Shown one piece after another: positions 1-64,000 of a stretch of 64,000 nt of DNA. The DNA comes from Fibrobacter sp. UWB13. Its GTDB lineage: Bacteria; Fibrobacterota; Fibrobacteria; Fibrobacterales; Fibrobacteraceae. A program made the position numbers and the translations under genes. The stretch is from assembly GCF_900177805.1 (NCBI RefSeq), contig NZ_FXAX01000001.1, forward strand, positions 558,001 to 622,000, read 5' to 3'. The notes beneath the pieces are model-generated. The model was not told the origin of the DNA and searched no databases. It saw only the letters and a program-made list of their open reading frames with translations. Numbering within the stretch: the stretch's first letter is position 1; the number at the start of each line of letters is the position of its first letter.

Positions 1-367
1 TGATTTCGATCTGGAGCTTGTTGATCCACAAGGTGTCCTTGGTCGTGTTGTTGGCGTTCATGTAAACGTCAAAGTTAGCATTACCAAGGCTCTTGTTGAT
101 GATGTTCTGGGACAAGTCCTTGACCAACATGACTGCCTTCGGGTTCGGCAAGAAACCGTCCATTCCGGTATTCACGAGTTCCATGACGTCATCATAGACA
201 TCGACGTTATCAAAGGTGAGGTCCTTATACTCCATCTTTGTTTGGATGAGGACTTTAGCTGCCTGAAGCTTTTTGAAAATCGAGCAGCCGGTGAATGTCG
301 TTGCCACAAGAGCAAATGCACCTGCAACAGCGAGCGATATTGCGAAGCGTGAGAATTTGGTTTTCAT
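1..367 (-). CDS. Lipoprotein, partial (C-terminus outside window)
   Basis: The reading frame is open from the ATG at 367 to the window edge (122 codons). It begins with a lipoprotein signal peptide: MKTKFSR, a hydrophobic run (FAISLAVAGAFALVATTF) and a lipobox TGC-S with the lipidated Cys at residue 28. The mature part (IFKKLQAAKVLIQTKMEYKDLTFDNVDV...) is a mixed alpha/beta sequence. Its talk of a small domain concerned with a V-shaped central region (MELVNTGMDGFLPNPKAVMLVKDL) loosely recalls LEA14/water-stress-type domains, but this is only an impression. AAGGAGATAAAT lies just before the ATG and fixes the start. It probably sits on the periplasmic face of a membrane. Function unknown. Confidence 0.8.
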   Translation of the reverse strand, partial: MKTKFSRFAISLAVAGAFALVATTFTGCSIFKKLQAAKVLIQTKMEYKDLTFDNVDVYDDVMELVNTGMDGFLPNPKAVMLVKDLSQNIINKSLGNANFDVYMNANNTTKDTLWINKLQIEI

Positions 368-419
368 ATTTATCTCCTTGTCTTATATCATTTATTATAA
401 CAAATATTTTTCCACTTGT

Positions 420-2996
420 TTAACTTTGCCTAAAATTAGTCAACATTTGGATAAGTTTTTGGACTTCAATCGGCTTGGCGAGGTGCCCGTTCATGCCCGC
501 GTCAAGTGCGTTTTTCTTGTCTTCTTCAAAAGCATTTGCTGTCATGGCGATAATTGGAATTCTAGACTTTTGCGAATCCTCTAGCTTGCGGATAGCCTTG
601 GTCGCATCGTAGCCGTTCATGCGGGGCATCTGCACGTCCATCAAGATGAGTTCATAATCGCCAGGTGCAGCTTTACGCACTTTATCGACGGCTATATCGC
701 CATCAGTTGCAGTATCGACGATGAGTCCGTTTTCGGTCAGGATTTCTTCGGCGATTTCGCGGTTCATTTCGTTATCTTCAACGAGCAACACCTTCATTCC
801 CTTAAGCGGGATTGTCGTAATGGTTTTCTGTTCTGTGACTTCGGTCTTCAATTCCTGGCACCACTTCATTGGGATGCTCACGACAATCTTTGTACCTTGT
901 CCTTTCTTGGATTCGATTTTGATTGTGCCACCCATGATGTCTGTGAGCTTTTTCACGATGGTCATGCCAAGACCGGTGCCTTGGATACGGCTGACCGTTG
1001 TGGAACTTTCGCGTGTAAATTCGTCGTAAATGTGCTCCAAAAATTCAGAGCTCATGCCAATGCCTGAGTCTTCAACAGTAAAAGCGTAAATCCCGTAGCC
1101 ATCCCGGTCGCATTTTTGCTCTTCGAGTGTACACATGATGGTTCCATTTTCATTCGTGTACTTGATGGCGTTTCCGATGATGTTTGCCGCAATTTGATTG
1201 ATGCGGTCGCCATCGACAAGGACAAACTTGTGTTCGATGTTCGTGATAGTCGCTGTAAACAGAATGCCCTTTGTTTCGGCGTGCGAACCGTACGTTGTCG
1301 ACAAAGCCTTGATGATATTTTCGAGGTTGCACTTTTGTTCGCTCAGGATAATCTTGCCGGATTCAATACGGGACATTTCAAGAACTTGGTTCACAAGAGA
1401 CAAAAGCTGCTTACCGGCGATATCGATTTTATCCAAGTATTTTTTGACGGTTTCTTTTTCTTCGATATGTTTTTTCGCCATAGCCGTGAATCCCATGACC
1501 GCATTCATCGGAGTGCGAATGTCGTGTGACATGTTGAACAAGAATGTCGTCTTGGCATTACTTGCTTCGCGGGCGGCGTTCAATGCTTGCGAAAGCTTGC
1601 GGTTTGCTTCAATTTCTTTAGATTTCTCGGTGGTAATATTTCTAAATAAAATAATTCCTTTATGAACAACGTTATTTTTTACTTCGACAGGAATATACAC
1701 CATGGTTATGTATTCTTTTTTTTCATTGGGTTGTAGGCTACAGAATACGACACTTGGAATATAATTGAGAACTTTGCGATTCTTTATGGTTACATTAAAG
1801 AAGGTCCTAAAGTCGTCGCCATTCTGCATGTCGTCGTTGAATCTGATAAACCCTTCAACAAGATCATCCAAGCGTCCGTTTTTGGGAAACGGCATTGGCA
1901 TGATAGAGAGGTCTTCGAATGTTCCATTCTCGGCATCCACGTAAATCATGGCTCTTGCGATTGTATTTTCGGCTATGGCGATATAGTTCGCCATACGATT
2001 CTGCCGGGCTTCGTTACGCCTTATCAACAGTTGTACAATCATGAGATAGACGATATAACCTGCGAATATGCAAATGAGCAAAAACTGGAGCATGCGCCCC
2101 GCTTTGATGCCCATGGTATAAAGGGCATTTGCGGCTTCAGTGGGGAAGTTGGAATAAACACTTAAAGGAACCGAGTGTAGCGGAGCGATGTAGCCCTGGA
2201 TTTCATCGTTTTCTCCTTTGAACTGGTAGCTGGACGGGCTTCGCGTTGTGTAGGCGTATATAATCTTATTTCTGTTTTCTTCATCGAACTTAGAGGTGTA
2301 AAGGAAATTCTTGAAGTTATCCTTGGGGAGACCTTGAATCGAAGTTTGCTGTATTTTCATGGTCTCAAGAGCGATGAGATTTTTGCCTTCCGTGTTGATA
2401 ATGCCAGCGGAAGCATGTGCGCCAAAAACCTTGTAATCAAGCAATCTCTTGATGGTGTTTTCGTCAAATGACGAGAATAGCAGACCAACTATTTTTCTAT
2501 CGACAATCACAGGAGCGTAAAAGCCGACAGATGCAATTGTAGTATTGGTGGGCATAGCCACGTAAATTCCGCTGTTTCCTTTCATGCCGTCGGTAAAAGC
2601 CCACTTATTGCCCACATAAACCTTTTGACCAGAAGTCTTTATAGCCATTCCGCTAGAATCCGCAAAGATCAAATGGTCAAATTGAATCAACTTTTCAAGT
2701 TCCGCCAGGAATACGGAACTCATTTGACCGTCTCGAATATCGTTTGAACTGAGCTTGGCTAGCGCTTCGACAGACTTGAGAGAATTGGAAAAAATATCGT
2801 CGAGCTTATTAGCCATCGCTAGGGTGATATCCTTGATATAGTCCCTATTGCGAGCTGTAACCGCGCTTTTGTCTTCTTTTTGGAACGCTGCAAAAGCCTC
2901 GATGATCAAATAGACAACGAGAATAAGAGGTGCAAACCTTATAATCGAAAATTTTAATCGATTGTTTTTTCTTTTTATTTTCTGAATAGTCTGCAC
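420..2996 (-). CDS. Hybrid sensor histidine kinase / response regulator
   Basis: Membrane histidine kinase carrying its own receiver domain. Numbered from the upstream TTG at 3008 (862 aa): membrane segment about 24-42, an extracytoplasmic sensing region 45-300 of Cache-like size, second membrane segment about 305-329, a PAS-like region 345-460, HisKA with the phosphorylated His in NMSHDIRTP (His495), HATPase with N box NQIAANIIGNAIKYT (604-618), DSGIGM and GTGLGM glycine boxes, then a receiver with Asp791 (ILMDVQMPRMNG) and Lys845 (LAKPI). I prefer GTG at 2996 as start because GGGGAG lies 4 bases before it, while the TTG at 3008 has no ribosome site. No output domain follows the receiver, so signal transfer to a separate phosphotransfer protein or regulator is likely. 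The ligand is unknown. Confidence 0.93.
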   Translation of the reverse strand: MQTIQKIKRKNNRLKFSIIRFAPLILVVYLIIEAFAAFQKEDKSAVTARNRDYIKDITLAMANKLDDIFSNSLKSVEALAKLSSNDIRDGQMSSVFLAELEKLIQFDHLIFADSSGMAIKTSGQKVYVGNKWAFTDGMKGNSGIYVAMPTNTTIASVGFYAPVIVDRKIVGLLFSSFDENTIKRLLDYKVFGAHASAGIINTEGKNLIALETMKIQQTSIQGLPKDNFKNFLYTSKFDEENRNKIIYAYTTRSPSSYQFKGENDEIQGYIAPLHSVPLSVYSNFPTEAANALYTMGIKAGRMLQFLLICIFAGYIVYLMIVQLLIRRNEARQNRMANYIAIAENTIARAMIYVDAENGTFEDLSIMPMPFPKNGRLDDLVEGFIRFNDDMQNGDDFRTFFNVTIKNRKVLNYIPSVVFCSLQPNEKKEYITMVYIPVEVKNNVVHKGIILFRNITTEKSKEIEANRKLSQALNAAREASNAKTTFLFNMSHDIRTPMNAVMGFTAMAKKHIEEKETVKKYLDKIDIAGKQLLSLVNQVLEMSRIESGKIILSEQKCNLENIIKALSTTYGSHAETKGILFTATITNIEHKFVLVDGDRINQIAANIIGNAIKYTNENGTIMCTLEEQKCDRDGYGIYAFTVEDSGIGMSSEFLEHIYDEFTRESSTTVSRIQGTGLGMTIVKKLTDIMGGTIKIESKKGQGTKIVVSIPMKWCQELKTEVTEQKTITTIPLKGMKVLLVEDNEMNREIAEEILTENGLIVDTATDGDIAVDKVRKAAPGDYELILMDVQMPRMNGYDATKAIRKLEDSQKSRIPIIAMTANAFEEDKKNALDAGMNGHLAKPIEVQKLIQMLTNFRQS

Positions 2997-3178
2997 AAAG
3001 CTCCCCAATATCTACTAGCAACCAATAGAAATATAAACTAATTATCCCAATAAGAATGGAGAGTTGCCTAAAAAAAGAGTATTTGCGGATTTACGGGACT
3101 AAATTCAAAAATTTTCCGAATTTTTACATCATATTGTTTCTTTTCCGCGAAAATAATGTAATTTTCTTGTTAGTCAAT

Positions 3179-3195
3179 TATTCCAACTTGGAATA
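3179..3195. promoter_or_regulatory. Palindromic operator candidate upstream of the PadR-type gene
   Basis: A perfect inverted repeat TATTCCAA-C-TTGGAATA with 8-base arms lies 22 bases before the start codon of the PadR-family gene. PadR regulators commonly repress their own genes by binding palindromes near the promoter, so autoregulation is a reasonable inference. The published PadR consensus ATGT-N8-ACAT is not present. Confidence 0.5.
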
Positions 3196-3217
3196 CTAGC
3201 AAAATCAAGGAATTTAA

Positions 3218-3814
3218 ATGAACCGTTACGATCTTGTATTGCTCGGCCTCATTCTGGAACACGAACGCAGTGGGTACGATATCATCACGGAAATTCGTGA
3301 TCGTGAACTTGACCGCTGGGCTAAGATTAGCACTTCGACCGTTTATAATAGACTGATAACGCTCGAAAAGAATGAATGCATTGTCGGTCATTCCGAACGC
3401 GACGGAAACCGCCCAGAACGCATGGTGTTCAACATCACGGACAAGGGTAGGGAAGTGCTGCGCAAGGAAGTCCTCAAGCATTTGACCGGTTTCAACGACG
3501 ATCCGCGTACGCTTGGTTTTGCATTCCTTTATGGAGCCGAAAACAAAGAAGTTATCCGCACGCTCGAAGTGCATGAACGTAGACTGGTTCAGGAAATTGA
3601 AAATCTTGAAAAGATGATTGCCGAAGAACCACGCCCGACGCTTTACCCGGAAGGACCGTTCCTCAACTGCATGAGCCGCGACCACATCTTGGTGGAACTC
3701 AAGTACGTGCGTGCCGCCATCGGCATTTTGCGTGACCCGGTCCGCAGCAAGAAACTCGGAGGATACTTCTATATCAATTTCGGTAACCGCGATTTCGAAA
3801 AGTTTGATGAATAG
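3218..3814 (+). CDS. PadR family transcriptional regulator
   Basis: 198 aa. The N-terminal winged helix (MNRYDLVLLGLILEHERSGYDIITEI, then STVYNRLITLEKNECI and the wing GNRPERMVFNITDKGREVL, residues 1-90) is typical of PadR. Residues 95-175 form a helical C-terminal domain with a long coiled stretch (VLEVHERRLVQEIENLEKMIAEE) like that of the Vir/AphA subgroup, which dimerises. AAGGAATTTAA before the ATG gives a plausible ribosome site. It stands alone, downstream of a divergent histidine kinase and upstream of the cellobiose phosphorylase, with a palindromic operator candidate in its leader. Its targets and inducer cannot be read from the sequence; it may control only itself or a distant efflux or stress gene. 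Confidence 0.88.
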   Translation: MNRYDLVLLGLILEHERSGYDIITEIRDRELDRWAKISTSTVYNRLITLEKNECIVGHSERDGNRPERMVFNITDKGREVLRKEVLKHLTGFNDDPRTLGFAFLYGAENKEVIRTLEVHERRLVQEIENLEKMIAEEPRPTLYPEGPFLNCMSRDHILVELKYVRAAIGILRDPVRSKKLGGYFYINFGNRDFEKFDE

Positions 3815-3830
3815 AGCTTAGACGAGTGCT

Positions 3831-3905
3831 CGTCATCCTGACACCGTAGGTGGAAGGATCCAGTGCTTTCTTTGACTGGATTCTTCGCTTTGCTCAGAAT
3901 GACGG
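3831..3905. repeat. Inverted pair of the GTCATCCTGA...GGATCCAGT repeat
   Basis: Left arm CGTCATCCTGA...GGATCCAGT (3831-3864) is matched by the reverse complement of the right arm, ACTGGATTCTTCGC...GAATGACG (about 3875-3904), giving a long imperfect stem-loop just after padR. Related single arms occur at 33688-33718 and, degraded, near 33545-33585, 37068-37115 and 62251-62285. Probably a non-autonomous palindromic repeat; it may also serve as the padR terminator. Confidence 0.7.
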
Positions 3906-4013
3906 AATTAAAGACGTTCTCTAAGTTCTATCAACTAAATTCTACCAACTAAAAACTATATTTACCCGCAAAATTTGAAGGAAATTAACGAGTTCAGAAC
4001 ATCGAATATCAGA

Positions 4014-4052
4014 TTCACAATTCCGGATTCCTAATTCCTACTTCCGAATTTA
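4014..4052. repeat. Short GAATTC/GGATTCC-type repeats
   Basis: A run of reiterated units (attcacaattcc, ggattcctaattcc, tacttccgaattt) fills the gap before the cellobiose phosphorylase. A similar run lies at 45505-45535 between glnK and amtB. Low-complexity intergenic repeats; no other feature is visible in 3906-4082. Confidence 0.45.
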
Positions 4053-4082
4053 ACTAACCCCCCCCTCTCTAACGGAGATAAA

Positions 4083-6611
4083 ATGGCTACAAAAACAGTG
4101 AAGAAGAGCGCTGCAAAGAAGGCCCCGGCAAAGAAGACCGCTAAGGTCGCTGCCCCGAAGTATGGTTACTTTGATGACGCTGCAAAAGAATACGTGCTCA
4201 CCACCCCGGCAACCCCGATCAAGTGGTGCAACTACGTCGGTACTCTCAATTTCGGCGGTATCGTCGATACGACCGGCGGCACTCTCGTTTGCAAAGGCGA
4301 CCCGGCTCTCAACCGTATCACCAAGTACATTGCACAGATGCCGTGCTCTGACTTCAAGGCCAGCACTATCTACATCCGTATCAAGGATGGCAAGAGCTAC
4401 AAGATTTTCTCCCCGTTCTACGTTCCGACTTTGACCAAAATGGACAAGTGGGAATGCCACGTGGGTCTTTCCTACATGCGTTGGATTGCCGAAGCTTTCG
4501 GTCTCCGCGTGCAGGTCACGATTTTCGTTCCGACGGGCTCCAACACTCTCCTCCAGGACATCCAGGTGACGAACATTGCCGGTGGCGCTAAGGAAGTGGA
4601 CATCATCCCGGTTTATGAATTCAGCCACTTCGAAGCTGAAAAGCAGCTCACGAACGCCGACTGGGTTCCGCAGACCATGACCCTCAAGGGCCACTGGGAA
4701 AAGGACGGCCACGTCGTTTTGGAACAGTACGCTTACATGAAGCGTGACTACGCTGTGAACTACGTTACTGCTGACTGCAAGGTTGGTTCCTTCGATGGTG
4801 ACCGCCGCGTATTCCTCGGCCATAACGAAATGGGTTCTTGGGCAAATCCGCTCAGCCTCCAGAACAAGGAACTTGCTAACAGCGAATGCGACCGTGGCGA
4901 CAACATTGCCGCTCTCATGATCCACGCTGGCAAGATCGCTGCCAAGAAGACTTTCCGTACCTGCACCCAGCTCGGTCAGGAACAGAGCCTCAAGGTTGCA
5001 GCTAAGGCTATCAAGAAGTACCGCGATCTCAAGAACGTGGACAAGGCTTTCGAAGAACTCGCAAAGTTCTGGGAAAACTACCTCTCCACGATCCAGGTCA
5101 AGACCCCGGATGCTTCCTTCAACACGATGGTAAACGTGCACAACCCGCGTCAGTGCCACACCACCAAGAACTGGAGCCGCTACTTGTCCCTCTATCAGTT
5201 GGGCTACGGCACCAGCCGCGGTATCGGTTACCGTGACTCTACTCAGGACCTCATGGGCGTTATGAGCCACATGCCTGAAGAAGCTCTCGTTCTTACGAAG
5301 AACCTCATCTCCGTGCAGCGTCCGGAAGGTAACGCTATGCATCAGTACGCTCCGCTCGCTCTTGCTGAAGACACGGGTAACGAAGCTAACGCCGGTGACT
5401 CCCGCGAAAAGGCTGGCGTCCTTGATGCCGATGGCAATCCGATGTATGCCGACTGGTACGGCGATGACCATCTCTGGATCGTCCTCACTGTCGCTTCCTA
5501 CCTCAAGGAAACCGGCAAGATGGAACTCCTCAACGAAAAGCAGCCGTTCTACGTTCCTGGCAAGAAGCGTGGCGAACGTCCGGAAGGCACGATTCTCGAA
5601 CACTTGAAGCGCGCTCTCCAGTTCACTCGTGAACACCTCGGTCAGCACAATTTGCCGCTCCTCGGCTTCGCTGACTGGAACGACTGCATGAACCTCCCGC
5701 TCGGTGCTGAATCTACGTTCAACACTGCTTTGTACGCAAAGGCTTTGCTCGAAATGATGGGCATTGAAGAAGCTCTCGGCGACAAGGAAGCCGTTGAAAT
5801 GTACAAGGGCTGGTACGAAGATGTCAAGAAGGCATTCAACGATAGCGCTTGGGACGGCAAGTGGTGGACTCGTTGGTTTGACAAGGACGGCAACGGTTAC
5901 GGTGTTTCTTCTGCCAAGTACGGCAAGATTTACTGCAACGGTCAGTCCTGGCCGGTCATCTCCGGCATTGCTTTCGGCGACCGCGCTGTGCAGGGTATGG
6001 ACAGCTTGAACAAGCTCCTCAACACCAAGTACGGTGTGAAGAGCTCTACTCCGGGTTACCGTGGCTTTGAACCGGCTGTCGGTGGCATCTCCACCTATCC
6101 TCCTGGAGCAAAGGAAAACGGCGGTATCTTCCTCCACACGAACCCGTGGGTGATGATCGCCGAAACGATCCTCGGCCGTGGCGATAACGCTTTCCAGTAC
6201 TACAACCAGATTAATCCGGCTTCCAAGAATGACATCCTCGACGTGTTCGAATCTGAACCGTACTGCTATCCGCAGAACATCCTCGGTGACGAACACAAGC
6301 AGTTCGGTATGGGCCGTAACGCATGGCTCTCCGGTACTTCTACTTGGACGTACCAGGCTGCAACGCAGTTCATCCTCGGTATCCGCGCAAGCTTCACCGG
6401 TCTCGTCGTTGATCCTTGCATCCCGAGCGCATGGGATGGCTTCGAAGCTACCCGTAAGTTCCGTGGTGCTACCTACCAGATCTCCGTGAAGAACCCGGAT
6501 CACATCTGCAAGGGTGTCGCAAAGATGGTCGTTGACGGTCAGGAAATTGATTCCAACGTCGCCCCGATCTTTACGAAGGGTGTGCACAAGGTCGAAGTCA
6601 CCTTGGGTTAA
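4083..6611 (+). CDS. Cellobiose phosphorylase (GH94)
   Basis: 842 aa, near the usual 810-820 of cytoplasmic cellobiose phosphorylases plus an N-terminal extension. Splits cellobiose with phosphate to glucose-1-phosphate and glucose, saving ATP during cellulose use. The GH94 core starts near residue 27 (YGYFDDAAKEYVLTTPATPIKWCNYVG). The catalytic acid is expected in GFADWNDCMN (Asp531-Asp534), and the helical barrel ends with GRNAWLSGTSTWTY. There is no signal peptide. Residues 3-26 form a Lys/Ala/Pro-rich tail (KTVKKSAAKKAPAKK) unlike the rest. CGGAGATAAA precedes the ATG. The gene is monocistronic between a repeat-filled gap and a strong terminator. Codon use is strongly biased (CTC, AAG, GGT), suggesting high expression. 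Cellodextrin phosphorylase is possible, but length and motifs favour cellobiose. Confidence 0.93.
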   Translation: MATKTVKKSAAKKAPAKKTAKVAAPKYGYFDDAAKEYVLTTPATPIKWCNYVGTLNFGGIVDTTGGTLVCKGDPALNRITKYIAQMPCSDFKASTIYIRIKDGKSYKIFSPFYVPTLTKMDKWECHVGLSYMRWIAEAFGLRVQVTIFVPTGSNTLLQDIQVTNIAGGAKEVDIIPVYEFSHFEAEKQLTNADWVPQTMTLKGHWEKDGHVVLEQYAYMKRDYAVNYVTADCKVGSFDGDRRVFLGHNEMGSWANPLSLQNKELANSECDRGDNIAALMIHAGKIAAKKTFRTCTQLGQEQSLKVAAKAIKKYRDLKNVDKAFEELAKFWENYLSTIQVKTPDASFNTMVNVHNPRQCHTTKNWSRYLSLYQLGYGTSRGIGYRDSTQDLMGVMSHMPEEALVLTKNLISVQRPEGNAMHQYAPLALAEDTGNEANAGDSREKAGVLDADGNPMYADWYGDDHLWIVLTVASYLKETGKMELLNEKQPFYVPGKKRGERPEGTILEHLKRALQFTREHLGQHNLPLLGFADWNDCMNLPLGAESTFNTALYAKALLEMMGIEEALGDKEAVEMYKGWYEDVKKAFNDSAWDGKWWTRWFDKDGNGYGVSSAKYGKIYCNGQSWPVISGIAFGDRAVQGMDSLNKLLNTKYGVKSSTPGYRGFEPAVGGISTYPPGAKENGGIFLHTNPWVMIAETILGRGDNAFQYYNQINPASKNDILDVFESEPYCYPQNILGDEHKQFGMGRNAWLSGTSTWTYQAATQFILGIRASFTGLVVDPCIPSAWDGFEATRKFRGATYQISVKNPDHICKGVAKMVVDGQEIDSNVAPIFTKGVHKVEVTLG

Positions 6612-6752
6612 GAAACTCATATAGCCGTCGCGATAGTTCGTCAATCTCGCCCTCACGTAGGAAACTACGCTACGGGCGATCTTTCCTGCTCTCGCTAGGC
6701 TCTCTGCGTTTCTTGAAACGATAATTCGGTTCTAATCCAAATTTGGGATTTA

Positions 6753-6782
6753 AGGTCCGCTTCTTGTGAAGCGGACTTTTTG
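6753..6782 (+). terminator. Rho-independent terminator of the GH94 gene
   Basis: Stem GTCCGCTT/AAGCGGAC with a 6-base loop followed by TTTTTG. Confidence 0.9.
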
Positions 6783-6804
6783 TTTAAGTAATACCTTTTT
6801 AGGT

Positions 6805-6812
6805 TATATTTA
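6805..6812 (+). promoter_or_regulatory. TAnnTTT promoter box for a leaderless mRNA
   Basis: TATATTTA begins 13 bases before the ATG at 6818 and no Shine-Dalgarno sequence lies between, so transcription would begin at or next to the start codon. Confidence 0.5.
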
Positions 6813-6817
6813 ACATC

Positions 6818-7519
6818 ATGAATTATATGTTATTGAAAGTTTTGTTGGGCTTGGCTGTTTTATTTTTTACGGTTGGCTGTGCAACGCATCCGCCTTCAGC
6901 GGTTGCTTTCATGACAACCAAAAAGCAGACAACATCTCAAGATACTCTTAAAACAAATGTTCAAGCAGGAATTAGTCTTTTAACGTTGGGCTCGATAAAT
7001 GTCGAACAAACAAACAACAACCATAGTCTCAATGACGAACTGAATGCAGCTTTTACTATACAAGCAAGTTTAAGATATGGTTATCTGGCTTATGGTTTTG
7101 GGTTTCAAATGCAATGTCCTTTTGGATACGTCGGTTTTGCATCCGAGCACTTTGGAACAATGCTTTGGTCCAATATATTCCCTCTATTGTCTCTTTTTGA
7201 ATGGATGGGGGATAAAAATTCCAATATATTCAGCGAAAAATTTGGTTTCGGAGCGAGCGTCATTGAGCAAATCAAATTGGGCAAAGAAAGAACTTTAGGA
7301 TTGACCCAACATTTTTCAAGAACTCTTGCTCCATTTACGGAGTATCGGGGTGTTTACCCATCAAGCCGTTTCGGTAGTTCATACTACTATGAATTTGGCG
7401 GAGGGGTGTACTTTTCATTCCCATTAAGCAATCAAACTGTAGGCATAGAAACTCGCTATAGTCGAAATTACACCTATAAGGCAGACCAATTGTCACTAAT
7501 GGTGGATTTTATAATTTAA
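6818..7519 (+). CDS. Lipoprotein of a Fibrobacter-type paralogous family (copy 1)
   Basis: 233 aa. Signal peptide with lipobox (LAVLFFTVGC, Cys21). The mature protein shares an ordered set of motifs with the product at 37191-37907: PPSAVAFM, an alternating hydrophobic stretch with YGFGFQ, GFASEHFGTMLW, a middle loop, IEQIKLGKERTLGLTQHFS, YYEFGGGVYFSF and a final ETRYSRNYTY...VDFII. The repeated aromatic beta strands and the conserved C-terminal aromatic residues suggest a small outer-membrane-linked beta barrel or a lipoprotein beta sandwich. I recognise no named family. It lacks a ribosome site and has a TAnnTTT box 13 bases before the ATG. It stands alone between two terminators. Confidence 0.85.
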   Translation: MNYMLLKVLLGLAVLFFTVGCATHPPSAVAFMTTKKQTTSQDTLKTNVQAGISLLTLGSINVEQTNNNHSLNDELNAAFTIQASLRYGYLAYGFGFQMQCPFGYVGFASEHFGTMLWSNIFPLLSLFEWMGDKNSNIFSEKFGFGASVIEQIKLGKERTLGLTQHFSRTLAPFTEYRGVYPSSRFGSSYYYEFGGGVYFSFPLSNQTVGIETRYSRNYTYKADQLSLMVDFII

Positions 7520-7539
7520 TCCAAATTCGGAATTTTAGA

Positions 7540-7568
7540 CGCCAGTCTCTCACGAGGCTGGTGTTTTT
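7540..7568 (+). terminator. Terminator of the lipoprotein gene
   Basis: CCAGTCTC/GAGGCTGG stem followed by TGTTTTTTAT. Confidence 0.85.
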
Positions 7569-7569
7569 T

Positions 7570-7603
7570 ATAAAAAATTCCATTGCTTTGCAATGGAATT
7601 GTG
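7570..7603 (-). terminator. Terminator of the PAS-domain gene
   Basis: On the minus strand, ATTCCATTGC-AAA-GCAATGGAAT is followed by TTTTTTATAAAAAA, a strong intrinsic terminator 20 bases after the stop codon at 7624. Confidence 0.85.
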
Positions 7604-7623
7604 AATTTATACTTAAAGAAGTT

Positions 7624-8916
7624 TTATCCCGAAATTCGCATGTAGACGCAAAGTACACGGCTCACGGTATAGCCGGACTTGAGGAGCGATTTAAGCATGG
7701 GGACCACGTTGATGGTGCAAATCAAATCGCTATCGTCAAATTTGCCCTTCCAGCTTTTGGGCGAGCCGTTGTCAAAAACGTCCTTGATCATGGAATCGTA
7801 ATAGGGGAGGAACTTGACGGAGATGACATCTTTCAAAGATTGATTGACAACTTCGTCTGTTTTGGCAAATCCAGAGTCTGTGGCAAAGGCGTTGTTGCAT
7901 CCAAGAATGGTAAAGTTGCGGTCGACCCAGAAAATACCGATGTTCGGGAAATTGAATAGTGAATTTATTAGAGATTCTTCAATGCCGCTCTTCATGAGGA
8001 ACGGAATTTCAGGTGAGGTTTCGACGCGGCGGGCAGAACCCATCATCACGATGCGGTCTTCGTCATCAGGGGCGAGGTGACCGCGGAAGTCGTACCACAC
8101 GAGGTTCTTTTCACTGTTCCAGCAACGGATTTTGAGAGTGCCGAATCGTGCGTTTTCGTTGGCAAGGCGGTTGAGCTGGCTCAGTTCGTCAAGCAGGTGC
8201 CCTTTGTCATCATAAGCGGCTTCGCCACCAGCTTTCATCATGCATTCGTTCATCACACGTTCGAGCAACTTGAAGTCATCTTCTGGCATGAGCGATTCAA
8301 TATCGACAACACCGCCAGAACGGGGTACGTCGCGGTAGTCATCGTCCATCATTGGCGTGAGCAAAAAGAGCTGGCGGCTTTCAAAATCGAATTTCCACAG
8401 GAAGTCGCCGGTATTGCGGAGCAAAGATTTGAGCTTTGTTTCGGCTTCATCCAGGCGATGCTGGTTTTCAACGGTGTTTGAAATGTTTTTAATCAAGCAA
8501 ATATAACGCGATTCGTCCATTGAAAGGCGCTTGTGTTGGCATCGCATTTCAAACCAAAGCATCGTACCGTCGTCGCGTTTGTACGAGAACATGAAAGGCA
8601 TTTCGGGGTGCTTATCAATATCGTCAAAGTACAATTTTAGGCGAGCCCAGTCTTTGGGTGGCAGAATGTCTCGGAATAGGCGGTCCTTGCTCAAGTTGTC
8701 AAAGAGCGGGTCTGACATGAACTGCGGAAGCGAACTGATAAATTCGAATTTGTCAGACAGTACAACGATGAACTCACCAAGGTTGCCCGAGAAAAGCGTA
8801 TAAAGCCTTTGCCTTTTCCAATAATCGAGCAACAGCAAAATGGTGACAATCAATAAAAGTAAGAGCACGGTGCAGACATAGCACCAGCCCACAGACCAGT
8901 CAATAGAGTTCATCAT
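7624..8916 (-). CDS. Membrane-anchored PAS-domain protein without output domain
   Basis: 430 aa. One N-terminal membrane segment (residues 8-31, WCYVCTVLLLLLIVTILLLL), then at least two and probably three PAS repeats: about 45-155 (VVLSDKFEFISSLPQFMSDPLFDNL ... MLWFEMRCQHKRLSMDESRYICLIKNIS), about 165-310 (LLRNTGDFLWKFDFESRQLFLLTP ... VWYDFRGHLAPDDEDRIVMMGSARRV) and about 320-430 (LFNFPNIGIFWVDRNFTILGCNNAFATDSGF). The protein ends after the third sensor unit with no kinase, GGDEF, EAL or HTH domain. It may act through protein contacts or be the sensory stump of a longer protein. Two ATGs stand in tandem at 8916 and 8913 without a ribosome site. Transcribed toward a strong terminator. Confidence 0.8.
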   Translation of the reverse strand: MMNSIDWSVGWCYVCTVLLLLLIVTILLLLDYWKRQRLYTLFSGNLGEFIVVLSDKFEFISSLPQFMSDPLFDNLSKDRLFRDILPPKDWARLKLYFDDIDKHPEMPFMFSYKRDDGTMLWFEMRCQHKRLSMDESRYICLIKNISNTVENQHRLDEAETKLKSLLRNTGDFLWKFDFESRQLFLLTPMMDDDYRDVPRSGGVVDIESLMPEDDFKLLERVMNECMMKAGGEAAYDDKGHLLDELSQLNRLANENARFGTLKIRCWNSEKNLVWYDFRGHLAPDDEDRIVMMGSARRVETSPEIPFLMKSGIEESLINSLFNFPNIGIFWVDRNFTILGCNNAFATDSGFAKTDEVVNQSLKDVISVKFLPYYDSMIKDVFDNGSPKSWKGKFDDSDLICTINVVPMLKSLLKSGYTVSRVLCVYMRISG

Positions 8917-8922
8917 ACGTTT

Positions 8923-8930
8923 ATAAGATA
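8923..8930 (-). promoter_or_regulatory. TAnnTT promoter box for a leaderless mRNA
   Basis: TATCTTAT on the minus strand starts 14 bases before the ATG of the PAS gene. There is no Shine-Dalgarno sequence between them. Confidence 0.45.
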
Positions 8931-8964
8931 ATCAATTTTACAGGGATGGGGCAATAGAGCAAAG

Positions 8965-8991
8965 AAAAAAGCCTGCTCGTAAAGCAGGCTT
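8965..8991 (-). terminator. Second terminator after proS
   Basis: On the minus strand AAGCCTGC-TTTACGA-GCAGGCTT runs into TTTTTTC. Confidence 0.85.
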
Positions 8992-9000
8992 GCAATTTTT

Positions 9001-9031
9001 AAAAAAGGAGATTCCCGCTCAAGGCGGGAAT
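9001..9031 (-). terminator. First terminator after proS
   Basis: On the minus strand TTCCCGCC-TTGA-GCGGGAA is followed by TCTCCTTTTTT, 8 bases after the proS stop codon. The hairpin sequence also resembles a common short palindromic repeat. Confidence 0.75.
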
Positions 9032-9038
9032 GACACGT

Positions 9039-10733
9039 TTACTCAGCGAAGTATTCCTTCGCCTTGGCGATGACGTCTTCGACCTTGACCATGGTGAACT
9101 GCTTTTCGTTGCGGAACTTCCATTCAACTTCGCCGTTTGCGAGGCCCTTCTTGCCGATGGCGATACGCACCGGAGAACCCCAGAGGTCAGCGTCCTTGAA
9201 CTTCACGCCCGGACGTTCGTCGCGGTCGTCCACGAGCACGTCAATGCCTGCGGCTTCGAGTTCCTTTTCGAACTTTTCAGCGAGTTCCATGAGTTCGGCT
9301 TCCTTGCCGATGGGGACGATTTCCACCTGGAACGGAGCGATGGACTTGGGCCAAATCGGTCCGAAGTCATCGTGGCTGTTTTCCACGACGGATGCCATCA
9401 AGCGGCCCACGCCGATGCCGTAGCAGCCCATGATCGCCGGAGCAGTCGTCTTTTCGGCGGTGAGGAACTTGGCGCCCATGGATTCAGAGAACTTGGTACC
9501 GAGCTTGAAGATGTTACCCATTTCGATACCGCGGGTTTCCGTGAGGAGTTCACCGCAGCAGGGGCACTTGCAGACTTCGGAAGCTTCGGCAATGTCGGCC
9601 ACTTCGAATTTCGGGAAGTCGCGCTTCGGGTTGCAATGCTTGAAGTGGAAGCCTTCTTCGTTTGCGCCCGTGACGAGATCGAAGGAATCTGCGATGGCTT
9701 CGTCCACGATGATGCGGGTGTCGTGAGAATTGATCGGGGATGCAAAGCCCGGAACCATGCCGCAAGATTTGATGAGACTGTCTTCTGCCGGATAGAGTTC
9801 CTTGGCCTTCAAGAGGTTGTGGAGCTTGATTTCGGAAACGTCGAGGTTACCCGGAACCACGACCGTGATGAGCTTGCCTTCGAAGTCGAAGAACACGCAC
9901 TTGGCTGTCGATTCGGCCGGAACATTCAGGAACTTGGTGATTTCTTCGATGCTTTCGCTGTTCGGAGTAGCGACCTTTTCGAGAGCGGCATTTTCGTCGC
10001 CCTTGAACGGCACGCGCTGGAACTTCGCGATTTCGCGGTTGGCCTGGTAGCCGCACTTCTTACAGAGAATCAAGTAGTCTTCGCCGTTCGGAGTATCGAG
10101 CATGAATTCGTGAGCGACTTTACCGCCCATGATACCTGTATCGCTCTGCACCACCACCGGTTCAATGCCCACACGACGGTAGATGCGGAGATAGGCGTCG
10201 TATTCTTCCTGGTAGTGACGGTCGAGGTCTTCCTGGCTGGTGTGGAAGCTGTAAGCATCCTTCATCAAGAATTCGCGGACACGGATAAGGCCGCCACGGG
10301 CACGGGCTTCGTCACGGTACTTGGTCTTGAACTGGTAGAGCATCACCGGCAGCTGCTTGTAGCTGTTGAGCACGTAGCGCACGAGGTCGGTCATGGCTTC
10401 TTCGTGCGTCATGGCGAGCACCATGTTGTGGTTGTTGCGGTCCTTGAAGCGGAGGAGTTCTTCGCCAATAGCCTGATAACGACCAGATTCGCTCCAGAGT
10501 TCAGCGGTCTGCACCACCGGCAAGTCCACTTCGATACCGCCAATCTTGTTCATTTCTTCGCGGATGATGTTTACGATCTTCTGGATGACACGGTAACCAA
10601 TCGGCATCATGGAATAGATACCGGTAGAAACGGGCTTGATGTAGCCGCCGCGCATAAGGAAGATGTGGGAGGGCATGGTGGCATCGCTCGGCGTTTCGCG
10701 GAGCGTGACGTAAAAGTACTTGGAGAGTTTCAT
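9039..10733 (-). CDS. proS: Prolyl-tRNA synthetase (bacterial type with editing insertion)
   Basis: 564 aa, as expected for type 1 ProRS. Charges tRNA-Pro with proline in the cytoplasm. Class II motif 1 lies in IIREEMNKIGGIEVDLPVVQ, motif 2 in YRDEARARGGLIRVREFLMKD and motif 3 in GCYGIGVGRLMASVVE. Between motifs 2 and 3, residues 225-385 form the YbaK-like editing domain that removes misactivated alanine; this is preceded by CKKCGYQANREIAKF. A pair of Cys motifs near residue 380 (CKCPCCGE) may bind a metal. The C-terminal anticodon domain (VEIVPIGKEAELMELAEKFEKELEAAGIDVLVDD) is complete. AAAGG nine bases before the ATG serves as ribosome site. Two terminators follow. Confidence 0.97.
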   Translation of the reverse strand: MKLSKYFYVTLRETPSDATMPSHIFLMRGGYIKPVSTGIYSMMPIGYRVIQKIVNIIREEMNKIGGIEVDLPVVQTAELWSESGRYQAIGEELLRFKDRNNHNMVLAMTHEEAMTDLVRYVLNSYKQLPVMLYQFKTKYRDEARARGGLIRVREFLMKDAYSFHTSQEDLDRHYQEEYDAYLRIYRRVGIEPVVVQSDTGIMGGKVAHEFMLDTPNGEDYLILCKKCGYQANREIAKFQRVPFKGDENAALEKVATPNSESIEEITKFLNVPAESTAKCVFFDFEGKLITVVVPGNLDVSEIKLHNLLKAKELYPAEDSLIKSCGMVPGFASPINSHDTRIIVDEAIADSFDLVTGANEEGFHFKHCNPKRDFPKFEVADIAEASEVCKCPCCGELLTETRGIEMGNIFKLGTKFSESMGAKFLTAEKTTAPAIMGCYGIGVGRLMASVVENSHDDFGPIWPKSIAPFQVEIVPIGKEAELMELAEKFEKELEAAGIDVLVDDRDERPGVKFKDADLWGSPVRIAIGKKGLANGEVEWKFRNEKQFTMVKVEDVIAKAKEYFAE

Positions 10734-10811
10734 CGTTAATGACCTTTTAAAATTTTACGGCGTAAATGTAGCTAAAAAGCCATTACCGGACAAGCGCTCT
10801 CCAAATCAAAA

Positions 10812-11768
10812 CTAATTGAAAACTTGCACTCGGCGAGTCTCTGAACCCACCTTAACCCAATAGGTGCCCGGCGCCATGATGGCGATATTCGTTGAACCAT
10901 TGACGCGCCCTTTTTGGATTGTTTGTCCCTTGGAATTGAATACGGAAAACACATTCGGTTCCGAACTGAAAATTTGAATTTGCAAGCCCGAAGAATGAAT
11001 TTTGATTTGCGAAACAGATTTGCTTGGTCCTTTTAAATCCAATGTTTCGTTATCACTTTTCGAAACGAATTTTATGGTATGGTCGAATTCTTCTCCATTT
11101 ATATTTATTCTTGCAGCAAGCTTGTATTCACCTTCAGGAAACATCGTTGTTTGAATAGTAATGTTTCCACCGCAGAAACGCACAATTTCATTTTCATCAC
11201 ATGTCATTTGTTTTTCAGTCTGGATGGTGTCGCCTGAAGTATTGAGTATGCTGTAATAAACTTCAGTTGCCTTGAATGGGTATTCATAAGGCGGATCGGG
11301 AATAACAGTCTTTTTCGTGTAGTAGCAGTGCGGACGAAGATCTTCATCGGTTAAATTACCGGATACACCCCAAAGGTCATCTTCGTAGTATTCTTCATCG
11401 GGAATGTAATAGAGTGCATTAATATTGGTGTTTTCGAAATCAAAAAAATCTGCAAGTAGTTTGACGTCAAAAGCCATTAATGTATCAGCGCCGATTTTAC
11501 TGAAACCAATAGGGTGTTCCAAAGCTTTGTCTTCTTTGCAATAAAACAGTACTGAGGTCGGCAAGTTTGCCTTGTCCCAACTGTACGAATACCAACCAGG
11601 ATATTCTTCGTCTTTCTGCATGGCTTGTAAGTTTACGTCGTTATTGATTACAAGTCCGACTCCTGATTCAATCCAACAACTGTCATTTGGAATTAAGAAA
11701 TGAACAGTAAATGTTTCTGCGGATAATAAAGTCGCTAACCCCAAAAGCAACAAAACAAATTTTTTCAT
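10812..11768 (-). CDS. Secreted protein with C-terminal sorting-like domain
   Basis: 318 aa from the ATG at 11768, chosen because AAGGAGAAATTC precedes it. Residues 1-17 (MKKFVLLLLGLATLLSA) are a signal peptide with likely cleavage before ETFTV. The first 120 residues look like a beta-sandwich (FTVHFLIPNDSCWIESGVGLVINN, aromatic-rich). The last 65 residues (IKIHSSGLQIQIFSSEPNVF... MAPGTYWVKVGSETRRVQVFN) match the pattern of the C-terminal domains found on secreted Fibrobacter and Bacteroidota proteins, which guide type IX-like export. No catalytic motif is visible; a carbohydrate-binding or surface structural role is possible but unproven. Confidence 0.82.
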   Translation of the reverse strand: MKKFVLLLLGLATLLSAETFTVHFLIPNDSCWIESGVGLVINNDVNLQAMQKDEEYPGWYSYSWDKANLPTSVLFYCKEDKALEHPIGFSKIGADTLMAFDVKLLADFFDFENTNINALYYIPDEEYYEDDLWGVSGNLTDEDLRPHCYYTKKTVIPDPPYEYPFKATEVYYSILNTSGDTIQTEKQMTCDENEIVRFCGGNITIQTTMFPEGEYKLAARININGEEFDHTIKFVSKSDNETLDLKGPSKSVSQIKIHSSGLQIQIFSSEPNVFSVFNSKGQTIQKGRVNGSTNIAIMAPGTYWVKVGSETRRVQVFN

Positions 11769-11923
11769 GAATTTCTCCTTTTTTGATAACATTTATAATT
11801 TAGCTTGTTTTAGATGATGAAGCGCTTTTTAGAGTAATTTTGCTTTTCCCACTTTAATTTTTTGTTGCATGCGTTGCATATAGGATCCCCACATGCTCCA
11901 TGACAGGTTCTCCTATAATTTTG

Positions 11924-11931
11924 TATCTTAC
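11924..11931 (+). promoter_or_regulatory. TAnnTT promoter box for a leaderless mRNA
   Basis: TATCTTAC begins 12 bases before the ATG at 11936. A classical TATAAT lies at 11914-11919, so the exact box is uncertain, but either choice leaves almost no leader. Confidence 0.4.
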
Positions 11932-11935
11932 GGTC

Positions 11936-13054
11936 ATGGAATTTTTAAACCATTTGTGGGAAAAAGCCGCGGTACAAAAAATCGAAAAGTTCATTCCGGC
12001 GATTGCATTTTTGGGCGGGTTCAGCTGGGACTCGATGACCATTGGGCATAAAGTTTATGGAAGAGACTTAATTTTGTTGTCGTTCTATTATCTAGTGGCT
12101 CTCGTTTCGATTTATTTTATTGCGACAAAAAGTGTAATCAATGAAGATGATGAACTCGACGACTTTCCATCATTTTTCAGTAGAGTTTTAAATCGTGAAT
12201 GGCCGTCTTCTTGGGTTGACCGATTGACTTGGGCTGTGCAGTTTTGTTTTGGGAACCTTTATAGCGCACTTGTCATTTGCTATTTCAAAAGCTCAGGTTC
12301 CATCGCGTCTTTTACCATCGTTTTATTCCTAGTTGCGCTTCTTGTCGGTAACGAATTCTTGAAACAGAAATATGAAAAATTTGGAGTAAGTCTTGCGTTC
12401 TTTTGTCTACTTGGGACGATGTTTTTCAATTTTTTAATTCCGCACTTGGTTCATGAGATGGGGACGTTTTGGTTCTTTTTCAGCACGATAGTTTCGGTCT
12501 CCATCTGTTATTTACTTTGGTTTAAATCAAAGCATGAAAAACGGAATCTCATAGCACCCATAACGATTAGTCTGGTCCTTTCCATAGCGTATTTAGCCAA
12601 CTGGATTCCTCCTGTTCCGCTAATCGTGAAACAACAAATTGTCTGTAAAAATTTTGACAACGAAACGTACTCGTGCGATGCCGATAGACTCAATTTTTGG
12701 CAACGCAATGGTTTTGCTCAGTCGACTATTCACAAAGAAGATGGCGATGAAATTTACTTCATGTCCTCAGTTTACGGCCCGGCAGAACTCAAAGCACCTG
12801 TTGAATTTCGCTGGTACTACAAAGAACCCTCCACAGGAAAGTTTAAATTGACGGACAAGATTTCTTCGAGCCGAATGGTTATTCGGGGTGGGCGAGAGGC
12901 TGGTTATCGAAGTTATTCCAAAAAGAAAAATATCCCCGCAGGGGCATACCGTGTGGAAACGGCTTACAAGGATGGGGCTGTTATCGGTTCAACTTCGTTC
13001 AAAGTACTCGAAGGAACGCCTAAAAAAGGTTTTGTCCGTGATTCCCTACGCTAA
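11936..13054 (+). CDS. Integral membrane protein with C-terminal DUF2914-like domain
   Basis: 372 aa from the ATG at 11936 (an upstream in-frame ATG at 11900 precedes the likely promoter). About seven hydrophobic segments occupy residues 10-235 (for example LILLSFYYLVALVSIYFIAT and IVLFLVALLVGNEF). The last 110 residues are soluble and contain FRWYYK, GGREAGYRSYSKKKNIPAGAYRVETAYKDGAVIGSTSFKV. That pattern (W-h-W, GYR-WS-K, PAG-WRV, G-vi-s--F-V) is that of DUF2914, a small beta domain found at the end of membrane proteins and of unknown function. No ribosome site. A short hairpin ends the unit at about 13110. Confidence 0.78.
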   Translation: MEFLNHLWEKAAVQKIEKFIPAIAFLGGFSWDSMTIGHKVYGRDLILLSFYYLVALVSIYFIATKSVINEDDELDDFPSFFSRVLNREWPSSWVDRLTWAVQFCFGNLYSALVICYFKSSGSIASFTIVLFLVALLVGNEFLKQKYEKFGVSLAFFCLLGTMFFNFLIPHLVHEMGTFWFFFSTIVSVSICYLLWFKSKHEKRNLIAPITISLVLSIAYLANWIPPVPLIVKQQIVCKNFDNETYSCDADRLNFWQRNGFAQSTIHKEDGDEIYFMSSVYGPAELKAPVEFRWYYKEPSTGKFKLTDKISSSRMVIRGGREAGYRSYSKKKNIPAGAYRVETAYKDGAVIGSTSFKVLEGTPKKGFVRDSLR

Positions 13055-13080
13055 AAATATGTATATTAACACGCGAAAAT

Positions 13081-13110
13081 AGGAATGGGTGCATTCCTAA
13101 TGATTTTTTG
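13081..13110 (+). terminator. Probable terminator after the DUF2914-like gene
   Basis: AGGAAT-gggtgc-ATTCCT is followed after four bases by TGATTTTTT. Weak stem. Confidence 0.5.
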
Positions 13111-13127
13111 ACTTAGGAGTCTAAAAA

Positions 13128-14447
13128 ATGAAACTGAAAAAGATTGCTCTTGGTGCAGCCGCCCTTGCCTTGGTTGCTTGTGGCGAAGCCCAAAAACCGA
13201 TTGCTAAAGCAGCTGCTATCGCTCCAGATTCTGCAGATGACCAGAAATTCGCCTACATGCTTGGTGCCCAGTTCGGCCTTCAGAATTTTGCCAATCTTCC
13301 TTGGCAGTCTGGTGAAGGCATCGACGAAGATGCTACTGTTCAGGGTTTCCGTGATGGTCTTGCAAACTTGAAAGACACGAGCGCAAAGCTTCAGCTCCCT
13401 CAGGATACACTTGCTTCTGTTAGCAAACAAATCCAGAATGCAATGCGTGAACGCTATTTCAAGACGCAACCGGATTCTACCGCCAAGGATTTGAGTGACG
13501 AACAGCGCCGCGCTCTTGTTGATTCGCTCCGCAAGGCTTTACCGGTCACTCCGGCTCCTGCTGTTGCTAACGCTAATGTAAAACTCACTTTGGATGCTTC
13601 TTTGCAGCAGAAGTTCTCCTACCTCGTCGGTGTTCAGTTTGGTAACCAGTTCTATAGCATTGGTCGCCAGTTCCAGACGGATTTCGATGGAGAATACTTT
13701 GTGCTCGGTATTCGCGATGCTGGCAAGCGCGTTCGCGACACGACATTCAAGATGGTTCTTTCGGATGACTCTTTGAAGGCTGTCGGCGATCGCTACAACG
13801 AAAAGCTGAAGACAATCCGTGAAGAAATGACCAAGAAGCAGCAGGCTGAAGAAGAAAAGCTCAAGGCCGAAGTCGCTTCCCTCCGTGGTGATACGCTTGC
13901 AAACGGCATGCCTGCTAAGATGAACTTCAGCGTGAAGGCTTCCGGTATTACGGTGAAGGGCGAAGACTTGAGCGCTTTTGCTGGCAAGCCGCTCCTCATG
14001 TTCTACTTCTCTGCAACTTGCGGTCACTGCGCACATGCCGCTCCGCAGATTCTCGAAATCGCAAAGGAATTTGCTCAGAAGGGTCTCACGACTGTTTCTA
14101 TTGCTAGCGGTGGAAACAACAAACCGGGTATCCGTCGCTTTATCGACGATGCCAAGTTCGATGAAACGATTAGCGTCGTTTGGGATGAATCTCGCCAGTT
14201 CGGTGAACTTTACAGCGATGGCTACGTTCCGAAGGTCTATCTCGTGAATCCGGATGGCTCTTACAAGCAGTATGCTGCCTTCGAAAAGGAAAAGGATGAC
14301 CTGAAGAAGGAAATCGCAGAACTCCTCAACGGCAAGAACGTTGAATGGAAGATCGAAGTCAAGAAGCCGGCTGCTGATTCCGCCAAGGCTCCTGAAACAA
14401 AGCAGGAAACCAAGAAGGACGCCAAGTCCGCTAAGGCAAAGAAGTAA
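13128..14447 (+). CDS. Lipoprotein fusing two FKBP N-terminal domains to a thioredoxin/TlpA domain
   Basis: 439 aa. Signal peptide and lipobox (ALALVAC, Cys18). Two copies of the FKBP-type isomerase N-terminal (dimerisation) domain follow: about 38-115 (KFAYMLGAQFGLQNF ... TVQGFRDGL) and about 155-240 (KFSYLVGVQFGNQFY ... FVLGIRDAG). A charged coiled coil (240-265) leads to a thioredoxin fold (275-410) with active site ATCGHCAHAAP (Cys298, Cys301), a cis-proline segment GYVPKVYLVNPDG, and a Lys/Ala-rich tail. The usual FKBP catalytic domain is missing: the redox domain stands in its place. By family knowledge it should work in the periplasm, as a disulfide reductase or isomerase with chaperone-like dimer arms. 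TTAGGAGTCTAAAAA precedes the ATG. Confidence 0.9.
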   Translation: MKLKKIALGAAALALVACGEAQKPIAKAAAIAPDSADDQKFAYMLGAQFGLQNFANLPWQSGEGIDEDATVQGFRDGLANLKDTSAKLQLPQDTLASVSKQIQNAMRERYFKTQPDSTAKDLSDEQRRALVDSLRKALPVTPAPAVANANVKLTLDASLQQKFSYLVGVQFGNQFYSIGRQFQTDFDGEYFVLGIRDAGKRVRDTTFKMVLSDDSLKAVGDRYNEKLKTIREEMTKKQQAEEEKLKAEVASLRGDTLANGMPAKMNFSVKASGITVKGEDLSAFAGKPLLMFYFSATCGHCAHAAPQILEIAKEFAQKGLTTVSIASGGNNKPGIRRFIDDAKFDETISVVWDESRQFGELYSDGYVPKVYLVNPDGSYKQYAAFEKEKDDLKKEIAELLNGKNVEWKIEVKKPAADSAKAPETKQETKKDAKSAKAKK

Positions 14448-14489
14448 GCCAAATTTTCTTGTGCCGGGCGTTGTTCCGGTATAGCCTTT

Positions 14490-14524
14490 GAACGCATCTC
14501 GTAACGCGGGATGCGTTCTTTTTG
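14490..14524 (+). terminator. Terminator of the FKBP-thioredoxin gene
   Basis: GAACGCATC/GATGCGTTC stem followed by TTTTTG. Confidence 0.85.
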
Positions 14525-14611
14525 TAGTGCGTTTTTATATAGCCGAAAGCCCTATAAATTTCTAAATTGCGTGAAAAATCGCATATCGCCTGAATCGCAA
14601 AAGAAAAGTCT

Positions 14612-16513
14612 ATGATTATCGCAGAATTTGATGTTGTCGTCGTCGGTGGTGGTCACGCCGGTATTGAAGCTACGCATGCCGCATGGAAGATTGGTGTCAA
14701 AACCGCCATGCTCACGATGGATTTGAATGCTATCGGCAGAATGTCGTGCAACCCAGCAGTCGGTGGCGTTGCTAAAGGCCAAATTGTTCGCGACATCGAT
14801 GCTCTCGGTGGTCTCATGGGGCTTTTGACGGACAAGGCTGGCATCCAGTTCCGCATGCTCAACATGAGCAAGGGTCCTGCCGTATGGGGACCGCGTGCAC
14901 AATGCGATATGAAGTATTACAGCGAAGTTGCCCGCGAGACGATGGAAAGCTTGCCGGGACTCACGCTGATTCAAGGCGAACTTGCATCGTTTGAACGTAT
15001 GAACGACGGTCGATTGGAACTCACGCTTTTGAATGGCGACCGCTATATCACACGTGCGATTGTGGTGACGAGCGGAACATTCCTTGCCTCCAAGATGTTC
15101 ACCGGGCTTGAAACGAGCATCGGTGGGCGAGTGGGCGAGCCGAGTGCAGACAAACTCTCGGAATGTTTGGCAAAGAACGGCATCCGTCTGCGCCGCCTAA
15201 AAACAGGCACGCCGAGCCGCTTGGATCCGGATTCTATCGACTTTAACGAGTGCGATGTGCAACATGGCGACGAGCATCCGTGGCCGATGAGCGACCGCCA
15301 TTTTGATGGTGCCACTCCCGACAAGTTCTGGGGTGACCAAATTAACAAGTTTATCCGCAACGATTGCGTCTGCTGGATTACGCGCACGAACATCAAGACG
15401 CACGATATTTTGCGCAGCGGCTTCAAGGATAGCCCGATGTTCAGCGGCCGTATCCACGGCAAAGGCCCGCGTTACTGCCCAAGTATCGAAGATAAAATCA
15501 ACCGTTTCGGCGACCGCGACGGGCACCAGCTGTTCCTCGAACCGGAACAGGCTGACATCGGGCGTGTGTACATCAACGGTTTCAGCTCGAGTTTGCCGGC
15601 AGACATCCAGCTTGCTGCCATCCACACGATTCCGGGCCTTACCCGCGCGAAAGTGCTCCAGATCGGTTACGCTGTGGAATATGATTCTGTCGATGCAACG
15701 CAGCTATACCCGACGTTCGAATGCAAGAACGTTCCGGGACTCTATTTTGCGGGCCAGGTCTGCGGCACAAGCGGTTACGAAGAAGCCGCAGGTCAGGGTC
15801 TTATGGCAGGCATCAACGCCGCTCTCAAGGTCAAGGGCGAGGAACCGTTCATTCTCGGGCGCTCCGAAAGCTATCTCGGCGTGATGGTCGATGACCTTGT
15901 GAACATTTTGCTCGATGAACCGTACCGCATGTTCACTAGCCGTGCGGAATACCGTCTGTTCCTCCGCAGCGACAATGCCGAAATGCGCCTCAAGGAAAAG
16001 GCCCGCAAGATTGGCATGATCAGCGACCGCGATTGGGAAGACTGGACTCGCCGCCGTGACCTCATGGCTAGCCTCAAAACACAATTTACAGAAACGTCCG
16101 CAATGCCGGAAGAAGCAAATACGATTCTTGAAGCGGGCGGTCAGGCTCTCGCCTCCGAACGCACCCGCTGGATCAACGTGCTCCGCCGTCCGGGAATCGA
16201 TCCCGAAACGTTCTTCAAGGTGGCTGCACCGGATGCTAAAATTACGCGCCGTGACCAGTGGTACATGTATGCCGAAGAACTCTATGCCGGGTTCTTTGAC
16301 CGCCAGGAACGCGAAATTGACGACCAGAAGAAGATGGAAAAGGTCAAGCTCTCGCCGGACTTCGATTACATGTCCATTACGGCCATCAGCATTGAAAGCC
16401 GCCAGCGCCTCAACGCCCACAAGCCGCTAACGCTTGGACAGGCTAGCCGCGTGCCTGGAGTGCGCCCCGCCGACATCACCGTCCTCGCGCATTGGATTGA
16501 ATCTAGAACCTAG
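14612..16513 (+). CDS. mnmG: tRNA uridine-5-carboxymethylaminomethyl modification enzyme MnmG
   Basis: 633 aa, usual length. With MnmE it installs carboxymethylaminomethyl groups at wobble U34 of certain tRNAs, using FAD, NADH and methylene-tetrahydrofolate. FAD-binding motif DVVVVGGGHAGIEA is at residues 6-19, the conserved CNPAVGGVAKGQIVRDIDALGG at about 46-67, GTFLASKMF near 150, a second conserved block LKTGTPSRL near 200, and GYEEAAGQGLMAGINAA near 385. The C-terminal helical domain that contacts MnmE (YMSITAISIESRQRLNAHKPLTLGQASRVPGVRPADI) is complete. mnmE is not next to it. The stop codon lies in the first unit of a repeat element. Confidence 0.97.
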   Translation: MIIAEFDVVVVGGGHAGIEATHAAWKIGVKTAMLTMDLNAIGRMSCNPAVGGVAKGQIVRDIDALGGLMGLLTDKAGIQFRMLNMSKGPAVWGPRAQCDMKYYSEVARETMESLPGLTLIQGELASFERMNDGRLELTLLNGDRYITRAIVVTSGTFLASKMFTGLETSIGGRVGEPSADKLSECLAKNGIRLRRLKTGTPSRLDPDSIDFNECDVQHGDEHPWPMSDRHFDGATPDKFWGDQINKFIRNDCVCWITRTNIKTHDILRSGFKDSPMFSGRIHGKGPRYCPSIEDKINRFGDRDGHQLFLEPEQADIGRVYINGFSSSLPADIQLAAIHTIPGLTRAKVLQIGYAVEYDSVDATQLYPTFECKNVPGLYFAGQVCGTSGYEEAAGQGLMAGINAALKVKGEEPFILGRSESYLGVMVDDLVNILLDEPYRMFTSRAEYRLFLRSDNAEMRLKEKARKIGMISDRDWEDWTRRRDLMASLKTQFTETSAMPEEANTILEAGGQALASERTRWINVLRRPGIDPETFFKVAAPDAKITRRDQWYMYAEELYAGFFDRQEREIDDQKKMEKVKLSPDFDYMSITAISIESRQRLNAHKPLTLGQASRVPGVRPADITVLAHWIESRT

Positions 16514-16593
16514 TCAATAGTCATTGGTCAATAGTTGATGATGCCTCAAAAGGTACGGCAATTTGGCTAACGACTACTGACTAATAACTAAGG
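16510..16593. repeat. Inverted heptamer-type repeat element
   Basis: Left side: TAGTCAATAGTCATTGGTCA units from the mnmG stop codon to about 16540. Right side: the complementary units CTAACGACTACTGACTAATA up to 16593. The loop includes GGCAATTTGGC. Same family as 20097-20128, 21805-21899 and 46830-46922. Confidence 0.7.
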
Positions 16594-16609
16594 ACCATAG
16601 CGTGTTCAC

Positions 16610-16639
16610 TTGCAATTTCATAGTTTTTTACTATCTTTG
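16610..16639 (+). promoter_or_regulatory. Bacteroidota-like promoter (TTG-N19-TAnnTTTG)
   Basis: TTG at 16610-16612 is followed after exactly 19 bases by TATCTTTG (16632-16639). This fits the -33/-7 pattern described in Bacteroides. It is 39 bases before the ATG of the small lysine-rich gene, which also has a ribosome site (AAGAGG). Confidence 0.6.
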
Positions 16640-16677
16640 CGCCCGTCAACTTAAACAATTTTCCAAGAGGTATATAT

Positions 16678-16986
16678 ATGGCAGAAGAAGCAGAAGTCAA
16701 ATCCACAGAAGAAGTTAAGCCTCAGGAAACAAAATCCCAAGAAAAATCTCAAGTAAAGAAGGCTCCGTCCAAGAAAAAGCGCCCGTTCAACGGCAAGCGC
16801 AAGGGTGGTGCTCCTGCTGCTGCAAAGAAGCCGGCTGTCTTTAGTGATTCCCTGGAAGATCGTTTCCCCAACCTTGCTGCAAAGCTCAAGAAGTCCATCG
16901 AAGATGGTATCAAGCAGAAAATCAAGGACGCTCAGAACGATCCGAAGGTCAAGGCCGCCTCTAAGAAATTTGCTAAGGACAAGTAA
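16678..16986 (+). CDS. Small lysine-rich protein
   Basis: 102 aa. Residues 1-35 are acidic and Lys-rich (MAEEAEVKSTEEVKPQETK...), 25-60 are a strongly basic Lys/Ala/Pro stretch (KKAPSKKKRPFNGKRKGGAP) and 60-102 look helical and amphipathic (DRFPNLAAKLKKSIEDGIKQKIKDAQND). There is no signal peptide. Good ribosome site, a clean promoter and terminator and the codon bias of abundant proteins support a real, well-expressed gene. The basic tail resembles histone H1-like bacterial proteins and suggests nucleic acid binding, but no named family is recognised. Confidence 0.82.
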   Translation: MAEEAEVKSTEEVKPQETKSQEKSQVKKAPSKKKRPFNGKRKGGAPAAAKKPAVFSDSLEDRFPNLAAKLKKSIEDGIKQKIKDAQNDPKVKAASKKFAKDK

Positions 16987-17010
16987 TCTTACTTCTCATA
17001 ATCTTTTGAA

Positions 17011-17037
17011 AATGCTCCGCACTGCGGGGCATTTTTG
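17011..17037 (+). terminator. Terminator of the lysine-rich protein gene
   Basis: AATGCtCCGC-act-GCGGgGCATT followed by TTTTGCTTTT. Confidence 0.8.
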
Positions 17038-17110
17038 CTTTTAGAAAAAGCGTGGCAAAGCCCCAAGTTAGTTGCCAAATACATCTCCAATAGTTAATTT
17101 TATTGCGCTT

Positions 17111-17190
17111 ACGGGAGCTCGTAAAACGGGCTGAGAGGAAGTTGAAAACTTCGACCGAACCTGATTTGGATAATGCCAACGTAGGGAGGT
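17111..17190 (+). promoter_or_regulatory. TPP riboswitch (THI element)
   Basis: Shows the conserved aptamer blocks in order: CGGGAGCTC, GGGCTGAGAGGAAG, a variable P3a arm (GTTGAAAACTTC), GACCGAACCTGATTTGG, ATAATGCCAACGTAGGGAGG. It binds thiamine pyrophosphate and turns down the thi genes. The GGGAGG at the 3' end of the aptamer is also the ribosome site for thiS, whose TTG start comes 5 bases later, so control of translation by hiding the ribosome site is the likely mode. No terminator hairpin lies between the aptamer and thiS. Confidence 0.95.
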
Positions 17191-17194
17191 TCCA

Positions 17195-17401
17195 TTGAAC
17201 TCAAATCCAGTCAAAATCAACGGTGAAAACGTCGCAGCGGCAGGCATGACCATTGCCGAATATTTGGCGTCCGCAAATTATGATACAAAGCGCATCGCCG
17301 TTGAGCGCAATTTGGAAATCGTCCCCAAATCAAAGTATGCTGAGGTCGTCCTCGAAGCGGGGGATGTCGTCGAAGTTGTGAACTTTGTTGGAGGCGGGTG
17401 A
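17195..17401 (+). CDS. thiS: Sulfur carrier protein ThiS
   Basis: 68 aa, ubiquitin-like fold with the essential C-terminal Gly-Gly (VVEVVNFVGGG). ThiF adenylates this end, it then carries a thiocarboxylate that gives sulfur to the thiazole ring in the ThiG reaction. Start is TTG at 17195, supported by GGGAGG five bases upstream inside the TPP riboswitch. The stop codon overlaps the thiF start (TGATG), so the two are probably translationally coupled. Confidence 0.95.
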   Translation: MNSNPVKINGENVAAAGMTIAEYLASANYDTKRIAVERNLEIVPKSKYAEVVLEAGDVVEVVNFVGGG

Positions 17402-18045
17402 TGGAAAGCGTTCGAATCCCGAGCAAGGAAGAGTTCCGACGCGCACTCGTACAAAAGCAAGGCGAAGAAATCGTTCAAAAATTGGAACAGGCCACAGTTG
17501 CCATCTGTGGTGTAGGTGGACTCGGCTCAAACGTCGCCATCAATCTCGCTCGCGCGGGCATCAAGAAGCTCATTCTCGTGGATTTTGACCGTGTTGACGT
17601 GACGAACTTGCAACGCCAGCAGTACAAGGCATCTCAGGTTGGAGAGCCTAAAGCGTTTGCGCTCGTCGAAAATTTGAAAGAAATAGCACCGTACACAGAG
17701 TTTGAAGCATACGACGAAAAAATCACGGAAGAAAACATCGACAAGTTCGTAGCAAATGCTGATGTTGTATGTGAAGCGTTCGATAATCCCGAAACAAAGT
17801 CGATGCTTGTAAACGCTGTGCTTGAAACGTATCCGCAAAAGTATCTCGTAGCGGCCTCTGGAATGGCAGGCACGGATGATGCGAATTCTATCAAGACGCG
17901 TAAGATTTCAAAACATTTTTACCTCTGTGGCGATGGCAAGAGCGACGTGACTCAAGGACTTGCGCTCCTCGCTCCACGCGTGCAGATTTGCGCAGCGCAT
18001 GAGGCGCTCACGATTATCCGGATTATTGCCGGTCTAGAAGTTTAA
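17401..18045 (+). CDS. thiF: ThiS adenylyltransferase ThiF
   Basis: 214 aa. E1-like enzyme that adenylates the C-terminus of ThiS. ATP-binding motif [21 protein letters not shown] lies near residues 30-50, followed by the conserved [15 protein letters not shown] segment with the Asp/Asn/Arg residues that contact ATP. It is shorter than E. coli ThiF (about 250 aa) and lacks the paired CxxC zinc ligands, as in the clostridial-type short ThiF. The start ATG at 17401 shares one base with the thiS stop. thiG follows after 16 bases. Confidence 0.93.
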
Positions 18046-18061
18046 CATAAAGGACATGCAA

Positions 18062-18832
18062 ATGAATTCTGACAAACTTGTTATTGGCGGTCATGAATTT
18101 GATTCTCGTTTTATTCTCGGTTCTGGAAAGTATTCCCTCAAGCTCATTGAAGCTGCGGTCAAGGATGCAGGCGCTCAAATTGTAACGCTTGCCGTTCGCC
18201 GTGCAAACACGAAGGAACACGAAAACATCCTCGACTACATTCCGAAAAACGTCACGCTTTTGCCGAATACGTCGGGCGCTCGCAATGCCGAAGAAGCTGT
18301 GCGCATTGCAAGACTTTCCCGTGAACTCGGTTGCGGCGACTTCGTGAAAATTGAAATCATGCGCGATACCAAGTACTTGCTCCCGGACAATGCCGAAACC
18401 ATCAAAGCTACCGAAACGCTTGCCAAAGAAGGCTTTGTCGTGATGCCTTACATGTACCCGGATTTGAACGTGGCTCGCGACCTCGTGAATGCGGGTGCTG
18501 CCGCCGTAATGCCTCTTGCATCGCCGATTGGTTCGAACAAGGGACTTTGCACAAAAGACTTTATCCAGATTTTGATTGACGAAATTGAACTCCCGATTAT
18601 CGTAGATGCGGGTATTGGCAAACCGTCCGAAGCATGTGCTGCCATGGAAATGGGCGCAGCCGCCATTATGGCTAACACCGCTCTTGCAACAGCGGGCGAC
18701 ATTACGCAGATGGCTTCTGCTTTCAAGCTTGCAATCGAAGCGGGCCGTAAGGCTTACCTCGCTGGGCTTGGTCGTGTGCTTTCCCGTGGGGCATCGGCAT
18801 CTGATCCGCTTACAGGATTCTTGAGGGATTAA
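18062..18832 (+). CDS. thiG: Thiazole synthase ThiG
   Basis: 256 aa. Makes the thiazole phosphate ring from deoxyxylulose phosphate, dehydroglycine and ThiS thiocarboxylate. Starts with [20 protein letters not shown]. The TIM barrel includes the Schiff-base lysine region [16 protein letters not shown] and the phosphate-binding [16 protein letters not shown]. An earlier in-frame ATG exists at 18056, but AAAGGA ends one base before it. That site is properly spaced for the ATG at 18062. The thiH start follows the stop codon by one base. Confidence 0.95.
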
Positions 18833-18833
18833 G

Positions 18834-20096
18834 ATGGCTGAACGCAAAGACAACAATTACTTTTTTGATTCTGGTAATCTCTCGCCTGCGGCTCTAGAAC
18901 GCAAGCACAGGATCGAAACAGATCCGTCTGTCCGTACGGACATCATGGAATACTTGCCGGGAATGGAAGTGATTCAATCCGACATTCGCGACAAGGTTCT
19001 CGATGCATTTGAAAGCTATGATGCTTCCAAGTACACCGCACGCGATGTGCAGTTTGCCTTGCAGCACGACACTTGCTCTATCGAAGATTTCAAGGCTTTG
19101 CTTTCTCCTGCAGCTGCTCCGTTCCTCGAACAGATGGCAGCCAAGGCAAAGATTGAGACAGGCCGCCATTTCGGCAACAACGTTTATCTCTTTACGCCGC
19201 TCTACATCGCGAACTATTGCGAAAACTACTGCGTCTATTGCGGTTTCAACTGCTACAATCACATCAAGCGTATGCAGCTGAACATGGAACAGATCGAGCA
19301 CGAGATGAAGGTCATCGCCGACAGTGGCATGGAAGAAGTCTTGTTGCTCACGGGCGAAAGCCGCGCAAAAAGCAGTGTCGAATACATCGGTGAAGCTTGC
19401 AAGCTTGCCCGCAAGTACTTCAAGCTCGTCGGCGTCGAAGTTTACCCGGTGAATGTCGACGAATACAAGTACTTACACGAATGTGGCGTTGATTACGTGA
19501 CGGTATTCCAAGAAACGTATGACCGCAAACGCTACGAACAACTTCATTTGCTCGGCCATAAGCGCGTATTCCCGTACCGCTTCGATTCTCAGGAACGTGC
19601 CCTCATGGGCGGTATGCGCGGCTGCGGATTCTCGGCACTTCTTGGACTTTCGGACTTCCGCCGTGACGCACTCGCAAGTGCTCTGCATGTTTACTACTTG
19701 CAAAAGAAGTACCCGCATGCCGAAATGAGCCTCAGCTGTCCGCGTCTCCGTCCGATTGTGAATAATGAAAAAATCAGCCCGCTTGACGTTCACGAAAAGG
19801 AACTCTGCCAGGTGCTTTGCGCTTACCGCATCTTCCTTCCGTTCGTGGGCATCACGGTCTCGAGCCGCGAAAGCAAGGAATTCCGCAATGGCATCGTGAA
19901 AATCGCCGCCACGAAGATTTCCGCAGGCGTCTCTACCGGCATCGGCGACCACGAAAGCAAATACAGTGGTCACGATGATGGGGAAGGCGGCGACGAACAG
20001 TTCGAAATCAATGATGGCCGCAGCATCGACAAGATGTACGCCGACATGAGCAGCGAAGGCATGCAGCCTGTGCTGAACGACTACTTGTATGTTTAG
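18834..20096 (+). CDS. thiH: 2-iminoacetate synthase ThiH (radical SAM)
   Basis: 420 aa. Radical SAM tyrosine lyase that makes dehydroglycine for ThiG. The iron-sulfur cluster motif is CENYCVYC (Cys129, Cys133, Cys136). The biotin/thiamine-synthase-associated domain is present at the C-terminal side (GITVSSRESKEFRNGIVKIAATKISAGVSTGIGDH). Use of ThiH instead of the oxygen-dependent ThiO fits an anaerobe. The gene directly follows thiG. After it come a heptamer repeat and a two-way terminator. Confidence 0.96.
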   Translation: MAERKDNNYFFDSGNLSPAALERKHRIETDPSVRTDIMEYLPGMEVIQSDIRDKVLDAFESYDASKYTARDVQFALQHDTCSIEDFKALLSPAAAPFLEQMAAKAKIETGRHFGNNVYLFTPLYIANYCENYCVYCGFNCYNHIKRMQLNMEQIEHEMKVIADSGMEEVLLLTGESRAKSSVEYIGEACKLARKYFKLVGVEVYPVNVDEYKYLHECGVDYVTVFQETYDRKRYEQLHLLGHKRVFPYRFDSQERALMGGMRGCGFSALLGLSDFRRDALASALHVYYLQKKYPHAEMSLSCPRLRPIVNNEKISPLDVHEKELCQVLCAYRIFLPFVGITVSSRESKEFRNGIVKIAATKISAGVSTGIGDHESKYSGHDDGEGGDEQFEINDGRSIDKMYADMSSEGMQPVLNDYLYV

Positions 20097-20128
20097 CCGT
20101 TAGTCATTGGTCATTAGTCATTAGTTAA
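20097..20128. repeat. Heptamer-type repeat, single-sided
   Basis: GTTAGTCATTGGTCATTAG and further TAGTCATTAGTTA units directly after the thiH stop codon. No complementary right side is present here. Confidence 0.65.
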
Positions 20129-20150
20129 TTTCAAGCGATATCGCAATAGA

Positions 20151-20181
20151 AAACGCCTCGGAAAAATCCGGGGCGTTTTGT
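20151..20181 (+). terminator. Bidirectional terminator between thiH and the pilin gene
   Basis: AACGCCTCGGA/TCCGGGGCGTT stem with an AAAA loop. TTTTGTT follows on the plus strand and TTTTCTATT on the minus strand. Confidence 0.85.
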
Positions 20182-20201
20182 TGAGGAGGAAAATACTCAA
20201 T

Positions 20202-20996
20202 TTATTCTATTTTGCTATTTCTACAGCCTTTTCGTCCGTATGTCGAGAAACATGTTCCGTTTTTAGACAAGAATGCGCTTTCCCAGTCCTTTCCATTTGG
20301 TAGCATGTACACTTCAACGGAGTAGGGATCACCTGGATTTGTCCAACGTAAATTAAGTGAATAACGAGTGTTATCATCTATTTTTCCGACATTCAGAGCC
20401 TTGCTTTGGAAAAGCTTTCGTATCGGTGCAGTTCTGTAGAATGTTTGACCATTGGAATTTGTAAATGGTTTTGAGGTGTAGGTGTCTCCTCCATGGTCGA
20501 CGTATGATGTTTTGTTTGGAATTCTGTCGGCTATAATTTCAGCCACACCATCAAAGTTTGCGTCTCTAAGGGCGTTGTAGAATGTTCCTGCGTCGCCAAC
20601 CATTTGGCAGATGTTGAGATTATTGTTGGCTAATTTGGGATGGCTTCCTTGAACATTCATAGAAGTTTTTTGATGCAGTTCTATTACGAATAGGGCTGCT
20701 CCAAATTTAGACGATAGACCGTCGTTAAGTCTTTTCGACATTTCCTCTCTAGTTACGGGAGGAATATCTTTGCCTGTGACAGGATCGTAAACTTCCATTG
20801 CCGCATTATCCTCAATAAGCGCTAAGTTTAGAGCGTTTCTGAGGTCATAAAGTTTCAACAGGTCGATTTTTTCACGAGCCTTTTCCTCAAAACCAAAAAG
20901 TTTCGGCACAGCTACGGTGGATAGGATACCCATAATTGCGATAACCACCATAAGCTCCATGAGGGTAATACCCCTCTTTGAATTCATCGGTTTCAT
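20202..20996 (-). CDS. Type IV pilin / type II secretion pseudopilin-like protein
   Basis: 264 aa from the ATG at 20996. The prepilin peptidase site is MNSKRG-ITLMELMVVIA: Gly before the cut, Glu at mature position 5 and then a hydrophobic helix (MVVIAIMGILSTVAVPKLF). The later part has several Cys and Gly-rich segments and no further recognised domain. An upstream start at 21077 would put 27 unrelated residues before the short basic leader, so it was not used. The gene lies alone and inverted between thiH and thiE. A role as a pilus or secretion-pseudopilus subunit is inferred only from the N-terminus. Confidence 0.88.
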   Translation of the reverse strand: MKPMNSKRGITLMELMVVIAIMGILSTVAVPKLFGFEEKAREKIDLLKLYDLRNALNLALIEDNAAMEVYDPVTGKDIPPVTREEMSKRLNDGLSSKFGAALFVIELHQKTSMNVQGSHPKLANNNLNICQMVGDAGTFYNALRDANFDGVAEIIADRIPNKTSYVDHGGDTYTSKPFTNSNGQTFYRTAPIRKLFQSKALNVGKIDDNTRYSLNLRWTNPGDPYSVEVYMLPNGKDWESAFLSKNGTCFSTYGRKGCRNSKIE

Positions 20997-21163
20997 AATA
21001 TCGCTCCATATGTATGTAGGACTTATCGTCCTTGTTTTTTTTATAAAAATAGATAAGTAAATTGGAATGTAACGCATTTTCGTGATAAAAAAGTAATAAG
21101 CGTGAGAAATTGCACAGATTTCAAGCTTTAAGCTGTTTTATTCCAAAATGGATTATTTTTTTC

Positions 21164-21171
21164 TACCTTTA
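21164..21171 (+). promoter_or_regulatory. TAnnTTT promoter box for a leaderless thiE mRNA
   Basis: TACCTTTA starts 13 bases before the thiE ATG, and no ribosome site is present. Confidence 0.5.
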
Positions 21172-21176
21172 AAAAC

Positions 21177-21815
21177 ATGAAAAATCTTGATACAACGCTC
21201 TATTTCATTACCGATAGCACGAGTGTGCCAGCTGAACGTTTTTTACCTACTGTAGAAGCCGCTTGTAAAGGCGGGGCTACGCTTATCCAGCTTCGCGAAA
21301 AGAACCGCTCGACACGTGAATACATGGAGCTTGCTGCTGCAACTCATGAAGTAACGAAGCGTTACAACATTCCGTTGATTATTGATGACCGCGTTGATGT
21401 GGCGCTCGCCATCGGCGCCGAAGGTGTGCATGTTGGACAGACGGATATGCCGGTAAAAATTGCTCGTCAATTGATGGGTGCAGATAAAATAATTGGGGCG
21501 ACGACCAAGACCGTTCCTCAGGCTTTAGAAGCTTATGAACAGGGTGCGGACTATCTTGGTGTGGGGGCTATTTACCCGACGACTACTAAAGTTGTCACAA
21601 TCCTCACAAGTGTTGATACTCTCAAAGCCATTGTGAATGCTGTGCCAATAAAAGTGAATGCCATTGGCGGGCTCAACAAGGATAATATCGATGTGCTCAA
21701 GGGTTCTGGCATTTCAGGAATTTGTGCCGTTTCTGCCATTATGAAATCGGCGGATCCTGAAAAAGCGACACGGGAATTGAAACAGGCTTTTTTTAAACTA
21801 GTCAATAGTCATTAG
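21177..21815 (+). CDS. thiE: Thiamine-phosphate synthase ThiE
   Basis: 212 aa. Joins thiazole phosphate and hydroxymethylpyrimidine pyrophosphate into thiamine phosphate. Typical blocks: LYFITDS, ATLIQLREKNRSTREY (pyrophosphate contact), LIIDDRVDVALAIGAEGVHVGQTDMP, IIGATTKTVPQALEAYEQGADYLGVGAIYPTTTK, VNAIGGLNKDNI and SGICAVSAIM. It is cut off from the thiSFGH operon by the inverted pilin gene and has its own TAnnTTT box, but no second TPP riboswitch is visible. The last codons (VNSH-stop) are encoded by a heptamer repeat unit. Confidence 0.95.
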   Translation: MKNLDTTLYFITDSTSVPAERFLPTVEAACKGGATLIQLREKNRSTREYMELAAATHEVTKRYNIPLIIDDRVDVALAIGAEGVHVGQTDMPVKIARQLMGADKIIGATTKTVPQALEAYEQGADYLGVGAIYPTTTKVVTILTSVDTLKAIVNAVPIKVNAIGGLNKDNIDVLKGSGISGICAVSAIMKSADPEKATRELKQAFFKLVNSH

Positions 21816-21899
21816 TCTTTAGTTATTAGTTTTTAATTTGGCAGCTATGCTGCGATTATAAAAACCAATGACCAATAACCATTAACCAATAACTAATTG
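21805..21899. repeat. Inverted heptamer-type repeat element
   Basis: Left side TAGTCAATAGTCATTAGTC and TTTAGTTATTAG units starting inside the thiE stop region; right side AATGACCAATAACCATTAA and CCAATAACTAA units. The middle is AATTTGGCAGC-tat-GCTGCG. The two sides are complementary, so the element can fold into a long stem-loop. Confidence 0.7.
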
Positions 21900-21907
21900 A
21901 TTATTAC

Positions 21908-21915
21908 TATCTTTT
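21908..21915 (+). promoter_or_regulatory. TAnnTTT promoter box for a leaderless coaX mRNA
   Basis: TATCTTTT begins 13 bases before the ATG at 21921, without a ribosome site. Confidence 0.5.
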
Positions 21916-21920
21916 TTGCA

Positions 21921-22745
21921 ATGAAAAAGAATTTAAAGAATACTTTGTCGTTTGTTGTTGATGTAGGCAACTCTCACACGGTCCTTGGAATATATAAGGG
22001 CGACAAAGTTGTAGATCACTGGAGACTTACGACTCGCAAGCAAACGACCTCGGACGAGGTGATGAATCGCGTGGGCGGTCTCATTCATCTTTCAAAAATC
22101 AAGTTAGAAGCGGTGACGCATGTGGGGCTTTCGACTGTGGTGCCGTCTTTGGAGCGCCCGTGGGTCAAGGCTCTGCAGACGCTTCTCAAGCGCCCGGTAC
22201 AGGTGGTTAGTTCGACGAACTGTTTGAACTGCCCGATTGCATACCCGAACCCAAGTACGCTGGGTGCCGACCGTCTCTGCAATATCATCGCTCTTAAAGA
22301 ACGAGGATACACCGATGCCATCGTCATTGACATGGGTACGGCAACAACGTTTGATGTGATGAAGGATGGGGGCTTTGCTGGTGGTATTATCATCCCGGGC
22401 ATCAGCGCTAGTCTCGATGTGCTCACTGAAAAAGCGGCTCGCCTTTTGCCGGTAAGTATTGAATGGCCCAAGCGCCTCATCGCAAACAATACTGACGACG
22501 CTATCCGCGCGGGTCTCCTGTTCGGTTTCATGGCTGAACTCGAAACGCTAGTCGCCAAGATTAAGCAAGAAATGGGCAAGAAGGATGTCCCTGTTTTTGC
22601 AACGGGTGGCTGGGGTCGCACAGTCGTTGGGCATACCAAAATAATTGATACTTACGATCCGTATTTGACTCTTGATGGTGTACGACTGGTCGCTCTTCGC
22701 GGAGATTCAGCAGCCGAAGTCATTGATAAAGACGCGGAAGAATAA
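21921..22745 (+). CDS. coaX: Type III pantothenate kinase
   Basis: 274 aa. First step of coenzyme A synthesis, ASKHA fold. Motifs: VVDVGNSHTVLGIY (phosphate loop with the catalytic Asp), STLGADRLCN (pantothenate/ATP side) and IVIDMGTATTFDVM. Type III enzymes are not feedback-inhibited by CoA and need a monovalent cation. Start ATG 21921; an earlier TTG at 21897 overlaps the promoter box. The next gene follows after 19 bases with its own strong ribosome site, so the two may share a transcript. Confidence 0.94.
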   Translation: MKKNLKNTLSFVVDVGNSHTVLGIYKGDKVVDHWRLTTRKQTTSDEVMNRVGGLIHLSKIKLEAVTHVGLSTVVPSLERPWVKALQTLLKRPVQVVSSTNCLNCPIAYPNPSTLGADRLCNIIALKERGYTDAIVIDMGTATTFDVMKDGGFAGGIIIPGISASLDVLTEKAARLLPVSIEWPKRLIANNTDDAIRAGLLFGFMAELETLVAKIKQEMGKKDVPVFATGGWGRTVVGHTKIIDTYDPYLTLDGVRLVALRGDSAAEVIDKDAEE

Positions 22746-22764
22746 TTTTTAAGTGGAGGGGAGA

Positions 22765-24255
22765 ATGAAATCAATTCTTGCAGCTCTTGTTCTGGTTGTC
22801 GCCTCTTTTGCTGAAACCGGATTTTCTACAGTTGTTGGTGCCGAACGCACTCGCAACTTGCGCGGGCTTGATTACGCGCCGATGCTTTTTGAATACCATC
22901 GTCAGACGGTTGGCGAAGGAAATCATTTTTTCACGTATCCGCGTCGCGATACGACGTTCCAAAAAGATTTTTATAAGAATCATAAAAATGCGATGGCTTT
23001 CTTTGAAAGCGATAGCAATTCTTCGCACAGGTTCGCCATTGCTGTAAGCCCGATTCTCGGAATCGACTACAAGTCCTCTTCTGCGCTTGGAGATACAATT
23101 TGGCCGGCGGTAGATGGTGGGCTTTTCATTCGCGGTTTTGCGGATTCCTTGGACTTTGACCTCGATGCAAGAATCTATTCCGAAGGGCATGCTGCCAAGA
23201 AACCTAAGAGCTATGACCACGAAGTTTTCGATGTGCAGAGCAAGGACCGCGGTGATGGTGGTATTGACTATGTGAGTTTTTCCCGCTACCGCGCTCACTT
23301 GGCTTTGAATTATGCATGGGCAAGGCTTCAGCTCGCTCGTGATGTCTTGCACTGGGGTCCTGGATACTACAACAATCTTTCGCTTAACCAGTTTGCGCTT
23401 CCGTACAATATGCTTTCGTTAGACCTTACTTTTGGTCCGTTGCGCATCTACAGCGTGTATGCGGATCTTCGTGTAACGTCCTGGAGCTACAGCAAAGACA
23501 ACTTGAACGACCGTAATCTTTACGCTCATCGTTACGAGCTCGCTCTCAAAAATTTCACGTTGGGCATTTCTGAAATCCAGATTCTCTACAATGAGAATAA
23601 GCCTTGGTTGTTTGTCCCGATAGCCCCCTTGTTTATCGAAAAAGGGAACTATTCCGAACGCGTCAATAACGGTGCTCTTGCCATCGACATGAACATCCAG
23701 CTGTTCAAGTTGGCGCGTATTTATGGTGAATTTTTCTTGGACGATATGGAATCGCCTTATGCCGTTTACCAGAACCGCTATAGCAACAACCGTTGGGCTG
23801 CCATGCTAGGTGTTCAGGTCGCTCGTGATATGGAAGTAAAAGGAAAGTTTTTGCAATTAGGAACAATTGCCGAAATTGCCCGAGTTGAACCTTTTACGTA
23901 CTGCCATTACGACACCGCCCAGGCTCAAATGGCGCATCTTGGACTCCCGCTCGGAAACCCCAATGGACCGAACTCTTTGGCTTTGGATTGGACGCTTTAT
24001 AGCCGCCTTTTCTGGAATGCGTCTTCGAGCTTTTTCTTTGGTCTCCACAACAAGTGGCTCTGGAAAGGGGTGGATTATGGTAGCGATATCAGCGACCCTT
24101 ATAAGACTCAACGCAAGAAATTTGTGGATGGAGCACCCCTCCAATATACCATTGCGCCCTCTGTGAACTATAGTGGACAACATATTTCTTATGAGCTGGA
24201 GCTAGTTTTTGGAGATATTCGCGCTGTTTTTCTACGTGCTACCTTGCACTGGTAG
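22765..24255 (+). CDS. Outer-membrane beta-barrel protein, Wzi/capsule-assembly-like
   Basis: 496 aa from the ATG at 22765, preceded by GGAGGGGAG. Signal peptide MKSILAALVLVVASFA-ET. The body is rich in aromatic beta strands (RYRAHLALNYAWARLQLAR, LALDWTLYSRLFWNASSSFFFGLHNKWLWKG) and ends in an aromatic C-terminal residue (ATLHW), as outer-membrane barrels do. The block VLHWGPGYYNNLSLNQFALPYN resembles the conserved RWGPG segment of Wzi, a lectin-like barrel that holds capsule at the cell surface. The next genes encode a nucleotide-sugar dehydratase, an OmpA protein and a Wzc-like kinase, which supports a role in surface polysaccharide. The Wzi call is an inference from pattern and context. 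Confidence 0.72.
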   Translation: MKSILAALVLVVASFAETGFSTVVGAERTRNLRGLDYAPMLFEYHRQTVGEGNHFFTYPRRDTTFQKDFYKNHKNAMAFFESDSNSSHRFAIAVSPILGIDYKSSSALGDTIWPAVDGGLFIRGFADSLDFDLDARIYSEGHAAKKPKSYDHEVFDVQSKDRGDGGIDYVSFSRYRAHLALNYAWARLQLARDVLHWGPGYYNNLSLNQFALPYNMLSLDLTFGPLRIYSVYADLRVTSWSYSKDNLNDRNLYAHRYELALKNFTLGISEIQILYNENKPWLFVPIAPLFIEKGNYSERVNNGALAIDMNIQLFKLARIYGEFFLDDMESPYAVYQNRYSNNRWAAMLGVQVARDMEVKGKFLQLGTIAEIARVEPFTYCHYDTAQAQMAHLGLPLGNPNGPNSLALDWTLYSRLFWNASSSFFFGLHNKWLWKGVDYGSDISDPYKTQRKKFVDGAPLQYTIAPSVNYSGQHISYELELVFGDIRAVFLRATLHW

Positions 24256-24327
24256 CCTTTTATAACTATTTTGTAACATAAGAAACCGATTAAAGTTAAA
24301 GGTTTTTAACAAAAAGGTATTTTGGCC

Positions 24328-26292
24328 ATGTCCAAACTGATGGGATTGTTCTCGAACTTTAGAATTCGCAAGCGCGTTTTAGCGATTGCAGACGCTTTTA
24401 TTGTTGTTGTTGCAGGATTGTTCGCTAACATTCCTTTGCCGCTGTACGCTAACGCAATCGATCGTGCTGACTTATTGGCGTTGTTCTTTTTAAGTGTCAT
24501 CTTGTGCTTTAGCAGCTTGCTTTTCTTTGGTGCCTACAATAAGCTTTGGCGTTATCTTAACCGTTATGATTTTTACACTTGCATTAAGGGCGTGTTTGTC
24601 GGTCTCTTGGTAACACACATTTTCTTCTATCTGATTAACGGTAACCTGCATTGGCAGTTCGCTTTGACACAAGCGCTTATCGCTAGCTTTGGCGTTTGCC
24701 TTTTCCGCTACATGTTCCGTAAAACTTTCATTTCCTTGGTCAATACGGGACATCAAGAAGCCATCAGAAAGCGTACCATGATTATCGGTGCTGGTAATGC
24801 TGCTAGACTTTTGCTCAACGAAATCAAGAACAGTGTAAAGGATGCTCAAAACGGCGTCGCCACATCAAACGCTTCAAAGATTAATCCTATTTGCCTTATT
24901 GACGATGATCGTCAAAAAATCGGTAAAACGTACGAAGATGTTCTTGTTGCTGGTTCGACAAGCGACATTCCAAAAATCGCAAAGCAAGAGCAGATTGAAC
25001 AGATCCTTTTTGCTATCCCGAGCTGCCCGCCGAAAGATCGTCAAGCTATTATGGATTTGTGCGGTAAGACCGGACTTCCGGTAAAGGTCATTCCGTTTGT
25101 GGGTACGATTTTGGATACCTCCAATGTCGGAGACGGTTCGACCAGCTTTGCAACGCAGATTCGCGATATCAAGGTCGAAGACTTGCTTGGTCGTGACCCG
25201 ATCAAGTTTGATAACAAGGACATCCGTGCTTACATCGAAAATAAAGTTTGTATGGTGACCGGCGGTGGTGGTAGTATCGGTAGTGAACTTGTTCGTCAAA
25301 TTGCAAAGTATAATCCCAAACAAATTATCATTGTCGATATTTACGAAAACAACGCTTACGACATCCAGCAAGAACTTGTGATGGAATACGGAAAGTCTTT
25401 GAACCTTGTAACGCTCATCGCTAGTGTTCGTGACTATTTCCGCATGAACCAAATTTTCAAGACTTACAATCCAGAAGTGATTTTCCATGCCGCAGCTCAT
25501 AAGCATGTGCCGCTTATGGAAAACAATCCGATGGAAGCAATTAAGAACAACGTTATTGGAACATTCAACGTGGCTACACTTGCCATGTTCAATAATGTCA
25601 AAAAGTTTGTGATGATCAGTACCGATAAGGCGGTGAACCCGACAAATGTCATGGGTGCTTCCAAGCGCTGCTGCGAAATGATTGTTCGTTTTATGTCTAT
25701 GCAGAAGGACAGTAACACAGAATTCGTGGTAACCCGTTTTGGTAATGTCCTTGGCAGTAACGGTAGTGTGATTCCGCTGTTCAAGCGCCAAATTGAACAG
25801 GGTAAGCCTGTAACAGTGACTCACCCGGAAATCATCCGCTACTTCATGACTATACCGGAAGCGGTGAGCCTTGTGCTCGAGGCCGCAAGTATTGCTCATG
25901 GCGGCGAAATCTTTGTGCTCGATATGGGTATGCCGGTTAAGATTGTAACGCTTGCCGAAAACTTGATCCGTATGTATGGCAAGGTGCCGTACAAGGATGT
26001 GCCTATCAAGTTCACGGGACTCCGTCCGGGTGAAAAGATCAAGGAAGAACTTTTGATGAACGAAGAAGGCTTGAAGAAGACAAAGAACAAGCTCATCTTC
26101 ATCGGTAAGCAAATTGATATTGACACTTCCAAGTTCATCAATGAACTTTGGAAACTCAAGAGTGCCGCTTCAGAGAACAATGATGAAATTGCCATTAGCG
26201 CACTGCATGAAATTGTCCCGACGTTCACGACTCCAGAAAAGTTCAACAGCACGATTCTGAAGAATTCTGAACCCGCAGCACAAAAAGCTTAA
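24328..26292 (+). CDS. Membrane-bound nucleotide-sugar 4,6-dehydratase (WbpM/PglF/CapD family)
   Basis: 654 aa. Four membrane helices (residues 10-125) lead to a first Rossmann-like domain (TMIIGAGNAARLLLNEI) and a second, catalytic SDR domain (VCMVTGGGGSIGSELVRQI near 305). The active-site segment is MISTDKAVNPTNVMGASKR, where Met replaces the usual catalytic Tyr, as in the WbpM group. Expected reaction: UDP-GlcNAc to UDP-4-keto-6-deoxy sugar at the inner membrane, for bacillosamine- or fucosamine-type sugars in surface glycans. The C-terminal GLRPGEKIKEELL is complete. I prefer ATG at 24328; a TTG at 24322 is also possible because AAAAAGG lies upstream of both. Confidence 0.92.
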   Translation: MSKLMGLFSNFRIRKRVLAIADAFIVVVAGLFANIPLPLYANAIDRADLLALFFLSVILCFSSLLFFGAYNKLWRYLNRYDFYTCIKGVFVGLLVTHIFFYLINGNLHWQFALTQALIASFGVCLFRYMFRKTFISLVNTGHQEAIRKRTMIIGAGNAARLLLNEIKNSVKDAQNGVATSNASKINPICLIDDDRQKIGKTYEDVLVAGSTSDIPKIAKQEQIEQILFAIPSCPPKDRQAIMDLCGKTGLPVKVIPFVGTILDTSNVGDGSTSFATQIRDIKVEDLLGRDPIKFDNKDIRAYIENKVCMVTGGGGSIGSELVRQIAKYNPKQIIIVDIYENNAYDIQQELVMEYGKSLNLVTLIASVRDYFRMNQIFKTYNPEVIFHAAAHKHVPLMENNPMEAIKNNVIGTFNVATLAMFNNVKKFVMISTDKAVNPTNVMGASKRCCEMIVRFMSMQKDSNTEFVVTRFGNVLGSNGSVIPLFKRQIEQGKPVTVTHPEIIRYFMTIPEAVSLVLEAASIAHGGEIFVLDMGMPVKIVTLAENLIRMYGKVPYKDVPIKFTGLRPGEKIKEELLMNEEGLKKTKNKLIFIGKQIDIDTSKFINELWKLKSAASENNDEIAISALHEIVPTFTTPEKFNSTILKNSEPAAQKA

Positions 26293-26327
26293 CAACCAAA
26301 CAAACAAAAACCAAGAAGGATCAAAAT

Positions 26328-28316
26328 ATGAAAAAGGTCATCTCGCTAGCTCTTTTCTCAGCGACTCTAGCCTTTTCCCAGGCTGGGATCATGGGGGGCA
26401 CCGATGGTTTGCATCAAATAAATGCAAATACTCTCGGACAGTGGAAAGTTAACTTCGGTACAGGAGGCAACATTACGTTTGGCTCTTGGGGACTCTCTCG
26501 TGGTGGTGTCTACGAAGCTAACGGCAAAAGATATTCGTTCAACGATGCTGATGCATCGCTTTCTGGCAATTTCTTTGCTAGCGTTGGTATTTTGGACATC
26601 GTGGACATCGGTTTGTCTCTCCCGCTTTATTACGACCATGCAAACTCTAAGGGGCCGAGTGGTCAGGGTAACATGTGGACGACTAGCCGCGGTGACTTGG
26701 ATCTCTTTACCAAGATCGGTCTTCCGTTTATTTCTACAGAAGACGGTTTCTTCAAGACCGCCCTTTTGCTCGACCTTTATGTTCCGACGGGTGAACAGAG
26801 TGCCGGTGTGCGCCCTCGTCACGCTTGGTACCTGAATAGCAAGGCTTACACGCATCCGTTCACTGCAAATAACTGGGCTTTTGCTGCAGGTTTTGCATTC
26901 TCCTTCGATTTCAACAAGCTTGGCGCTCCGCTTACTTGGAACTTGGCTGCAAGCTATGTTGCTCCGGCTAGCTATGCTGAAACCCAGACGCTTGTGTATA
27001 GCACAGGTGTGAACTGGAATGTCACTTCTTGGATGACTCCGTACTTGGAATTCTCTGCAGAAATGCGTTTGCAGGACAAGGGCCGTTATGACATGGATCC
27101 GATGGTGGACCCGATGCTCATCACTCCGGGTTTCCGCTTCCACCTCCCGTATAACATCGAATTCGGCGTGGGTCTCGAAGTCGCAACTCGTATCTTCACG
27201 CAGGGCTTTGACCACAAGTACGATGTCAAGAGAGGCAAGGACCATATCGTCTATTATGAAGGCGAACGTGGCGTAAAGGCTTCTTACGGTTATGCCGGTA
27301 CTCCGTTCTTTGCTGGTGCCGCAGTCTTGAGCTTCGCATTTGATGCTAAGAGCGCACCGAAGGATTCCGATGGTGACGGCATTATGGATGATGTTGACCA
27401 GTGCGCACACACTCCGATGGGTGCTCAGGTCAATGAATATGGCTGCCAGGTTGAAGATCTTCGCAGAATCGCTTTGGAAAAGGCTTACAATGATTCTCTC
27501 GCTCGCATCGATACCGACAAGGACGGCATTCCGGATCTCAATGACAGATGCCCGAATACTGTTGCTGGTATTACTGTGGACTCTCTTGGTTGCATGCTTG
27601 ACTTCGATAAGGACGGCGTTGCAGACAATCTCGATCAGTGCCCGAACACTCCGGCTGGCGTTCCTGTAAACGCTGCTGGTTGCCCGATGGACTTTGACAA
27701 GGATGGCGTTCCTGACTACCTCGACAAGTGCCCGAACACTCAGAAGGGTGTGGAAGTCGGTTCTAACGGTTGCTTGCTCGATACCGACAGAGATGGCATT
27801 ACCGACTCTAAGGACAAGTGCCCGAATACTCCGGTTGGCTATGCTGTAGACTCTCTTGGTTGCTTGCCGGACTACGATAAGGATGGCGTTGCTGACGTTA
27901 TTGACAAGTGCCCGAATACTCTCCCGGGTGTTCGCGTGGACGAAAAGGGTTGCCCGATCAACAAGAAGGAAGACCTTGATCAGCTCAAGAAGGGTATCAA
28001 CTTCAAGACCGGTTCTGCAAAGCTTACCAAGAGCAGCTATGGCACTCTCGATGATATTGCAGATCTCATGCTCAAGATTCCTGAAGCAAACCTCGAAGTT
28101 CAGGGTCATACCGACAACAAGGGTTCTGAAAAGAAGAACTTGAAGCTCTCTGAAAATCGTGCCGCTGCTGTGGTTAACTACCTCGTGAAGGTGGGTGTTG
28201 CCAAGGATCGTCTCCGTGCTGCTGGTTACGGCAGTGCAAAGCCGATTGCAGACAACAGCAATGCTACTGGCAGAGCTCAGAACCGTCGTGTTGAACTCGT
28301 TCCGTTTGCAAAATAA
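26328..28316 (+). CDS. OmpA-family outer-membrane protein with six thrombospondin type 3 repeats
   Basis: 662 aa. Signal peptide (MKKVISLALFSATLAFSQA), then a beta-rich barrel-like domain to about residue 340. Six calcium-binding TSP3 repeats follow, each of the form D-D-DGI/V-D--D-CPNTP-G--V---GC (first DSDGDGIMDDVDQC, last DYDKDGVADVIDKC). A C-terminal OmpA domain (LEVQGHTDNKGSEKKNLKLSENRA... GRAQNRRVEL) binds peptidoglycan. It should link outer membrane and wall, with a calcium-stiffened stalk. GAAGGATCAAAAT precedes the ATG. Downstream of the dehydratase by 36 bases and followed by a strong terminator. Codon bias suggests an abundant protein. Confidence 0.93.
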   Translation: MKKVISLALFSATLAFSQAGIMGGTDGLHQINANTLGQWKVNFGTGGNITFGSWGLSRGGVYEANGKRYSFNDADASLSGNFFASVGILDIVDIGLSLPLYYDHANSKGPSGQGNMWTTSRGDLDLFTKIGLPFISTEDGFFKTALLLDLYVPTGEQSAGVRPRHAWYLNSKAYTHPFTANNWAFAAGFAFSFDFNKLGAPLTWNLAASYVAPASYAETQTLVYSTGVNWNVTSWMTPYLEFSAEMRLQDKGRYDMDPMVDPMLITPGFRFHLPYNIEFGVGLEVATRIFTQGFDHKYDVKRGKDHIVYYEGERGVKASYGYAGTPFFAGAAVLSFAFDAKSAPKDSDGDGIMDDVDQCAHTPMGAQVNEYGCQVEDLRRIALEKAYNDSLARIDTDKDGIPDLNDRCPNTVAGITVDSLGCMLDFDKDGVADNLDQCPNTPAGVPVNAAGCPMDFDKDGVPDYLDKCPNTQKGVEVGSNGCLLDTDRDGITDSKDKCPNTPVGYAVDSLGCLPDYDKDGVADVIDKCPNTLPGVRVDEKGCPINKKEDLDQLKKGINFKTGSAKLTKSSYGTLDDIADLMLKIPEANLEVQGHTDNKGSEKKNLKLSENRAAAVVNYLVKVGVAKDRLRAAGYGSAKPIADNSNATGRAQNRRVELVPFAK

Positions 28317-28344
28317 AACGTGACAAACTCTATCTAAAAAATTA

Positions 28345-28392
28345 ACGCCTAATGCACTAACTGATTGTCTGGTTAGTGCGTTAGGCTTTTTT
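28345..28392 (+). terminator. Terminator of the OmpA/TSP3 gene
   Basis: GCCTAATGCACTAAC/GTTAGTGCGTTAGGC stem, 10-base loop, then TTTTTTAG. Confidence 0.92.
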
Positions 28393-28483
28393 AGATGACA
28401 ATAATGGTAAAAAAACTTAATTTTAAATAAGGTAAACAAACTGGGGAGTTTTAGATACTCCTATTGAAGTCTTGGGAATACAT

Positions 28484-30655
28484 ATGCCTGAAAAAGAAGA
28501 ACAAAAAGTTATTGCTCCTGCGTCGATCCAGGTTCAGCAAGATGCTAATACGATTACATTGCTAGAAGCGTTACAAATCCTTTTAGAAAAAAAGTTTACC
28601 TTACTAATGTTTATTATAGCCGGTGGTCTTATCGGTTATACTATAGCGAACTGGCTGCGTCCGCAGTACACTAGCGATATTTTGTTGCAGATTGATGCAA
28701 AGAGTGGTAATGCAACAAAGGCTATGGGTGAAATGGGTGCCATCCTTGATGTGGCAAGCCCTGCTGATGCTGAAATTGAGCTTATCAAGAGCCGCATGGT
28801 GTTAAGCTATGTTGTCGAAGCAGAACGCCTTTGCTTTAATGCAACCCCAGTTGGCGCTGTCGATCGCTTTACGCACAAAGAGGGACGCATGGACTTGGAT
28901 TCCCTCTATATCCCCGAACTTGCTCGTGCCGAAAAGTGGATGGCTAGAGCTGTTGATGAAAATACTTACGAAGTCATTTCTCCTGAAGAACAGGTCATTT
29001 TGGAAGGTAAAGTCGGTGAGATGTACAAGGCCGCTTACGCTGGTGACACTCTCAATATTCACGTTTCTAAAATGCTTGCAAAACCGGGTCAGGAATTTAT
29101 CCTTTCTCAATCGGGCATGTTGAGTGCCATCGCTGCTTTGAAGAATGGGCTTAAGGTTGCAGAAAAAGGCAAGAAGAGCGGTATCATCGAAGCTAGCTAC
29201 AACCATCGCTATCCGGATAGGGCTGCTTCTATCTTGAATTCTGTGGCAAAGACGTATTTGCGCCAGAATGTTGAAATGCGCAGTGCCGAAGCCGCCAAGA
29301 CTCTTGAATTCTTGGAAAAGCAACTCCCTGGTGTGAAGGCTAAACTCGACAGTGTCGAAAAGATTTTGGCGGATTACCGTTACAGCATAGGTTCTGTGGA
29401 TATGACCGGTGAAACGCACGCCCACTTGAATAAGGAAAGTGAAATCCAGAGACAGCTCTTGGAATTGGAACAGCAGCGTCAGGCAGCTATGCGCTTGTTC
29501 AAGGAAGAACATCCGAGTGTTCAGACGCTTGTGCGCCAGCAGAATCGCTTGAGGGCAGAACTTGCTAAGCTGAAGAAGACTGCTGAAAAGATGCCTTTGA
29601 CGCAACAGGAAGTGGCTCGCTTGAAAGAAGATGTGGCTGTCAATAACGAAATTTACACGACCATGTTGAACAACATCCAGCAGTTGCGCGTTGTGCGTGC
29701 TGGTGAAGTGGGTAACGTCCGCATTGTTGACTTTGCCCAGATTAACGGTGTTCCGAGCAAGCCGAAAAAGATGAACATCATCATCTGCTCTGTGGCTGCA
29801 TCGCTTATGCTTGGCGTTCTCTTGGTATTCCTCCTGCGCATGATGCGTAATGGTGTTCGTAGCGTTACCGAAATTGAACGTGAAACGAATACAAGCGTGC
29901 TCGCTAGGGTTCCTGAAAGTCCTGATTCTAAATTGAACCACAAGTTTATAAAGACCAGAAAAACACACGTTCAATCTGATCCTTCCGATCCTGTTAGCGA
30001 AGCAATCCGCTCTATCCTTACGGCTATTGATTTCTCGTTCAGTTCGAATAAGGAACATCAGGTGATTATGGTGACGGGTATTATGCCGGGTGTCGGTAAG
30101 AGCTTTGTCTCGACGAACCTTGCTGCTACTTTTGCTATGGTTGGGAAGAAAACCTTGTATATTGACGCTGACATGAGAAAAGCTTCTTGCCGCTTTACGA
30201 AGATTGGTCTTGCTGATGTCCTCATGGGAAAGGTTGCTTTTGAAAACGCTAAAATCACAAGTCCAAACCTCCCGAATCTTGATATTTTGGAATCTGGCAA
30301 GTTCAAAATGGCTGCATTTGAGCTTTTACGTGGCGACATGCTTAAGAAGTTGCTTGAAGAACTTCGTCCGAATTACGATGCCATTATTATTGATACCCCG
30401 CCGACCAACATGGTGACGGATGCTTACATGATTTGCCCGTTGATCGATTTTGCACTCGTTGTGTTGCATTACGGTCGCCATTCCATGGAAATGATCAAGG
30501 AATCTATGCAGACCTTGGAACGCTATTGCGATAAGCCGAAGGCTTTTGTGATGAACCATTGCGAACACAGACATGGTTACGGCTATGGCTATTATGGCAA
30601 ATACGGTTACTATGGCTATGGTTACGGTTATGGTCACAAGTCCAAAAAAGACTAA
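28484..30655 (+). CDS. Wzc-like tyrosine autokinase / polysaccharide chain-length protein
   Basis: 723 aa from ATG 28484. The N-terminal Wzz domain has membrane helices near residues 40-60 and 435-455 with a long periplasmic coiled coil between. The cytoplasmic BY-kinase domain has Walker A GIMPGVGKSFVSTN, Walker A' LYIDADMRK and Walker B YDAIIIDTPP. The tail is almost only Gly and Tyr (HGYGYGYYGKYGYYGYGYGYG, split here by single residues), the place where BY-kinases autophosphorylate. Such kinases control polymerisation and export of capsule or exopolysaccharide, and the neighbouring Wzi-like barrel and dehydratase agree with this. A partner export porin (Wza) is not in the window. Confidence 0.93.
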   Translation: MPEKEEQKVIAPASIQVQQDANTITLLEALQILLEKKFTLLMFIIAGGLIGYTIANWLRPQYTSDILLQIDAKSGNATKAMGEMGAILDVASPADAEIELIKSRMVLSYVVEAERLCFNATPVGAVDRFTHKEGRMDLDSLYIPELARAEKWMARAVDENTYEVISPEEQVILEGKVGEMYKAAYAGDTLNIHVSKMLAKPGQEFILSQSGMLSAIAALKNGLKVAEKGKKSGIIEASYNHRYPDRAASILNSVAKTYLRQNVEMRSAEAAKTLEFLEKQLPGVKAKLDSVEKILADYRYSIGSVDMTGETHAHLNKESEIQRQLLELEQQRQAAMRLFKEEHPSVQTLVRQQNRLRAELAKLKKTAEKMPLTQQEVARLKEDVAVNNEIYTTMLNNIQQLRVVRAGEVGNVRIVDFAQINGVPSKPKKMNIIICSVAASLMLGVLLVFLLRMMRNGVRSVTEIERETNTSVLARVPESPDSKLNHKFIKTRKTHVQSDPSDPVSEAIRSILTAIDFSFSSNKEHQVIMVTGIMPGVGKSFVSTNLAATFAMVGKKTLYIDADMRKASCRFTKIGLADVLMGKVAFENAKITSPNLPNLDILESGKFKMAAFELLRGDMLKKLLEELRPNYDAIIIDTPPTNMVTDAYMICPLIDFALVVLHYGRHSMEMIKESMQTLERYCDKPKAFVMNHCEHRHGYGYGYYGKYGYYGYGYGYGHKSKKD

Positions 30656-30689
30656 ATAGCGACTGCGAAATCCACAGAAAAGAATATCG

Positions 30690-30725
30690 AGAGCCCGCCT
30701 CCTTGCGAAGCGGGTTCTTTTTTAT
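30690..30725 (+). terminator. Terminator of the Wzc-like gene
   Basis: GAGCCCGC/GCGGGTTC stem (with G-T pairs) followed by TTTTTTAT. Confidence 0.85.
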
Positions 30726-30857
30726 CGATGACGCCGGGAAATGACAAATAGTCAATAAATTTTTGTGTTGGGGTGTCCGCTTTTCCGTAAAAAAATGGAT
30801 TTTTATAGAGTAATGAACTGCGCATTTTGAAATGTGCCGAGACATGGGGTTGAGAAA

Positions 30858-32879
30858 TTGAAGAGTAAATTGATTTTTGTTACGGCTGCGGCTCTCGCTT
30901 GCAGCGCTGCTTACGCCCAGACGAAGGTCGTCGTGGACCCGGGCAAAAAATACCAGCTTTTTGAAGGCTGGGGTACAAGTCTTTGCTGGTGGGCAGAACT
31001 CGCCGGCGGCTGGGACAAGGCGAACTACACGAAGCTTTTGGGCGCTGTGGCTGACCCGGACACGGGTCTTGGCTATAATATTTTCCGCTATAACATTGGT
31101 GGTGGCGACCAACCCGGTCATAACCATTTGACCAAGGGCGATGGGGGAGCCGCGGTTCCCGGCTACAAGCCGACCGAAAAAGGCGATTACGACTGGACAG
31201 CGGACCCGAACCAGCGCAACATTGCATTCGCTCTTGCAAAAATGGCGAAAGATCCGATTTTCGAAGCTTTTTCGAATTCCCCACCATGGTGGATGACAAA
31301 CAGCGGTTGCGTTTCGGGAGGAGTCAATGGCGCCGACAATCTCAAGTCCGATTATTTTGACGATTTCGCTGATTACCTCTCCGAAGTCGCTAAGCACTTC
31401 AAGGAAGAATGGGGTATCACATTCCGCACGATTGAGCCGTTCAACGAGCCAAGTGCAGGTTGGTGGAAAGCTAACGGTGACCAGGAAGGCTGCGGCTTCA
31501 AGAATAAGCAATCTGAAATGATTGTGGAACTCGGCAAGGCGCTCAAAGCGAAGGGGCTATTCCCTGCAACTTCTGTGAGTGCAGCCGATGAATCAAACAT
31601 TGGCGATGCTTTGGCTCGTTTCAATAGCTATAGTGCCGAAGCACGTTCTTACATGTTTCAAGTGAATACGCATAGCTATTCTGGCTACGATTCCCGAGCA
31701 AAGCTTTACAATGCAGCGTTTGCCGCAGACAAGCGCGTTTGGCAATCCGAATCAGGGCCGCTCCACCGCAGTGGAAGTCTCGATATTACGCTTTGGATGG
31801 CGGATGTGATTTTGCATGACCTTCGCGATATGCATGCTAGCGCTTGGGTCGATTGGCAACTTTCAGACCCTGCCGAGAACTGGCGCACCATTGCTGTTGA
31901 CCATAAAAAGCAGACATTCTCTTATGCGCCGCGATTCTATATGCATGCTGCGTTTAGCCGTGCTATTCGACCGGGTTCTCGTTTTATCGATAGCGACAAC
32001 AGCAACACGCTTGCCGCCATCCGTGAAGATAGCTCGCTTGTGCTAGTGGTGCTGAATACAGGCTCTAGCGATGCAAAATACACGTTTGACTTGAGCAAGT
32101 TCGCAACGATTGGCAAGAAGGCCAAAATCCACCGCTTTACGCTCCCGGCAGCGCTCAAAGCCGATTCTGATATTGACGTTACGAACAATGCAATTACGGT
32201 CACAGCGGGTGCCCAATCCATCGTTACGATGGTCATTGAAAATGCAACCGGTGGTGTATGCGAAGCTAGCTCAATCATTCCGTACGCCAAGATTCACGAT
32301 GGCGGCTGGAACGAAACGACGGAAGTCAAGGTGAATCCCGGCGATTCGCTTGTGATTGGCCCGCATCCGTACGATGGCGGCCGCTGGACTTGGAAAGGCC
32401 CGAATGACTTCTATTACTTGGGCCGTGAAGTGCGTTTCAAGAATATGCAATGGCAGAGCAGCGGCATTTACACGGGAACGTACGTGAATCCGTATGGCTG
32501 CGAAAGTACGGTCGATATCAAGGTCATTGTCGATGATCCGGAACATCCGTATGTAGAACCGGAAAAGCCGGATCCTGGTAGTGTCGGTATTTCACCGAGA
32601 GTCGCGCAAGGTGCTGGGAAAATCTCGGTCACGAGAAGCGGGGGAGACCTGCTAGTGAACGCTGGGAATGCGGCGTGGAATGTCGCGCAGTCCGGGAAGT
32701 CCTCGCAGCCTGGGAATGCGCCGCTACAGCTCACGATTCACGAATTGCAAGGCGTACTCCTGATGCGTCGCTCCATTGAAGGTTCTGCTGTTGTGCCAGT
32801 CGCGCACTTGGCAAAAACGCATTATGTTGTGCGAATTAAGAGCGCTGGAAAGACCGTTTATCAGAAGAAATTCAAATAA
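30858..32879 (+). CDS. Secreted GH30 glycoside hydrolase (beta-1,6-galactanase / glucuronoxylanase type)
   Basis: 673 aa from TTG 30858, the start that gives a normal signal peptide (MKSKLIFVTAAALACSAAYAQ). Residues 25-465 form a GH30 barrel with its side beta domain: YQLFEGWGTSLCWWAELAGGW, the acid/base Glu197 in PFNEPSAGWW, the nucleophile Glu298 in VWQSESGPLHR. The sequence style is closest to the endo-beta-1,6-galactanase subgroup, though xylan-acting GH30 enzymes cannot be excluded. An Ig-like module follows (about 470-570, GGWNETTEVKVNPGDSLVIGP), then a Pro/Glu linker (HPYVEPEKPDPG) and a C-terminal sorting-like domain ending VVRIKSAGKTVYQKKFK. Expected at the cell surface or outside, acting on pectin side chains or hemicellulose. 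Monocistronic. Confidence 0.9.
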   Translation: MKSKLIFVTAAALACSAAYAQTKVVVDPGKKYQLFEGWGTSLCWWAELAGGWDKANYTKLLGAVADPDTGLGYNIFRYNIGGGDQPGHNHLTKGDGGAAVPGYKPTEKGDYDWTADPNQRNIAFALAKMAKDPIFEAFSNSPPWWMTNSGCVSGGVNGADNLKSDYFDDFADYLSEVAKHFKEEWGITFRTIEPFNEPSAGWWKANGDQEGCGFKNKQSEMIVELGKALKAKGLFPATSVSAADESNIGDALARFNSYSAEARSYMFQVNTHSYSGYDSRAKLYNAAFAADKRVWQSESGPLHRSGSLDITLWMADVILHDLRDMHASAWVDWQLSDPAENWRTIAVDHKKQTFSYAPRFYMHAAFSRAIRPGSRFIDSDNSNTLAAIREDSSLVLVVLNTGSSDAKYTFDLSKFATIGKKAKIHRFTLPAALKADSDIDVTNNAITVTAGAQSIVTMVIENATGGVCEASSIIPYAKIHDGGWNETTEVKVNPGDSLVIGPHPYDGGRWTWKGPNDFYYLGREVRFKNMQWQSSGIYTGTYVNPYGCESTVDIKVIVDDPEHPYVEPEKPDPGSVGISPRVAQGAGKISVTRSGGDLLVNAGNAAWNVAQSGKSSQPGNAPLQLTIHELQGVLLMRRSIEGSAVVPVAHLAKTHYVVRIKSAGKTVYQKKFK

Positions 32880-32888
32880 ATTATAGAG

Positions 32889-32918
32889 ATCCTCGCGAAT
32901 GCGAGGATTTGCTTTTTA
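32889..32918 (+). terminator. Terminator of the GH30 gene
   Basis: ATCCTCGC-gaat-GCGAGGAT followed by TTGCTTTTTA. Confidence 0.85.
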
Positions 32919-32927
32919 TGTTGAACT

Positions 32928-33515
32928 TTATGAATACTTGTGATGGAGCTTGTTCGCGAAACTACGACATTTGGCGATTTCGCGTGAGGAGAGTTCTTTG
33001 TTCTTGAGGGTACCGCCTTTTTGCAGAACACCAGCAATCTTGAACCCGCTCCAGCAAAGAACTTCCTTGAGCGCACGTACAGTACCTGCAGATTGCTTGA
33101 ATAAAATGTTGAACGGCCATGGGGTAGAGCAGGTGGTGATAATGACAGCCTTTTTGCCTTTGAGAAGCGGAATGGGATAGCCGCTTTCGCTATGGTCCAT
33201 CATGCCATAAACCCAGCGGTCAAAAAGCATTTTGAGTTGTCCCGTCATATTGCCCCAATAGCACGGCGAACCCACAATTAGCGCATCACAATCTTGCACG
33301 AGATGCAAAACTTGCTTGGCGTCATCATCGGGCATAACACAATCATGTGTGCTACGGCATTTCATGCAGCCGATGCATGGGCGGAATTGCAATTTGCAAA
33401 CATCAACGTAAAGGACTTTGTCGCCACAAGCTAACAATTCATTGCGGACTATCCCAAGCATTTGGCTGATATTGCTATTCGGGCGAGGGCTTGCGTTCAA
33501 GATAACATACTTCAA
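32928..33515 (-). CDS. Flavodoxin-fold NAD(P)H oxidoreductase / iron-sulfur flavoprotein-like
   Basis: 195 aa. The start is TTG at 33515, fixed by AAGGAG seven bases upstream; an ATG further up at 33539 precedes that ribosome site. Begins KYVILNASPRPNSNISQML, the FMN phosphate loop of NADPH-dependent FMN reductases. CIGCMKCRSTHDC (about residues 46-58) is the Cys cluster seen in iron-sulfur flavoproteins, and ALIVGSPCYWGNMTGQLKMLFDR is the typical flavin-contact segment. Probably a cytoplasmic electron-transfer or quinone/oxygen-detoxifying flavoprotein. It stands alone, convergent with the GH30 gene. Confidence 0.88.
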   Translation of the reverse strand: MKYVILNASPRPNSNISQMLGIVRNELLACGDKVLYVDVCKLQFRPCIGCMKCRSTHDCVMPDDDAKQVLHLVQDCDALIVGSPCYWGNMTGQLKMLFDRWVYGMMDHSESGYPIPLLKGKKAVIITTCSTPWPFNILFKQSAGTVRALKEVLCWSGFKIAGVLQKGGTLKNKELSSREIAKCRSFANKLHHKYS

Positions 33516-33650
33516 TTTCGGACTCCTTAATAAATTCATAAAAGCTATTCGAGATTGCCGCGTTTCTGCGACGCTCGCAATGACGTATTTTGCATGTGCT
33601 TTCTAAGCTTTTACTTATTAAACACCTAAGGAGCCTAAATCTGTTACTAT

Positions 33651-33683
33651 AAAAAAATCCCGAACGCTTTTTGAACGTTCGAG
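33651..33683 (-). terminator. Terminator of dnaJ
   Basis: On the minus strand CGAACG-ttcaaaaag-CGTTCG is followed by GGATTTTTTT. Confidence 0.75.
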
Positions 33684-33687
33684 AGAT

Positions 33688-33718
33688 TACTGGATCCTTC
33701 GACTTCGCTCAGGATGAC
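33688..33718. repeat. Single arm of the GGATCC...GTCAT repeat
   Basis: ACTGGATCCTTCGACTTCGC followed by TCAGGATGACA, the same sequence family as the inverted pair at 3831-3905, lying between the dnaJ stop codon and its terminator. The rest of 33516-33650 shows only a degraded copy near 33545-33585. Confidence 0.6.
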
Positions 33719-33724
33719 AAGCCC

Positions 33725-34867
33725 TTACTTGAACAGGTTCTTCATCTTTTCAAGGAACGATTCTTCCTGGGCAGTTTCCTTGTCCTTGCGGAGTTCAGCG
33801 AGCTTCTGGTAAAGCTCCTTCTCTTCGCGAGAAATTTCCTTCGGAATGTCCACGCCAATTTGCACGTAGAGGCTTCCGCGATCGCCCTGTTTCTTGAGCG
33901 GATAAAGGCCCTGATCGCGCAGACGGAGAACGCTACCAGCCTGAGTGCCAGCGGCAATCTTGATCTGGATTTCATCACCGCTGATGGTCGGGATGCGCTG
34001 CGTACCGCCAAGAACCAGCTTGTGGACCGGAACCTTGACTTCGCAATGCAAGTCGTCGCCTTCACGGCTGAAGAAATCGTCCGGCTTTTCGGCAATCACC
34101 ACAAGCAAGTCGCCGCAAGCGCCACCGCGCGGACCGCAGTTACCTTCGCCACGGAGGTTCAGGTACTGGCCTTCGCTCACGCCTGCCGGAATCTTGATGG
34201 AAATTTCTTCGCTTTCTTGCACACGACCTTCGCCGTGGCAATGAGAGCACGGATTGGCAATCACTTCGCCCATGCCGCCGCAAGTGGGGCAGGCGCTTTC
34301 GGAAACCATCTGGAAGAATCCGCCGGAAACGCGACGCACACGACCCGTGCCATGGCAGGTATCGCATGTTTTGACGTTCGTACCGCCCTTGCCGTTACAT
34401 TCCGTACACGGCGTATAGCGTTTTAAGCGAACCTTCTTGGTGCAGCCTTCGAAAATTTCCTTGTAGCTAAGAGCCACCTTGATCTGCAAGTCATTACCAC
34501 GCGGAGGACCTGCCTTGCGAGAACTTCTGCGGCCACCGCCACCGAAACCAAAGCCACCACCAAAGATATCGCCAAACTGGCTGAAGATATCGTTGATGTC
34601 GAATCCGGCACCACCGAATCCACCACCGCCAAAACCGCCACCAGGAGCATTAAAACCAAACTGGTCGTAGTTCTTGCGCTTTTCAGGATTAGAGAGTACG
34701 TCGTAAGCTTCGGCAGCTTCCTTGAACTTTTCTTCAGCTTCCTTGTCGCCCGGGTTCTTGTCCGGATGGTACTTGATAGCAAGCTTCTTATAAGCGTGCT
34801 TGATTTCATCAGCACTTGCGTCCTTGCCGACGCCCAAAACTTCGTAATAATCTCGTTTTTCAGCCAT
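33725..34867 (-). CDS. dnaJ: Chaperone protein DnaJ
   Basis: 380 aa, usual length. Hsp40 that delivers unfolded proteins to DnaK and stimulates its ATPase. J domain 1-70 with HPD ([10 protein letters not shown]), Gly/Phe-rich region about 75-125 ([16 protein letters not shown]), four CxxCxGxG zinc repeats ([32 protein letters not shown]), then the substrate-binding beta domains and dimer end. It lies 110 bases downstream of dnaK on the same strand. No heat-shock operator such as CIRCE is visible in the gap. GGAGGGCAAA before the ATG is the ribosome site. Confidence 0.98.
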
Positions 34868-34977
34868 TTTGCCCTCCGGGCAAACTCATCATATAAAAAA
34901 TCAAAAATCGTTATTTTACAACAAAAGGATTGCCCCCTTTTGAGAGGCGAATCCTATTTGTTTTTTGAAGGTTGAAA

Positions 34978-36891
<1,914 letters not shown>

Positions 36892-36956
36892 CTATTTTAA
36901 ATTCTTGATCCCCAGTGTTTTTGTTTGAGTGGGGAGTTTTTTACGCCGATACATTA

Positions 36957-36972
36957 GCAAAAGCCGTGCCAA
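36957..36972 (-). promoter_or_regulatory. Sigma-54-like box with off-by-one spacing before dnaK
   Basis: Minus strand TGGCACGGCTTTTTGC: the GG and GC are 11 bases apart, not the required 10. It may be a vegetative promoter (TTGGCA-N16-TATCGG) instead. Confidence 0.3.
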
Positions 36973-37190
36973 CCCCGAAAAACGCCCTTTTTGTTTCGTT
37001 CTGAAACATTTTTTGAGCTAAAAACGGGTAAAAAAAGGGCTGTTTCAAAAAAGAACGCCCTACAGCGTCATCCAGACGACCTGTCTTCCTCGAAGCGAAG
37101 CGTAGGAAAACCATAATTTCTCGTATCTACCTACAGTTGGGAGGAAGGTTTCGGTGATGTATTAAATAGATAGGAGGGGCTACTTTTTAT
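36973..37190. other. Intergenic region between the lipoprotein gene and dnaK
   Basis: Holds a short GTTTC-gttct-GAAAC hairpin near 36997-37011, complementary runs AACGCCCTTTTT and AAAAAGGGCTGTT, and a degraded GTCATCC repeat arm near 37068-37115. No open reading frame or RNA gene is recognisable. Confidence 0.5.
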
Positions 37191-37907
37191 TTAGTAAACC
37201 GAAGGTGGTAAACTGTAGTCTGGGGAAGAGCCTTTTTCATAAAACGACCAATCTATAGAAAAAGTGTATCGGTTTCTGCTTTCACTGATATCACGTCCAT
37301 AGCGAAATTCAAAAGAAAAACGACCATACGAAATATATGCTCCGGCACCAAATTCAGTATATCGAATTGGTTCAGGATCTCCAGAACAAGCTCCAGGAGG
37401 AACAAAAATGCCACCATCACCACAGTAACTGTCTTTCAAATAAAATTCACGTCCATTTACAGAAACGTGCTGCGTAAACCCCAATCTCCAATCATCTCCC
37501 CAATGCATTTGCTCAATTGTCGAAATTCCACCCATAAGACCAAGAGAGCCCCAACTCATCACTCCAAAATGTTCGGAAACAAACCCTGGTTGTAACATCA
37601 AAGTTAAACTTTGTAATCCAAAACCAAGGGAAAAATAGGACCAATTAAAAAAATGAAAAAAAGAAATATCAGCAGGCCATTCATCTGCTTCTAAAACATC
37701 AAATTTATGTCGAGAAGATTCTCTATCATTTTCCTTTGTTTCGTGAACCAAATCTCCGCTGTAATGAGCTAGTGTAAGAGTATTGGTTGAAAAGCTGTCT
37801 CGGAATGACCCCATAAACGCCGCTGCAGATGGAGGCCTTGCGATTATGCTACATCCCGACAAAAGGGAAAATACCATAGCTAGTAGAGGTAATCTGAAAT
37901 TATTCAT
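37191..37907 (-). CDS. Lipoprotein of a Fibrobacter-type paralogous family (copy 2)
   Basis: 238 aa. Signal peptide and lipobox LLSGC (Cys19). The motifs occur in the same order as in the product at 6818-7519: PPSAAAFM, FSLGFGLQ, GFVSEHFGVMSWGSLGLMGG, IEQMHWGDDWRLGFTQHVS, YTEFGAGAYISYG and FEFRYGRD...FSIDWSFY. A Cys pair (DSYCGDGG...GACSGD) occurs only in this copy. Probably an outer-membrane-associated beta-rich lipoprotein. No named family recognised. No clear ribosome site; TACGTTTC lies 17 bases before the ATG. Base composition (A/T-rich, rarer codons) is like copy 1 and unlike nearby housekeeping genes. Confidence 0.85.
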   Translation of the reverse strand: MNNFRLPLLAMVFSLLSGCSIIARPPSAAAFMGSFRDSFSTNTLTLAHYSGDLVHETKENDRESSRHKFDVLEADEWPADISFFHFFNWSYFSLGFGLQSLTLMLQPGFVSEHFGVMSWGSLGLMGGISTIEQMHWGDDWRLGFTQHVSVNGREFYLKDSYCGDGGIFVPPGACSGDPEPIRYTEFGAGAYISYGRFSFEFRYGRDISESRNRYTFSIDWSFYEKGSSPDYSLPPSVY

Positions 37908-38036
37908 TCAAAAACCGAAACGTAATCATTGTGAATAAATGTATAAAAAAAGGTGTTCGTACCATCTCATTTGCAAGAGGTGTGCTTTATCGTGAAAAAT
38001 TTTGCAAACAACCGACTGCACAAAAACAAAATCTAA

Positions 38037-38210
38037 TTGATAGTCTGGCTTTTTCCTGAACTTAATGCGGCTGCATTTGCCCGAAGACTTGGAATTCCGC
38101 AACCTTTATTTGCCGCCTATGTGAACGGAACAAAGAAACCTTCTGCAGCCCGTCGTAAAAAGATTGATGAAGAATTTCAGCGAATCGGTCGTGAACTGAT
38201 GAAAGTATAA
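38037..38210 (+). pseudogene. Remnant of a DUF2442/HTH-type antitoxin
   Basis: An open frame of 57 codons ends ...FQRIGRELMKV. It contains AAAFARRLGIPQPLFAAYVNG followed by TKKPSAARRKKIDEEF, which resembles the C-terminal helix-turn-helix (SELARRIG...YVNGxxKPS) of DUF2442 proteins found with toxins. No ATG or ribosome site starts it, and an in-frame stop precedes the TTG at 38037, so the N-terminal half is lost. The bases 37908-38036 show nothing else. Confidence 0.55.
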
Positions 38211-38232
38211 AAAATCCTCCGCGGGGGAGGAT
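38211..38232 (-). terminator. Terminator of the ParE/RelE toxin gene; hairpin repeat copy A
   Basis: On the minus strand ATCCTCC-cccg-CGGAGGAT runs into TTTTTT. A near-identical hairpin stands at 38861-38882, so the toxin-antitoxin pair is flanked by two copies. Confidence 0.75.
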
Positions 38233-38233
38233 G

Positions 38234-38542
38234 CTACAATTCCAAAATGTTCAAGTAGTTCATTCGACTATTCAAAATGCGGACAATAAGCACCTTGTCA
38301 AGTTCAATTCGATAAAAAACAATATAGTTCGATACTGATAAACATCGATATCGACTCAACGAATCTACTTTGCCTTTTAAGGATGGACCTATTTCAGGAA
38401 AAATGGCAAGGTTGTCGATGGCGTCAAGGATTTCAAGAACCTTTTCATTTGCCGCTTGAGGACCGCCCAATTCAGATTCTATATACGCTTTGATTGAATC
38501 CAAATCCTCGGAGGCCTTTGGCGAAAAAATGATGACGGGCAT
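38234..38542 (-). CDS. ParE/RelE-type toxin
   Basis: 102 aa with the ParE/RelE layout: N-terminal helices (SPKASEDLDSIKAYIESELGGPQAANEKVLEILDAIDNLAIFPEIGPSL), then the beta strands YRCLSVSNYIVFYRIELDKVLIVRILNSRMNY. The RILNSRMNY ending is typical of this superfamily, but I cannot tell whether the target is gyrase or ribosome-bound mRNA. The start codon follows the antitoxin stop codon directly (TAGATG), so the pair is coupled. Confidence 0.88.
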   Translation of the reverse strand: MPVIIFSPKASEDLDSIKAYIESELGGPQAANEKVLEILDAIDNLAIFPEIGPSLKGKVDSLSRYRCLSVSNYIVFYRIELDKVLIVRILNSRMNYLNILEL

Positions 38543-38788
38543 CTACACCTCGTATTTCTTTCGCACATCCGCAGCGGAAAGCCAGCCACCCTGTTCGGCA
38601 GATCGTTCACCCTCGGCAAGAGCCTTCTGGAGTTTCAAAGCTGCAACCATCCGTTCGTACTCCTTAATGTCAATGACAACATAGCAACCCCGACCATTTT
38701 TGGTTAGGAATACTGGAGACTCTTCAGATACATTCTGAAGAACTTCATTGTAATTTCGTAAATCAGACACTGGTAAAATGCAGGGCAT
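38543..38788 (-). CDS. Phd/YefM-type antitoxin
   Basis: 81 aa from ATG 38788, chosen because GGAGG lies six bases upstream; a TTG two codons earlier would overlap this site. PVSDLRNYNEVLQNVSEESPVFLTKNGRGCYVVIDIKEYERM is the Phd/YefM DNA-binding and dimer domain, and the Glu/Lys-rich C-terminus should wrap the toxin. The order antitoxin-toxin fits type II modules, which repress their own promoter. Confidence 0.9.
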   Translation of the reverse strand: MPCILPVSDLRNYNEVLQNVSEESPVFLTKNGRGCYVVIDIKEYERMVAALKLQKALAEGERSAEQGGWLSAADVRKKYEV

Positions 38789-38860
38789 AAACAACCTCCA
38801 TTTTAATAATATATAATTTTAAGTAAAATTACAAGTAAAAAATTAAGATAAATTGATTGA

Positions 38861-38882
38861 AAATCCTCCACGAGGGAGGATC
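38861..38882. repeat. Hairpin repeat copy B
   Basis: AAATCCTCC-acgag-GGAGGAT, nearly the same as 38211-38232, on the other side of the Phd-ParE module. Confidence 0.6.
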
Positions 38883-38952
38883 CTTTGAGCTCATTATTTA
38901 GGTTGTATTTCGGTGTGTTTTTATATATATTTATAGAAAAGAGGTTACTTTT

Positions 38953-39285
38953 ATGTCGCAAACCACCTTTAGCATCAGAATGGATGACAACCTGAAAAAA
39001 GACTTTGATAAGCTTTGTGAAGAGTTTGGCATGTCAATGACCACGGCGATAAATGTCTTCGCTCGTGCCGTTGTGCGCGAGAAGAGGATTCCCTTCGAGG
39101 TTTCATCCACAAAGGCTCCCGCCTATGCCGCCGACAGGCGCGTTTTCTACAATGCAAGTCCAGTTGCGAGCCGTATGTCGATGGTAATGCGCCTGCTTTC
39201 TGCCGAGGCAGAAAGAGCTGGGGCCGCCGATATGACTCTAGACGAAATCAATGCCGAAATTGATGCTGCCAGGAGCGGCCGATGA
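38953..39285 (+). CDS. RelB/DinJ-type antitoxin
   Basis: 110 aa. Ribbon-helix-helix N-terminus TTFSIRMDDNLKKDFDKLCEEFGMSMTTAINVFARAVVRE is typical of RelB/DinJ. The C-terminal half (ADMTLDEINAEIDAARSG) is the toxin-binding tail. AAGAGG precedes the ATG. It overlaps the PIN-domain gene by four bases (ATGA). The partner type is unusual because DinJ proteins more often pair with YafQ or RelE, though pairs with COG1569-type PIN proteins occur. Confidence 0.9.
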   Translation: MSQTTFSIRMDDNLKKDFDKLCEEFGMSMTTAINVFARAVVREKRIPFEVSSTKAPAYAADRRVFYNASPVASRMSMVMRLLSAEAERAGAADMTLDEINAEIDAARSGR

Positions 39286-39539
39286 AGTTTTATGCGGTCA
39301 TTGACACGAATGTCATTGTTTCCGCTTTGCTGAAATGGAACTCTGTTTCTGGAGTCGTATTGCAGGCTGTTTTCAATGGATTTGTTGTTCCTGTATACAA
39401 TGATGAAATTCTGAATGAGTATCGCAATGTTTTGAATAGGCCGAAATTCGGTTTTTCTTCAGAGTTGATTTCAGAAACCATATCCCAGATAGAATCCTTG
39501 GGTGTTATGGAAAATAATTTGCCACAGAAATTGCATTAA
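39282..39539 (+). pseudogene. PIN-domain toxin, truncated after the first half
   Basis: 85 codons. AVIDTNVIVSALLKWNSVSGVVLQAVF is the start of a PilT N-terminus/COG1569 PIN ribonuclease with the first catalytic Asp. EILNEYRNVLNRPKFGF carries the conserved Glu. Full proteins are about 135-140 aa and continue with a PDPKD-type segment bearing later acidic residues. Here the frame stops at ENNLPQKLH and the following bases are a terminator, so about 50 residues, including the remaining acidic ligands, are missing. Probably inactive, although a minimal PIN fragment cannot be excluded. Confidence 0.75.
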
Positions 39540-39555
39540 ACTTTGACACTAAAAA

Positions 39556-39583
39556 TCCCCGGCCTCGTGAGTGAGGTCGGGGA
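39556..39583 (+). terminator. Terminator after the truncated PIN gene
   Basis: TCCCCGGCCTC/GAGGTCGGGGA stem followed by CTTTAAAT; on the minus strand the stem is followed by TTTTTAG, so it may also end the GH43 transcript. Confidence 0.7.
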
Positions 39584-39607
39584 CTTTAAATGTGGGGGAG
39601 GTAGGGC

Positions 39608-41710
39608 TTATTCCCCGACTTGCAATTTCAGGGTCTTTCCAGCAGGATTCCGGACGACGTAGACTCCGCGCCCAAAGCCGGCCGTCTTGAGACCAGTCTT
39701 GATTTCTGTCAACGAAGCTCCTGCGTTAAAGCGGACTTTACCAACCATATTGCCCATCAAGTCAAAGACTTTGTAAACACCTGCGTTTTTTGCGAAAGCG
39801 TTTACAGCATCCGAAGCAAATTTCGGCAAAATGCCTGTGGTGCCATTGCGCTTATCCATAATATCGCCATCAATTTTACCGAAGGCAATCCAGTCGAGGT
39901 TTACGTAGTCGCTTGTTATTAGGACTTTGAGCACGTGTTCGCCTTTGGTGAGTTCCTTGGTTGTTTTGCCTTTGTACGTAGCGTATGTATCGAAGTCATC
40001 GGTTCCAGAAAGCGATAGTGTATCGGTGATGGGTTCATTGTCCATAAAGAATCGTACGCTTGCGCTTTCCATGCCTGTTGCGTAAGAAAGTTCGAAGGGG
40101 AGGGTTCCGCTAGTTTCGACGTTCACGGTGTATTCCAGCCATTCGCCTTTCTGCGTGTAGCCCACTGCAAAGCCGTCGCCGTTTTTCACGATGTCCACGC
40201 GGTCTTCGCGGTATTCTTCGCCCTGATTCTTGGTGTCCATGTCGTAATAAGCCTTGCCTGCACCGCCCAAGTCGTAGTTCTCAAAGTCAATGAAGTTGGC
40301 GGGGCCTTCGACGCTTGCGCCTATAACCGGAACGTCGCATTTAGCTTCGGGGTCGGTGAGTTTAGCCTTGCAGAAGGGGCTCTGCGGAATGGCGGTTTTG
40401 CTGTCCTCGAATTCCCAGTAGTCTGCTTCGAAATCGCCTGCGAACACGAAGAACACGTCGTGCTTGCCGACAGCGCCTGTAAGCGGAACTGTCACAAGAC
40501 CGTCTGCGGAGAATTCCGCCTTGCCGATGATTTCGCCGTCCACCTTGTCCAAGCGGACGGTGATGCTCGAGGCCTTCTTGACGCTCAGAACGGATGCCGA
40601 GAAGCTTTCCGCGCCCGCGTCGCCGAATTCCACGCCGCTAATCTTGGTGTATTTTCCTTCGGAAAGATTGGTGATGACCGTATTGCCGGCAGTACCGCTC
40701 TTACGGACCCTCACGTCTTCGCCCCACGACATGGTTTCCGCTTCCACGCGCTTGTACGGGTCGAAATCTTCCAGCTGGGCCACGCCATTATCCGGCCAAT
40801 AGTCAATCTTTTGAATAGTGCCGTCGGCGTTGTACTTCATTTCGGAAAGGCCGACAGAACGACGCTCCTTGTGTTGGTATTTCTGGCCCATTTTCTCGGA
40901 CTTGTAACGCCAAAGTTCGTAATTTAGGCCGAAAACGTAGGATTTCCCCTTGAAATCGATGATACCCGGGTGGTTTCCGTTACTGCGCGAAGAATGCGGC
41001 ATAATGTCGCCCTTGTAGGTCCAGGGGCCAGTAATCTTGTCGCTCATGGCATACCCGATACCTTCGGCACAGCAGGTGGATGCGAAAGTCATGTAGTAAT
41101 GGTCGCCGTGCTTATAGACCCAGGGGCCTTCTTGGTAATCCTTGATTTTGGGGTAGGTGACGATGGACCCCTGAGTACTAATCATGTCCTTATTCAACTT
41201 GATCATGTACAAATCGGGGTTGCCCCAGTACATGTAGGCCTGTCCGTCGTCGTCAATCCAGACGGTAGGGTCGATATCGTTCCAGTGCTCGCGCTGCCAG
41301 ACCAGCGCCTTGTTCAAAGGTTCCTTGAAAGGGCCATAAGGGCTGTCCGCCACCAAGACGGAAATGCCATTGCCGTGAATGGGGACGTACATGAACCACT
41401 TGCCGTCGCGCTCGATGACCTGTTCCGCCCAGGCCCCGTTAGTCTTTGTGCTCCACTTGATGTCTCCTAGGCTTGCCACGGCACCGTGACTGGTCCAGTT
41501 GACCATATCCGTGGATGTGTGCAACAGCCAGTCGTACATCATGAACCCGTCGGCATTGTCCTCGTCGTGGGTCGTGTACAGGTAAACCGTATCCCCATGG
41601 ACATAGGGCGCCGGGTCCGCCGTATAGTTCGTCGTGATTACAATTTTCTGAGCGAAACCCGTACAAGCCAAGGCCAATACGGAAGAAACGATTAGGTTTT
41701 TACCAAACAT
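39608..41710 (-). CDS. Secreted GH43 glycoside hydrolase with CBM6-type modules
   Basis: 700 aa from ATG 41710 (GGAGATCAAG before it). Signal peptide MFGKNLIVSSVLALACTGFA. GH43 five-blade propeller at about 25-320, with the catalytic set Asp in TADPAPYVHG, Asp in WNDIDPTVWIDDDG and Glu in YQEGPWVYKHGDHYY. Two CBM6-like sandwiches follow: about 325-445 (RVEAETMSW... HDVFFVFAGD) and 475-620 (NFIDFENYDLGG... EYTVNVETSGTLPFELSYATG... NLDWIAFG). The last 60 residues (YKVFDLMGNMVGKVRF... RGVYVVRNPAGKTLKLQVGE) are a sorting-like domain. Likely an arabinofuranosidase or xylosidase for arabinoxylan at the cell surface. Antisense to its neighbours on the left. Confidence 0.92.
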   Translation of the reverse strand: MFGKNLIVSSVLALACTGFAQKIVITTNYTADPAPYVHGDTVYLYTTHDEDNADGFMMYDWLLHTSTDMVNWTSHGAVASLGDIKWSTKTNGAWAEQVIERDGKWFMYVPIHGNGISVLVADSPYGPFKEPLNKALVWQREHWNDIDPTVWIDDDGQAYMYWGNPDLYMIKLNKDMISTQGSIVTYPKIKDYQEGPWVYKHGDHYYMTFASTCCAEGIGYAMSDKITGPWTYKGDIMPHSSRSNGNHPGIIDFKGKSYVFGLNYELWRYKSEKMGQKYQHKERRSVGLSEMKYNADGTIQKIDYWPDNGVAQLEDFDPYKRVEAETMSWGEDVRVRKSGTAGNTVITNLSEGKYTKISGVEFGDAGAESFSASVLSVKKASSITVRLDKVDGEIIGKAEFSADGLVTVPLTGAVGKHDVFFVFAGDFEADYWEFEDSKTAIPQSPFCKAKLTDPEAKCDVPVIGASVEGPANFIDFENYDLGGAGKAYYDMDTKNQGEEYREDRVDIVKNGDGFAVGYTQKGEWLEYTVNVETSGTLPFELSYATGMESASVRFFMDNEPITDTLSLSGTDDFDTYATYKGKTTKELTKGEHVLKVLITSDYVNLDWIAFGKIDGDIMDKRNGTTGILPKFASDAVNAFAKNAGVYKVFDLMGNMVGKVRFNAGASLTEIKTGLKTAGFGRGVYVVRNPAGKTLKLQVGE

Positions 41711-41748
41711 CTTGATCTCCATTCCTTGTTAATTCCTACACCCAATAA

Positions 41749-41756
41749 CAAAGATA
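41749..41756 (-). promoter_or_regulatory. TATCTTTG promoter box of the GH43 gene
   Basis: Minus-strand TATCTTTG lies 38 bases before the ATG, the same box and spacing as at 16632-16639. No clear TTG is found 19 bases further upstream. Confidence 0.45.
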
Positions 41757-41830
41757 TATCTGAAAATGTTTGCGGTTAATCGCTTGCGTAAATCTCTATT
41801 GTCAAATTATCAAAAGAGGGGAGATAAGAA

Positions 41831-41857
41831 AAGCCCGCTCACGGGGGAGTGGCGGGC
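41831..41857 (-). terminator. Terminator of grpE
   Basis: On the minus strand GCCCGCCACT-ccccc-GTGAGCGGGC is followed by TTTTCTTATC. Confidence 0.82.
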
Positions 41858-41879
41858 ATAAAGGCGGGGGATATGGGGG

Positions 41880-42569
41880 TTATTTCCCGGAGGATACGAT
41901 GACTTTTGCGGTCTTCAAGATTTTGTTCTTGAGCTTGTAACCCTTCTGGAATACGGTAACAACATGACCTTCCGGGATAGTTTCGGAGGGCTGCTGCATC
42001 AGAGCTTCGTGGAGGTTTGGGTCGAATTCCTTGCCGGTCGGGTCAATCTGTTCAAGTCCTGCGTCCGTGAGAACCTTGGCGAACTGGTTGTAAATCATCT
42101 GCATGCCTTTTTCGAAGGCTTCGAGATCCTTGGCTTTGTTTTCGCTGGCGAAAGCACGTTCGAAATTGTCCTGGACTTCAGAGAGCTTTTCGAGAAGCTT
42201 GCCGTTCGCGGTTTCGATGAGTTCGAGCTGTTCCTTGGCATTACGGCGGCGGAAGTTTTCGAATTCGGCCATCAAACGCACAAAACGGTCGTTAGCGTCG
42301 GCAAGCTGCTGTTTCAAAACTTCTTCGGCGGAAGGTGCTGCGGGCTGTTCGGCGGCTTTTTCTTCGGCCTTTGGTGCTTCTGCATTTTGACCTTCTACGT
42401 CAGCGGGCTTTTCGGCGTTGGCATTGTCGGTTGCTGAGCCTGCCGAAGCATTGGCTTCGGCTTCGAGATTCATTGCGTCCTGGGCGGCTTTCAGCACATC
42501 CTGTTCAAATTGAGCACGTTCAGCATCATTCGGTTCAACATTCTGTTCCGGATTCTTTTCTTCAGCCAT
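41880..42569 (-). CDS. grpE: Nucleotide exchange factor GrpE
   Basis: 229 aa. Releases ADP from DnaK. The first 75 residues are an acidic, Ala/Glu-rich disordered extension (longer than usual). The coiled-coil arm follows (EEVLKQQLADANDRFVRLMAEFENFRRRNAKEQ, 80-115), and then the four-helix bundle and beta wing with the family signature GKEFDPNLHEALMQ...PSETIPEGHVVTVFQKGYKLKNKILKTAKVIV. It is not linked to dnaK-dnaJ. Its leader has a sigma-54-like box with correct spacing and, overlapping its downstream side, a TATCTTTG box. Confidence 0.96.
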   Translation of the reverse strand: MAEEKNPEQNVEPNDAERAQFEQDVLKAAQDAMNLEAEANASAGSATDNANAEKPADVEGQNAEAPKAEEKAAEQPAAPSAEEVLKQQLADANDRFVRLMAEFENFRRRNAKEQLELIETANGKLLEKLSEVQDNFERAFASENKAKDLEAFEKGMQMIYNQFAKVLTDAGLEQIDPTGKEFDPNLHEALMQQPSETIPEGHVVTVFQKGYKLKNKILKTAKVIVSSGK

Positions 42570-42628
42570 GATATATCAATATTCCTTTAAAAATTGTCCG
42601 TACGGACATCTGTTTTACAATTTCGACA

Positions 42629-42651
42629 CAAAGATAGCAAATACCATGCCA
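42629..42651 (-). promoter_or_regulatory. Overlapping sigma-54-like and TATCTTTG boxes before grpE
   Basis: Minus strand TGGCATGGTATTTGC (42651-42637) has GG and GC exactly 10 bases apart, with one change (T for C) from TGGCAC. TATCTTTG (42636-42629) follows at once and fits the Bacteroidota-like -7 box. Either could be the promoter. Confidence 0.45.
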
Positions 42652-42754
42652 ACAAAAAACGTCAAAAATTGTTTTAATGTGAAACAAGCGTGACTCCCCT
42701 TTCTAAATTTGTATTGCCGATAATTCGGATTATGTAAACTAAACTTTGAAAAAA

Positions 42755-42782
42755 GAAAAACGGGCTTTTGCCCGCTTCTTTT
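42755..42782 (-). terminator. Terminator of the minus-strand lipoprotein gene
   Basis: AAGCGGGC-aaaa-GCCCG followed by TTTTTCTTTTTT on the minus strand, directly after the stop codon. Confidence 0.85.
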
Positions 42783-43684
42783 TATTTCGCAAAAATCAAG
42801 TCTTCATATGTCATGGTGCCATCGAGCAATGCCGGACATGCCACATCCTGCATAATCTCCACATAGCTATCTAAGCTAACTGAAGATTGATTAGGGGAAT
42901 CGTATTGGATGATATAATCAGAGCAGACCAAATTCTTGATGGAACTTTGTTTTTTATAATTTTCGCAAATTTGCGCAAAGGTGGCTTCGTCAATCTTTTC
43001 ATAGATTTCAAAGAAGGAATAAATTCCATCCTGAACAGAAACAATTTCTGTAAGAGTTTTATCGGAATAAACGATTCGGGTCTGTACGCTGGTCCCGACT
43101 TTCATGGATTCGCAAAGCTGGGCTTTTTCTGCTTTATTGGGCTTTTTATCATCTGTGAGCCCGGTTCCCTCGGCCAACTTATCTAGCGTGCTTGAAAAAT
43201 GATCATAAGAATCGTCGCAGTACTGTTTCATATCTGTAATCTTTTTTGATACAGCAAGCGATGTTTGGGATGGATCCTGTTCCCCCAAAGTAGCCGTAAC
43301 TTGTGCACTGCCATCAGAACATTTATAATGACCATCATCCATTTTTGCAGCGGCATCTTTCATTTTATCACAGAACTGTGATGTGGATTTAAATATTCCT
43401 GAATAGTCTATTTTATCGCTGTAAAAAGTAGGATTGTCGTAATCAGCTTCAATTAGCTCGTTTACGTAGGAATTATCTGTAAATACAGTGACTTTGAGAT
43501 TTACAGAAACGCTGTGGTCCGTGGCATAGACTTCGCATTTGGCGTTACCGATCTTATTTTCAAAATGGCGCTCGTGCTGGAGAGTTCCTTGATCAAAAGC
43601 CACATCATTAGGGTTGGAGTCAGCGGGGTCACAGGCGGTGAGAAGAGCTATAATTGGTAGAGAGAGTGCAAAAAATTTTTTCAT
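42782..43684 (-). CDS. Cys-rich lipoprotein, divergent partner 1
   Basis: 300 aa from ATG 43684; the upstream start at 43747 would put 21 extra residues before the signal peptide. MKKFFALSLPIIALLTAC is a lipoprotein signal (Cys18). The mature protein has spaced Cys residues in units such as QFCDKMKDAAAKMDDGHYKCSDGSAQV and ICENYKK...CSDYII, each preceded by a beta segment (KCEVYATDHSVSVNLKVTVF). The same unit is found in the divergent gene at 43830, so the two are related. No named family is recognised. Probably anchored in a membrane and facing the periplasm or the outside. Confidence 0.83.
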   Translation of the reverse strand: MKKFFALSLPIIALLTACDPADSNPNDVAFDQGTLQHERHFENKIGNAKCEVYATDHSVSVNLKVTVFTDNSYVNELIEADYDNPTFYSDKIDYSGIFKSTSQFCDKMKDAAAKMDDGHYKCSDGSAQVTATLGEQDPSQTSLAVSKKITDMKQYCDDSYDHFSSTLDKLAEGTGLTDDKKPNKAEKAQLCESMKVGTSVQTRIVYSDKTLTEIVSVQDGIYSFFEIYEKIDEATFAQICENYKKQSSIKNLVCSDYIIQYDSPNQSSVSLDSYVEIMQDVACPALLDGTMTYEDLIFAK

Positions 43685-43829
43685 TATAATTTCTTCTTCT
43701 TTAGTTTTGTCGGAAAATATACTTAAACAACGCTCATTATTCAACAAATTCTTTGGTTAATTTTACAGAAAAAATTGTATTTTTGTAACAAATTCAGTCC
43801 AGTTGACGAAAATAAGAAGGATTTATTTT

Positions 43830-44909
43830 ATGATTAAAAATTTTTTACCCATCACCGCTGTAACCACCCTTGCTTTTATGGCGTGCTCCCCTGATGAATC
43901 ATCCTCTCCTATTGCTCCAATCGCGGAATCGTCATCTTCAATCCAAGGGGTAGAAAATCCAAACTCTGCAAATTCTATCGCAAGTAGCTCTTCAGAATTC
44001 CAAAACAATAGCAGTTCCTCTGTATTCTCAAACCACAGCAGTTCTTCTGTGGCGAAAACGAACGAAAGCTCATCTTCGGTCAACCAGACTTTGTCAAGTT
44101 CAAATGGAAACCAACTTCAGCATTTTACGAAAAACGAATGCTCTGTAACAAAGTTATCCGACAATGTGGTCGTTATGGATTTTACCGTAGCAAATTCGGA
44201 AAGCGTCCAGATGAAAATGACTCTCGTTGGAACTGATGTCGAAATGGACATGGTAACCACTTACGATGCTTTTGTTTCTAATTCCGAAGTTGAACAGACG
44301 TGTGCAGAAGCCAAAGAAAGTGCAGCTGGTTACAATAACGCAAGCGTATTATGTGATGGACATACCATATCGGTCAAGTATATTAATTCTGCCAACGACA
44401 AAAACGCCGATGAAATTGTTGAGTCTTCAAAAGAACTCTGCAAATTGATGAACCTGGTTGAAGTATATGGTTCATCGAGTTCTACAAGTAATCCTTCTTC
44501 CCTATCGAGTTCCTCGTTCCAAGTCCCGGTCAGCAATAAAGAGAAACCAAACGATGCTGTGTGTGAAGTTTTCGTTGACTTGGATACCGCATTTGTGATG
44601 ACCGCAGTTAAACCTGATTCAATCATCATCAATATAAACATGAACTATAATAGAGGTACTTTGGTAATGTCCGAAGTAATGCAATTTGCAGATGCTATTC
44701 CTGAGACCACCATTTCTGAAATTTGCAATCAGGCGAAGGAAGATGCAAGAAAGGATCCTCTGAGTGGAACTGTATATTGTAACGGAAAAAATATTACACA
44801 GTCTCTAACGCTTACGACTGTAAACTCGATTCCAGTAAGTGCTCCGGATTTTATTGCCGACTGCGACGAAATCAACGCTACAGGAATTCTTGTAGAAGAT
44901 GAGGATTAG
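43830..44909 (+). CDS. Poly-serine lipoprotein, divergent partner 2
   Basis: 359 aa from ATG 43830 (AAGAAGGATTTA upstream). Lipoprotein signal MIKNFLPITAVTTLAFMAC. Residues 20-90 are a low-complexity linker with many SSSS runs, a habit of Fibrobacter surface lipoproteins. Two related Cys units follow: ECSVTKLSDNVVVMDFTV... TCAEAKESAAGYNNASVLCDGHTISV and, after a second SSSS linker, VCEVFVDLDTAFVMTAV... ICNQAKEDARKDPLSGTVYCNGKNI. The pattern C-beta-...-C--AK--A--...-C-G matches the divergent neighbour. Function unknown. Confidence 0.85.
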   Translation: MIKNFLPITAVTTLAFMACSPDESSSPIAPIAESSSSIQGVENPNSANSIASSSSEFQNNSSSSVFSNHSSSSVAKTNESSSSVNQTLSSSNGNQLQHFTKNECSVTKLSDNVVVMDFTVANSESVQMKMTLVGTDVEMDMVTTYDAFVSNSEVEQTCAEAKESAAGYNNASVLCDGHTISVKYINSANDKNADEIVESSKELCKLMNLVEVYGSSSSTSNPSSLSSSSFQVPVSNKEKPNDAVCEVFVDLDTAFVMTAVKPDSIIININMNYNRGTLVMSEVMQFADAIPETTISEICNQAKEDARKDPLSGTVYCNGKNITQSLTLTTVNSIPVSAPDFIADCDEINATGILVEDED

Positions 44910-44992
44910 AGGTCAATCGATCATTGTTGTGAATAATTTTTTGTGGCGTAGAGAGCGTAAAATTTTCACACTCTGTAAATAAAAAGCCTTTC

Positions 44993-45007
44993 TTACAATT
45001 CTTGTAA
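44993..45007 (+). promoter_or_regulatory. TTACA-N5-TGTAA activator-site candidate for glnK-amtB
   Basis: TTACA-attct-TGTAA, a perfect inverted repeat centred about 127 bases before the start predicted from the sigma-54 promoter. The same element is upstream of dapF, and with one mismatch upstream of gltB. Confidence 0.6.
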
Positions 45008-45041
45008 ATCTTTCATTTGAGGAAAGTCTCTCCCCTACACT

Positions 45042-45083
45042 GCCCCGCAACCCGCATAGAATAAGGGATTGCGGGCTTTTTTA
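45042..45083 (+). terminator. Terminator of the poly-serine lipoprotein gene
   Basis: GCCC-c-GCAACCC / GGGATTGC-GGGC stem followed by TTTTTTATG. It lies between the activator-site candidate and the glnK promoter. Confidence 0.8.
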
Positions 45084-45100
45084 TGTGTTGGAAAAATTTT

Positions 45101-45116
45101 TGGCACGCATTTTGCA
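45101..45116 (+). promoter_or_regulatory. Sigma-54 promoter of glnK-amtB
   Basis: TGGCACGCATTTTGCA matches TGGCAC-N5-TTGCA in every conserved position, with GG-N10-GC. Transcription should start near 45127, 35 bases before the glnK ATG. Confidence 0.88.
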
Positions 45117-45161
45117 AATACGAGTGCGAACAAAAAGAAACCTCAAAAAAAGGATACCAAC

Positions 45162-45503
45162 ATGAAGCTCGTCACAGCTTACATTCAACCTGAAAAGCTC
45201 AATAGCGTAAAGCAATCGCTATATGAGAACAAGATCTACAAGATGTCTGTCACTAACGTTCTTGGTTGCGGCCAGCAGAAGGGTTACAATCAACGTTTCC
45301 GTGGCGTTGTTACTGAAGTTAATTTGCTCAAGAAAATTTGTCTGAAGATTGCCGTGAATGATGAATTTGTGCAGCCTTGCATCGATGCCATCATCAAGGG
45401 CGCTCGTACGGGTGCCATCGGCGATGGAAAGATTTTCGTCACGTCGCTTGAACAGTGTGTTCGCATCCGCACGGGTGAAACTGGACCGGAAGCGATTGGT
45501 TAA
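45162..45503 (+). CDS. glnK: PII nitrogen regulatory protein
   Basis: 113 aa from ATG 45162 (AAAAAGGATACCAAC upstream). A longer frame from 45069 would run over the sigma-54 promoter. PII signature parts: T-loop [21 protein letters not shown]-loop [11 protein letters not shown] and C-loop RIRTGE. It senses ATP/ADP and 2-oxoglutarate and, paired with amtB, should plug the ammonium channel. By alignment to E. coli GlnB, Tyr46 is Phe and the uridylylated Tyr51 is Thr, so uridylylation at that site is impossible. Located 56 bases before amtB, same transcript. Confidence 0.95.
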
Positions 45504-45559
45504 TTCGGAATCAGGAATTCAGAATTAGAAACTAAAATTTTCAAAAAGGATTTATACAA

Positions 45560-46825
45560 ATGAACGAAGTAGCAACAGTCGCAACCGTCAACGACGCCAT
45601 CTTTATGACGGAAAACATTTGGATCATGATCAGCGCCATGTTGGTGTTCATCATGGGTCTTGGATTTGCATGTGTCGAAGCAGGCCTTGTGCGTGCTAAG
45701 TGCTCTGCAAACGTCGCTTTCAAAAACATCGCTGTGCCGGCAATCGGTATCACGATGTACGCCTTGCTCGGCTTTGGCCTTATGTACCCGGGTACTTTCA
45801 ACGGCATTCTCGGTTTCGCCGGCTTCGGCATTGGCGACTGGGCAAATCCGGCAAACTTCACCGTAGCCTACAACGGACACTTCACTCTGTTCACGGACTG
45901 GCTGTTCCAGGCAATGTTTGCAGCAACCGCCGCAACGATCGTTTCTGGTGCCGTTGCTGAACGTGTGAAGCTCAACTCCTTCCTCGTTTTTACCATCGCT
46001 TACGTGGCTCTCGTCTACCCTGTTGTCGGTAGCTGGACATGGGGCGGCGGCTGGCTCTCCACCTTCGGTGCTCACGGTTTCCACGACCTCGCCGGTTCTA
46101 CCCTCGTCCACTCTGTGGGTGGTTGGGCAGCTCTCGCTGGCGTCATGATTCTCGGACCGCGTATCGGTAAGTATGTCGGTGGCAAGGTTCACGCTATCCC
46201 GGCTCACAACATTCCGCTCGCAACAATCGGTGTGTTCATGCTCTGGTTCGGTTGGTGGGGATTCAACGCCGGTTCTGCTCTCAACGGCGACCCGAAGGCT
46301 ACTAGCTGGATTCTCGTGACCACGAACCTCGCTGCTGTCGCAGGCATCATCACTGCAACGCTCACAAGCTGGATTGTTTCCAAGAAGCCGGACGCCACCA
46401 TGGCTCTCAACGGATGCCTTGCTGGTCTCGTCGCTATCACCGCTGGTGCAGACGTCGTGACCCCGCTTTCTTCCTGGATTATCGGTGCTATCGCTGGTGT
46501 GCTCGTCGTCGGTGCAGTCTTCATGTTCGACCGCTTGCACTTGGATGACCCGGTTGGTGCTCTCTCTGTCCACCTCGTGAACGGTGTCTGGGGTACGCTC
46601 GCTGTCGGTATCTTCGATATCACCGGTGACTACACGCTCGGCACTCAGGCTGTTGGCGTCCTCGCCTACGCTGTCCCGTGCTTCGCTGCCGCAAGCCTCA
46701 TCTTCTTCATCATCAAGAAGACCATGGGCCTCCGCGTGACTGAAAAGCAAGAACTTCGCGGCCTTGACCAAGCTGAACATGGTCAAGAAGCTTACAGCGG
46801 ATTCCAAATCTTCAGCAACATGTAA
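45560..46825 (+). CDS. amtB: Ammonium transporter AmtB
   Basis: 421 aa with about 11 membrane helices. Brings ammonium across the inner membrane. Amt features: ISAMLVFIMGLGFACVEAGLVR, the FQAMFAATAATIVSGAVAERVK helix, the twin pore His residues (STLVHSVGGWAAL and ALSVHLVNGVWGTLA), and the GWWGFNAGSAL segment. The cytoplasmic C-terminus (GLRVTEKQELRGLDQAEHG) is the region that meets PII. AAAAAGGATTTATACAA precedes the ATG. Co-transcribed with glnK from a sigma-54 promoter. Heptamer repeats and a terminator follow. Confidence 0.97.
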   Translation: MNEVATVATVNDAIFMTENIWIMISAMLVFIMGLGFACVEAGLVRAKCSANVAFKNIAVPAIGITMYALLGFGLMYPGTFNGILGFAGFGIGDWANPANFTVAYNGHFTLFTDWLFQAMFAATAATIVSGAVAERVKLNSFLVFTIAYVALVYPVVGSWTWGGGWLSTFGAHGFHDLAGSTLVHSVGGWAALAGVMILGPRIGKYVGGKVHAIPAHNIPLATIGVFMLWFGWWGFNAGSALNGDPKATSWILVTTNLAAVAGIITATLTSWIVSKKPDATMALNGCLAGLVAITAGADVVTPLSSWIIGAIAGVLVVGAVFMFDRLHLDDPVGALSVHLVNGVWGTLAVGIFDITGDYTLGTQAVGVLAYAVPCFAAASLIFFIIKKTMGLRVTEKQELRGLDQAEHGQEAYSGFQIFSNM

Positions 46826-46829
46826 TTTG

Positions 46830-46922
46830 GCACTTAGTTATTAGTCAATAGTTATTAGTTAAAAAACTTACTGAAGTTTCCAAGCCTTAAACTAACGACC
46901 AACAACCAATAACTAACAACTA
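46830..46922. repeat. Inverted heptamer-type repeat element
   Basis: Left TTAGTTATTAGTCAATAGTT units, right complementary CTAACGACCAACAACCAATA units, separated by about 30 bases. AATTTGGCAC at the left edge recalls the loop of the copies at 16510 and 21805. Confidence 0.7.
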
Positions 46923-46948
46923 CAAAAAGTATCTCTGTTGACTAAAGT

Positions 46949-46976
46949 ACCCCGGAACGAATGTTCCGGGGTTTTA
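46949..46976 (+). terminator. Terminator of glnK-amtB
   Basis: CCCCGGAAC-gaat-GTTCCGGGG followed by TTTTACG. Confidence 0.88.
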
Positions 46977-47013
46977 CGTTTGTGCGTAGCGACTATTTTT
47001 CGATTTTGTGCTA

Positions 47014-47039
47014 CAAAAAAAGCCGCACGAGGCGGCTTG
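47014..47039 (-). terminator. Terminator of nadE
   Basis: On the minus strand AAGCCGCC-tcg-tGCGGCTT runs into TTTTTTGTAG. Confidence 0.85.
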
Positions 47040-47069
47040 GAAATGTTCGTTTGGTGAATTCCGCGCGGC

Positions 47070-49130
47070 TCAGAGATTCTCGATTTCCTTGAGCCAGTCG
47101 GCAGAAGAGGCATCGCAGGGCATTCGCCAATCGGCTCGCGGAGAGAGCGAAATCGTTCCGACCTTTGGACCGTCCGGGATGCAACTGCGCTTGAATTGCT
47201 GAGCAAAGAAGCGTTTCAAGAAGAGCTTAAGAACGCGAACGAGTTCGTCACGCGGGTATTTCGCTTCAATTGCGGAGCCATCCTCGCCCACTTTGGCCCC
47301 AAAAGCTTTCTCGGCCAAGTAAAGCAATTTGCGTGGTTCTGCACCATATTTTGTAAAATGATACAGATAGAAATCGTGAATTTCATAAGCCCCGAGAATG
47401 GACTCCGTTTTTTGGGCGATTTGTCCGTTGCTATCGGCGGGCAAGAGCTCTGGTGAAACAGGCGTATCCAAGATGTCGCGGAGAACATCGGCGAGGGCTT
47501 TCGCGGAATCCTTGGAATTTGTCGCACGCACCCCCATCAATTCCAGCACATGATCGGCGTACCATGCGACAACGTGGCGCACGAGCGTCTTTGGAATATC
47601 GCAGTTCACGGCATACATGGACATATGATCGGCGTTATACGTGCTCCAACCAAGAGCGATTTCGGAAAGGTCGCCCGTTCCAACGACAATGCCGCCTTCT
47701 TTATTTGCCAAGTTCATCAAAATCTTGGTACGTTCGCGAGCCTGTACGTTTTCGTACGTCACGTCAAGCTTTGCAGCATCGTGACCGATGTCTTTGAAAT
47801 GCTGCAAGCAAGAGGGCTTGATGTCGATTGTTCGGAGTTCAACGCCCAAGAGCTCCGCCATTGCAACAGCGTTATTTTTTGTGCGTTTGGTCGTTCCGAA
47901 TCCAGGCATTGTAGTCACGAGAATTTCGTTCAGCGGTCGATTCAGCAACTTGAATGTTTCAACAACGACTAGCAATGCAAGCGTTGAATCAAGACCTCCA
48001 CTGAGCCCGAGAACCGCACGTTTGGCATACGACGATTCCAGACGTTTGGCGAGTCCTGCGCATTGGATGTTGAAAATCTCGCGGCAGTTAGAATCGCGAT
48101 GAGCAATGTCGCTTGGAACAAACGGCATCGGCGCAATGTAGCGGTATTTAAGACCTTCCGTGGGCTTTTTAGAATCATTCGCAACAACGGGAAGTGATGC
48201 AAAATTTGCAGCCTTTGCAAAATATTCTGTGGAATCAAAATCTTGGAAGCTCCCCTCGCTTAAGCGCTGGGCATTCAAACGCTGTACATCGATATCGGCA
48301 AAAACGATTTCACTTTTGCGACTGTAATTTTTGCGTTCGGCGAGCATGGAGCCGTTTTCGGCAATCATCAAATGGCCGCTAAAGACCATGTCGGTCGTGG
48401 ATTCATGAACGCCGGCAGATGCATAAACGTATGCCGCCATGCAGCGCGCAGACTGATTCATCACGAGATTGCGACGGTAATCGCCCTTCCCTACTAGCGC
48501 ATCGCTTGCAGACAAATTTAAAATCACATTTGCGCCAGCCAAAGCAAGTTTACCGCTAGGCGGAGCCGCTGTCCACAAGTCTTCGCAAAGTTCCACGCCG
48601 ATGCGTATTTCTTCGCTACCGTTTACCGTAAAGAAGTTTGTTATCGGCACCTCGCCCACGCCATCAAATGAATACGTGAGCGGAGCTTTCCCATAACCGC
48701 CGATTTTAGCACAGTTTGCGCTTAGCAAATCGCGACCGCTATTGAAATGGCGCTTTTCGTAAAATTCACGCTGGTTCGGTAGGTGAATCTTTGGTGTAAT
48801 GCCAATGATCTTTCCGCGTTGCAAAAGGGCAGCGCAATTATAGAGCTTACCGAACATTCGGAGCGGAAGCCCCACAGCGACAATCATGTCGGAACCATCA
48901 AATGCCTTTGCAATTTTTAAAAGCGATGCAAGTGATTTCTTCAGCAAAAGTTCTTGATGGAACAAATCACTACAGGTGTAACCCGTAATGCAGAACTCAG
49001 GGAAAACAACAACTGCGGCCCCTTCGTTTTTGGCGAGGAGACCGCAGCGTATTATTTCATCAGTATTGAATTCCGTATCCGCAACTTTCAAAGTTGGACA
49101 CACAGAAGTGATTCTGTAAAAACCGAACAT
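47070..49130 (-). CDS. nadE: Glutamine-dependent NAD+ synthetase
   Basis: 686 aa, the long two-domain type. The N-terminal nitrilase-like glutaminase (about 1-300) releases ammonia from glutamine: catalytic set Glu in VVFPEFCITGYTCSDLF, Lys in TPKIHLPNQREFYEKRHF and Cys in RIGVELCEDLWTAAPPSG. The C-terminal synthetase (from about 345) amidates nicotinate adenine dinucleotide: ATP loop GLSGGLDSTLALLVVVETF, then GTGDLSEIALGWSTYNADHMSMY. The gene starts two bases after the stop of the sigma-54 activator gene, so both are probably one transcript. Using glutamine links it to nitrogen status. Confidence 0.97.
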   Translation of the reverse strand: MFGFYRITSVCPTLKVADTEFNTDEIIRCGLLAKNEGAAVVVFPEFCITGYTCSDLFHQELLLKKSLASLLKIAKAFDGSDMIVAVGLPLRMFGKLYNCAALLQRGKIIGITPKIHLPNQREFYEKRHFNSGRDLLSANCAKIGGYGKAPLTYSFDGVGEVPITNFFTVNGSEEIRIGVELCEDLWTAAPPSGKLALAGANVILNLSASDALVGKGDYRRNLVMNQSARCMAAYVYASAGVHESTTDMVFSGHLMIAENGSMLAERKNYSRKSEIVFADIDVQRLNAQRLSEGSFQDFDSTEYFAKAANFASLPVVANDSKKPTEGLKYRYIAPMPFVPSDIAHRDSNCREIFNIQCAGLAKRLESSYAKRAVLGLSGGLDSTLALLVVVETFKLLNRPLNEILVTTMPGFGTTKRTKNNAVAMAELLGVELRTIDIKPSCLQHFKDIGHDAAKLDVTYENVQARERTKILMNLANKEGGIVVGTGDLSEIALGWSTYNADHMSMYAVNCDIPKTLVRHVVAWYADHVLELMGVRATNSKDSAKALADVLRDILDTPVSPELLPADSNGQIAQKTESILGAYEIHDFYLYHFTKYGAEPRKLLYLAEKAFGAKVGEDGSAIEAKYPRDELVRVLKLFLKRFFAQQFKRSCIPDGPKVGTISLSPRADWRMPCDASSADWLKEIENL

Positions 49131-49131
49131 T

Positions 49132-50646
49132 TTATTTTGTAATCAATCCTAGTTTGTTCATTCGATAATTCATCATTCGCGGAGAAATGCCAAGTTCGCG
49201 GCCCGCTGCCGAAATATTACCGTCGTTGCGCTTGATAGCTTCTGTGATCAATTCCTTTTCGTAATTGCACATCATCACGTCAAGCGGAGCGTGATCGGTA
49301 ATAATCTTTCCGGTACCCGTGCTTAAGCTAGTCTGCAATGAAGGTGGAAGATTGTAGCTATGGATGCAATCGTCTGTCGCCGTAAGCACAGCGCGTTCAA
49401 TGCAGTTTTCAAGTTCACGGACGTTACCCGGCCAATGATAACTCATCAAAAGGTTAATTGCTGTTGTGGACAAGCGAACAATCTTTTTGCCGTACCTGAG
49501 ATTCATCTTTTCAATGAAATGCTCGGCAAGCAAAATAATGTCGCTCTGGCGCTTTGCCAAATCCGGCATCGCAATCGGGAAAATATTCAAGCGGTAGAAC
49601 AAGTCTTCGCGGAAGAGCTTCTTTTCCATGAGTTCTTCGAGGTTGCGGCTTGTGGCCGCCAAGAAGCGAACATCGGAATGGAGTTCTTCATTGCTGCCGA
49701 CTCGACTGAACGTGCGTTCTTGCAAAAAGCGCAGCAGCTTGACTTGGGTCTGCATCGTTAAATCGCCAATTTCGTCGAGGAAGAGCGTTCCGCCATCGGC
49801 AATTTCTGCACGACCCTTGCGCATGTTAATGGCTCCTGTGAATGCGCCTTTTTCGTGACCGAAAAGTTCGCTTTCCACAAGATTCTCTGGGAGGGCTGCG
49901 CAGTTAAGCGTTACAAACGGCTTGTCTTTACGAGATGAAAGCTGCACAATTGCACGAGCGATCATCTCTTTACCTGTACCGCTACCACCGCGAATAAGCA
50001 CGGTCGCATCCGACGGAGCGACTTGACGCACTTGTTCGTACACAATCTGCATTTCGCGGCAGTTGCCAACAAGTTCACTCGGCTTACCGCTGAGCATGTC
50101 ACGCAGCTTCTGGTTTTCGTCAATCAAGGACTGGCGTTCCACAAGCATTGTCTGGCATTCGCTAGCGGCATCACCCGTGATGTTCGCGATGATTTCCAAA
50201 AGTGCGACATCGCGGTCCAGATCCGTCGTCACATCGACAGGACGGTCAACTGAAAGCGTTCCGATAATTTGTTCATCGTGAATCAAAGGAACGCAGATAA
50301 ATGCGACCTGGCTATCGTAATTGCGAGCGCCTGTGCGGTTCAAGAATCGAGAATCCTTGCGCAAATCGGGAATCACGTGGCTGCGGCCTGTTTCTGCCAC
50401 ATGACCTGTGATGCCCTCGCCCACCTGATATTGGCCTAGGCGCTTTTTCTTTTCATCAAGTCCATGCGATGCTTCAATTTTCAAGGTATTACCGAACAGC
50501 AAAGTAAACGTGCCGTTCAGCATTCCCATGTCGGTATCCAAAATGGTGAGCACATTATCCAAGAGCTTTTCAACATTTCTCTCGTGGATGATGATTGTAC
50601 TGATCTTTTGAACGACCGCGATTTCTGAACCTATTGGTTGTTTCAT
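49132..50646 (-). CDS. Sigma-54-dependent activator, NifA type (GAF-AAA-Fis)
   Basis: 504 aa. N-terminal GAF domain (about 20-165, LLDNVLTILDTDMGMLNGTFTLLF... YQVGEGITGHVAETGRSHVIPDL... AFICVPLIHDEQIIGTLSVDRP). AAA+ domain with Walker A RGGSGTGKEMIARAI, the sigma-54 contact loop GAFTGA, Walker B GGTLFLDEIGDL, and the sensor segments RFLAATSRNLEELM and FREDLFYRLNIFPI. C-terminal Fis helix-turn-helix (NDGNISAAGRELGISPRMMNYRMNKLGL). The domain order is that of NifA/NorR-like activators, with a small-molecule GAF sensor in place of a phosphorylated receiver. It sits between dapL and nadE in a block where three units have sigma-54 promoters, so it is the prime candidate to activate them. Confidence 0.95.
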   Translation of the reverse strand: MKQPIGSEIAVVQKISTIIIHERNVEKLLDNVLTILDTDMGMLNGTFTLLFGNTLKIEASHGLDEKKKRLGQYQVGEGITGHVAETGRSHVIPDLRKDSRFLNRTGARNYDSQVAFICVPLIHDEQIIGTLSVDRPVDVTTDLDRDVALLEIIANITGDAASECQTMLVERQSLIDENQKLRDMLSGKPSELVGNCREMQIVYEQVRQVAPSDATVLIRGGSGTGKEMIARAIVQLSSRKDKPFVTLNCAALPENLVESELFGHEKGAFTGAINMRKGRAEIADGGTLFLDEIGDLTMQTQVKLLRFLQERTFSRVGSNEELHSDVRFLAATSRNLEELMEKKLFREDLFYRLNIFPIAMPDLAKRQSDIILLAEHFIEKMNLRYGKKIVRLSTTAINLLMSYHWPGNVRELENCIERAVLTATDDCIHSYNLPPSLQTSLSTGTGKIITDHAPLDVMMCNYEKELITEAIKRNDGNISAAGRELGISPRMMNYRMNKLGLITK

Positions 50647-50712
50647 AATTTGTAAAATAGTAAATGATTGTTATATACTAAAGGGCTTTGACCAATAACT
50701 AATGACTTCGTT

Positions 50713-51921
50713 TTACAACTTTTCCCTAATGCGCTTGAGGGCAACTGCAGTCTGATCTGGGTCGCCAAAAGCGGTCAGGCGGAAATAGCCTTCACCGCAC
50801 GGGCCAAAACCACTACCCGGCGTGCCGACAACTTCGCACGTGGCAAGCAAGCGGTCAAAGAAGTCAAACGATTTTTCGCCTTCAGGCAATTTCCACCAAA
50901 TATAAGGAGCGTGTTCGCCACCGAAAACGGTATAACCGCATTCCGTCAATTCCTTACGGATTCTTGCAGCTGTATCCATATAACCGCTAATGACGGCCTT
51001 TGTCTGTTCCCAGCCTTCCGGTGTGTAAATAGCTTCTGCAGCGCGCTGTGTCACGTAGCTCACGCCATTGAATTTAGTGCACTGGCGGCGGTTCCACATG
51101 GCACGGAGCTTTTCAAGTTCGTGCGGGACAATTGTGTATGCGCAACGAACGCCCGTGAATCCGGCGGTCTTACTGAAGCTGCGGAATTCAATGGCGCAAG
51201 TGCGAGCGCCCGGAATTTCGTAAATGGAGTGCGGGAGCTTTTCGTCGCGGATGTAGCAGTTGTATGCACCATCGAACAAAATAATTGCACCAGTTTCGTT
51301 GGCGTAATCCACAAACTTCTGGAGCGTTTCACGAGTGAGCACCGTACCGGTCGGGTTGTTCGGGCTGCAAAGATAAATCAATTGGACGGGATTCTTGGGC
51401 AAGTCAGGCTGGAAGTTGTTTTCAGCTGTTGAAGCGAGGTATGTCACTTCGGAGAAATGACCGTCATCCTGAAGAACTCCCGTACGGCCTGCCATCACGT
51501 TGCTATCGAGATACACGGGGTAAACCGGGTCCGGGATTGCAATTTTGGCGTCAGCCGAGAAGAGTTCCTGGATATTAGCGACATCGCACTTGGAACCATC
51601 GCTCACGAACACATCGTTCGGATCCATTTCAATGCCGCGCGGGGTGTATTCGCCACGGATAATGGCTTCACGGAGGAAATCATAACCTTGTTCTGGACCG
51701 TAACCGCGGAACGTCCACTTGACACCCATTTCGTTTACAGCCTTGTGCATGGCTTCGATCACAGCGGGGATAATCGGAGAAGTCACATCGCCAATGCCCA
51801 AGCGGATGATGTCTGCATTTTCGTGGGTGCCCTGGTATTCCTTGATTTTCTTGGCAATTGTTGAAAAAAGGTAACTGCCAGGAAGACGATCGTAGTACGG
51901 ATTGATGATTGAATTGTTCAT
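50713..51921 (-). CDS. dapL: LL-diaminopimelate aminotransferase
   Basis: 402 aa. PLP enzyme that turns tetrahydrodipicolinate into LL-diaminopimelate in one step with glutamate as donor, bypassing the succinyl or acetyl route. Matches DapL in NPYYDRLPGSYLFSTIAKKI, RLGIGDVTSPIIPAVIEAM, GYGPEQGYDFLREAI, LCSPNNPTGTVLTRE and the PLP lysine in RSFSKTAGFTGVRCAY. It follows dapF by 55 bases on the same strand and feeds that enzyme its substrate. Expected to share the sigma-54 promoter of dapF. Confidence 0.96.
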   Translation of the reverse strand: MNNSIINPYYDRLPGSYLFSTIAKKIKEYQGTHENADIIRLGIGDVTSPIIPAVIEAMHKAVNEMGVKWTFRGYGPEQGYDFLREAIIRGEYTPRGIEMDPNDVFVSDGSKCDVANIQELFSADAKIAIPDPVYPVYLDSNVMAGRTGVLQDDGHFSEVTYLASTAENNFQPDLPKNPVQLIYLCSPNNPTGTVLTRETLQKFVDYANETGAIILFDGAYNCYIRDEKLPHSIYEIPGARTCAIEFRSFSKTAGFTGVRCAYTIVPHELEKLRAMWNRRQCTKFNGVSYVTQRAAEAIYTPEGWEQTKAVISGYMDTAARIRKELTECGYTVFGGEHAPYIWWKLPEGEKSFDFFDRLLATCEVVGTPGSGFGPCGEGYFRLTAFGDPDQTAVALKRIREKL

Positions 51922-51976
51922 TTTTAAGTATTCGGTTTTAGGTAATAGGTTTTAGGAGCTCACTCGTTTAAACGAT

Positions 51977-52783
51977 TTAGATTTCGCCCTTGAAGACTTC
52001 TTTTGCGGGGCCGGTCATAAAGACGGGGCCGCCTTCTTCGTGCTTGATGTGAAGCGTTCCGCCATCCAAGACAACGTCTGCTTCGAGACCGATGCGACCC
52101 GTGCGCTGGGCGGCAACAAGCGTTGCGCAGCTTCCGGTTCCACAAGCCATCGTCACGCCACAACCGCGTTCCCAGACGCGCATGCGGATCGTATTTTCGT
52201 TGATCACTTGTGCAAATTCGATGTTGCAACGGTCAGGGAAAATCTTGTCTACTTCGAGGATGCTTCCCCAATTTTCAAGCTGGATTTTTTCGATGTTGTC
52301 TACGAAGATGACGGTATGCGGGTTGCCCATAGAAACTGTTACGCCCGTAAAATCAAAAGTGTCTGCCGTAAGCTTGATTGTTCCCATGAATTCGCGCGGG
52401 AGGCCCATATTTACACAAACACGGCCATCCGGCAGAACGGATGGCTTTACAAGACCGCTTTTGGTGTGCAAGACAAAATTGCAATCATCGCTAAGACCGC
52501 GACTTTGGATAAACTTCGCAACACAACGCGTGGCGTTTCCGCACATGGCGGCTTCGGAACCGTCTGCGTTGAAGATGCGCATTTCAAATTCGTTACTTTT
52601 TACATTTTCGTTTATCGGAGTCACGACAACTACCCCATCAGCGCCAATGCCAAAGCGTCTATCGCAAAGTTCAATTACACGCTGTTCCAGAGCCTTGCCC
52701 GGAGTCATGTCGAAAGACTCACCAGGTTCGACGAGAACGAAGTCGTTGCCGAGACCAGTCCATTTTGAAAATTTTAAAGACAT
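51977..52783 (-). CDS. dapF: Diaminopimelate epimerase
   Basis: 268 aa. Converts LL- to meso-diaminopimelate for lysine and peptidoglycan. The two catalytic Cys are in MCGNATRCVAKF (near residue 80) and MACGTGSCATLVAA (near residue 223). Begins FSKWTGLGNDFVLVE, as expected. The common CGNG(I/L)RC is CGNATRC here, a mild change that leaves Cys in place. AAAGGATTACATTTT is the ribosome site. A sigma-54 promoter and two inverted-repeat activator-site candidates lie upstream; dapL follows. Confidence 0.96.
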   Translation of the reverse strand: MSLKFSKWTGLGNDFVLVEPGESFDMTPGKALEQRVIELCDRRFGIGADGVVVVTPINENVKSNEFEMRIFNADGSEAAMCGNATRCVAKFIQSRGLSDDCNFVLHTKSGLVKPSVLPDGRVCVNMGLPREFMGTIKLTADTFDFTGVTVSMGNPHTVIFVDNIEKIQLENWGSILEVDKIFPDRCNIEFAQVINENTIRMRVWERGCGVTMACGTGSCATLVAAQRTGRIGLEADVVLDGGTLHIKHEEGGPVFMTGPAKEVFKGEI

Positions 52784-52820
52784 AAAATGTAATCCTTTTT
52801 ACGCTATTCGCGCTCTATAG

Positions 52821-52835
52821 GCAAAAATCGTGCCA
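52821..52835 (-). promoter_or_regulatory. Sigma-54 promoter of dapF-dapL
   Basis: Minus-strand TGGCACGATTTTTGC fits TGGCAC-N5-TTGC with GG-N10-GC. Transcription should start near 52809, 26 bases before the dapF ATG. An imperfect TTACA-N5-AGTAA copy touches its upstream side (52839-52853). Confidence 0.85.
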
Positions 52836-52917
52836 CTTTTACAATTTCAGTAAAAGCGCTGATTTTGAAGTAATTTCGAGGATTTTGAAAATTAAGAGAT
52901 TTTCAGGAAATGAAATA

Positions 52918-52936
52918 TTTTACAAAATGTGTAAAA
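52918..52936 (-). promoter_or_regulatory. TTACA-N5-TGTAA activator-site candidate for dapF
   Basis: TTTTACAAAATGTGTAAAA, arms of 7 with a 5-base spacer, centred about 118 bases before the predicted dapF start. Another TTACA-N5-TGTAA is part of the gltD terminator stem (52951-52965). Confidence 0.6.
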
Positions 52937-52937
52937 A

Positions 52938-52973
52938 CAAGAAAAGAGTTTTACAAAAATTGTAAAACTCTTG
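52938..52973 (-). terminator. Terminator of gltBD
   Basis: On the minus strand AAGAGTTTTACA-attttt-GTAAAACTCTT is followed by TTCTTGTTTTT. Confidence 0.85.
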
Positions 52974-52994
52974 AGTTTCAGGAACGGAGATGTA

Positions 52995-54359
52995 TTACTT
53001 GAGTCGGTTTACGACCTGCTTAGCGCTTGCCATGGCGCGAACCACAAGCGAAGCTCCGTTAGCACAGTCACCGACCGCGTAAATGTTACGTGCTGGGTCC
53101 GGGATGATTGCCGTACGTGGCGTAAGTTTCAAACCCAAGTCGTTCACGAGGCCTTCAGCCGGAACGCCTGTAAAGCCCATGGCGAGCACGACCAAATCAG
53201 CTTCGATGATTTCCGTAGAATTCGGAACTTCATTCGGCTTGAGCGGCTTGCCGAGCGGAGACATGTCCCATTCGACACGGACTGCTTCGACACCGGCCAC
53301 ATGACCGTCTTTGACAATAAACTGTTTGGACGAAACATTCCAGCGACGTTCGCCGCCTTCGTGGTGTGCGTAGCTTGTGCGCAACAAGTACGGCCAATCC
53401 GGCCACGGCGTAGAGGGAGAACGAGTCTCAGGCGGCTTCGGCATGAATTCCACCTGGAGAACGCTCTTGCATCCTTCACGAATTGCTTTACCCACGCAGT
53501 CGTTACCCGTATCGCCACCGCCAATGATCAATACTTTTTTGCCCTTGGCATTGTACTTTTCCGGATCTTTGCAATCAGGCATTTCGGCACCGTGCAAGTA
53601 ATCAAGAGCAAGGTAAATGCCTTCGGCTTCACGGCCCGGGATTTTCAAGTCACGAGCGTTCGGCGTACCAATAGCGAGGAACGTGTAATCGAAATTGCGG
53701 TGGATGTATTCAGCAGAAATATCCTTGCCGATTTCGGTATTGCAAATAAACTTGATGCCAGCGGCTTCGAGGAGAGCTACGCGGCGGTCAATCACCTGCT
53801 TTTCGAGCTTCCAGTTCGGAATGCCGTAACGCAGAAGTCCACCCGGCTTTTCGTGCTTTTCGTAAACCGTCACGGCAAAGCCTTTGCGACGAAGTGCTTC
53901 GGCAGCAAACAAGCCTGCAGGACCAGCGCCAATCACGGCGGCGGTCTTTCCGTTCGGTTCAGCCGTCGGGAGGCTCACCCAGCCTTCTTCGAAGGCGGTT
54001 TCGATCATGAACTTTTCGACCTGACGGACCATCACAGCATCGTCATTCAAGTTACGTGTGCAGCAAGATTCGCAAAGAGCCGGACAAACGCGTCCCGTGA
54101 ATTCCGGGAAGAAAGCTGTCTTGCTAATGATATCGTAACCCTTGCGGATATCGCCTGCGGCAACCGCTTCGTTAAATTCCGGAACGAGGTTTCCAAGCGG
54201 GCAACCTGCGCCGTGGCAGAAAGGCACGCCGCAATTTGAGCAGCGACCGGCCTGAGCCACAATTTCAACGGCAGTCAACGGGCGTTCAACTTCTTTTACG
54301 TCCTTGACACGTTCATCAACCGGACGGTAAACATCTTGTATTCTCTGTACTGTTTCCAT
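52995..54359 (-). CDS. gltD: Glutamate synthase small subunit
   Basis: 454 aa. Takes electrons from NADPH to the large subunit. N-terminal Cys clusters for 4Fe-4S centres (CSNCGVPFCHGAGCPLGNLVPEF and CPALCESCC), FAD site AAVIGAGPAGLFAAEALRRKGFAVTVYE, and NADPH site KVLIIGGGDTGNDCVGKAI. The C-terminal GDCANGASLVVRAMASAKQVV closes the FAD domain. It follows gltB by 18 bases on the same strand with a GGAGG ribosome site. The terminator after it lies inside the dapF control region. Confidence 0.97.
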   Translation of the reverse strand: METVQRIQDVYRPVDERVKDVKEVERPLTAVEIVAQAGRCSNCGVPFCHGAGCPLGNLVPEFNEAVAAGDIRKGYDIISKTAFFPEFTGRVCPALCESCCTRNLNDDAVMVRQVEKFMIETAFEEGWVSLPTAEPNGKTAAVIGAGPAGLFAAEALRRKGFAVTVYEKHEKPGGLLRYGIPNWKLEKQVIDRRVALLEAAGIKFICNTEIGKDISAEYIHRNFDYTFLAIGTPNARDLKIPGREAEGIYLALDYLHGAEMPDCKDPEKYNAKGKKVLIIGGGDTGNDCVGKAIREGCKSVLQVEFMPKPPETRSPSTPWPDWPYLLRTSYAHHEGGERRWNVSSKQFIVKDGHVAGVEAVRVEWDMSPLGKPLKPNEVPNSTEIIEADLVVLAMGFTGVPAEGLVNDLGLKLTPRTAIIPDPARNIYAVGDCANGASLVVRAMASAKQVVNRLK

Positions 54360-54377
54360 TATATCCTCCGTACCGGT

Positions 54378-57300
54378 TTACTTCTGAGTGTGCATAGCTA
54401 AAGCGTGACGGTATTCAACCGGGAATACCTTTACAAATTTCGGACGGGCATCATTCCAGTCTTCGAGAATGCGCTTGCCCTTTGCAGAACCCGTAGCTTC
54501 GACGTGCTGCTTGATGATGTCGAGGAGTTCCTTTTCGCTTTCCGTACCCGGAAGCACGCTTTCAAGGTCCACAGAATCCACGTTGCAGCTCAAGTCAAAG
54601 TGACCCGTTTCGTCGTAGACGTAAGCGAGACCACCCGTCATACCGGCAGCGAAGTTCACGCCCACGCGACCGAGCACGACCACGCGACCACCCGTCATGT
54701 ATTCGCAACCATGGTCACCAACGCCTTCAGAAACGAGGAGCATACCGGAGTTACGGATACCGAAGCGTTCGCCAGCGAGACCGTTGATGAACACCTTACC
54801 GCTCGTGCCACCGTAACCGATGACGTTACCAGCGATGACGTTGTCTTCGGCCTTGAACGTTGCGTTGTGCGGCGGGCGAACGATAATCTTACCACCGCTG
54901 AGTCCCTTTGCCATAAAGTCGTTGACTTCACCTTCGAGGTCAAGCGTAACACCCGGAGCGAGGAATGCACCGAAGCTCTGGCCAGCAACACCCTGCAAAT
55001 GAATCTTGATCGTATCTTCCGGGAGACCCTTTGCACCGTAGAAGTCATCCACGTAGCCAGAAGTTTCTGTACCGACCGTACGGTCCGTGTTGTGGATCAT
55101 AGCGCAAAGTTCAACCGATTTGCCTTCCTTGAAGGAATCCTGCACGAACGGGAGAATTTCGCGGCGGTCAAAGTTGACAAGTTCTTCAGGAACGTAATTT
55201 TCGTCGTAAGACTTGCAGCCTTCAACAGTCTGGAAGACCTTGCTGAAGTCGAGGTGCTTTGCCTTGTAGAATTCAATAGCGTGGTTCACGTCGAGCAAGT
55301 CGCTACGGCCGCAGGCTTCATGGAGGCTCTTGAGACCGAGGCTTGCAAGGATTTCACGGACTTCGTCAGCGATGAAGAACAAGAAGTTCTTGACGTATTC
55401 CGGCTTGCCCTTGAAGTGCTTGCGGAGTTCCGGATCCTGCGTGGCAAGGCCCATCGGGCACTGGTTCGTATGGCAGCGGCGGTCCATAATGCAGCCGAGC
55501 GATACGAGCAAGTTCGTGGCAAAGCCAAATTCTTCGGCACCGAGGAGAGCGCCAATCACAACGTCACGACCGGTCTTGAGCTGACCATCGACCTGGAGCT
55601 TCACGCGGCCACGGAGATTGTTCAAAACGAGAGTCTGTTCCGCTTCCGCAATACCAAGTTCCCACGGGAGACCGGCATGCTTAATGGAAGTGAGCGGAGA
55701 TGCGCCCGTACCGCCATCGTGACCAGAGATGAGAACGACGTTTGCGTGAGCCTTGGCAACACCGGCTGCAATCGTACCGACACCGACTTCGGACACGAGC
55801 TTCACAGAAACACGAGCCTTCGGGTTGGAGTTGTGCAAGTCGTAAATGAGCTGAGCCAAGTCTTCGATGGAGTAAATATCGTGGTGCGGCGGCGGAGAAA
55901 TGAGCGACACGTTCGGGATAGAGTGACGCACTCGGGCCACAAATTCGTTCACCTTGCGAGCAGGGAGCTGACCACCTTCACCCGGCTTTGCACCCTGAGC
56001 CATCTTGATTTGCAAATCCTTAGCGTGACGGAGATAGTCAATTGTCACACCGAAACGACCAGAAGCGATCTGGCGAATAGCAGAGCTGCGGATTTCACCG
56101 TTCGGCCCCGGAGTATTGCGATCCGGGTCTTCACCACCTTCACCGCAGTTGCTCATGGCACCCACGCTGTTCATGGCGATAGCGATTGTTTCGTGAGCTT
56201 CCGGGCTCAAGGAGCCAAGGCTCATAGCGCCAGCGACAAAGTGCTTGACGATGCTTTCACGAGATTCGACTTCGGAAATGTCAATCGGAGTCGTTTCCTT
56301 GAACTTGAAGAGACCGCGGAGCGTTGCGAGGCGTTCGGACTGATCGTCAATGAGCTTGGAGTAAGCTTTGAACTTTTCGTAATCGCCCATCTGCACCGCC
56401 TGGCGGAATGCTGCGATAGACTGCGGAGTCCACAAGTGGCGTTCGCCTTCGCTGCGATAGCGGTACTGACCGCCTTCCTTGAGGACGCTGCTAGCGTCGG
56501 CAAGAGCGATATGGCAACGAGCGTCAATTTCCTGAGCGATTTCCTTGAGGCCGATACCTTCGATACGGCTTGCGGTACCCGGGAGGTACTTGTCGATAAA
56601 TTCGCGGTTGAGACCGACGGCTTCGAAAATCTGGGCGCTGCGGTAGCTGCGGAGCGTAGAGATACCCATCTTGGACATGATTTTCAAGAGGCCCTTGTCC
56701 ACAGCCTTGATGTAGTTGGCTGCTGCCGTGACCGGATCCACATTGATTTCGCCGGTATGGCACATGTTCGTGATGCTTTCGAGAGCGAGATACGGGTTGA
56801 TGACCGTTGCACCGTAACCGAGCAAAAGGGCAAAATGCATGACTTCGCGAACTTCACCAGACTGCACAATCAAACCGATTTCCGGGCGGACGCCAGCTTC
56901 GACGAGCGAGCGGTTCACGCAAGCGGTTGCCAAAAGCGACGGCATCGGGACATAGCCCCAATCCACGTTCTTATCGGAAAGGACGATGATGTTGAAGCCA
57001 TCCTGCACGGCGCGGATAGCATCGCCAGCGAGCTTCTGCAAAGCTTCTTCGAGAACTTCGCCATTGCCGCCAATCGGGAACTGCATCTTGAGCACCTTGG
57101 CGGTAAAGCTCTTGTCGCCGATGTTTTCGAAACGGCGGATTTCGTCTTCGGTCACGACCGGACGCGGAATCTTGATGAGGTGAGCCTGTTCCGGTGTTTC
57201 TTCGAGAATGTTGCCGTGGTTACCGATGTAGGTCGTAAGGCTCATCACGAGTTCTTCACGAATCGGGTCAATCGGCGGGTTCGTCACCTGGGCGAACAGC

Positions 57301-58799
57301 TGCTTGAAGTAGTTGAACAGCGGCTGCGGCTTGTCAGAAAGCACGGCGAGAGCGGCGTCGTTACCCATGGAACCGAGCGGTTCTGCGCCCGTCTTTGCCA
57401 TCGGCTGCAAAATTACGCTCAAATCTTCGGCAGAGTAACCAAAACGCTTCTGCTGGATGAGCAAATCGGCAGGAACGTCAGACGGATTGATTTCGCTGAA
57501 GAGGCCGCGAACGCTCATCTTGTTTTCGGCAACCCAGCGGCGGTACGGCTTGCTGCGGGCGACGAGAGCCTTCATTTCCGCATTCTTCAAGATGCGGTGG
57601 TTTTCAATATCGAGGTAAATGATTTCACCCGGTTTTAAACGACCCTTTTCTTCAACCTGGTCGTCGTCGATGTCGAGCACACCCGTTTCGGATGCCATGA
57701 CAAACAAACCGTCTTTACATAAAGTGTAACGTGCCGGACGGAGACCGTTGCGGTCCAAAATGGCACCAGCGTTCACGCCGTCGGAGAATGCGACAGCTGC
57801 CGGACCATCCCACGGTTCCATCAACATGGATTCGTATTCGAAGAAACCACGCACATCGCGGCCGAGGTAATGCTTTGCACCCCAAGCCTGCGGCATCATC
57901 ATGAGCATCGCATGCGGGAGGCTACGGCCAGCGGCCACCAAAAGTTCAAACATGTTGTCGAGGCTAGCGGAGTCGCTTTGGCCTGCGGCAATCAGCGGCA
58001 AGCACTTCTGCAAATCTTCGCCAATGCGGTCGCTCTTGAGGTACGGTTCACGAGCTTTGAGGCTATTCAAGTTTCCGCGGAGCGTGTTGATTTCGCCGTT
58101 GTGAGCGAGGTAGCGGAACGGATGGGCCAAAGGCCAGGTCGGGAACGTGTTGGTCGAATAACGCTGGTGGACAAGCGCGATAGCACTTTCGAAATCGTTA
58201 TCCTTCAAATCCTTGTAAAAGCCTTCGATCTGCGTTGCAAGCAAAAGGCCTTTATAAACAATCGTCTTGGAGCTGCAAGAGCAGATGTAGAGGTTCTTGA
58301 CAGACTTTTCGATTAAGCGACGAAGCACAAACAACTTGATTTCGAATGCTTCGTTCGATTCGAACTTGGAACCGTCAAAAATGTACTGACGGATATGCGG
58401 GAGCGTTTCGCGAGCCGTGTGACCGATAGCGGACGGGTCCACCGGAACTTCACGAATCTTGACGACCGGAGCACCTTCAGCAGCAGCGAGCTTTTCAATT
58501 TCTGCATCGGCAGAATCGGCTGCCACCGTATTTTCGACAAAGATCATCGCCACGCCGTAACGGGTCGGAAGATCGTTGTAGATTTTGTGGAAGAACTTGT
58601 GCGGCATCGAAAGCAAAAGGCCGGCACCATCACCCGTTTCCGGATCGCCACCCGTTGCACCACGATGGAGGAGGCGCTTTAAGACGGTGATACCCTGGAC
58701 AACAATCTGGTGAGAAGCGATATTATTTATATTGGCGACCAAGCCGACGCCGCAGGCGTCATGTTCGTTGGCTGGATCATAAAGAGCTTGTGCTTGCAT
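54378..58799 (-). CDS. gltB: Glutamate synthase large subunit
   Basis: 1473 aa from ATG 58799. A longer frame to 58877 crosses the sigma-54 promoter, so it cannot be the start. Makes two glutamates from glutamine and 2-oxoglutarate. Class II amidotransferase domain with Cys16 (EHDACGVGLVANI), which normally becomes the N-terminus after removal of a short leader. Then the central domain, the FMN domain with SLGSLSPEAHETIAIAMNSVGAMSNCGEGGEDP and GHDGGTGASPLTSIKHAGLPWELG, the 3Fe-4S cluster CIMDRRCHTNQCPMGLATQ, and the GXGXG beta-helix (GLSGGKIIVRPP... GNVIGYGGTSGKVFINGLAGERFG). AAAAGGATTTCT is the ribosome site. With gltD it forms the main ammonium assimilation route under low nitrogen. Confidence 0.98.
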   Translation of the reverse strand: MQAQALYDPANEHDACGVGLVANINNIASHQIVVQGITVLKRLLHRGATGGDPETGDGAGLLLSMPHKFFHKIYNDLPTRYGVAMIFVENTVAADSADAEIEKLAAAEGAPVVKIREVPVDPSAIGHTARETLPHIRQYIFDGSKFESNEAFEIKLFVLRRLIEKSVKNLYICSCSSKTIVYKGLLLATQIEGFYKDLKDNDFESAIALVHQRYSTNTFPTWPLAHPFRYLAHNGEINTLRGNLNSLKAREPYLKSDRIGEDLQKCLPLIAAGQSDSASLDNMFELLVAAGRSLPHAMLMMMPQAWGAKHYLGRDVRGFFEYESMLMEPWDGPAAVAFSDGVNAGAILDRNGLRPARYTLCKDGLFVMASETGVLDIDDDQVEEKGRLKPGEIIYLDIENHRILKNAEMKALVARSKPYRRWVAENKMSVRGLFSEINPSDVPADLLIQQKRFGYSAEDLSVILQPMAKTGAEPLGSMGNDAALAVLSDKPQPLFNYFKQLFAQVTNPPIDPIREELVMSLTTYIGNHGNILEETPEQAHLIKIPRPVVTEDEIRRFENIGDKSFTAKVLKMQFPIGGNGEVLEEALQKLAGDAIRAVQDGFNIIVLSDKNVDWGYVPMPSLLATACVNRSLVEAGVRPEIGLIVQSGEVREVMHFALLLGYGATVINPYLALESITNMCHTGEINVDPVTAAANYIKAVDKGLLKIMSKMGISTLRSYRSAQIFEAVGLNREFIDKYLPGTASRIEGIGLKEIAQEIDARCHIALADASSVLKEGGQYRYRSEGERHLWTPQSIAAFRQAVQMGDYEKFKAYSKLIDDQSERLATLRGLFKFKETTPIDISEVESRESIVKHFVAGAMSLGSLSPEAHETIAIAMNSVGAMSNCGEGGEDPDRNTPGPNGEIRSSAIRQIASGRFGVTIDYLRHAKDLQIKMAQGAKPGEGGQLPARKVNEFVARVRHSIPNVSLISPPPHHDIYSIEDLAQLIYDLHNSNPKARVSVKLVSEVGVGTIAAGVAKAHANVVLISGHDGGTGASPLTSIKHAGLPWELGIAEAEQTLVLNNLRGRVKLQVDGQLKTGRDVVIGALLGAEEFGFATNLLVSLGCIMDRRCHTNQCPMGLATQDPELRKHFKGKPEYVKNFLFFIADEVREILASLGLKSLHEACGRSDLLDVNHAIEFYKAKHLDFSKVFQTVEGCKSYDENYVPEELVNFDRREILPFVQDSFKEGKSVELCAMIHNTDRTVGTETSGYVDDFYGAKGLPEDTIKIHLQGVAGQSFGAFLAPGVTLDLEGEVNDFMAKGLSGGKIIVRPPHNATFKAEDNVIAGNVIGYGGTSGKVFINGLAGERFGIRNSGMLLVSEGVGDHGCEYMTGGRVVVLGRVGVNFAAGMTGGLAYVYDETGHFDLSCNVDSVDLESVLPGTESEKELLDIIKQHVEATGSAKGKRILEDWNDARPKFVKVFPVEYRHALAMHTQK

Positions 58800-58829
58800 A
58801 GAAATCCTTTTTAGTTTTTGCGCCCTATA

Positions 58830-58845
58830 TGCAAAAACTGTGCCA
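58830..58845 (-). promoter_or_regulatory. Sigma-54 promoter of gltBD
   Basis: Minus-strand TGGCACAGTTTTTGCA matches TGGCAC-N5-TTGCA with GG-N10-GC. Predicted start near 58819, 20 bases before the gltB ATG. Confidence 0.88.
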
Positions 58846-58983
58846 ACTCGCGACAAAATGCGTAAAGCCCGCTTCAATTCATGAAAAAGCGGTTAAAAAT
58901 GTAAAAGAAAGAAATTTCTGAACAGAATCTCTAAAATTTGATGCAAACATGATTTACAGTTTTTGAAATTAAATTTTGAATTT

Positions 58984-58998
58984 TTACAAAATACGTAA
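58984..58998 (-). promoter_or_regulatory. TTACA-N5-CGTAA activator-site candidate for gltB
   Basis: TTACAAAATACGTAA, one mismatch from the glnK and dapF sites, centred about 172 bases before the predicted gltB start. The region between (58846-58983) is A/T-rich with no other clear feature. Confidence 0.5.
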
Positions 58999-59071
58999 AA
59001 TTAGAAAGCTATTCCAAAAGTTTTCCAAAATGTTGTTGTAAATCAACTATTTTTGTATTATAACATTCAAG

Positions 59072-60592
59072 ATGACTAATATGATGAAAAAATTCAAGTT
59101 TGGATCCTTTGGGGCGTTGGCAATTTTATTGGTTTTTATTTACGCATGCAGTGACAACGGAACCGATAGTGATTATCCGCGAACAAAATATCCCCAAATA
59201 AAAGATTACTCAAGAAAGACAATTGTGGGTACAGTCATCAACGCCGACAGCGTCCCCCAAGCTCACGCTCGAATCTATATTACCGGAGTTGATTCCACCA
59301 CTCAACACGCCTATATCATGGATTCAACCGAAGCCGATAAAAATGGATATTATTCCATCGTTACAGATGGCGATAAACACCGTTACAGATTGCTTGCCAA
59401 AACGACGACCGATCCCGACACGTTATTTGGATTTGAAACCTACGTTTATACACTTTGGGACACCCCTTATCCAGACACGTTTGAATTCAATATAGAAGTC
59501 GGTGAACCGGCCTCAGTGCAATTCTATTTACGCTATAGAGATTACGATTCCATCTGCCTGGAAGGTTCCTTTGCCTGCGCCACAATTACCGAAAACGATC
59601 GAGAAAAAGGCTTTGTCATCATTCGTGACGTACCTCCTGGATTTTACGAAACTTACACAGGTTGGAGAGATGGCAAAGCCAATGCCAACCCATTACTACT
59701 GAGGCCCAAACATATTCGGGCTGGTTCAACGTATTACTGGGCAAACGGTTTTTTAAAAGGACACGAAGCCGGAACTTTGGATCTCTCGATTCCGCCCAAA
59801 GCTTTAGCTATTTTAGACTCAGCAAAGCTCCCCCACATATTAAATAACCTCATCATCCCTGTCTTTAAAAAAGAAAATTACGATGCTCTAATGGATGATC
59901 GCGGGAACGAAATAATAATGTCCAAAGCCAAAAACGAAACGGATTCAAGCCGTTTTTGGATAATTCCCGATTCCATAGGTTATGCCAATCAAAAGATTCG
60001 ATGGATTGACGCATTCGATCAAAATGAACAACGGCAAAAAAGAAACCTTTGGCTCCTTTATTCAAAAATCAATGCGGACTCCATTGATATAGGTTATGAT
60101 TTTAACCCTTGGGATTCTAGCTACGCTCTTAGTTTCTGGATTGAATCTCTCAGCGACTCACGCAAACAAGTCTCGCTAGTCTCGGTCGGCAACGATTCTC
60201 TTGGTTTCAAAATAACCCAATGCCCCAAAAACACCCAACAAATTTGCATGAGAATTTTAGATAAAAATGATTCGACCTCTATAGATTCGACAATTTACTG
60301 CAGTGAAAAAATTTTTGATAGCAAACGCCACCACTTATCGATAGTTATCCACAAAGACCTTGTGATGATCGCAATAGATGGCAAAACAGTCTACGAAACC
60401 AGTATGGATTTAACAATGAATTTCTTTAAGGCGCTTCGATACTCGATAATTGGCGATATTCCAATGAAAGATTTTATCGTGTACAAAATGGACAAAGACA
60501 TTCGCACCCCCAAAGACAACGACTGGACACGCCTCAAGGCATGGCTTATGGCATTTTATGAACTTCAAGCCTCTGTTTCATCAGATAAATGA
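59072..60592 (+). CDS. Large lipoprotein with carboxypeptidase-regulatory-like and LamG-like domains
   Basis: 506 aa. Signal peptide with lipobox (ALAILLVFIYAC, Cys27). Residues 50-130 (KTIVGTVINADSVPQAHARIYITGVDSTTQ... TEADKNGYYSIVTDG) follow the carboxypeptidase regulatory-domain pattern, a seven-strand fold common in surface proteins. Residues 330-470 (DSSYALSFWIESLSDSRKQVSLVSVGNDSLGFKI... HHLSIVIHKDLVMIAIDGKTVYE) look like a LamG/concanavalin-type sandwich and may bind carbohydrate. ATGs occur at codons 1, 4 and 5; no ribosome site. TATAAC lies 13 bases before the first ATG. Function unknown; likely exposed on a membrane surface. Confidence 0.82.
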   Translation: MTNMMKKFKFGSFGALAILLVFIYACSDNGTDSDYPRTKYPQIKDYSRKTIVGTVINADSVPQAHARIYITGVDSTTQHAYIMDSTEADKNGYYSIVTDGDKHRYRLLAKTTTDPDTLFGFETYVYTLWDTPYPDTFEFNIEVGEPASVQFYLRYRDYDSICLEGSFACATITENDREKGFVIIRDVPPGFYETYTGWRDGKANANPLLLRPKHIRAGSTYYWANGFLKGHEAGTLDLSIPPKALAILDSAKLPHILNNLIIPVFKKENYDALMDDRGNEIIMSKAKNETDSSRFWIIPDSIGYANQKIRWIDAFDQNEQRQKRNLWLLYSKINADSIDIGYDFNPWDSSYALSFWIESLSDSRKQVSLVSVGNDSLGFKITQCPKNTQQICMRILDKNDSTSIDSTIYCSEKIFDSKRHHLSIVIHKDLVMIAIDGKTVYETSMDLTMNFFKALRYSIIGDIPMKDFIVYKMDKDIRTPKDNDWTRLKAWLMAFYELQASVSSDK

Positions 60593-60740
60593 TGCGATTT
60601 ACAAATTTTGACGCTAAATTTCGCAATTTTTTCGGTTACGAATCGTGAAAATTGAGGTTTGTTTAATTTTATAAGAAAAATTTAAGTTTTATAACATATT
60701 TGTGGACAAAAATTGGAAAATGAGCGCTGTTTAAAAATTT

Positions 60741-60748
60741 TAAATTTG
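60741..60748 (+). promoter_or_regulatory. TAnnTTTG promoter box for a leaderless mRNA
   Basis: TAAATTTG starts 13 bases before the ATG at 60754 with only GCGCC between box and ATG. It is an exact match to the Bacteroidota -7 consensus, with no room for a ribosome site. Confidence 0.55.
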
Positions 60749-60753
60749 GCGCC

Positions 60754-61377
60754 ATGATTAATTTTATCAAGTCTATTTACTCCGGTTTGTGCATCGGGCT
60801 CGGCGGAACGGTTTACCTTTCTTGCGACAATAAGATTCTCGGATCATTCTTGTTCGGACTCGGTCTTTTTACGATTTTGAATTTCGGATTCAACCTTTTT
60901 ACGGGTAAGGTCGGCTATTTCGTCAACAATAAGATTAATTATTGGGGATTTTTAGGAATTGTTTGGCTCGGAAATTTCATAGGAACGTTCGTTTTCGCGA
61001 AGTTAATGGCTGCGACTCGCTATGGTGCGGCACTTCAGGCGAAAGCAAATGCTCTTTGCGTTATCAAGGACGGCGATGGTTTTGCTAGTTTGCTCGTGCT
61101 CGGAATTTTCTGCGGGATGCTCATGTTCATTGCAGCAGATGGCTACAAGACCGTAGAAAACCAGGTCGGGAAAGTTTTCATCGTGTTCCTCCCGGTGATG
61201 GTCTTTATCTTGAGCGGTTTCGAGCACTGCATTGCAGACATGTTCTATTTCTCGCTTGCAGGCGATTTTTCAATGACAATGCTCAAGGCGCTTGTCGCGA
61301 TTACGATTGGCAATTCCATTGGCGGTGGGCTCATCCCGCTGATGCAAAAGTTGAACGCCAAGTCCGCAAAAGCGTAA
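60754..61377 (+). CDS. Formate/nitrite transporter family channel
   Basis: 207 aa with about six hydrophobic helices. The FNT signature regions are present: GLCIGLGGTVYLS, the LFTGKVGY loop after helix 2, and GFEHCIADMFYFSL, which holds the pore His of FocA/NirC. At 207 aa it is shorter than FocA (about 280) and near the compact end of the family. It should carry a small monovalent anion (formate, nitrite or hydrosulfide) across the inner membrane. Formate is a fermentation product of such anaerobes, but substrate cannot be read from the sequence. It stands alone, with a hairpin CACCCTTTTTACAAAGGGTG just after the stop. Confidence 0.87.
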   Translation: MINFIKSIYSGLCIGLGGTVYLSCDNKILGSFLFGLGLFTILNFGFNLFTGKVGYFVNNKINYWGFLGIVWLGNFIGTFVFAKLMAATRYGAALQAKANALCVIKDGDGFASLLVLGIFCGMLMFIAADGYKTVENQVGKVFIVFLPVMVFILSGFEHCIADMFYFSLAGDFSMTMLKALVAITIGNSIGGGLIPLMQKLNAKSAKA

Positions 61378-61469
61378 ATAAGCGAATTTACACCCTTTTT
61401 ACAAAGGGTGCCTTGCCAAAAAATCTATATAACTTACATTTCTTTTGCGTTTCTGAGTAATGCGCTGTG

Positions 61470-61498
61470 GCATCCAAAAATTTGGATGTCTTTTTTTA
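61470..61498 (+). terminator. Terminator between the FNT gene and the toxin-antitoxin region
   Basis: CATCCAAA-aa-TTTGGATG followed by TCTTTTTTT. Confidence 0.88.
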
Positions 61499-61516
61499 AT
61501 TTAAGGAGATAAGCGC

Positions 61517-61588
61517 ATGAAAGATCCATCACAAAACGACATTAAAAATATAAAGATTCCATTTACAAAAATAATCAATGACGAATAA
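61517..61588 (+). CDS. Possible 23-residue peptide
   Basis: ATG at 61517 has a near-perfect ribosome site (TAAGGAGAT) seven bases upstream and opens a frame of 23 codons, MKDPSQNDIKNIKIPFTKI and INDE, ending 18 bases before the toxin gene. It could be a leader peptide or the start of a lost gene. Its only support is the strong ribosome site in an otherwise A/T-rich gap. Confidence 0.35.
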   Translation: MKDPSQNDIKNIKIPFTKIINDE

Positions 61589-61606
61589 TCAAAAATTGAT
61601 TATATT

Positions 61607-61870
61607 ATGTATAATGTGACCGTAACAAAACGGGCTCAGAAAAATGCAATGACTATGCCTAAAGCTGTACAAAATAAGTTTAAGGCTCTTCTGCAATCAT
61701 TGAAAGTTTCTGGTCCGATTCAACCACTATTTTGGCATTACTCAAAACTTGGAAACGAGACATACCATTGTCATCTCGCTTTAAATTGGGTAGCATGCTG
61801 GACTTGTAAAGACGGATCTATAAATATAGAGGTGTACTATGCTGGCAGTCGTGAAAAGGCCCCGTATTGA
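61607..61870 (+). CDS. RelE/HigB-like toxin
   Basis: 87 aa. Short RelE-superfamily protein: N-terminal strand and helix pair (YNVTVTKRAQKNAMTMPKAVQNKFKALLQSL), then beta strands (TYHCHLALNWVACWTCKDGSINIEVYYAGSREKAPY), where the Tyr and Arg-Glu-Lys at the end are in the place of the usual catalytic residues. Toxin before antitoxin, with 32 bases of overlap, is the HigBA order. No ribosome site is seen before the ATG. Confidence 0.83.
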   Translation: MYNVTVTKRAQKNAMTMPKAVQNKFKALLQSLKVSGPIQPLFWHYSKLGNETYHCHLALNWVACWTCKDGSINIEVYYAGSREKAPY

Positions 61871-62204
61871 AATCAGAGCGAAACATATTCCTGCCCCACT
61901 TGTACGCTTTTTGCGTGACACTTATAAACCCGAAAATGTAATTGTTAGCGACGACAACGAATCTGAACCGTTTGAACAAACGGAATGGTTTAAATCGCTT
62001 GATACTACACCAGGGGAAATGATTGTCGCAAATAGGGATTTGCGCAATTGGTCTCAAGTGACTCTTGCTGAAAAACTCGGTATTCAGGTGCAGAATCTTT
62101 GCGCTATGGAAAACGGTCGAAGAACAGTATCTCGAAAAATGGCTGTTAAGCTCGGTGAAATTTTTGGCACTGATCCTGCCGCATTTTTTGATTTCGAAAA
62201 ATGA
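61839..62204 (+). CDS. XRE-family antitoxin (HigA-like)
   Basis: 121 aa. The C-terminal helix-turn-helix (RDLRNWSQVTLAEKLGIQVQNLCAMENGRRTVSRKMAVKLGEIFG, about residues 65-112) is a typical XRE domain. The N-terminal 60 residues, rich in charged groups, probably neutralise the toxin. AGAGGTG ends seven bases before the ATG inside the toxin gene, which fixes the start at 61839. It should repress the module promoter together with the toxin. Confidence 0.88.
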   Translation: MLAVVKRPRIEIRAKHIPAPLVRFLRDTYKPENVIVSDDNESEPFEQTEWFKSLDTTPGEMIVANRDLRNWSQVTLAEKLGIQVQNLCAMENGRRTVSRKMAVKLGEIFGTDPAAFFDFEK

Positions 62205-62211
62205 CAAAGAA

Positions 62212-62244
62212 AAAGCGCAGTCCACGAGGGATTGCGCTTTTTTT
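62212..62244 (+). terminator. Terminator of the HigBA-like module
   Basis: AAAGCGCA-g-TCC / GGA-t-TGCGCTTT stem followed by TTTTCG. Confidence 0.88.
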
Positions 62245-62326
62245 CGTGAAATAATGGATTCCCTCCTTTTGGTCGAGAATGACGATTCTAAGGATGAATT
62301 GTCAAGAGGGACCGTGGAGGAAACGT

Positions 62327-63964
62327 TTATCCGAGGTCTTTGATGACCATGATGCCGCTGCGTTCGATCTTCGGGTATTGACGCATGCCTTCCCCGCCCT
62401 TACCCTTGTCGAGAATCTCGAGGAGTTTGCCATCTGTGGAGTACAGGTGCAGTTCCCACGGGCCGTTCGGTGCGTTGAAGTAACCGGAGTTCTTTTGCAC
62501 GTTGCGCTGGAACGTTCTATTCAAGCGGTCGGCGACGCTGCGGGCATGAACGAGCGAAACATCGGCGAGATTCCAGGATATCGGCACGCCACCCATGTCG
62601 AATATGAGTACAGCATCGACATCGGTTTCTTCCTTCATCGTGAATTTCCAGCTGAAGTTCTGCCAGCTCGTGCTCAAGTCGAGAATACGGCCGTTTGCAT
62701 ACGGTGTATAGCTTTCGCAGTCCTTCTTGATGTTCACGTTGAGCGTACGCGGCTTGTCAGCCTTGGCGCGCATGCTAAAGATGTACGTTACACCCTTGTG
62801 GAGCGCGAAATGCTGCTTGAACTGGAGATTCCAGGAATCCTTGCCGCCCTTCTTGATGTCGAAATGCACAACGCCATCCTTGACGGTGACATCGCCCTTT
62901 CCACCCCAGAAGTCGGTCGTCCAGCCAGAAAGCGGATCTTCGGCGTTGAATTCACCGTTTTCGATGATGTTCGCGCCAGTTCCCTGAGAACCGGTTGTGA
63001 AATCCTTATTCTGGATAAAGTTTGGAATCACGCTTGTGTTCTGGATGCCGAGAGGACTATCGACAGCGACTTCCTTGCCCCAGCCAATAAGCGTGTTGTA
63101 GGAGCCGTGAACCGTCATATCCATTTCTGGACTGTCGAAGTTACCCGGGCCCCAGCTCCATGCGAGCCAGCCGATGTTCAAGCGTTCGCATTCCGACATG
63201 ATAAACTTGTACGGAATTTCACGAACACCGCCTGCAGCCACCGGAGCAAATTCACCGACAATCAGGGGAATCTTACGCTTGAGGGATTCTTCGAGCGTAC
63301 CCTTGATGCGGTCCTTGACGGTTTCGTAGCCTGTTGCCACCGGATTGTGGCGTTCGGTCGGCCACCACATGTGAATCGAGAAAATCAAGTTGTGTTCGGG
63401 GTCTGCCTGCAAAAGCTTTGGGCCCACGTTCAACAAATTCTTTTCGTTCTGGCCCCATTCGTCGGCGTCGATCATAATCGGCACACGCACACCAGAGGCG
63501 CGGAGCTTTGTGACGATGATGTTATAGGCGTTGAAAAAGTCATCGGCGCTCTGAGCCTTGTCGCCCGGTTCGTTACCGATGTTCAAAATCAAATATTCCT
63601 GATGATTGTAAATCATCTGGAGTGTTTCTTCGCGAAGCCAAAATTCAAGGGCGTCGCTCAGGCGGTCCCAGTTACCGGTCGTGTCATGAATTTCCGGGAT
63701 AGGAATCATGCCGTTGGCAATACAAAGCGAAATAATGTTGTCGAGGTCGCTGATGCGGCCACGAGTATTCCAAACAATTCTTACACAGTTTGCGCCAGTC
63801 TTTGCAATTTCAGGAATGGTCTTGCCTTCACGATCCGTCCAAATAAACATGTGGTTTACACCACGAAGAACAACCTTTTCGTTGTCCTTGCTATACAGAA
63901 AAGAATCTTGAACGAAAAAGCCCGGTTTCACAGATGAGCCGTTCATGTCTTTAATTTTCTCCAT
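62327..63964 (-). CDS. GH5 glycoside hydrolase with CBM4/9-like module, no visible signal peptide
   Basis: 545 aa from ATG 63964 (a TTG at 63994 adds ten residues; a stop lies just before it). GH5 barrel about 15-300: VVLRGVNHMFIW, acid/base Glu132 in LILNIGNEPGD, nucleophile Glu238 in PLIVGEFAPV. The motif style fits the mannanase/endoglucanase side of GH5. A jelly-roll module of CBM4/9 type follows (about 325-455, NIIENGEFNAEDPLSGWTTDFWGG... WQNFSWKFTMKEETDVDAVLIFDMGG). The end (LHLYSTDGKLLEILDKG... YPKIERSGIMVIKDLG) resembles the C-terminal sorting domains of other secreted enzymes here. The N-terminus (MEKIKDMNGSSVKPGFF) has no hydrophobic signal, which does not fit a secreted enzyme. Confidence 0.9.
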   Translation of the reverse strand: MEKIKDMNGSSVKPGFFVQDSFLYSKDNEKVVLRGVNHMFIWTDREGKTIPEIAKTGANCVRIVWNTRGRISDLDNIISLCIANGMIPIPEIHDTTGNWDRLSDALEFWLREETLQMIYNHQEYLILNIGNEPGDKAQSADDFFNAYNIIVTKLRASGVRVPIMIDADEWGQNEKNLLNVGPKLLQADPEHNLIFSIHMWWPTERHNPVATGYETVKDRIKGTLEESLKRKIPLIVGEFAPVAAGGVREIPYKFIMSECERLNIGWLAWSWGPGNFDSPEMDMTVHGSYNTLIGWGKEVAVDSPLGIQNTSVIPNFIQNKDFTTGSQGTGANIIENGEFNAEDPLSGWTTDFWGGKGDVTVKDGVVHFDIKKGGKDSWNLQFKQHFALHKGVTYIFSMRAKADKPRTLNVNIKKDCESYTPYANGRILDLSTSWQNFSWKFTMKEETDVDAVLIFDMGGVPISWNLADVSLVHARSVADRLNRTFQRNVQKNSGYFNAPNGPWELHLYSTDGKLLEILDKGKGGEGMRQYPKIERSGIMVIKDLG

Positions 63965-64000
63965 AATGTCAATTAATCCATTATAAATATACAACTAAAT

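Follow-up and report, generated by a model that had tools for sequence, protein, structure and literature searches.

The FKBP_N domain usually serves as the dimerising, holding half of prolyl isomerases. At positions 13128-14447 (+) of the window, a stretch of 64,000 nucleotides of Fibrobacter sp. UWB13 DNA, an open reading frame of 439 aa with exactly these bounds places two such domains ahead of a thioredoxin domain. Is this arrangement a genuine protein architecture, and what could a duplicated holding domain do for a disulfide enzyme in the cell envelope?

Domain content of the lipoprotein

The following features were delineated in the gene, with the evidence for each in brackets:

13115..13119 (+), Shine-Dalgarno-like AGGAG, a good ribosome-binding site ahead of the ATG (sequence)
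13128..14447 (+), whole gene, tandem FKBP_N-thioredoxin lipoprotein of 439 aa (ORF; 64 distinct full-length relatives)
13128..13181 (+), signal peptide with lipobox L-V-A-C18, residues 1-18 (sequence; C18 invariant in the alignment of relatives)
13236..13463 (+), FKBP_N unit 1, residues 37-112, helices 37-61, 67-82 and 92-112 (Pfam, 28.4 bits; model; FkpA match)
13464..13601 (+), inter-unit linker, residues 113-158, with two short helices at 117-121 and at 124-137 (model; conservation below both units)
13602..13763 (+), helices 1-2 of FKBP_N unit 2, residues 159-212 (Pfam, 33.8 bits; model)
13764..13886 (+), unit 2, helix 3, residues 213-253, long and serving as stalk to the catalytic domain (model; well conserved)
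13899..14339 (+), TlpA/ResA-type thioredoxin domain, residues 258-404 approximately (Pfam Redoxin, AhpC-TSA and Thioredoxin_8; VIA-align)
14019..14030 (+), active site C298-G-H-C301 (CGHC in 59/64 and CPHC in 5/64 distinct members)
14229..14231 (+), Pro368 of G-Y-V-P-K, at the cis-proline position of thioredoxin folds (GYVPK in 64/64 members)
14340..14444 (+), C-terminal tail of low complexity, rich in Lys/Ala/Pro and for the most part disordered (pLDDT below 50 from residue 415; length varies among relatives)

When the halves of the protein were scanned singly, Pfam FKBP_N (PF01346) matched residues 39-110 with 28.4 bits and residues 160-251 with 33.8 bits, both in excess of the curated cut-off of 22 bits. 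The first-pass annotation had staked its reading on residues 38-115 and 155-240 belonging to this family, and it is borne out on this point, as it is on the order of two FKBP_N units ahead of a CGHC thioredoxin domain. The two units aligned with each other with an HHalign probability of 99.8% over 78 columns. Searched against the PDB, the profile of the N-half retrieved E. coli FkpA through unit 1 (E 9e-6) and, weakly, Legionella Mip through unit 2 (E 0.24). In the model, unit 2 displays the three helices of an FKBP_N domain (159-181, 188-203 and 213-253), the third being long and directed toward the catalytic domain. No match to FKBP_C (PF00254) was obtained in the protein at E up to 10; the isomerase domain of FkpA and Mip is thus missing, as had been claimed.

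In the C-terminal half, the matches to Redoxin, AhpC-TSA and Thioredoxin_8 span residues 280-378, and the NCBIfam models matching this part were of thioredoxin types alone; ResA/StoA ranked first, and none came near its cut-off. Structural comparison by VIA-align gave Z values of 16-17 and an rmsd of 2.1-2.3 over 132-142 residues with ResA, TlpA-like and DsbF chains, the ResA and CcmG folds being nearest. The CxxC motif (CGHC or CPHC) lies at the start of a helix, residues 299-316 in the model, and is accompanied by GYVPK throughout the 64 members. Apart from C298 and C301, the only cysteine of the 439 residues is Cys18 of the lipobox, and extra cysteines in the mature part are almost absent across the relatives. 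The lipobox pattern of bacterial lipoproteins was recognised in 61/64 members, which together with the invariant C18 upholds the assignment of the protein as a lipoprotein.

Distribution, descent and paralogues

The 64 distinct full-length relatives were gathered from Fibrobacter and other Fibrobacteraceae genera, and 33/33 aligned relatives matched FKBP_N as well as Redoxin/AhpC-TSA/Thioredoxin_8. Mean column identity was highest in the thioredoxin domain (0.80), followed by the stalk helix (0.75), unit 2 (0.68) and unit 1 (0.67); the tail and the linker, which is far shorter in L067 and L069, ranked lowest. Since the same domain order was still present at 38-47% identity, a chance origin of the architecture could be excluded.

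In a set of 168 genomes from the phylum, the complete architecture was recovered in most Fibrobacter genomes and in six further Fibrobacteraceae genera. Genera g8, g9, g10 and g14 of the same family and the other families yielded weaker, partial matches only, those with listed ranges covering the thioredoxin part alone, and the profile search of these 168 genomes found no full-length copy beyond the Fibrobacteraceae. A scan of 84,980 species genomes, using a pattern that reaches close relatives only, returned nothing other than Fibrobacter/Fibrobacteres records. To judge from these searches, the architecture is restricted to the Fibrobacteraceae, as seen within the phylum. No description of it, nor of FKBP/thioredoxin in Fibrobacter, was found in the open-access literature, and as far as that search reached the view that the architecture lacks a described precedent stands.

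The surroundings of the gene comprise:

9039..10733 (-), proS, kept as neighbour on one side; two variable genes lie in between
13080..13099 (+), weak terminator-like hairpin 5' of the gene (8-pair stem, interrupted tail)
14490..14518 (+), terminator-like hairpin with T tract 3' of the gene (13-pair stem, then TTTTT)
14612..16513 (+), mnmG, kept as neighbour on the opposite side

At every locus long enough for the check, proS and/or mnmG adjoined the gene, and this neighbourhood, kept across the family, suggests vertical descent at one place. Horizontal spread was considered and found unsupported, the proS/mnmG position being kept and plasmid records matching the TlpA-type thioredoxin part only. 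The hairpins on both sides hint that the gene is transcribed alone and is probably its own transcription unit, the total count of terminator-like hairpin sites in the region being at chance level. Directly upstream, at 11900-13054 (+) of the window, lies a gene for a membrane protein with a C-terminal DUF2914, which adjoins the FKBP_N-thioredoxin gene in some relatives only and is located elsewhere in others. For the exported protein encoded at 10812-11792 (-), the match to a C-terminal sorting domain of type IX secretion stayed below threshold, at 20.9 bits for a cut-off of 27.

Several kinds of paralogue were encountered. In some Fibrobacter genomes a second, diverged copy of the whole gene stands in tandem directly beside the first; such copies were found at L050 (4716-5954, +), L128 (4864-6090, -) and L075. 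Several Fibrobacter genomes also encode lipoproteins of 225-286 aa (L076-L083) corresponding to the double FKBP_N half, with neither thioredoxin nor isomerase domain. These predicted proteins show that the double half is able to stand alone. The one of 225 aa that was scanned (L079) no longer reached the Pfam FKBP_N model. In a tree of the units, which contains few columns and many unresolved forks, the unit 1 copies grouped together, whether from fused or unfused proteins, and so did the unit 2 copies, except for those of L067, the deepest fused member. FkpA-type N-domains were set apart, and the thioredoxin-less paralogues were nested among the fused proteins. Such a topology fits a single duplication, after which the shorter paralogues would have lost their thioredoxin domain; a gain is less favoured.

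The same genome further encodes a free-standing exported thioredoxin with a CPHC site (L002), 40% identical to the fused domain and likely its kin. A separate fusion of a holding domain with a thioredoxin, PDZ plus thioredoxin (CGPC), was observed at L004:1480-2247 (-) of this genome (C1, near 822885). Taken on its sequences, the FKBP_N-thioredoxin protein is a real, conserved and lineage-bound architecture assembled from known parts.

Oligomeric form and direction of the reaction

In a single-chain run, the N-half alone was predicted with a pLDDT of 91.7 and a pTM of 0.83, against 85.7 and 0.60 for the whole chain. The difference in pTM leads us to suppose that the FKBP_N units pack together and that the thioredoxin arm has a less certain place; packing is here judged from the pTM alone, and we infer the exact pairing. 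The lower value of the whole chain appears to reflect the uncertain position of the arm in the model and the disordered ends. Comparison of the N-half model with the PDB by Foldseek and VIA-align gave nothing above noise (best Z 4.7). This result says nothing against FKBP_N, because a swapped pair within one chain may resemble no single solved chain; the family membership of the N-half was found by sequence profiles.

The first-pass annotation had pictured a V-shaped chaperone rebuilt as a disulfide enzyme. FkpA, Mip and FKBP22 do form V-shaped dimers through the FKBP_N domain, and in Shewanella FKBP22 the N-domains that build the V also bind substrate (PMC3179164); DsbC and DsbG consist of two facing thioredoxin arms (PMC2689190). 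On these models, unit 1 or unit 2 could pair between chains and set two thioredoxin arms across a cleft in a DsbC-like manner. We nevertheless hold such a true V-shaped homodimer to be rather unlikely. With its N-domains in tandem, NNC-FKBP22, the engineered N-N-C protein of Budiman et al. 2009, is a monomer by ultracentrifugation (PMC3179164), and both Fibrobacter units formed one compact body in the single-chain prediction. For these two reasons, model and analogy favour a one-armed monomer as the more likely form; of the earlier picture, the domain content holds and the V-shaped homodimer is the less well supported part. NNC-FKBP22 binds reduced, not non-reduced, alpha-lactalbumin, and its affinity for substrate is 6.5-fold weaker than that of the V-shaped dimer (PMC3179164), so that a one-armed form would perhaps be a poor chaperone.

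Our preferred reading, to which we give an even chance, is an envelope lipoprotein combining a substrate-holding module with a disulfide-exchange module, that is, a monomeric clamp with a DsbD-fed thioredoxin arm. Both FKBP_N units would pair inside one chain, as the subunits of FkpA and Mip dimers do between chains, and this pseudo-dimer would present a hydrophobic holding surface to unfolded exported proteins whose cysteines are reduced or mispaired. From unit 2, the long third helix would bring the single TlpA-type arm to the bound substrate, where the CGHC site would reduce or reshuffle wrong or unwanted disulfides and would itself be re-reduced by the DsbD of the genome. This work would be DsbC/DsbG-like in kind, performed by a one-armed monomer built from unrelated holding parts. 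The fuller claim of a one-armed monomeric disulfide isomerase or reductase, with an intrachain FKBP_N clamp and a DsbD-fed arm, in anaerobes devoid of DsbB and VKOR, is advanced tentatively, as something short of probable.

The redox setting of the genome bears on the direction of the reaction. A complete DsbD (DsbD_N, DsbD_TM and C-terminal thioredoxin) is encoded at L129:817-2742 (+) and a DsbA-like CPYC lipoprotein at L130:1447-2181 (-); neither DsbB nor VKOR was detected in the genome. In a 464-kb sample, one eighth of the genome, with exported proteins picked by a home-made signal-peptide rule, ~90% of the exported proteins hold Cys, and even Cys counts (28/55 for exported versus 79/140 for cytoplasmic proteins) revealed no preference. 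The absence of an even-Cys bias, together with that of DsbB and VKOR, suggests an envelope unlike a strongly oxidising one, in which reduction or repair would be the likelier task of the protein. The protein had been thought to help fold the many Cys-containing surface proteins of the organism: the wealth of cysteines agrees with this, but with no preference for even counts and neither DsbB nor VKOR detected, reducing or protecting thiols is no less probable a role than folding by oxidation.

An oxidase would work in the opposite direction: with the DsbA-like lipoprotein it would insert disulfides in exported proteins, and a further partner would keep its CGHC site oxidised. The active site of PDI is CGHC and that of E. 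coli DsbA is CPHC. CxHC thus occurs in oxidising members of the superfamily, CPHC itself is found in the 5 variant relatives, and both the CPYC lipoprotein and the abundance of exported Cys are in keeping with oxidation. This explanation is improbable in view of the lack of a detected DsbB or VKOR, the even counts that are not favoured, the presence of DsbD and the assignment of the domain to the TlpA/ResA type, whose members are mostly reductases.

Still less credit goes to a protein acting mainly as a holdase chaperone, with the thioredoxin domain as an added docking or sensing part. The double FKBP_N paralogues nested among the fused proteins speak for it. Against it, conservation is highest in the thioredoxin domain (0.80, versus 0.67 for the units), whose active site varies by G/P alone. 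Finally, a role as a ResA/CcmG-like reductase in the maturation of cytochrome c, suggested by the folds closest to the thioredoxin domain, is very improbable and was rejected, as no Cytochrom_C_asm protein was found in this genome, rated 100% complete, when 11/14 control genomes gave a match.

Relation to known systems

The protein shares with FkpA, Mip and FKBP22 the three-helix FKBP_N domain whose long third helix runs toward a C-terminal catalytic domain; it differs from them in having two FKBP_N per chain and a thioredoxin domain for the prolyl isomerase. Ordinary isomerases with FKBP_N and FKBP_C are encoded twice in the same genome (L003 and L072). The N-N-C order of NNC-FKBP22, tandem FKBP_N and then one catalytic domain, is reproduced, although that protein was engineered with FKBP_C and a three-glycine joint, in place of which the Fibrobacter protein has a thioredoxin domain and a natural linker of 46 residues.

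The N-domain of FkpA is reportedly among the parts that Arredondo and colleagues used for DsbC-like chimeras. A review relates that DsbA joined to a dimerising, peptide-binding part became an isomerase (Arredondo et al. 2008, via PMC2689190). Such artificial chimeras resemble the Fibrobacter protein in linking a dimerisation or peptide-binding part to a thioredoxin-family enzyme and differ in being engineered and in that each chain has a single N-domain. Like them, DsbC, DsbG and Helicobacter HP0231 (DsbK, PMC4597128) are periplasmic thioredoxin-family enzymes with an N-terminal dimerisation or substrate-binding part; in contrast, the Fibrobacter N-half is a duplicated FKBP_N, DsbC_N was not among the Pfam matches of the protein at E up to 10, and the protein is a lipoprotein. 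With TlpA, ResA and CcmG the C-terminal domain has its fold and active-site layout in common; the FKBP_N pair at the N-terminus and a genome without detectable cytochrome c assembly genes set it apart.

Protein engineers had made this domain combination in pieces only; here it occurs naturally. With FKBP_N duplicated and serving a disulfide enzyme, the holding half of the isomerases turns out to be a movable part, joined by evolution to another catalyst. Should the one-armed form be true, it would test the need for two catalytic arms in disulfide isomerisation and would amount to an independent answer to the DsbC problem without them. It would also help explain how cysteines are handled in the envelope of strictly anaerobic cellulose degraders that lack DsbB and VKOR.
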